Shown here one piece after another: positions 1 to 24,407 of a DNA stretch of 24,407 nt (the stretch's first letter is position 1; every line of letters starts with the position of its first letter). The stretch is from a virus: positions 1 to 24,407 of IMG/VR virus record IMGVR_UViG_3300017772_000122. One strand, given 5' to 3'. The position numbers and the translations under genes were made by a program. The notes below the pieces were generated by a model, which saw only the letters and a list, made by a program, of their open reading frames with translations, was not told where the DNA came from and made no database searches.

Positions 1-162
1 CTAAGAGCATCTGGTTCTGGGGGATCAGGTGTTGTAATACTAAGGTTTACTCAAGATGCTTCATATACAGCAACATCTGGATTAACGTATTCAGAGTCAA
101 CAGACGGAACAGATAAAGTTTTAACCTTTACAGCTGGGACAGGAACTATAACATTTTCTTAA
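1..162 (+). CDS. Tail fibre or glycine-rich adhesin, C-terminal end (partial)
   Basis: The frame is open from the first base and ends at TAA 160-162, giving the last 53 residues of a protein whose start lies outside the window. It contains the stretch GSGGSGVVILRF followed by a Thr/Ser-rich beta-type tail with TDGTDKVLTFTAGTGTITFS at the end. A Gly-rich segment leading into VVILR and then a short threonine-rich strand region is typical of the C-terminal end of marine phage tail fibres and glycine-rich adhesins. It sits three bases upstream of another fibre-type gene, so it probably belongs to the host-recognition cassette. Fold and receptor cannot be judged from this fragment. Confidence 0.6.
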   Translation, partial: LRASGSGGSGVVILRFTQDASYTATSGLTYSESTDGTDKVLTFTAGTGTITFS

Positions 163-165
163 ATT

Positions 166-549
166 ATGGCACATTACGCTTTTTTAGATTCAAATAATAT
201 AGTAAGGGAGGTTATAACAGGAAAAGAAGAAACTGACACGTCAGAGAACTGGGAAACGCACTACGGGCAAATAAGAAATTTAACCTGTAAAAGAACAAGC
301 TATAATACTAGAGGAGGGCAACATACAAACGGCGGGACACCTTTTAGAAAAAACTATGCAGGTGTGGGGTATAAATATGACAGCGCTAAAGACGCTTTTA
401 TCCCCCCTCAACCATATGGCAACTGGACATTAAATAATACAACTTGCCTATGGGAGCCTCCGATCGGTTATCCCGCAGATGGAAACGATTACGATTGGAG
501 CGAAGATAACAATCAATGGGTACAAATAACGTTACCCCTTAATACATAA
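166..549 (+). CDS. Small phage protein of the MAHYAFLD / IPPQPYxxW family, tail-associated
   Basis: This encodes 127 residues, starting MAHYAFLDSNNIVREVI. The middle carries TRGGQHTNGGTPFRKNYAGVG and then DAFIPPQPYGNWTLNN, followed by CLWEPPIGYP and a Trp-containing acidic end. From memory, this order of motifs is a recurring family in cyanophages and other marine phages, usually encoded beside tail-fibre genes, with no established biochemical role. The protein is rich in Trp, Tyr, Asn and Gly, has no membrane segment or signal peptide, and looks like a compact beta-rich virion accessory. It follows the previous stop by three bases and is followed two bases later by the next gene. The start is preceded by A/T-rich sequence and has no Shine-Dalgarno. 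Confidence 0.7.
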   Translation: MAHYAFLDSNNIVREVITGKEETDTSENWETHYGQIRNLTCKRTSYNTRGGQHTNGGTPFRKNYAGVGYKYDSAKDAFIPPQPYGNWTLNNTTCLWEPPIGYPADGNDYDWSEDNNQWVQITLPLNT

Positions 550-551
550 AT

Positions 552-932
552 ATGGCATTAACAAAAGTAACAAGTGGCGTTATAGAGGATAGGTATACTA
601 AAAAAGTTGAAACAAACCATGCTTCAGGGGCTTACAGTTTAGATTGGAGCACTGGGACAACTTGGGAATTTACTGCTACACTTACAGCCAACATAGAGCT
701 GGATTTTACTAACTTTAAGCAGGGTCAAGTAATAGACCTATATGGTTTAACTGGATCTTATACTATAACATTTGATAGCGACGCGGCCACAAGTGAAACA
801 TTCAATAAAGTAGGCGGCGTGGACTATGATGGGACCTCTACTAATCATATACAAATAATATGTGTTGATGACTCAGCCGACGCAGTATTTAATTATGCTA
901 TAGGAACTTATACAAGCGATACAACACCCTAG
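552..932 (+). CDS. Short tail-fibre-like beta protein
   Basis: The product has 126 residues. The N-terminus MALTKVTSGVIEDRYTKK resembles the beginning of many marine phage fibre proteins (M-A-x-T-K-V-x-S-G-V-I). The remainder is dominated by alternating Thr/Ser/Asp strands, such as LDWSTGTTWEFTATLTANIELDF and QVIDLYGLTGSYTITF, and ends in the acidic strand VDDSADAVFNYAIG. This is consistent with a small trimeric fibre or fibre-tip protein made of beta structure. It lies in the run of fibre-type genes with only two- to four-base gaps. No enzymatic motif is visible. The role in host binding is inferred from neighbourhood and composition, not from a recognised catalytic or receptor-binding domain. 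Confidence 0.55.
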   Translation: MALTKVTSGVIEDRYTKKVETNHASGAYSLDWSTGTTWEFTATLTANIELDFTNFKQGQVIDLYGLTGSYTITFDSDAATSETFNKVGGVDYDGTSTNHIQIICVDDSADAVFNYAIGTYTSDTTP

Positions 933-936
933 TAAT

Positions 937-1404
937 ATGAAAGCAAAAGATTATAATGGTACGATAAAAGTATATAATGTTTTACCAAAATCATATGATA
1001 AGATAATAGCTGGCTTTGATCAATTATCAGACGCTGAGCTTCAAGCCCATGGGTTTTACAATGTTGTTATTCCCGCCTATGATAGTAGAATAAAAGAGGT
1101 AGGGAATATATATTTTGATTCAGATAATAGTCAATTTACGTATCCAGTAAGTAATAAAACTTGGTCAGAAAGTTTAACAGATTTAAAAGTGGCCAAAATA
1201 GGAGAGCTAAAAGCTGTTTATAATTTTAAGTTATCTGAAACAGATTGGTATATTACTAGAAAGAGTGAAAAGGGCACTGCTGTTCCTAACGACATTCAAA
1301 CAAAAAGAAATGATTTAAGAACGGAATGTGATAATCACGAAACTGCTGTCAACGCAAAGACTGCAAAAGCGCATGTTGTTGCATACGAGGTGCCTAGTAT
1401 TTAA
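937..1404 (+). CDS. Tail-fibre accessory protein, fibre-assembly (DUF4376-like) type
   Basis: The product has 155 residues. The N-terminal half (about 1-85) is a small soluble domain with YNGTIKVYNVLP and the helix DAELQAHGFYNVV. The C-terminal half contains LSETDWYITRKSEKGTAVPNDIQTKRNDLR, in which a TDWY-x-x-R segment, a proline and a following Arg-rich helix match the pattern seen in phage tail-fibre assembly or DUF4376-type domains. Such proteins often sit next to fibre genes and help fibre maturation or form a fibre-associated piece. Here it lies between two fibre-like genes with four- and five-base gaps. Family assignment is from motif memory only; a purely structural role is equally possible. 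Confidence 0.5.
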   Translation: MKAKDYNGTIKVYNVLPKSYDKIIAGFDQLSDAELQAHGFYNVVIPAYDSRIKEVGNIYFDSDNSQFTYPVSNKTWSESLTDLKVAKIGELKAVYNFKLSETDWYITRKSEKGTAVPNDIQTKRNDLRTECDNHETAVNAKTAKAHVVAYEVPSI

Positions 1405-1409
1405 TAGAT

Positions 1410-2399
1410 ATGAGTTTTAATAAAAGACTTTTTATAGGAGGGGGTGGTGGAATTCAAGGCACAGACCATTTTGCACAACAAGATTACTCAGGCTCGGGTG
1501 CAAATAGGACTATTAACACAGGATTTAGACCTGCGTTTATACATACTGATGATCGTAACACTGCTGAAAACCCTATGCTTGCGTCATCTATTATGCAAAC
1601 GGCAAATGCTAGTTTTTATTTTTCATTAACTAATGCTCAATATTATAATTCTACATCGTTTACAGGGTTCGTTTCTAATGGATATACGTTAGGCGCAGAC
1701 AACGTTGCACATTATAATTATTCTGGTAGAAGCTATACCTCATTTGCTTGGAAAGGCAACGGAACAAGTTCAGCTGTGACTAACAATGACGGGAACACAA
1801 CAAGTCTTGTAGATGCTAACCCTGAAGGGGGGTTTTCTATGGCAAGAGCGACATTTGCGGGTATAGGTAAAACAGTTGGACACGGGTTAGATTCCGCACC
1901 TGAGTTTTTCTTTATGAAAGGGATGGGACCCTCTTCCTTTTACGGTTGGCATCACGGTATGGGAAATGCGTACCAACAGCTTCAAGCAAGTAACGCGAGC
2001 GATGTTGCTTATAATAACTTAGCCTCTACTTCAACAACTTCTCGTTTTGACGCTTCAAGTTCAAATGATACTTATATTTTTTATAATTGGCATAGCGTAG
2101 AAGGATACAGCAAGATTAGCGATTATACAGGTAACGGAAGTACACAAAGTATAAACCTAGGATTTGAACCTAGATTTGTTTGGCTAATCCCTAACGGGCA
2201 ACATAATATCTACTTTACTTCTTTACATAAAGACAGTAACGGATTCAGTAAATGGATTTATCCTAACATAACTGACACTATATACTCAGGTGTTCACATT
2301 GGTAATGGAATAAAGCTAACTAGTACAGGATTTGACATAGGCAATTCTTCTCTCGTTAATGATACTAATAGAAGTTATTATTACTTAGCATTTGCGTAG
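1410..2399 (+). CDS. Tail fibre / host-recognition protein with repeated beta modules
   Basis: This 329-residue protein begins MSFNKRLFIGGGGG and is rich in Asn, Ser, Thr, Tyr and Gly. It contains two copies of a segment: residues 25-44 (DYSGSGANRTINTGFRPAFI) and 238-257 (DYTGNGSTQSINLGFEPRFV), identical at 10 of 20 positions. A second recurring element, aromatic strands of the type SYTSFAWKGNG, TYIFYNWHS and RSYYYLAFA, occurs three times including the C-terminus. A further motif, GKTVGHGLDSAPEFFFMKG, near residues 155-175 is typical of marine phage fibre/adhesin domains in which a G-H-G-L-x-x-x-P-E/K segment precedes a strand. This is probably the receptor-binding protein of the cassette. 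The nearby holin gene starts 18 bases downstream. Confidence 0.65.
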   Translation: MSFNKRLFIGGGGGIQGTDHFAQQDYSGSGANRTINTGFRPAFIHTDDRNTAENPMLASSIMQTANASFYFSLTNAQYYNSTSFTGFVSNGYTLGADNVAHYNYSGRSYTSFAWKGNGTSSAVTNNDGNTTSLVDANPEGGFSMARATFAGIGKTVGHGLDSAPEFFFMKGMGPSSFYGWHHGMGNAYQQLQASNASDVAYNNLASTSTTSRFDASSSNDTYIFYNWHSVEGYSKISDYTGNGSTQSINLGFEPRFVWLIPNGQHNIYFTSLHKDSNGFSKWIYPNITDTIYSGVHIGNGIKLTSTGFDIGNSSLVNDTNRSYYYLAFA

Positions 2400-2417
2400 A
2401 AATATATTTTTATAATT

Positions 2418-2831
2418 ATGTCTAAAAAAAAATTTAAAGATACCAACGTTGGGAAATTTTTATTACAAAAGATTCCTAACGTTGTTGGAGCCATCGCAGG
2501 TGATACGCCTGTTGGCTCTGTAATACAAGCTATAATCGGTGGTAGTGATATGTCACCAGAAGATAAAGAAGTTGCTCTTAAAAAATTAGATATTGAAAGA
2601 GCAGAAATTGACGGTACAACAAGAAGGTGGGTAGCAGATGCCCGATCGGGAAGCTGGCTTGCAGCTAACGTGCGACCATTAACGTTAGTATTTTTAGTAA
2701 TAGCATATGTTGCAGGGTGGTATATGGGCTATCCATTAGACGATATAACAGGACTGCTTACTATAGTTATAGGTGGATATTTTGGGTCAAGAGGTGTAGA
2801 AAAAGTATTTGGGAATAACAAACACAAATAA
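2418..2831 (+). CDS. Holin, 3TM (gene-transfer-agent holin) type
   Basis: The product has 137 residues. After a basic N-terminus there is a moderately hydrophobic stretch at about 19-42. An amphipathic helix leads to RRWVADARSGSWLAANVRP (about 69-87), then two strongly hydrophobic segments at about 87-104 and 109-125, ending in a basic tail. The pattern W-x-A-D-x-x-S-x-S-W-L-x-x-N-x-R-P-L-T before two membrane helices is characteristic of the 3TM holin family found in phages and gene transfer agents. Holins accumulate in the inner membrane and open it at a set time so that an endolysin can reach the cell wall. No endolysin is adjacent, so the partner is probably elsewhere in the genome. Position directly after the fibre cassette fits a late lysis gene. 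Confidence 0.8.
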   Translation: MSKKKFKDTNVGKFLLQKIPNVVGAIAGDTPVGSVIQAIIGGSDMSPEDKEVALKKLDIERAEIDGTTRRWVADARSGSWLAANVRPLTLVFLVIAYVAGWYMGYPLDDITGLLTIVIGGYFGSRGVEKVFGNNKHK

Positions 2832-2872
2832 TACGTAATAAAGAAATATAACCTTAACTTAAATTTAATAAA

Positions 2873-3034
2873 ATGAATAAAATTTTAACAAAAGAACAAT
2901 TAAATCAAATCGTTGTAATTTTAAATGAATTGCCAATCAAAGAATTTAACCGAGTGCAGGCTATTATAGAGGTTTTAAATACAGCGGAAACTTTAAAAGA
3001 AGAAAATAACGATGAACCTGATACGGAAGATTAG
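2873..3034 (+). CDS. Small hypothetical phage protein (53 aa)
   Basis: The frame ATG 2873 to TAG 3032-3034 encodes 53 residues starting MNKILTKEQLNQIVVILNELP and ending in a very acidic tail (EENNDEPDTED). It reads as two short helices around an E-L-P-x-K/E turn, followed by a disordered acidic end. Short proteins with an E-Q-L-N-x-I ... L-x-E-L-P pattern occur near terminase genes in marine phages, but I know of no function. The gene overlaps the next one by 23 bases in a different frame, which suggests translational coupling. The start is preceded by A/T-rich sequence (aatttaataaa) as for its neighbours. A non-coding alternative is unlikely because the frame fills an otherwise empty stretch exactly. 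Confidence 0.6.
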   Translation: MNKILTKEQLNQIVVILNELPIKEFNRVQAIIEVLNTAETLKEENNDEPDTED

Positions 3035-3230
3035 CATTGGTAGAGATTATAAGAATGACACAATGCACTATTCAACAGGCCAAGAAGTTTTTGGAGGCCA
3101 TACAATAGTTGAAATTATAGAAGAAGACGAAAGTTATAATATTTTTATTGAAAAAAATGAAGAGGTGTTGCCTTGGAAAACTTTTAATAAAAACATGGCA
3201 ATCGCGGTTGAATACAATTTACAATATTAA
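3012..3230 (+). CDS. Conserved small phage protein of the KISIGxDYK family
   Basis: The product has 72 residues. It begins MNLIRKISIGRDYKNDTMHYS, continues GQEVFGGHTIVEI and DESYNIFIEKNEEVLPWKTFN, and ends with NMAIAVEYNLQY. The combination K-I-S-I-G-x-D-Y-K-x-x-x-M-H-Y, G-G-H-T-I, E-x-Y-N-I-F-I and P-W-K-x-F-N is familiar from small uncharacterised proteins of marine cyanophages and pelagiphages; no function is established. The start at 3012 is preferred over the internal Met18 because the N-terminal KISIG motif is part of the conserved core, even though it overlaps the upstream gene by 23 bases. Its TAA stop shares a base with the next ATG (TAATG), indicating coupled translation. Confidence 0.7.
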   Translation: MNLIRKISIGRDYKNDTMHYSTGQEVFGGHTIVEIIEEDESYNIFIEKNEEVLPWKTFNKNMAIAVEYNLQY

Positions 3231-3823
3231 TGAAACATTTACATGCCTATTTGATAGAGCCTTTAGATGGAAGGTATACAAATAATAAAAAAATAGGTGA
3301 CTCTAATTTAATTTTAAATACGCAGATAGAAGATCATAAGTTTGTTAACAGGCGGGCTAAAATCATTGAAACACCAATTAACAATCCTTTTTTACAAAAG
3401 AACGATTTAGTTATTGTACATCATAATGTTTTTAGAAGATATTTTGATGTAAGAGGGCAAGAAAAAGATAGCGGAAGTTATATTGGGAATAGCCTTTATA
3501 AGTGTTATGATGATCAAATATTTTTATACAAACGCGATAACAAGTGGTATACTCCTCCTGGCTATTGTTTTGTAAAACCGTTAAAGCAAGACGATAGCTT
3601 TCTAAGTGATAAAGAAAAAGCCCATATGGGCGTTTTAAAGCACTTAGGAGACGATTTAAGAAGCTTTAATATTAAAGATAATGATTTAGTAGGTTTTACG
3701 CCAAACAGTGAGTATGAGTTCGTTATTGACGATCAAAGATTATATAGAGTCCCTTTAAATTCTATAGCAATAAAATATGAAAGACAAGGAACTGAAGCAG
3801 AATATAATCCAAGCTGGATATAA
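3230..3823 (+). CDS. Putative co-chaperonin-like protein, two tandem GroES-type halves
   Basis: The product has 197 residues and reads as two similar halves. Half one (about 3-103) has AYLIEPLDGRY, KNDLVIVHHN and LYKCYDDQIFLYKR. Half two (about 111-187) has GYCFVKPLKQD, DNDLVGFTPN and LYRVPLNSIAIKYER. The order (strand ending in K/E-P-L, a V-x-x-N-D-L-V turn like the V-G-D-x-V of GroES, then a strand ending in an L-Y-x-x-x-x-x-I-x-I/L-x-x-E/K pattern like the GroES C-terminal E-x-D-I-L-A-I) suggests a GroES/Cpn10 fold duplicated in one chain. A role in folding virion proteins with host GroEL is therefore possible but inferred. It starts by TAATG coupling and overlaps the next gene by 47 bases. 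The C-terminal YNPSWI end seems conserved in similar marine phage proteins. Confidence 0.5.
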   Translation: MKHLHAYLIEPLDGRYTNNKKIGDSNLILNTQIEDHKFVNRRAKIIETPINNPFLQKNDLVIVHHNVFRRYFDVRGQEKDSGSYIGNSLYKCYDDQIFLYKRDNKWYTPPGYCFVKPLKQDDSFLSDKEKAHMGVLKHLGDDLRSFNIKDNDLVGFTPNSEYEFVIDDQRLYRVPLNSIAIKYERQGTEAEYNPSWI

Positions 3824-4052
3824 AGCAGTTGATGAACTTATAAGGGTAGCTGAAGAAAAAATAATTATTGGGGATCCTGAGGAAGACTTGGCCGCGGATA
3901 GATTAAAAAACGCTGCCGCTACAAAAAAGTTAGCAATATTTGATGCTTTTGAAATATTAACAAGGGTAGAAACAGAAAAAAACATGCTAGAAGCATCTGA
4001 AAAAGGATCTACACAATCTTTTAAAGGTTTTGCAGAAGGCAGATCTAAATAA
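3777..4052 (+). CDS. Candidate terminase small subunit
   Basis: The product has 91 residues and is largely helical. Its core is DPEEDLAADRLKNAAATKKL followed by AIFDAFEILTRVETEKNML and a disordered Ser/Gly-rich tail (GSTQSFKGFAEGRSK). It lies immediately before the large terminase and shares a base with its start codon (TAATG at 4050-4054). This is the place and size range of a small terminase, the DNA-recognition partner that recruits the packaging motor. No helix-turn-helix can be seen clearly, so DNA binding is not shown; the assignment rests on position, size and the conserved A-A-D-x-L-K-N-A-A-A-T-K-K core I associate with marine phage genes at this position. It overlaps the preceding gene by 47 bases in another frame. 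Confidence 0.5.
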   Translation: MKDKELKQNIIQAGYKAVDELIRVAEEKIIIGDPEEDLAADRLKNAAATKKLAIFDAFEILTRVETEKNMLEASEKGSTQSFKGFAEGRSK

Positions 4053-6259
4053 TGTACGAACAAAATTTAATTAAATCCATAAGCCCCATACGTTTAAACA
4101 CAATTAAACGATTTAATAAGTTAAATAAATGGGAGTACGGGTACAATAAAGATTATGATGTAGTCATTATTAGTAAAAGTGGTAAAATAGGTGAAATTAT
4201 TGAAATACAAAATTTAAAAATTGCACTTCCTGCCTTGCCTCCTAATATGTTAAAAGAAAATAATAGATGGGTTCCACACGATTATCCAAAAGAGCTTGGC
4301 AAAATAAAAACAAGATTTGATTGGGAAACGTATCCAGACAATTTTAAAAATAAATGGTATGCATATATTGATGGAGAATTTACCAAACGCGAAGAAGGTC
4401 ATTGGTTTTATAATAAAAATACACCTACTTATATTACTGGTAGCCACTATATGTACCTGCAGTGGACCAAAATTGATGTTGGGAAGCCAGACTTCAGAGA
4501 GGCTAACAGAGTTTTCTTTATTTTCTGGGAAGCATGCAAAGCAGACTATAGGTCTTATGGAATGTGCTATCTTAAAAACCGCCGGTCGGGGTTTAGCTTT
4601 ATGTCTTCAGCAGAATCAGTCAATTTGGCAACAATTACAAAAGACGCACGGTTCGGAATATTGTCCAAATCTGGATCTGATGCTAAGAAGATGTTCACAG
4701 ACAAGGTTGTACCAATATCCCTCAACTACCCATTCTTTTTCAAACCGATACAAGACGGAATGGACAGACCAAAAACAGAGCTTGCATACAGAGTCCCAGC
4801 ATCAAAACTCACAAAAAAATCAATTGTACAAATCTCTGAAAAAAACGAACTAGAAGGATTAGATACTACTATTGACTGGAAAAATACAGGCGACAACTCA
4901 TATGATGGTGAAAAGTTAAATATTTTAGTGCATGATGAAAGCGGAAAATGGGAACGGCCTGATAACATATTAAATAATTGGCGTGTTACTAAAACAACAC
5001 TACGATTAGGTAGTAAAGTTATAGGAAAATGTATGATGGGATCAACGTCTAACTCTTTAGAAAAAGGAGGTAGTAATTTTAAAAAATTATATGATGACTC
5101 GGACGTTACTAGAAGAAACCGTAATGGGCAGACTAGCTCAGGATTATATTCTTTGTTCATACCTATGGAATGGAATTACGAAGGATTCATTGATTCTTAT
5201 GGATACCCTGTATTTGTTACGCCGGGAATTCCAATCAAAGGAAATGACGGGGCAGATATTGAAACAGGTGTTATAGATTTTTGGGAAAATGAAGTTGATG
5301 GGCTAAAGCATGATAGTGACGCCTTAAACGAATATTATAGACAATTTCCAAGAACAGAAGAGCACGCATTCCGTGACGAAGCTAAAAACAGTATATTTAA
5401 TTTAACAAAAATATACGAGCAAATAGATTACAACGAAGATTTTACAAGGAAAGGCTACGTTACAAAAGGATCGTTTTCGTGGGAAAACGGAATTAAAGAT
5501 TCAAAAGTAATATTTACACCAAATACAAACGGCCGGTTTTATGTGTCGTGGACCCCTTCTAAGAACCTAGAAAACAACGTAATACTTAAGAATGGCGCTA
5601 AATATCCTGGGAATGAACATATGGGGGCTTTTGGCTGTGACTCATACGATATTTCAGGAACAACAGATGGCCAAGGTTCTAAAGGAGCTTTACACGGATT
5701 AACTAAATTTAGTATGGAGGATTCTCCTGCTAACACATTTTTTTTAGAATATGTTGCACGCCCACAAACTGCTGAAATGTTTTTTGAAGATGTTCTCATG
5801 GCTCTGGTATATTACGGTATGCCAATTCTGGCAGAGAATAACAAGCCACGGCTATTGTATCACCTTAGACGTAGAGGCTATAGAGGATTTTCAATGAACA
5901 GACCGGATAAAGTTTGGAATAAATTATCTGTAACAGAAAGAGAAATAGGCGGAATACCAAACACATCAGAAGATATAAAGCAAGCTCACGCAGCTGCTAT
6001 AGAAACTTATATAAACAATCATGTAGGTGTTACAGAAGATGGAGGGGGTAATATATATTTTAATAGAACATTAAATGATTGGGCTAAGTTTGATATAAAC
6101 AAAAGAACAAAATATGATGCGGCAATAAGTTCTGGGCTAGCTATAATGGCATGCAATAGGCATTTATATCATCCAAAGCCAAAATCAGAAAAACAAGCAT
6201 TGAATATAAAAATTTCAAGATATAATAATAAAGGATCGCATTCAACAATAATAAAATAG
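4052..6259 (+). CDS. terL: Terminase large subunit (packaging ATPase-nuclease)
   Basis: This 735-residue protein drives DNA into the prohead and cuts the concatemer. The ATPase half shows a degenerate Walker A at residues 174-182 (LKNRRSGFS), Walker B ILVHDE at 291-296 with Asp295 and the catalytic Glu296, and the coupling motif MMGSTSN at 328-334. The nuclease half begins near GAFGCDSYD, where Asp530 and Asp533 would be the first metal-binding acids. EYVARPQTAEMFFED follows near 566, and KYDAAISSGLAIMA, with Asp689, would supply the last acid of an RNase H-like site. The protein is longer than many terminases, with an N-terminal extension of about 100 residues. It is coupled to the gene before by TAATG and separated from the portal by one base. 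Confidence 0.9.
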   Translation: MYEQNLIKSISPIRLNTIKRFNKLNKWEYGYNKDYDVVIISKSGKIGEIIEIQNLKIALPALPPNMLKENNRWVPHDYPKELGKIKTRFDWETYPDNFKNKWYAYIDGEFTKREEGHWFYNKNTPTYITGSHYMYLQWTKIDVGKPDFREANRVFFIFWEACKADYRSYGMCYLKNRRSGFSFMSSAESVNLATITKDARFGILSKSGSDAKKMFTDKVVPISLNYPFFFKPIQDGMDRPKTELAYRVPASKLTKKSIVQISEKNELEGLDTTIDWKNTGDNSYDGEKLNILVHDESGKWERPDNILNNWRVTKTTLRLGSKVIGKCMMGSTSNSLEKGGSNFKKLYDDSDVTRRNRNGQTSSGLYSLFIPMEWNYEGFIDSYGYPVFVTPGIPIKGNDGADIETGVIDFWENEVDGLKHDSDALNEYYRQFPRTEEHAFRDEAKNSIFNLTKIYEQIDYNEDFTRKGYVTKGSFSWENGIKDSKVIFTPNTNGRFYVSWTPSKNLENNVILKNGAKYPGNEHMGAFGCDSYDISGTTDGQGSKGALHGLTKFSMEDSPANTFFLEYVARPQTAEMFFEDVLMALVYYGMPILAENNKPRLLYHLRRRGYRGFSMNRPDKVWNKLSVTEREIGGIPNTSEDIKQAHAAAIETYINNHVGVTEDGGGNIYFNRTLNDWAKFDINKRTKYDAAISSGLAIMACNRHLYHPKPKSEKQALNIKISRYNNKGSHSTIIK

Positions 6260-6260
6260 C

Positions 6261-8684
6261 ATGGCGGAAACAATATTAAAGTCTTCTTTCCCGAGTCAAA
6301 TTGCTTCAGACGAAGAAAAGGCAAGCTCAGAGTACGGATTAAAAATAGCCCGCGCTATTGAGCATGAGTGGTTTAAAAGAGATTCCGGAGCAACAAGGTT
6401 TTATTCTAACAGAGACGAGTTTCATAGATTAAGATTATATGCAAGAGGAGAGCAATCTGTAAAAAAATATAAGGATGAATTATCTATTAATGGTGATTTA
6501 TCATATTTAAATTTAGATTGGAAACCAGTGCCAATTATACCCAAATTTGTAGATATAGTTGTAAATGGAATGTCTGACAGGGCTTTTGATATTAAAGCAT
6601 TTTCGCAAGACCCATCAGCTGTAAAACAGCGTTCTGAATACGTTGAAAGTATTACTCAAGATATGCAAACGCGTGAATTGAATGATGCAATACAAGAGCA
6701 GCTTGGTATAAATGTGTATAGCAACGACAAAAATAAATTACCAGAAGATGAAAATGAGCTAGCGTTACACATGCAGCTAGATTATAAACAAGCTATTGAG
6801 ATTGCAGAAGAGCAAGCAATAAATTCTATATTAAACCAAAACAATTACGAGTTAACAAAAAGGCGTATTAATTACGATTTAACGGTGCTTGGTATAGCTG
6901 CTCTAAAGAATCATTTTAATAAATCAGAAGGAATTAAAGTTGAATATGTAGATCCAGCTGATTTAGTTTATTCTTACACTTACTCCCCTTATTTTGACGA
7001 TATATATTACGTAGGAGAAGTTAAAAGTGTAACTATAAATGAACTTAAAAAACAATTCCCCGATTTAACAGATGCGGAATTAGAAAAAATAACAAAGCAA
7101 GGCGTGCAAACCGCGTCCTCTCACAATAGATATATTAATGAAGATTCAGTATTAGACGCTAATACAATTCAAGTACTTTATTTTAATTATAAAACCTATA
7201 ATAACGAAGTTTACAAAATTAAAACAACGGCTACAGGGGCTTCAAAAGCAATTGAAAAAACAGATCAATTTAACCCTCCAAAGGACCCAAGATCTCTTTT
7301 TGAAAAAGTTAGCCGATCAGTTGAAGTAGTTTATGATGGCGCGTTTGTGTTAGGCACGCAGCAAATGCTAAAATGGGAGTTGGCCAAAAATATGGTAAGG
7401 CCAAAAGCCGATACAACAAAAGTAATGATGAATTATAATGTTGTGGCTCCTAGAATATACAAAGGTAGAATAGAATCATTAGTAAGTAGAATTACAAGTT
7501 TTGCAGATATGATTCAACTGACGCATTTAAAATTACAGCAGGTCATGTCAAGAATGATACCGGATGGTGTTTACCTTGACGCAGATGGCTTAGCTGAAAT
7601 AGATTTAGGTAACGGCACTAATTATAATCCGCAGGAAGCATTGAATATGTTTTTTCAAACAGGCTCTGTTATTGGCAGATCTTTAACTGTTGACGGGGAT
7701 ATGAATCCGGGTAAAGTGCCTATTCAAGAGCTAACATCTAACGGAGGTAATAATAAAATAAGTTCTTTAATTAGCACTTATAATTATTATCTTCAAATGA
7801 TTCGCGACGTTACGGGGTTAAACGAAGCACGTGATGGTAGTGTTCCTGATCAATATGCGTTAGTAGGTGTCCAAAAATTAGCAGCTGCAAATTCTAATAC
7901 CGCAACGCGCCATATTTTACAATCTGGATTATATATCACAGCTAAAACGGCTGAGGCTGTTTCATTGCGTATATCTGATATATTAGAGTATAGCCCAACT
8001 AGAGATGCTTTTATATCTAGTATAGGCAGATTTAATGTAGGTACATTAGATGATATTAAAAACATGCACCTGCACGACTTTGGGATATTCATTGAATTGG
8101 CACCCGACGATGAAGAAAAAGCTATGCTTGAAAACAATATACAAGCGGCTTTATCTAAGGACCAAATATATTTAGAAGATGCTATTGATATTAGAGAAAT
8201 AAAAAATATTAAGTTAGCAAATCAATTGCTTAAAGTGCGTCGTAAGAAAAAGTTCCAGCAAGATAGACAGGTTCAGCAGGAGAATATTCAAATGCAAAGC
8301 CAAAGCAACGCTCAGGCAGCACAGGCGGCGGCACAAGCGGACGTTCAAAAACAACAGGCAATAACTCAACAAAAAGCAGAGTTAGCACAAATAGAGGCTA
8401 ATCTTGAAATTCAAAAACTGCAAAACGAAAAAGAGCTTAAGAAAGAACTTATGAAATATGAGTTTGATCTTAATATGGCTATTAAAGATAAAGAAGCTGA
8501 AGCGTTTACAAGTAAAGAAAAGTATAAAGAAGACAGAAAAGACGAACGAACGCGTATACAGGCTTCTCAACAGTCTCAATTAATAGAGCAAAGAAAAGAT
8601 AGAAAAGGCGAACAGGCATTTGAGTCCGCAGGTAATGATACCATGGGTAGCGGGTTTAACTTAGAAATGTTTGAACCTAGATAA
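6261..8684 (+). CDS. Portal protein
   Basis: This 807-residue protein should form the twelve-subunit ring at the head vertex through which DNA enters and leaves. The N-terminal part has LYARGEQSVKKYKDEL (about 59-74), SYLNLDWKPVPIIPKFVD (about 81-98) and NGMSDRAFDIKA. This is the W-x-P-V-P-I-I-P-K-F-V-D signature I associate with portals of marine and crAss-like podoviruses. The central stem region includes VTGLNEARDGSVPDQYALVG (about 515-535) and AAANSNTATRHI. From about residue 659 to 790 the chain becomes a long Gln/Lys/Glu/Ala-rich helix, probably a coiled barrel inside the capsid, ending in a short Gly-rich tail. It lies between terminase and scaffold, the usual place. Confidence 0.85.
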   Translation: MAETILKSSFPSQIASDEEKASSEYGLKIARAIEHEWFKRDSGATRFYSNRDEFHRLRLYARGEQSVKKYKDELSINGDLSYLNLDWKPVPIIPKFVDIVVNGMSDRAFDIKAFSQDPSAVKQRSEYVESITQDMQTRELNDAIQEQLGINVYSNDKNKLPEDENELALHMQLDYKQAIEIAEEQAINSILNQNNYELTKRRINYDLTVLGIAALKNHFNKSEGIKVEYVDPADLVYSYTYSPYFDDIYYVGEVKSVTINELKKQFPDLTDAELEKITKQGVQTASSHNRYINEDSVLDANTIQVLYFNYKTYNNEVYKIKTTATGASKAIEKTDQFNPPKDPRSLFEKVSRSVEVVYDGAFVLGTQQMLKWELAKNMVRPKADTTKVMMNYNVVAPRIYKGRIESLVSRITSFADMIQLTHLKLQQVMSRMIPDGVYLDADGLAEIDLGNGTNYNPQEALNMFFQTGSVIGRSLTVDGDMNPGKVPIQELTSNGGNNKISSLISTYNYYLQMIRDVTGLNEARDGSVPDQYALVGVQKLAAANSNTATRHILQSGLYITAKTAEAVSLRISDILEYSPTRDAFISSIGRFNVGTLDDIKNMHLHDFGIFIELAPDDEEKAMLENNIQAALSKDQIYLEDAIDIREIKNIKLANQLLKVRRKKKFQQDRQVQQENIQMQSQSNAQAAQAAAQADVQKQQAITQQKAELAQIEANLEIQKLQNEKELKKELMKYEFDLNMAIKDKEAEAFTSKEKYKEDRKDERTRIQASQQSQLIEQRKDRKGEQAFESAGNDTMGSGFNLEMFEPR

Positions 8685-8696
8685 TAAAACCCGTTT

Positions 8697-8720
8697 TTAA
8701 TTTTATAATATTTTATCATG
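8697..8720 (+). promoter_or_regulatory. A/T-only leader element, copy 1 (before scaffold gene)
   Basis: The 24 bases ending in the scaffold ATG match the 24 bases ending in the ATG at 11518 at 22 of 24 positions; the shared end is TATCATG. No Shine-Dalgarno is present. The copy contains TATAAT, which could act as a promoter -10 for some polymerases, but no matching -35 or Bacteroidota-type TAnnTTTG is present. It may be a translation initiation leader or a late-promoter element; A/T-rich composition makes chance similarity a real alternative. Confidence 0.35.
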
Positions 8721-9947
8721 TCAGAAGAAACAAAAGAGCAGGAAGTAGTTCAAGAAGTACAAGAAGCTACACCTGAAACACAAGAGTCAAAACCAGCTAC
8801 AACAGTTGATGAAGACGGAACAATTAAAATAGATTTACGAAACTTTACAGAAGATGCCGTTCAAGAGCAAAGCACAGATGAGGTTCCTGTACGCGACGAG
8901 CCCGAAGCTAGCGGAGAAGTACAAGAACAAAACGTCGAACAAACAGATGAGCAGTCTGCCAGAGAAAGTGAGCCCAATAACGAAGAGGGCCCAGTGCTCG
9001 AACTCGTCCAAGACGAAGAGGCAGAAGAACCAGCAACATTAGCTGATAAAATAAAAGATATTCCAAATAAGCTTAAAGAAGAATCTGAAAGCGTAAATAA
9101 TAATCAAGAGCCTGAGCGTGAGCTACCTGAGAATATAGATAAGCTAGTACAGTTTATGGAAGAAACAGGTGGAACGGTCGAGGACTACGTAAATCTTAAT
9201 AAAGATTATGACGAGATGGCAGACATGGATCTGCTTAAAGAATATTACCGCCAATCAAAACCACATTTATCAGCAGATGAAGTTGACTTCTTAATTGAAG
9301 ATAACTTTTCTTATGATGAAGAAGTGGATGAGGAGCGTGATATAAGACGTAAAAAACTAGCATTTAAAGAATCAATTGCTGAAGCTAAATCAAATCTTAA
9401 TAACCTTAGGGGGAAATATTACGAAGATCTTAAGTTAAGTTCTAAGTTAACCTCCGAGCAACGAGAAGCGGTTGAGTTTTACAACGATTATAAACAAGAT
9501 CAAGATTCACAAACAAAAGTGGTTGAACAACAAAGATCTATATTTGAACAAAAAACAAATGAATTGTTTTCCGAAAATTTCAAAGGTTTTGATTTTAAAG
9601 TAGGGCAAAACAAATATAGATTTAAAGTTAAAGATGTAAACAATGTAAAAGAATCGCAGACTGATATTAATTCATTAGTTGAAAAGTTTGTCAACGAAAA
9701 TAATGAAATGTCAGATGCTGCCGGTTACCATAAAGCATTATTTACAGCTATGAATGCCGACGCTGTTGCTAATCATTTTTATGAGCAAGGACGTGCAGAT
9801 GCACTAAAAACGCAAATGTCTAAATCAAAAAATATTGATATGGACCCGCGGTCAACTCATGAAAAAGTTACAACAACTTCAGGTATGCAGGTTCGAGCTG
9901 TTAGCGGAGATGATATTGATCGATTAAGAATTAAAATTAAAAAATAA
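8718..9947 (+). CDS. Capsid scaffold protein
   Basis: The product has 409 residues, strongly acidic and mostly predicted helical or disordered, with almost no aromatic core before residue 150. The first ~130 residues are Glu/Gln/Pro/Thr-rich low complexity. The middle (about 140-300) holds helices such as LVQFMEETGGTVEDYVNLN, KEYYRQSKPHLSADEVDFL and EREAVEFYNDYKQDQD. The C-terminus is basic (IDRLRIKIKK), as expected for a scaffold tail that contacts capsid subunits. Position between portal and major capsid protein and the acidic helical composition are the classic marks of a scaffold, which guides shell assembly and then leaves. Residues 46-108 are overlapped by another frame at 8854-9042, and in this stretch codon choice is unusual (ctc, gtc, ccc, cgc, agc). 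Confidence 0.75.
   Translation: MSEETKEQEVVQEVQEATPETQESKPATTVDEDGTIKIDLRNFTEDAVQEQSTDEVPVRDEPEASGEVQEQNVEQTDEQSARESEPNNEEGPVLELVQDEEAEEPATLADKIKDIPNKLKEESESVNNNQEPERELPENIDKLVQFMEETGGTVEDYVNLNKDYDEMADMDLLKEYYRQSKPHLSADEVDFLIEDNFSYDEEVDEERDIRRKKLAFKESIAEAKSNLNNLRGKYYEDLKLSSKLTSEQREAVEFYNDYKQDQDSQTKVVEQQRSIFEQKTNELFSENFKGFDFKVGQNKYRFKVKDVNNVKESQTDINSLVEKFVNENNEMSDAAGYHKALFTAMNADAVANHFYEQGRADALKTQMSKSKNIDMDPRSTHEKVTTTSGMQVRAVSGDDIDRLRIKIKK
8854..9042 (+). CDS. Overprinted small protein, MPxKSKAQxRFxxA ... LPEKV family
   Basis: This 62-codon frame lies wholly inside the scaffold gene, shifted +1. The product starts MPFKSKAQMRFLYATSPKLA, continues EKYKNKTSNKQMSSLPEKV (to about residue 39) and ends in a Lys/Arg/Ser/Gln-rich tail. 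Both the N-terminal KSKAQMRF segment and the following LPEKV are hallmarks, in the right order and spacing, of a widespread family of very short phage and bacterial proteins of unknown function (some members, I believe, annotated DUF3008). A chance frame would not be expected to reproduce them. It is basic while the scaffold segment it overlaps is acidic, because Lys AAG followed by AA reads GAA (Glu) in the scaffold frame. No Shine-Dalgarno precedes the ATG, as everywhere else here. Expression is not shown. Confidence 0.7.
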   Translation: MPFKSKAQMRFLYATSPKLAEKYKNKTSNKQMSSLPEKVSPITKRAQCSNSSKTKRQKNQQH

Positions 9948-9966
9948 CTTTTAAACCTAAAATAAA

Positions 9967-11439
9967 ATGGGATTATTTTCAACAGGCGGGGCGTTTCCAG
10001 CTGGATTAACACCTGCGCCAACCAAATCATTATTTGGTACTAACTATTTAACTTTCGACTCTGCAACAGGGGGAGGAACTTTTGCACAACAATTTTTACC
10101 AGACGTATACGAAAAAGAAGTAGAGCGTTACGGAAATCGCTCTGTAGCTTCTTTCTTGCGTATGGTAGGGGCTGAAATTCCTTCTGCTTCAGATCAAGTA
10201 ATTTGGTCAGAGCAAGGAAGATTACACATTGCTTATGATAGTGCATCTGCAAACACTACAACTGGTGTGATTACCGAAAACGGGCACGCTGTACGAGTAG
10301 GACAAACAGTAGCTATTATTGAGGCTGGAACACACCCGAATGACGGTGTAACTTGGACTGCTGACAAAGTAGTTAAAGGTGTTGTATCTGCTGCAGATGC
10401 TAACACATTTACTGTACTTGCTTATGGAGGCGCTACTCTAACTGCTGCTGGATTAACTTCTGGAACTGGTGTATCTGTTAAGGTATTCGTATATGGTTCT
10501 GAATTTAAGAAAGGTACTGCTGGAATGGATGGATCAGTTGATGCTGGATTTCAACAGTTTTCTAACTCACCAATTATCATCAAAGACAAATATAATATTT
10601 CTGGATCTGATGTTGCACAAATTGGATGGGTTGAAGTAACTACTGAAAACGGAGCTTCTGGATATTTATGGTACTTAAAGTCTGAGCACGAAACACGCTT
10701 ACGCTTTGAGGATTACTTAGAAATGTCAATGGTAGAAGGTGAACTTGCTGCTACTGGGTCTGGTGCTATTGGTGCTAGCTTTAAAGGTACTGAAGGTTTA
10801 TTTGCTGCTATAGAATCTAGAGGTAATATTTATCAAAACTTCAACTCAGGTGAGGACGCATTAGATAACTCTGATGGAGGTGCTCGCGGTGGTTTAGGAG
10901 ATTTTGATGAAATCTTAAAGAACTTAGACAAGCAAGGTGCTATCGAAGAAAACATGTTATTCTTAAATCGTGCGACTGCATTGACTTTTGATGATATGCT
11001 CGGGGCTGTTAATGCGCACTATAATGGTGGTACTTCTTATGGAGTATTTAACAACGAAGAGGACATGGCATTAAATCTTGGATTTAGTGGATTCCGTAGA
11101 GGTTCTTATGACTTTTACAAAACTGACTGGAAATATTTAAATGATGCAACAACTCGCGGGTTAGGCGGAAACATTGATGGTATCTTAGTGCCAGCAGGTA
11201 CTTCAACTGTATACGATCAACAACTTGGTAAAAATATCAAGCGTCCATTTTTACACGTGCGTTATCGTGCTTCTGAAGCTGATGATAGAAAAATGAAGTC
11301 TTGGATCACTGGATCTGTGGGCGGAGTTTATACTTCTGACGTTGATGAAATGAATGTACACTTCTTATCAGAAAGATGTTTATGCGTTCAAGGAGCTAAC
11401 AACTTCGTATTATTTAAGACTGCTTCTCAAGTAGCTTAA
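9967..11439 (+). CDS. Major capsid protein
   Basis: The product has 490 residues. The start MGLFSTGGAFPAGLTP is followed by an N-terminal arm, then FLPDVYEKEVERYGNRSVASF (about 43-63), a helix-rich start typical of HK97-fold shells. Residues about 108-172 form a beta-rich insertion (VRVGQTVAI to VKVFVYG). The spine-helix region GYLWYLKSEHETRLRFEDYLEMSMVEGE lies at about 231-258. The C-terminal part ends VDEMNVHFLSERCLCVQGAN and NFVLFKTASQ. Length, position after the scaffold and this layout support the assignment. Codon use differs from neighbours: 13 of 18 Arg codons are CGN, against mostly AGA elsewhere, as expected for the most highly expressed virion gene. A hairpin terminator follows 18 bases later. 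Confidence 0.85.
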   Translation: MGLFSTGGAFPAGLTPAPTKSLFGTNYLTFDSATGGGTFAQQFLPDVYEKEVERYGNRSVASFLRMVGAEIPSASDQVIWSEQGRLHIAYDSASANTTTGVITENGHAVRVGQTVAIIEAGTHPNDGVTWTADKVVKGVVSAADANTFTVLAYGGATLTAAGLTSGTGVSVKVFVYGSEFKKGTAGMDGSVDAGFQQFSNSPIIIKDKYNISGSDVAQIGWVEVTTENGASGYLWYLKSEHETRLRFEDYLEMSMVEGELAATGSGAIGASFKGTEGLFAAIESRGNIYQNFNSGEDALDNSDGGARGGLGDFDEILKNLDKQGAIEENMLFLNRATALTFDDMLGAVNAHYNGGTSYGVFNNEEDMALNLGFSGFRRGSYDFYKTDWKYLNDATTRGLGGNIDGILVPAGTSTVYDQQLGKNIKRPFLHVRYRASEADDRKMKSWITGSVGGVYTSDVDEMNVHFLSERCLCVQGANNFVLFKTASQVA

Positions 11440-11457
11440 TATTTATTTTTGTAAGAT

Positions 11458-11489
11458 TTACCCCTGATGTATTTTCAGGGGTAGGTTTT
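11458..11489 (+). terminator. Hairpin terminator after the capsid gene
   Basis: The arms ACCCCTGA (11460-11467) and TCAGGGGT (11475-11482) are perfect inverted repeats with a seven-base loop. T11459-A11483 and a T-G wobble at 11458/11484 extend the stem, and TTTT follows at 11486-11489. This is a good factor-independent terminator; partial read-through would set the high ratio of capsid message to downstream message. Confidence 0.65.
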
Positions 11490-11496
11490 ACTCTTA

Positions 11497-11520
11497 TTAA
11501 TTTTATTATATTATATCATG
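11497..11520 (+). promoter_or_regulatory. A/T-only leader element, copy 2 (before the gene at 11518)
   Basis: This matches copy 1 at 8697-8720 at 22 of 24 positions and ends in the same TATCATG. It follows directly after the capsid terminator, which is where a new promoter would be useful. There is no clear -33 TTG or TAnnTTTG pair in this stretch. A translation leader or a late promoter are both possible, and chance similarity between two A/T-only stretches cannot be excluded. Confidence 0.35.
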
Positions 11521-12288
11521 ACAACTAAAACTAAAACAAAATCACCAGAAAATAATTGGGTAATTAAAGATCGCTCCTACGCTTTGTTAGGTAATAAATC
11601 ACCAATTACATTTACGTTAGCCTCTAAGCACCACAGTAGAACGCCTTTACTTTATTTTGATGAAGAAAAAGGGTACTCAAGAGAGCTTAGATATGCTACA
11701 AATCAAAAAAGTCCGTTTAGAGACGAACAAGAAGGCAGATCAACATTAGGGCACATCGTTTTTAAAGATGGGTTTTTATTTGTATCAAGAGTTGATCAAG
11801 GTCTTCAAAAATTATTATCATTATATCATCCCGGAAAGGATGCAATGTATACTGAGCTAGACCCTGTTGCGGAAGCAAAAGATGATTTAGCAGATTTAGA
11901 ACTAGAAATTGAAGCTTTAACTTTGGCAAAATCATTAAACGTTGATCATGCTGAAGCGGTATTAAGAGTTGAACAAGGCTCTTCTGTTAGCACTATGACT
12001 AGTCAACAAATTAAAAGAGACTTATTGTTGTTTGCAAAAGATAACCCACCTTTGTTTATAGAACTAGTAAATGATGATAACGTACAATTAAGAAACTTTG
12101 GAATTAAAGCCTCGGAAGCGGGTGTTATTTCGCTATCACAAGACCAACGTAATTTTACTTGGGGTGGTACAAATAAAAAGCTTATGACGGTACCATTTGA
12201 AGAAAACCCATACTCTGCACTTGCGGCGTGGTTTAAAACAGATGAAGGAACTGAAGTTTACAAATCAATAGAGAAAAAACTTAAGTAA
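11518..12288 (+). CDS. Conserved phage protein of unknown function downstream of capsid
   Basis: The product has 256 residues. The N-terminal half includes NNWVIKDRSYALLGNKSPIT, PLLYFDEEKGYSRELRYATN and GHIVFKDGFLFVSRVDQGLQ, a beta-rich domain. Residues ~115-150 form an acidic helix (DLADLELEIEALTLAKSL). The C-terminal part has LFAKDNPPLFIELVNDDNVQ, LRNFGIKASEAGVISLS, FTWGG and NPYSALAAWFKTDEGTEVY. I recognise this type from marine phage genomes directly after the capsid gene but know of no assigned role. The setting suggests a virion or head-completion protein. It is bracketed by a terminator upstream and a cUUCGg hairpin downstream, so it may form its own transcription unit. No catalytic motif is visible. 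Confidence 0.65.
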   Translation: MTTKTKTKSPENNWVIKDRSYALLGNKSPITFTLASKHHSRTPLLYFDEEKGYSRELRYATNQKSPFRDEQEGRSTLGHIVFKDGFLFVSRVDQGLQKLLSLYHPGKDAMYTELDPVAEAKDDLADLELEIEALTLAKSLNVDHAEAVLRVEQGSSVSTMTSQQIKRDLLLFAKDNPPLFIELVNDDNVQLRNFGIKASEAGVISLSQDQRNFTWGGTNKKLMTVPFEENPYSALAAWFKTDEGTEVYKSIEKKLK

Positions 12289-12297
12289 ACCGTAGTG

Positions 12298-12323
12298 GTA
12301 AGGGTCACTTCGGTGGCCCTTAT
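12298..12323 (+). terminator. cUUCGg-loop hairpin, probable terminator or RNA-stabilising stem
   Basis: The stem AAGGGTCAC (12300-12308) pairs with GTGGCCCTT (12313-12321) with one T-G wobble, closed by the exceptionally stable C(TTCG)G tetraloop. T12299-A12322 and G12298-T12323 extend it. It is followed by TTATTATTATA, A/T-rich but without a pure T run. It lies 9 bases after the previous stop and 16 before the next ATG. It argues against using the ATG at 12295 for the next gene. Confidence 0.6.
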
Positions 12324-12339
12324 TATTATAAATATAAAT

Positions 12340-13026
12340 ATGGCAGTTAGCATTAACACAGTATATAATAGAGTATTAGCTATTTCAAATAAAGAAAATA
12401 GAGGCTATGTTACTCCGCAAGAATTTAATCTGCTTGCTAATCAAGCTCAATTAGAAATATTTGAGCAGTATTTCTATGATCTTAACCAATTTAATAGAAT
12501 GGGTGAGATTAATAATGAGCATGCTAACATTATTAAAAATGTTAAAGAAAAAATTAATCTATTCAGAAAGTCAGCAACTTTGTCTTATACAAACCCTTCT
12601 TTTGCGCTGTCTTCTGATTTATATAGATTAGGCACTGTATACTACAACAATGCTACAGAGGTTGAAGAAATAGCTCAAAATGAATATTTATATATAAACG
12701 CTTCGCCTTTAACAAAACCAACAACATCTAGACCTGTTTTTATCAGAGAGGGTAAGAATATAAATGTTTATCCTTTAACTATAATTTCTGACATAAAAGC
12801 GTCGTATATTAAAATTCCAGCAGAGGTTTATTGGGGATATACTGATGTAGATAATGTTAGTCTTTACGACTCATCTTCTACTACTGATTTTGAGCTCCAT
12901 GAAAGCGAAGAAACTGTTATTGTATATAAAATACTAGCTTATGCAGGAATAGTCATTAAACAGCCCGAAATAAGCCAAATAGCGGAACAGAAGGACGCTT
13001 TAAAAGTACAAAAAGAAAAATCTTAA
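12340..13026 (+). CDS. Head-tail connector / neck protein 1
   Basis: From ATG 12340 the product has 228 residues. It starts MAVSINTVYNRVLAISNKEN and continues GYVTPQEFNLLANQAQLEIFEQYFYDLNQF, a helical start, then a central beta part (SATLSYTNPSFALSSDLYRLG) and a C-terminal helix with lysines. An in-frame ATG at 12295 would add 15 residues, but these would be read from the terminator hairpin and are not family-like, so the internal start is chosen. The helical N-terminus, size and place between capsid and the large tail protein fit a connector (adaptor) that binds under the portal ring, as in other podoviruses. The assignment is by position and general pattern, not by a recognised signature. 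Confidence 0.6.
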   Translation: MAVSINTVYNRVLAISNKENRGYVTPQEFNLLANQAQLEIFEQYFYDLNQFNRMGEINNEHANIIKNVKEKINLFRKSATLSYTNPSFALSSDLYRLGTVYYNNATEVEEIAQNEYLYINASPLTKPTTSRPVFIREGKNINVYPLTIISDIKASYIKIPAEVYWGYTDVDNVSLYDSSSTTDFELHESEETVIVYKILAYAGIVIKQPEISQIAEQKDALKVQKEKS

Positions 13027-13030
13027 ATAA

Positions 13031-13915
13031 ATGGCATTAGGAACGCAAACTCCCAAAGAATATTACGAAGGATCCAATAAAGGAAACTATCAGTATATAA
13101 CAGCTACAGACATTATTAATAACTTTATTGTTTCACAAGTAGGAGACGATAAAATTATTAAAAGTGCTAAAAGAGCTGAAGTTGCATTCCATGCTCAACG
13201 TGGGATTCAAGAATTAAACTATGACACTGTTAACAGTTTAAAAACTCAAGAATTCGAATTACCGCCTTCTTTGTCATTAGACTTGCCTCATGATTTTGTA
13301 AGCTATGTAAAAATTACATACGTTGATGACGCGGGGATAGAAAGAGCGGTAAAGCCGGCTCCCTTATCATCTGCTCCGTCATCTGTGCTACAAGATGAGG
13401 ATTATAATTATTTATTTGACAGTGATGGTAACGTATTAATAGGGTCTGAATCAACTACTGTTTCAAGATTTCAAAAGTCTAATACTGATAATGTACAACG
13501 TGACAATATAGATAATCTTGAAGAAGGCTATGGTTATAATGTTGATTTTGGAAAAAGATACGGTTTAAATCCACAATTAGCAACAAAAACAGGATTTTTT
13601 ATTATTGATGATACGAACGGTATTATAAGTTTTTCAAATGATTTAAAAAATAAAACGCTTGTTTTAAAATATATTTCAGATGGATTATTTGCAGATGGCG
13701 ACATGCGCATACATAAATTTGCTGAAGAGGCTATATACAAGTTTATTGCTCATGGTATAATTACAGCTAAATCTAATGTACCGGAATATCAAGTCAATAG
13801 ACTTAAGAAAGAAAAAAGAGCAGCTATTCGCTCTGCTAAATTAAGATTAGCAAATATTAGCATTGAAGATCTTACTCAAATAATGAGAGGTAAATCTCAA
13901 CAAATTAAGCACTAG
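13031..13915 (+). CDS. Head-tail connector / neck protein 2
   Basis: The product has 294 residues. After a short disordered start there is YITATDIINNFIVSQVGDDK, then KRAEVAFHAQRGIQELNYDT and QEFELPPSLSLDLPHDFVSYVKI. The C-terminal third has FFIIDDTNGIISFSNDLKNK, LKYISDGLF and AEEAIYKFIAHGIITAKSNV, ending in Lys/Arg-rich helices. The arrangement of two helix-rich ends around a beta sandwich with a P-P-S-L ... L-P-x-D-F-V-x-Y-V motif is common among neck proteins that sit between the portal/adaptor and the tail nozzle. It is four bases downstream of the first connector gene and three bases before the giant tail protein. The name is inferred from context. Confidence 0.6.
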   Translation: MALGTQTPKEYYEGSNKGNYQYITATDIINNFIVSQVGDDKIIKSAKRAEVAFHAQRGIQELNYDTVNSLKTQEFELPPSLSLDLPHDFVSYVKITYVDDAGIERAVKPAPLSSAPSSVLQDEDYNYLFDSDGNVLIGSESTTVSRFQKSNTDNVQRDNIDNLEEGYGYNVDFGKRYGLNPQLATKTGFFIIDDTNGIISFSNDLKNKTLVLKYISDGLFADGDMRIHKFAEEAIYKFIAHGIITAKSNVPEYQVNRLKKEKRAAIRSAKLRLANISIEDLTQIMRGKSQQIKH

Positions 13916-13918
13916 TAA

Positions 13919-16900
13919 ATGGCAGAACTTAAGCACACGTTTGTTAAAGGTCGAATGAATAAAGACCTTGACGAAAGACTTATACCTAATGGCGAATATA
14001 GAGATGCGTTAAATATTCAAGTTTCCAGCTCAGAAGGGTCTGATGCTGGGGCTATTGAAAATATATTAGGTAATAAAAAAGTTTTTGATCTAGGCCTAAC
14101 AAATGCTACTTGTATAGGAACAGCTAAGGATTTATTAAATAAAAAAATATACTGGTTTGTTACCTCTGATAATGTAGATGGTATATATGAATATGATACA
14201 GTAAATAATATTGTTAATCCAATATTAATTGATCCTAAAACACAAAATACAGAAAATATAACCAACGGGGCTTTATGGCCTCATGAAGATGGAGTTATTG
14301 TTAGGGGAATAAGTCCGCAACTTCAATCAAGCATATTTTTTAGTGGGGAAGAAGTACCTACAGGAGAAAAAGAGGCTTTATTAAAAAATAACGTGTATAT
14401 CACATGCGAAGAGCCCTTTATAGAGATAGATATATTTAAAAATAGCGTCGCTAAATCAGGCAATGATCAGATAGCGTCACCTTCAATTTTATTGAAAGGA
14501 ACAAAATATACTGATAAAATACAGGCTCAATTAAATTTAACTTTTAAATATAACACTGATGCTGTTTTAAACTTTGATAAAAAGTATTTTATTTTTGGAG
14601 CAAATATAATTGGTGGGTTATTGTTTTTTACAGATGGACTAAACGAGCCCCGTGTTATTGATATAGAAAAATTTAAATATTATTCAAAAGAGTTAAAAAA
14701 TGAAGATGGCGAAATATTAAATAACTCTACTGGTGTAATAATTGATAATTTTACAAAGCGGGCATTATTAGAAGAAGATATTTCTGTTGCAAAAATAGCT
14801 CCGCAATCTTCTCCAAAAATGGAATTAAGAAATACTCTAAGAGAAGGTAATGTAAATTATAATTATACTTCTTTTAATTTTTATAAAAATGGCAATTTAG
14901 TATTACCTGCGAATGAAGATCCTATTTTAACAAAAGATTTTTTTGGGAGTGCTGATTGGAAAGTTGGGGATAATTTATTAATTGAATTTGAAGATAACAA
15001 TAAAGATTATGAAGCAGTAGTTAAGATTTTATCAATAAAAGAATCTACTATTGATTTAGAAGTTATTTCATATAATGAGGAGCCTGAAGACAAAGACTAT
15101 GATGTAACTATTACATTAATAGAATCTGACCCCATATACGAACTTAAATTTCCTAGATTTGCTTATAGATGGAAATACAATGATAACACCTTTTCAACCT
15201 TTTCTCCTTTCACTCCCCCAGCTTTTATTGCAAATGATTTTGAGTATGATGCGGCTAAAGGCTTTAATGTAGGTGCTACAAACAATCTTAGAAAAATAAT
15301 TCTTTCCGATATAAATATTGGTGCAGACACTGTAAAATCTATTGAAATATTATTAAAGTTTGACGATGACAACAATGTTTATATTATCGGTGAAGCTAAA
15401 AGGAAAGATATTGATGATACCAGATTAACTTTTGAAATAACAAAAGAAATAATAAAATCAACTGTTCCAAATTTGCAATTGTTAAGGCAATGGGATAACG
15501 TGCCAAAAAAAGCATTTGCGCAAGAGATGGTTGGTAATCGTATTATTTATGGGAATTATTATCAAAATTATGATATAACATATGAACCTAAGTTTGAAGT
15601 CGGACTAACTACTATTGATAACACGTTAAAAAAGAGCATTAAATCTAATAGAAATTATGAACTTGGTGTTGTTTACGTTGATAAATTTAATAGACAAACA
15701 CCTGTTCTATCTGACGAAAGCGCCGCTGTCTTCGTTGACAAAACCATGTCTGACAAAAATACAGCCTTAAAAGTAAAACTTACCACTGAACCTCCAGCGT
15801 GGGCAACACATTTTAAATTTTTTATAAAAGAAACATCAGCTGAATATTATAATTTAGCAGCTGATAGATTTTATTTTGATGATGAAAAAGGTTTTTGTTA
15901 TATTTCTTTTCCATCAGCCGAAAGAAATAAAATAACAGAAGATAGTTATTTATATTTGAAGAAGGAACACAGTAGAGATATAGCTGTAAAAGACAATACT
16001 AATAGATACAAAATAATAAATATATCTAATGAGCCACCAGAGTTTATTACCGAAAAATTAGATGTAATAGATACTTTATTAAATACATTATTTAATACAT
16101 CTTTTGGTGATGGGGCTACAATATCTCAAAAACAAGAAGGCTCAACTCCTGCCGAAGGATTTAATAAAATATTAGTAAGGTCAGTAAATTCAACAGGTTC
16201 AGCGGTTGATACAGACAATGACGGTGTCTCTAATAGTGAATCAGGAGATCAAGGAATTGATGACCAATTCAAAACAAATTTAAAGCCTGGTAATTATATA
16301 AAGTTTATTGTTGCGGGTAAAAGCTCTAAGGCATATAAAATAAAATCGATTCGCTACGATGTGATTGGAGACCACGAAGCAGAAATAAAATTTTATGAAC
16401 CTTTTGGAACCGATGTTAACGTAATTTATACTGATCCAAATAGTGATACGTCTTCAATGAAGCCAAATATTGAAATGCAAATATTGAAAAACTCAATTAA
16501 TGCTGGAGATAATGAATTCAATGGAAGGTTTTTTATTAAAATACAAAGCAATGGTCTTTTAACACAAGCTGGAACAATTGACGAAGAAACCCTAGAAGAC
16601 GGCAAAGAGTACTTCAACGCAGATGTTGTAAATTTTGATGGGGCGAGAGTAGCTGAGGGAAATGGTGTCTCTAAAGCCCCTGTTTATGCGGCAGCTCACA
16701 GAACAGACCCTAAAACGCGGCAATGGTTTAATAAGTATAAAATAGGTCTTAAATTACCGAGCGTTGTGTTTTTTCAAACTCAAAATAGAGATGATGTTAG
16801 CTTTTTTAGGGGGCTAAATAATGGTACCTTAGTTAAGTTTAGTAATCATGACACTATTTACACAGTAGGTAGTATTTTAAAAACTAAGACTGACACCGGT

Positions 16901-19900
16901 AACCGTGATGTTTTTTCAATACTATTTGTAGATGATGACGGAAATAGACAAGAGTTAACAGAAGACGTTGTTAAAATTGAAGAAAGATTACGACCAAATT
17001 TTATATCTTTATCAAGACTGCAAGAAGCAGGGGAAGGGCAAAATGTTTTTACAAATAATCCCGCTATTTTTGAAACAGAGCCTGTTAGACAAAAAACAGA
17101 ATTAGATATTTATTACGAAACTGAAAAAGCGTATGAAATTAGCGAACATTCTGATGAAAAAATATTGAATTGGTATAACTGTTTTAGCTTTGGAAATGGC
17201 GTAGAAACAAATAGAATAAGAGATGATTTTAATGCACCTTTTATTAAAAACGGCGTTAAAGCTTCCACTGTACTAGAAGAAGGTTATCAAGAAGACCATA
17301 AATTTAATGGATTGATATGGTCTGGTATTATTAATTCTAAATCGTCTATTAATAATTCTAATCGATTTATTCAAGCAGAAACAATTACAAAAGACTTTTT
17401 GCCATCCTACGGTAAAATACAAAAGTTGCATACCTGGGATAATGCGATGGTTATATTTTTAGAAAATAAAGTTTTAAGAGTATACGCTAATAAATCTCAA
17501 TTATTTGATGCTAATGGTAATGGTACTTTAACATCAACAAATAGAGTAATAGGGGATGCTCAAGAATATAATGGTGAATATGGCATTTCAAATGATCCAT
17601 CTTCGTTTGCTGCTTTTGGCTTTAGATGCTATTTTGTAGATAGAAAAAATGGTAAAGTTTTACGGTTGTCTAAAGACGGGTTGACTCCAATTTCTGATAT
17701 TAACATGAACGATTTCTTTAGGGATCGCTTAGCAACTAGTCAAACAATTTTTGGTTCATTTGACGAAAGAAATAAAATTTATAATATATCATTTACAACC
17801 GATGATGACACCGTTTGTTTTTCAGAAAGTGTAAATGGTTGGGTAACAAGAAAGTCATTTGTGCCTCAAAATGCCATATCAATAAATTCAAAGTATTTTA
17901 CATTTAATAATGACAACTTATGGCAGCATGCATCCACTGCCTCAGATAGAAATAATTTTTATGGCGTAGCAGGTGAATCGTTTGTGCAGTTTGAAATAAA
18001 CGAAGACCCGTCAGCGGTAAAAAAATTTAAAACACTTAGTTACGAAGGAAGTAAAGATTGGACTGCTGAGGTTGTTACTGATAAAGAAAAATCATCTGAA
18101 ATAACTTTTACAGACAAAGAAGGTAAATTCTTTTCAAATATTAAAGGGGAAGAAAAATTTGATTCTGAAACAGCTAGTAATATTGATTTAAAGAAATTTA
18201 ATTTTCAAGGTATTGGCAGGTCATCATCACAAGATACTATACAAGATAATAGAGTAAAAAACATTTTAAGTTTTATAGCTTTAACATCACTAAATGTTAT
18301 TAAGCAAGTTAAAAATTTTAGTAACCTATACCCTGGTGATAAAATAATTTCTTCAACTGTTTCAATAAATATATTTCCGCCAAATAATAAATATAAAGTA
18401 AAAGCATCTAATTTTAAAGGTACTAATTGTACTTTTTCTCAAAATGGGGATGGTGTTACTATAACTTATACTCATGGCATTATAGCACAACCTACAGAAA
18501 GTAAACAAATTTCTGTGCCAATACAAGGGGGCGTTTTAATACTAAAAGATATAGATGTAACTGTAACAAGAAAAACAAATATATCTAATTCAATATCTTC
18601 CACAGGTCCCCAAACATTTTTAGTTTCAGGAAAACCAGGAGAGGTTATCAATGTAACTAATGATACTATAAAAGCTAATGAAGGCTTTAAACTATTACCC
18701 TCTAACGTATATATTGATAATGTTAGTGTAAATTCTAATAGTTCTATAACCCAGTTAAAGGGAACAGAAGATATTGTAAATACTCAAGAAAATATATTAA
18801 TACAAAGCGGGCAAACTAGTGTTTTATATACTGTTAAAGCTTTACCGTCTAAAATAATTATTCCTGACAAAATTTTAGACACTAAAAAAATAACAACCAC
18901 TGCTTTAAAAAATGAATTTGAATCAAGACAATTAATTGTTTCTGGAGAAGAAGGCGCAATATTTAAATACGTATTAAATGATGGCACTTCTGATACTCAG
19001 CAACAAACTATAACTATAGGCGAAAATAAAACCGCAGTTGTTAATATTAAATTTACTAATTCAGATTACAACGCAGCAGCAACATATATTTTAACATTTT
19101 CAATAGGTGATAAAACTAAATTTGGAAATAATTTTGGAGTTAAAACTTTAACATTTACGAGGGCTGCGCGCAGTAAAAAAGAGTTAAAATTTAGAGTGAC
19201 TCATTTTGACCCTACCAATGGATCGTTAAAAACAAAAAGTTTTTTTGGTTTTGGGGACTCAAGTATATCAAAACAAAAAGTTTCATTACAATTTACATTA
19301 AATTCAAGTTACGATTATTCAATTATAAAACAAGTTCAAGAAAAAGATTTTGTTTTTTCTAATGAAAATAAAAACGAAGTATCTATCAGCAATATATTAA
19401 TATCTGTGGGTGGTACTGGTAATGAGCATGTAGTTACGTTCGAGTTTACAGTTAGCTCTGCTGAATTAATTGAAAATGAAACTGTTTCGCTTGAATTAGA
19501 TACTTTTGTAAATAAAAAAATAACATTAACTATTGCTTACAACGACACCAACCAAGCGTCGGATTATAATGGAGCATTTAAAAATAGTTTAAGCACAATA
19601 CAAGGAATTGCTGGTGTGGCTAATTCAGCTCTTACTCCTATACAGTATGGTATAACTATGAATTCTACTTTTCAGTTATTAGATGGAGTTGGAGAAGATG
19701 CTCTTAAAGCAGACGAATTTAAGCTTTTTGATGCTAGCTCTGGGGGCAATGATGTTACCAGTACTTATGACGATAATAACGAATTAACTCTATCGTTTAG
19801 TAAAGTTACTGAAGGCGCTAGCATAATATTAAATCCCTCTAATTTTGTATTTCCGAATGCAAATGCTACTTTAACAATTAGGCCAAGTAGAGATATAACA

Positions 19901-21316
19901 GAAAGCGTACCCGCTGTGCCGGCAAATAGTTTTGTTTTAAAAATTAATAAAATATTTGCGAGAGCAGTAAATGTCCCAGATTATGAAAACGGAGAAGGTG
20001 GTTATTTTGCAACACCTGTATTTGATGAAAACAAGCAATGGAAATATCTTTCGGCAAAATCAAGTAATGAAGTTACTGAAACTTCTAGTGTAGCAAATAC
20101 AAAAAGACTTGTGCAATTTGTTTATAAAATAGACAGAAGAGACTATTCTTACCCTAATTTCCCCCGTGTTGTCAAATTTGCCGATGGAAGTAACTCTTTT
20201 TATGATTTAGTAGATGAGGATACTTCAGCTGTTGAAGAGGCTTCTAACGCCACGTACACAGACATCGCGGGGAATAGCGTTTCTGTAGCTGGCCCTTATG
20301 TTGTTACTAACGATGGATTAACATTAACAGTAAATCTATTAATAAACATAGAAAACATAACAACAAATGCTAAAACATTATCTACACTAGATTTAAAAAT
20401 ACCATTAGATTGCAAACAAAATAGCTTAGTTAAATTAAGCATGCTGTTTCCTAGTAAAGAGCAGGCTTGTGATACAGATGGCTTTATAAAAACACCATTT
20501 AGAATATATAATTTAAACCCTTCAGAAAATATTCCTAATCAAATGTCTTTTATTTCTGGATTATTCACTCCCATTCCACCAGCGGGAGGATTTGTTCCTG
20601 AAGCTAAGTTAGGCACTTTTCAGGGCAGTTTTAATGATAATGATATATATACTAAAGATTTTACAAATTCCGTTATATATAAAATTTCGCCTCGTGGAAC
20701 AGATGGTGGAAGAATAATAGATATAACAGACTTATGTTATGATTTCGACAAAGCAAGGGTTTTAACTTCAATAGAAAAAGTTAGCCCATATGGGTGGGGA
20801 GAATCAGATCAAGGCTATTGGGCACAATTTAATTTAACACCTTCAAATTTAATTCCTAACAACGCTCTTTTTACTAATTTTACAGTAAATATGCAAATCC
20901 CTCTTCCCACTCCTAATGTTCTTGATGCTATTGAAAGGAAAAAAATTGCAGATGCAATTAAAGCAGCAAAAAATACTTTTGGATTTGGGATTAGAGTAAC
21001 AGGTAATGGTGCTTCTAGTATTGTTGGCAAAATATTAGCAATAAATATAAGTCATTCTGATAATGAATTTGACTTATATGGAATTAATAATGGAGATAGG
21101 CTTGACTTTACTACTGAAGAAGTAAATTCAAATTTCTCTAATATATATATTAATAGTATACCAGCAACGGCTAAAAAATTCAGAATATCTGTTTGGGTAC
21201 AAGACAACGCATTTTTAGGATTAGACTATAAAGCTTCTACATCTTGGTCAACATTCAAATATATAACAGAAAGCAAAGCAGGGACTGTTGCTAAGAGAAA
21301 CGCATATGGCAAATAA
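13919..21316 (+). CDS. Giant tail nozzle (stabilisation / muzzle-type) protein
   Basis: The product has 2465 residues. The N-terminal motif RMNKDLDERLIPNGEYRDAL followed by NIQVSSSEGSDAGAI (about 12-45) is typical of podovirus tail-nozzle proteins. Residues ~400-700 contain FAYRWKYNDNTFSTFSPFTP and repeated aromatic strands. About residue 764 there is a DTDNDGVSN segment resembling a calcium-binding loop. Around 1080-1330, WYNCFSFGNGVETNRIRDDF, YGISNDPSSFAAFGFRCYF and GKVLRLSKDGLTPISD resemble the beta-propeller part of P22 gp10-like and crAss-like muzzle proteins. The last ~1050 residues are Ig-like or related beta modules; LVSGKPGEV (about 1568) and IVSGEEGAI (about 1673) mark two copies some 105 residues apart. 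It probably closes the tail and bears fibre contacts. The end overlaps the next gene. Confidence 0.75.
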   Translation: MAELKHTFVKGRMNKDLDERLIPNGEYRDALNIQVSSSEGSDAGAIENILGNKKVFDLGLTNATCIGTAKDLLNKKIYWFVTSDNVDGIYEYDTVNNIVNPILIDPKTQNTENITNGALWPHEDGVIVRGISPQLQSSIFFSGEEVPTGEKEALLKNNVYITCEEPFIEIDIFKNSVAKSGNDQIASPSILLKGTKYTDKIQAQLNLTFKYNTDAVLNFDKKYFIFGANIIGGLLFFTDGLNEPRVIDIEKFKYYSKELKNEDGEILNNSTGVIIDNFTKRALLEEDISVAKIAPQSSPKMELRNTLREGNVNYNYTSFNFYKNGNLVLPANEDPILTKDFFGSADWKVGDNLLIEFEDNNKDYEAVVKILSIKESTIDLEVISYNEEPEDKDYDVTITLIESDPIYELKFPRFAYRWKYNDNTFSTFSPFTPPAFIANDFEYDAAKGFNVGATNNLRKIILSDINIGADTVKSIEILLKFDDDNNVYIIGEAKRKDIDDTRLTFEITKEIIKSTVPNLQLLRQWDNVPKKAFAQEMVGNRIIYGNYYQNYDITYEPKFEVGLTTIDNTLKKSIKSNRNYELGVVYVDKFNRQTPVLSDESAAVFVDKTMSDKNTALKVKLTTEPPAWATHFKFFIKETSAEYYNLAADRFYFDDEKGFCYISFPSAERNKITEDSYLYLKKEHSRDIAVKDNTNRYKIINISNEPPEFITEKLDVIDTLLNTLFNTSFGDGATISQKQEGSTPAEGFNKILVRSVNSTGSAVDTDNDGVSNSESGDQGIDDQFKTNLKPGNYIKFIVAGKSSKAYKIKSIRYDVIGDHEAEIKFYEPFGTDVNVIYTDPNSDTSSMKPNIEMQILKNSINAGDNEFNGRFFIKIQSNGLLTQAGTIDEETLEDGKEYFNADVVNFDGARVAEGNGVSKAPVYAAAHRTDPKTRQWFNKYKIGLKLPSVVFFQTQNRDDVSFFRGLNNGTLVKFSNHDTIYTVGSILKTKTDTGNRDVFSILFVDDDGNRQELTEDVVKIEERLRPNFISLSRLQEAGEGQNVFTNNPAIFETEPVRQKTELDIYYETEKAYEISEHSDEKILNWYNCFSFGNGVETNRIRDDFNAPFIKNGVKASTVLEEGYQEDHKFNGLIWSGIINSKSSINNSNRFIQAETITKDFLPSYGKIQKLHTWDNAMVIFLENKVLRVYANKSQLFDANGNGTLTSTNRVIGDAQEYNGEYGISNDPSSFAAFGFRCYFVDRKNGKVLRLSKDGLTPISDINMNDFFRDRLATSQTIFGSFDERNKIYNISFTTDDDTVCFSESVNGWVTRKSFVPQNAISINSKYFTFNNDNLWQHASTASDRNNFYGVAGESFVQFEINEDPSAVKKFKTLSYEGSKDWTAEVVTDKEKSSEITFTDKEGKFFSNIKGEEKFDSETASNIDLKKFNFQGIGRSSSQDTIQDNRVKNILSFIALTSLNVIKQVKNFSNLYPGDKIISSTVSINIFPPNNKYKVKASNFKGTNCTFSQNGDGVTITYTHGIIAQPTESKQISVPIQGGVLILKDIDVTVTRKTNISNSISSTGPQTFLVSGKPGEVINVTNDTIKANEGFKLLPSNVYIDNVSVNSNSSITQLKGTEDIVNTQENILIQSGQTSVLYTVKALPSKIIIPDKILDTKKITTTALKNEFESRQLIVSGEEGAIFKYVLNDGTSDTQQQTITIGENKTAVVNIKFTNSDYNAAATYILTFSIGDKTKFGNNFGVKTLTFTRAARSKKELKFRVTHFDPTNGSLKTKSFFGFGDSSISKQKVSLQFTLNSSYDYSIIKQVQEKDFVFSNENKNEVSISNILISVGGTGNEHVVTFEFTVSSAELIENETVSLELDTFVNKKITLTIAYNDTNQASDYNGAFKNSLSTIQGIAGVANSALTPIQYGITMNSTFQLLDGVGEDALKADEFKLFDASSGGNDVTSTYDDNNELTLSFSKVTEGASIILNPSNFVFPNANATLTIRPSRDITESVPAVPANSFVLKINKIFARAVNVPDYENGEGGYFATPVFDENKQWKYLSAKSSNEVTETSSVANTKRLVQFVYKIDRRDYSYPNFPRVVKFADGSNSFYDLVDEDTSAVEEASNATYTDIAGNSVSVAGPYVVTNDGLTLTVNLLINIENITTNAKTLSTLDLKIPLDCKQNSLVKLSMLFPSKEQACDTDGFIKTPFRIYNLNPSENIPNQMSFISGLFTPIPPAGGFVPEAKLGTFQGSFNDNDIYTKDFTNSVIYKISPRGTDGGRIIDITDLCYDFDKARVLTSIEKVSPYGWGESDQGYWAQFNLTPSNLIPNNALFTNFTVNMQIPLPTPNVLDAIERKKIADAIKAAKNTFGFGIRVTGNGASSIVGKILAINISHSDNEFDLYGINNGDRLDFTTEEVNSNFSNIYINSIPATAKKFRISVWVQDNAFLGLDYKASTSWSTFKYITESKAGTVAKRNAYGK

Positions 21317-21629
21317 AACAATAACATTTTCAAAACCAGTAAACACATCGTTGCAAGCAACAGACATTGTATATTACTTGGATCCTAATAATACAAGACA
21401 AAAATTGGGTAAGTGTATAAGCGTTGCAGTCGATAGATTATCTTTTGTGGTTGATGTAGATAATACAGCTAAACCACCACAAGATAATGCGTACTTTATG
21501 TTTAATAAAAATAACGTAATAAATACTAATGGGCTCATTGGTTACCATGCAACCGTAACTATGACTAACACATCAACAGAATTTTGCGAGCTTTATGCGG
21601 TCAATTCCGAAGCAAGCTTTAGCAGTTAA
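21306..21629 (+). CDS. Small conserved structural protein
   Basis: From ATG 21306 the product has 107 residues, beginning MANKTITFSKPVNTSLQATD. It continues DIVYYLDPNNTRQKLG, AYFMFNKNNVINTNGLIGYH, ATVTMTNTS and ends CELYAVNSEASFSS. The pattern F-M-F-x-K-x-N-x-x-N-T-x-x-L-x-G-Y-x-A-x-V ... E-L-x-A-V is familiar from small proteins of marine phages, including T4-like ones, encoded near tail genes; its role is not known. The first in-frame ATG at 21288 would add six residues (MLRETH), but starting at MANK fits the family better and gives only an 11-base overlap with the giant gene. All-beta composition with no membrane segment suggests a virion decoration or tail accessory. Confidence 0.65.
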   Translation: MANKTITFSKPVNTSLQATDIVYYLDPNNTRQKLGKCISVAVDRLSFVVDVDNTAKPPQDNAYFMFNKNNVINTNGLIGYHATVTMTNTSTEFCELYAVNSEASFSS

Positions 21630-21640
21630 ATATAATAATT

Positions 21641-22288
21641 ATGGCAGAACAATCAGGTTTTGGGGAGGCCGTGCAGGGCACATCAAAAAGCGATCCAGGC
21701 GCATTTGGGCAAATAGCCGAGGGCTTAGCCGGTATGGCTGGTGGATTAATTGGTGGTCGCGCTAGAAGGAGAGAACAGCGTGCGGCTAGACAAGAATTAA
21801 AACAACAAAGACAAGCATACGAATCATTTGAGTTTAAAGATCCGTCTGCAAACTTAACTAATCCTTTTGAGGATTTAACAGTTAATCAACAGCAGGCACA
21901 ATTTGCGGCGCAACAACAACAACAGGGCTTAGCTGGTGCATTAGGTGGCTTACAACAAGCAGCGGGTGGGTCTGGTATTGCCGCATTAGCTCAAACTTTA
22001 GCACAGCAACAATCAGCTAATTTACAGCAAGCATCAGCTAGTATTGGCCAACAAGAAACTGCTAATCAAATGGCTAGAGCAAAAGGGCAACAGACACTAG
22101 AGCAACAAAGAGCAGCTGGCACAGCAGCGTTAGAAGCAAAAGAATTCGGGCGTACTGAAACATTATTTGGTATGGCACAACAACGCAAAGCAGCAGCTGA
22201 TGAAGCTCGCAGAAAAGCAACAGAAGGTTTGGTAGGCGGAGTAGCTAATATGGCTGTAGGAGCAGCAAGAGTAGCCGCAGGCGGTTAA
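21641..22288 (+). CDS. Gln/Ala-rich candidate ejection (internal virion) protein
   Basis: The product has 215 residues. The N-terminus has a glycine-rich hydrophobic patch (FGQIAEGLAGMAGGLIGG, about 22-39) then a basic helix (RARRREQRAARQELKQQRQA). The centre contains NPFEDLTVNQQQAQFAAQQQ (about 73-92) and GGLQQAAGGSGIAALAQTLA (about 101-120) followed by more Gln/Ala helices. The C-terminus again has a small Gly/Ala/Val-rich helix (GLVGGVANMAVGAARVAAGG). The N-P-x-E-D-L-T-V-N ... G-G-S-G-I-A-A-L-A-Q pattern recurs in marine phages. Amphipathic, low-aromatic, Gly-patched chains like this are usual for proteins packed inside the head and injected to form a channel through the envelope. That role is inferred from composition and position. 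Confidence 0.6.
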   Translation: MAEQSGFGEAVQGTSKSDPGAFGQIAEGLAGMAGGLIGGRARRREQRAARQELKQQRQAYESFEFKDPSANLTNPFEDLTVNQQQAQFAAQQQQQGLAGALGGLQQAAGGSGIAALAQTLAQQQSANLQQASASIGQQETANQMARAKGQQTLEQQRAAGTAALEAKEFGRTETLFGMAQQRKAAADEARRKATEGLVGGVANMAVGAARVAAGG

Positions 22289-22298
22289 AATAACGAAT

Positions 22299-23660
22299 AT
22301 GGCAAATATATCATTAATTAAAGGTGCTGGATTAGCAGCAAATAAATTCACAGACGTTACAAAAGGCGTCCGCCAAGCTGTTTTAAGAGGAGAGCAAGCA
22401 TTGCTTAGGGTAAATGCTGAGCGCAAAAGGCTAGAAGAAAACAACGCCCGAGCTATCGCTCAACTTCCAATGTTAGACCAAAGTAAATTTCCTTCTGAAA
22501 TAAGAGACTGGGCGGCAGCAAATGCTATGAATGTAAGACAAGAAGCTATTTCAGCTATTAATAACCCAGATCTTGGCCCTGTTGAAAAACAAATGGCTAT
22601 TAGCAAAGCAATTGAAAAAGTTAACGCCGTTGCGGCAAAGGGGAATGAATTTAAACAATTTAAGCTTGATTTTGCAGATTACGAAAAAGACGATGTAAGC
22701 GAACTAAATTCAGAAAATAGAATGCGTGCTGTTAATGATATTCACGAAGGTAGGTATCAAATTAATGCAGAAGGCAATTTTGATTTTTTTGACGAAAACC
22801 GTAATTTATCGTACACAAAAACTTTTGATGAAGTTATAAACACTAAATTAATAGACAGGAGGGATGACGCTTATAAAAAACAACTTGAAGCGCTCGCTCC
22901 TATCTTTGATGAATTAGGGGTGAAAGGCAGAGGTATAGAAACATTTAATTCTAGAGTGCAAGCTGAACTTGCTAAAATTGAGGAGTATTCTGATGTTGAT
23001 CTAGCCTCTATCGCAGTAGATAATTTAGGTAGAAAAGATTTACTACAAGATATTTTACCAGCAATTAAAGAAGATATTAATGATGGTAAATTTGATGACC
23101 CTGAGTTAAAAGAAAAAGTTCTTAATACTATCGCTATAGAATATGAGACTGCTGCTAAAACAGCATATGATGCAGCTGTAAAAGACAGAAGGGCTTTGCT
23201 CGAAGTAAAAAATAAAGAAAAAGTGACTCCTCCAGATGAACTTGTTGCTTTAGGTGGGCAGGAAGCTATTAAATTTATAAACGACCCTGTAAGTTACTTT
23301 AGATCTGTTTCAACTGATAAAGTTGCATATGACGAAAACGATAAAATATTTCAACTAACTACATATGATGCAGAAGGAAAAGAAATTCCTATTTCATATG
23401 ATTTAACAAATGTTAGTGATATAACAAGGCTTTTTAACGAAATACAAGCAAATAAAGCTTATTCACCGGCTCAGCGCGTTAAAATTGAACAAGGTTTAAG
23501 AGCATTATTAGAAAGCCCTGAATTCAAACAATATATGGGGTCTATACAAACTCAGTTAAGCCAAAGAGAACAGCAGGCACAGGAAGAAACCCAAGGGATG
23601 CTTAGTAGACTCCAGGGAAAAGTGAATACAGGCAATTTACCAATCGAAACACAGGAATAG
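22299..23660 (+). CDS. Helical candidate internal virion protein
   Basis: The product has 453 residues, predicted almost entirely helical. The N-terminus, MANISLIKGAGLAANKFTDV followed by a Lys/Arg/Glu-rich helix (GEQALLRVNAERKRLEENNA), leads into repeated amphipathic helices such as EIRDWAAANAMNVRQEAISA and EKQMAISKAIEKVNAVAAKG. A middle segment (YQINAEGNFDFFDENRNLSY) breaks the helices. The C-terminal end is Gln/Glu-rich (SQREQQAQEETQGMLS). It is ten bases after the Gln/Ala-rich gene and one base before a gene that looks like the start of a large ejection protein. This is the place of the middle internal virion protein in podoviruses. No enzymatic motif was seen, and the family was not recognised by sequence. 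Confidence 0.5.
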   Translation: MANISLIKGAGLAANKFTDVTKGVRQAVLRGEQALLRVNAERKRLEENNARAIAQLPMLDQSKFPSEIRDWAAANAMNVRQEAISAINNPDLGPVEKQMAISKAIEKVNAVAAKGNEFKQFKLDFADYEKDDVSELNSENRMRAVNDIHEGRYQINAEGNFDFFDENRNLSYTKTFDEVINTKLIDRRDDAYKKQLEALAPIFDELGVKGRGIETFNSRVQAELAKIEEYSDVDLASIAVDNLGRKDLLQDILPAIKEDINDGKFDDPELKEKVLNTIAIEYETAAKTAYDAAVKDRRALLEVKNKEKVTPPDELVALGGQEAIKFINDPVSYFRSVSTDKVAYDENDKIFQLTTYDAEGKEIPISYDLTNVSDITRLFNEIQANKAYSPAQRVKIEQGLRALLESPEFKQYMGSIQTQLSQREQQAQEETQGMLSRLQGKVNTGNLPIETQE

Positions 23661-23661
23661 C

Positions 23662-24407
23662 ATGTTTGAATTTAATAACGAAGAGTATACGCTTGAACAA
23701 ATAGAAGCAGCTGCTCAGCAATCTAATATAGCTGTAAAAGATTATATTAAAAAACATAGTATTAAAGAGCTGGGAAAGACAACAACCACATCACAGAGTG
23801 CGGATGTGGAAGAAACTGCAGCACTCGAAACTCCAAATATGGTGTCCAACTTGGAAGATATTTCTTTGGATTCACCAAAAGCTAAAAGTAAAACATCTGG
23901 GCAAACACTAGATTTAGAGCCTGAAAAAAAAGATGATGGAAGACTGGGGTTTTTAGGTTCATTAGCTACTAGCTTTAATTTAATTCCTGCTAATATACAA
24001 AAGCAAGAAATAGGTGTAAGAGACTTAATATTGCTTACTGCAGACAAATTTATAAATCCGGAATTATCTAGACAAGAGCGTGTTGATAAATTAAATAAGT
24101 ATTTTAATAGTGATGATGATCCTATAGCGGGCTATCCCGGACTAGGTATTATAAGAACAGCAGATACAAAAGAAGAAGCTGTAAATGTAATAAAGGAACT
24201 AAGGGATAAACAAATGAAGACAGAGCAACAAAGTCTGTCTAAAGCATTTGAACAAGGCAATATCAAAGATGCCGCTTTTTTGGCTGCTGATGGATTAATA
24301 CAAACCCTACCGTCCCTAGGATTTTCTATGCTAGGCGGCGGCGGTATTGCTGCCCATGGTGTTTTAATTGCTGGAGAAAAATTTAACGACGAATACTTAA
24401 ATAATCC
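23662..24407 (+). CDS. Large internal virion / ejection protein, N-terminal part (partial)
   Basis: The frame from ATG 23662 stays open to the window end, giving the first 248 residues. The start MFEFNNEEYTLEQIEAAAQQ and SNIAVKDYIKKH is a short domain seen at the beginning of many very large phage virion proteins (N-x-E-E-Y-T-L-E-Q-I-E-x-A-A). A low-complexity linker follows (about 35-95, rich in Thr/Ser/Glu/Lys). Then comes a helical part with GFLGSLATSFNLIPANIQKQ and, near the cut, AAFLAADGLIQTLPSLGFSM and LGGGGIAAHGVLIAGEKF, a glycine-rich hydrophobic patch that could insert in a membrane. Its place after two candidate internal proteins supports a large ejection protein; any enzyme domain would lie beyond this window. 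Confidence 0.6.
   Translation, partial: MFEFNNEEYTLEQIEAAAQQSNIAVKDYIKKHSIKELGKTTTTSQSADVEETAALETPNMVSNLEDISLDSPKAKSKTSGQTLDLEPEKKDDGRLGFLGSLATSFNLIPANIQKQEIGVRDLILLTADKFINPELSRQERVDKLNKYFNSDDDPIAGYPGLGIIRTADTKEEAVNVIKELRDKQMKTEQQSLSKAFEQGNIKDAAFLAADGLIQTLPSLGFSMLGGGGIAAHGVLIAGEKFNDEYLNN

Follow-up and report, generated by a model that had tools for sequence, protein, structure and literature searches.

It is very likely that positions 8854-9042 of the 24.4-kb virus record analyzed here as a whole (hereinafter the window) form a genuine dual-coding gene, in which a small protein is encoded one base out of register inside the gene for a putative scaffold protein, and that the family of this small protein is repeatedly nested in other genes. 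The late genes of the window follow the order terminase large subunit, portal, putative scaffold, probable major capsid protein and other virion genes (Table 1). The 8718-9947 product is considered a putative scaffold protein on the basis of synteny, its gene being located between those for the portal and the major capsid protein. In searches of Pfam and PHROGs this product had no significant match, to a scaffold family included, whereas the portal and capsid neighbours do have matches; the homologue of this protein in Elemovirus is annotated as "structural protein". The scaffold protein family appears to be undescribed.

Table 1. Late genes of the window and parts of the nested locus
Feature	Position	Strand	Basis or remarks
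Terminase large subunit gene	4052..6259	+	phrog_6681
Portal protein gene	6261..8684	+	phrog_6547
Putative scaffold gene, 409 aa, host of the nest	8718..9947	+	ATG ORF; role from synteny; homologues found
Start context of the nested ATG, A-rich	8830..8853	+	compared across 92 distinct contexts
Scaffold codons 46-83, "shadow" of the small core, acidic, DAVQEQSTDEVPVRDEPEASGEVQEQN...	8853..8966	+	sequence evolution imposed by the small gene
Nested small gene, 62 codons, ATG...TAG	8854..9042	+	+1 relative to the scaffold frame; relatives found
Conserved core of the small protein, residues 1-38, MPFKSKAQMRFLYATSPKLAEKYKNKTSNKQMSSLPEK	8854..8967	+	inverted codon-position conservation, pN/pS 0.22, AlphaFold2
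C-terminal tail of the small protein (residues 39-62), variable and without constraint	8968..9039	+	lengths of relatives, selection pattern, AlphaFold2
Probable major capsid protein gene	9967..11439	+	phrog_13704, "virion structural protein"

A sequence-only reading of the window had described a 62-codon ATG-to-TAG frame, +1 in the scaffold ORF, which is present exactly as described, and both segments quoted from its 62-aa product, MPFKSKAQMRF and SNKQMSSLPEKV, are found there. The length of the ORF was rejected as evidence for a gene, given that a +1 ATG ORF of at least 62 codons appears in 23.5% of the synonymous-codon shuffles of the scaffold gene (P about 0.24). Such a length is unsurprising because GAA-rich text is AAG-rich and stop-poor when read one base on. 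The scaffold-nested relatives of the small protein span 38-59 aa, with the nearest ones ending at 56-57 aa, and the 62-residue length is peculiar to the window among the scaffold-nested copies.

The proposal of a conserved small phage protein whose gene lies +1 within that of the scaffold is borne out by comparison with related phages. With the scaffold, capsid and small proteins plus a small-protein profile as queries, relatives of the small ORF were detected +1 in the scaffold ORF at 147 of the 148 loci with a match (counts that include near-copies); only at L208 is this not so, the scaffold ORF being broken there. After the removal of identical genes, nested relatives are present in 126 of the 198 distinct scaffold CDS, always in the +1 frame.

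Over the core, that is, the first 38 codons of the small gene, differences per codon at scaffold positions 1, 2 and 3 amount to 0.209, 0.115 and 0.089, respectively, compared to 0.169, 0.099 and 0.370 in the scaffold sequence downstream of the core. The wobble base of the scaffold codons, which is the second base of the small-gene codons, is the most conserved position over the core, an inversion of the downstream pattern. Synonymous variation in the scaffold frame, the measure that had been suggested as a check on dual coding, is strongly lowered across the core (0.038 vs 0.249 downstream, about a 6.5-fold drop) and reaches its minimum at the start of the small gene: the 38-codon segment with the least synonymous change in the entire scaffold gene begins at codon 45-46, and the small ATG falls at codon 46. 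In these comparisons, which are pairwise with weighted pairs as distinct from a full likelihood test, pN/pS is 0.22 for the small frame, 1.7 for the scaffold frame of the same core bases and 0.21 for the downstream scaffold. Together with the position pattern, these ratios indicate that it is the small protein that is constrained in the overlap, with the scaffold sequence following it. The unusual codon usage noticed in the overlap is real as well, with C-ending codons making up 26% of the scaffold codons there vs 9% elsewhere. The constraint is limited to about 38-40 residues, and the sequence beyond residue 38 behaves as single-coding, so that the claim of dual coding across the whole of 8854-9042 holds for the first ~40 residues but not for the unconstrained tail. 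When the small core (first 38 codons) was recoded at random with synonymous codons, the scaffold frame was open in 0 of 20,000 trials, and the frame equivalent to that of the host gene (the shadow frame) carries stops in 45 of 47 free-standing copies of the family, which indicates that an open scaffold frame is maintained.

These patterns bear on the view that the +1 frame is an untranslated compositional shadow of the GAA-rich acidic scaffold sequence. The frequency of equally long ORFs among the shuffles is what this view would lead one to expect; however, conservation tracks the small frame while the scaffold frame is relaxed, and free-standing homologues of like sequence exist in unrelated phages, with the shadow frame interrupted by stops in most of these copies. 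The selection patterns thus refute compositional shadow as a full explanation and reduce it to an account of the ORF length and the lysine-rich tail; that nothing else is encoded here is extremely improbable. Suppression of synonymous change could likewise be caused by a DNA site, and a conserved nucleic-acid element, such as a packaging site, a regulatory RNA or a recombination site, would be in keeping with a segment that is exchanged and located in late genes. The variation is, however, concentrated at the third positions of the small frame, as is the case for protein-coding sequence, diverged copies retain common amino acids, the same protein is the product of free copies in other locations, and the core has a confidently predicted fold, all of which leaves this alternative with hardly any probability.

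The translated product would be a basic, helical protein of about 40 aa beginning with MPFKSxxQ and read from its own internal ATG. In 49 diverse members of the family, M1, P2, S5, Q8, P17 and A20 are invariant. AlphaFold2 predicts three short helices (residues 6-15, 17-26 and 29-33), with block pLDDT of 90-97 over residues 1-40 and low confidence for the tail. The description of this product as a member of a known small-protein family holds in part: there is no family for it in Pfam or NCBIfam, but PHROGs yields a weak match to phrog_1375 (function unassigned; E 0.0018, 19.6 bits, residues 3-28), and 8 of 10 tested subfamily members match the same family over the N-terminal core with E from 1e-4 to 0.08 (best 9e-5). 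A Foldseek search of the PDB with the model of the small protein returned nothing, and the matches among viral models, with E of 0.01 or worse, were only small uncharacterised phage proteins, for example, those of mycobacteriophage Barnyard and Pseudomonas phage Phabio. Sequence matches to designed "Cake" repeat propellers in the PDB were discarded as false, each stretch scoring below 8 bits and only the repetition adding up. At the same scaffold site, other phages carry the subfamilies KSKKQQAWMW, QSKKQMQWM, NKAQMQAMILSNNP and SEKQRRYLW. The MPFKSxxQ domain also forms the N-terminus of larger proteins of 183-507 aa (L269, L279, L307, L310, L325, L327 and L328), the inspection of which revealed no function.

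Translation of the nested gene would start independently at the internal ATG of the late mRNA, as suggested by the conservation of this ATG next to an unconserved upstream frame. Across 92 distinct contexts no Shine-Dalgarno-like motif is conserved upstream of the nested ATG; A-rich upstream bases without a Shine-Dalgarno sequence would suit initiation of the Bacteroidota type, and the cultured relatives of the window phage point to a Bacteroidota-type host. A different route to the same frame would be ribosomal frameshifting into +1, with a fusion of the scaffold N-terminus and the small protein as the product, and indeed the nested frame is typically open for 4-9 codons 5' of its ATG. Against this possibility, which appears very unlikely, the ATG and the MPFK sequence are near-invariant in all contexts while the distance to the upstream stop varies, free copies start at the same methionine, and no conserved slippery context was noticed.

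Outside the scaffold gene, the family is free-standing in many phages and prophage-like contigs, in which the copies adjoin terminase, portal, capsid and tail-sheath genes among others (a descriptive observation with no background rate). Two of the free copies (L222:4001-4129 and L230:4001-4129) lie immediately 5' of two ORFs, one of 65 aa and one terminase-like. The family is also nested, again +1, in long ORFs of several kinds that are unrelated to the scaffold and range from 1,000 to 2,900 aa, or up to 3,900 aa when the giant genes of the relatives described below are counted as well (nested copies in giant ORFs: L261, L273, L283, L288, L290, L295, L299, L303, L304, L311, L322, L337, L248, L250 and L259). 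Some of these giant hosts match phrog_11358 (function unassigned) and one contains DUF3293. The giant-gene shadow always begins with N/D/Y, A, V/I/L and Q, and it has the character of a hydrophilic linker with many Q, E, P and G residues. Among relatives of two giants, the nested ORF is present at 7 of 7 loci, and in diverged pairs of giant genes the position-3 differences are 0.05-0.13 in the core vs 0.44-0.48 elsewhere, which replicates the inversion seen in the scaffold gene. Nested calls in ORFs of 99-186 aa and in the 701-aa ORF of L266/L267 were set aside because several frames are open in some of these stretches and the host ORFs might be spurious.

The free-standing homologues in unrelated phages agree with the earlier suggestion that the small family predates the nest. 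The second part of that suggestion, namely that the acidic, disordered stretch of the scaffold protein was born over the small gene, finds no support in the scaffolds that lack a nest, which are equally acidic: D and E account for 32.7% of the first 110 aa in scaffolds without the nest and for 31.9% in those with it. The acidic linker was thus not created by the nest but accommodates it, and judging from these comparisons the small gene dictates only the exact sequence of the linker across the nest, the acidic region existing regardless. The region preceding the scaffold core has median lengths of 145 and 139 residues in nested scaffolds vs 117 in those without a nest, that is, about 22-28 residues more, which fits with insertion into, or replacement within, a linker that was already acidic. 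The scaffold core itself (residues about 135-409) is common to scaffolds without the nest and in this sense is older than the nest, as would be expected under classical overprinting, with the small protein born de novo on the older scaffold frame. Such an origin seems very improbable, however, since the family is free-standing and present in unrelated genes of diverse phages and hence is not scaffold-born. As judged by the distribution of homologues, neither gene is newborn; the small family and the scaffold are both older than the nest.

Comparison of relatives further indicates that gains, swaps and losses of the nested gene have recurred among closely related phages. When mapped onto a 180-phage portal tree, the state of the nest requires 30 changes (16 for presence/absence), an approximate count given that this is a FastTree phylogeny of a recombining group. 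Here, "absent" denotes sequences unmatched by the profile or the MPFK pattern, so that diverged nested ORFs may be missed. The state of the nest differs even between near neighbours on this tree. In L092 compared with L112, the small frame has decayed by point changes and the scaffold is intact; in L027, 18 bases that span the small start in L018 are missing; and in three pairs (L150/L151, L146/L153 and L119/L116) the segment differs by replacement or in-frame deletion. In L255 (5001-5066), the nested frame stops after 22 residues with the scaffold frame open, a natural loss. Stops in close relatives with an intact scaffold frame, which the sequence-only reading had held to speak against dual coding, therefore do occur (L255, L092 and others), as scattered losses amid conservation. 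Many scaffold relatives lack the nested ORF or have it only in broken form, and it therefore does not appear to be essential. Each of the 20 contigs with a scaffold nest that were inspected (20/20) has exactly one clear copy, and one contig contains a second, marginal match of 15 residues.

Among the cultured or complete relatives of the window phage, the cultured Flavobacterium Elemovirus MT497071 and also MW202828 have scaffolds without a nest, and in each a single copy was detected elsewhere. In MT497071, the copy is +1 in a 3,695-codon "structural protein" gene (CDS 48718-59802, with DUF3293) and represents a divergent subfamily, MPFKSKAQMKACYSQDNPKWDCKKW...; in MW202828, it is +1 in a giant gene of 3,860 codons. 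It took profile searching of entire records to detect the nested copies of Elemovirus; 68 Elemovirus records contain the gene. The nested gene is the sole stretch that aligns in a blastn comparison of 900 bp of the Elemovirus giant gene with MW202828. A tblastn search of cultured phages with the copy from the window gave a single weak match, to a free-standing copy, and one with the 39-aa consensus gave none. Neither the MT497071.1 copy at 52379-52507 (L348, L359) nor that of MW202828.1 at 9593-9724 (L349, L360) is annotated in the respective record. With a scaffold copy in the window and giant-gene copies in its relatives, the host gene has changed within one related phage group; this change may have occurred by movement, by exchange with other phages, or by loss and regain.

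Taken together, the observations are best described by a small gene that moves from one host gene to another or is swapped between them, each genome having a single clear copy. Across phage groups, this family would repeatedly move between free sites and out-of-frame linkers of unrelated late genes, with its codons held such that the host frame stays open as an acidic linker and with the passenger missed by gene callers; we assign this reading a probability of roughly 0.6. In the window, the small gene and the scaffold gene would both have existed beforehand, the former coming to lie in an N-terminal scaffold linker that was flexible and already acidic. The lysine-rich codons of the small gene would read in the -1 frame as stop-free text rich in D, E, Q, S and V (AAG.AAG giving GAA), which would be why the linker tolerates this gene. 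As to function, position, charge and neighbours prompt the tentative guess that the small protein is a non-essential accessory of late head assembly or DNA packaging, and that it possibly binds nucleic acid or an acidic partner; it may instead have a host-directed or defence-related role. The many natural gains, swaps and losses amount to a replicated natural experiment on the origin of overlapping genes and on disordered linkers that hold a second message, and the cultured carriers (Elemovirus on Flavobacterium, as in the pair with Flavobacterium sp. BAL314) make the nested gene testable.

Among known systems, the nearest described family is phrog_1375, matched weakly and partially over the N-terminal core, for which no described nested location was found; nor did literature searches on the motif, on nested phage scaffold genes and on the description of Elemovirus yield an account of this nest. 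The giant gene of Elemovirus (MT497071) resembles the window in carrying the same small family +1 and differs from it in that the host is a giant structural gene and the small protein a divergent subfamily. In the lambda-type spanin pair, Rz1 is wholly inside Rz in the +1 frame, other arrangements being found in other phages (PMC6139136), and the window has in common with such embedded pairs a small phage gene wholly inside another, +1. Unlike Rz1, a lysis lipoprotein encoded inside its functional partner Rz, the small protein described here is basic and helical, and its hosts, the scaffold and several giants, are mutually unrelated; by inspection, MPFKSKAQMRF... has neither the hydrophobic signal nor the lipobox of an Rz1-type o-spanin, and its host gene, situated between portal and capsid genes, is not an i-spanin gene. 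Widely used gene-calling programs disfavour nested genes, as noted for spanins (PMC6139136), and the present family is for this reason probably a conserved phage gene family missing from many annotations. With viral genes overprinted de novo (PMC8227390), the locus shares a same-strand overlap of two frames, in this case with one acidic, low-complexity product and one basic product. The difference from that process, in which one frame is newborn and its product lacks homologues outside the overlap, is that both genes have older homologues elsewhere, free-standing ones in the case of the small protein. The usual account of nested genes places a new protein atop an old one; here, an old gene has become lodged on more than one occasion in genes that are themselves old, and each time its frame relative to theirs is the same.
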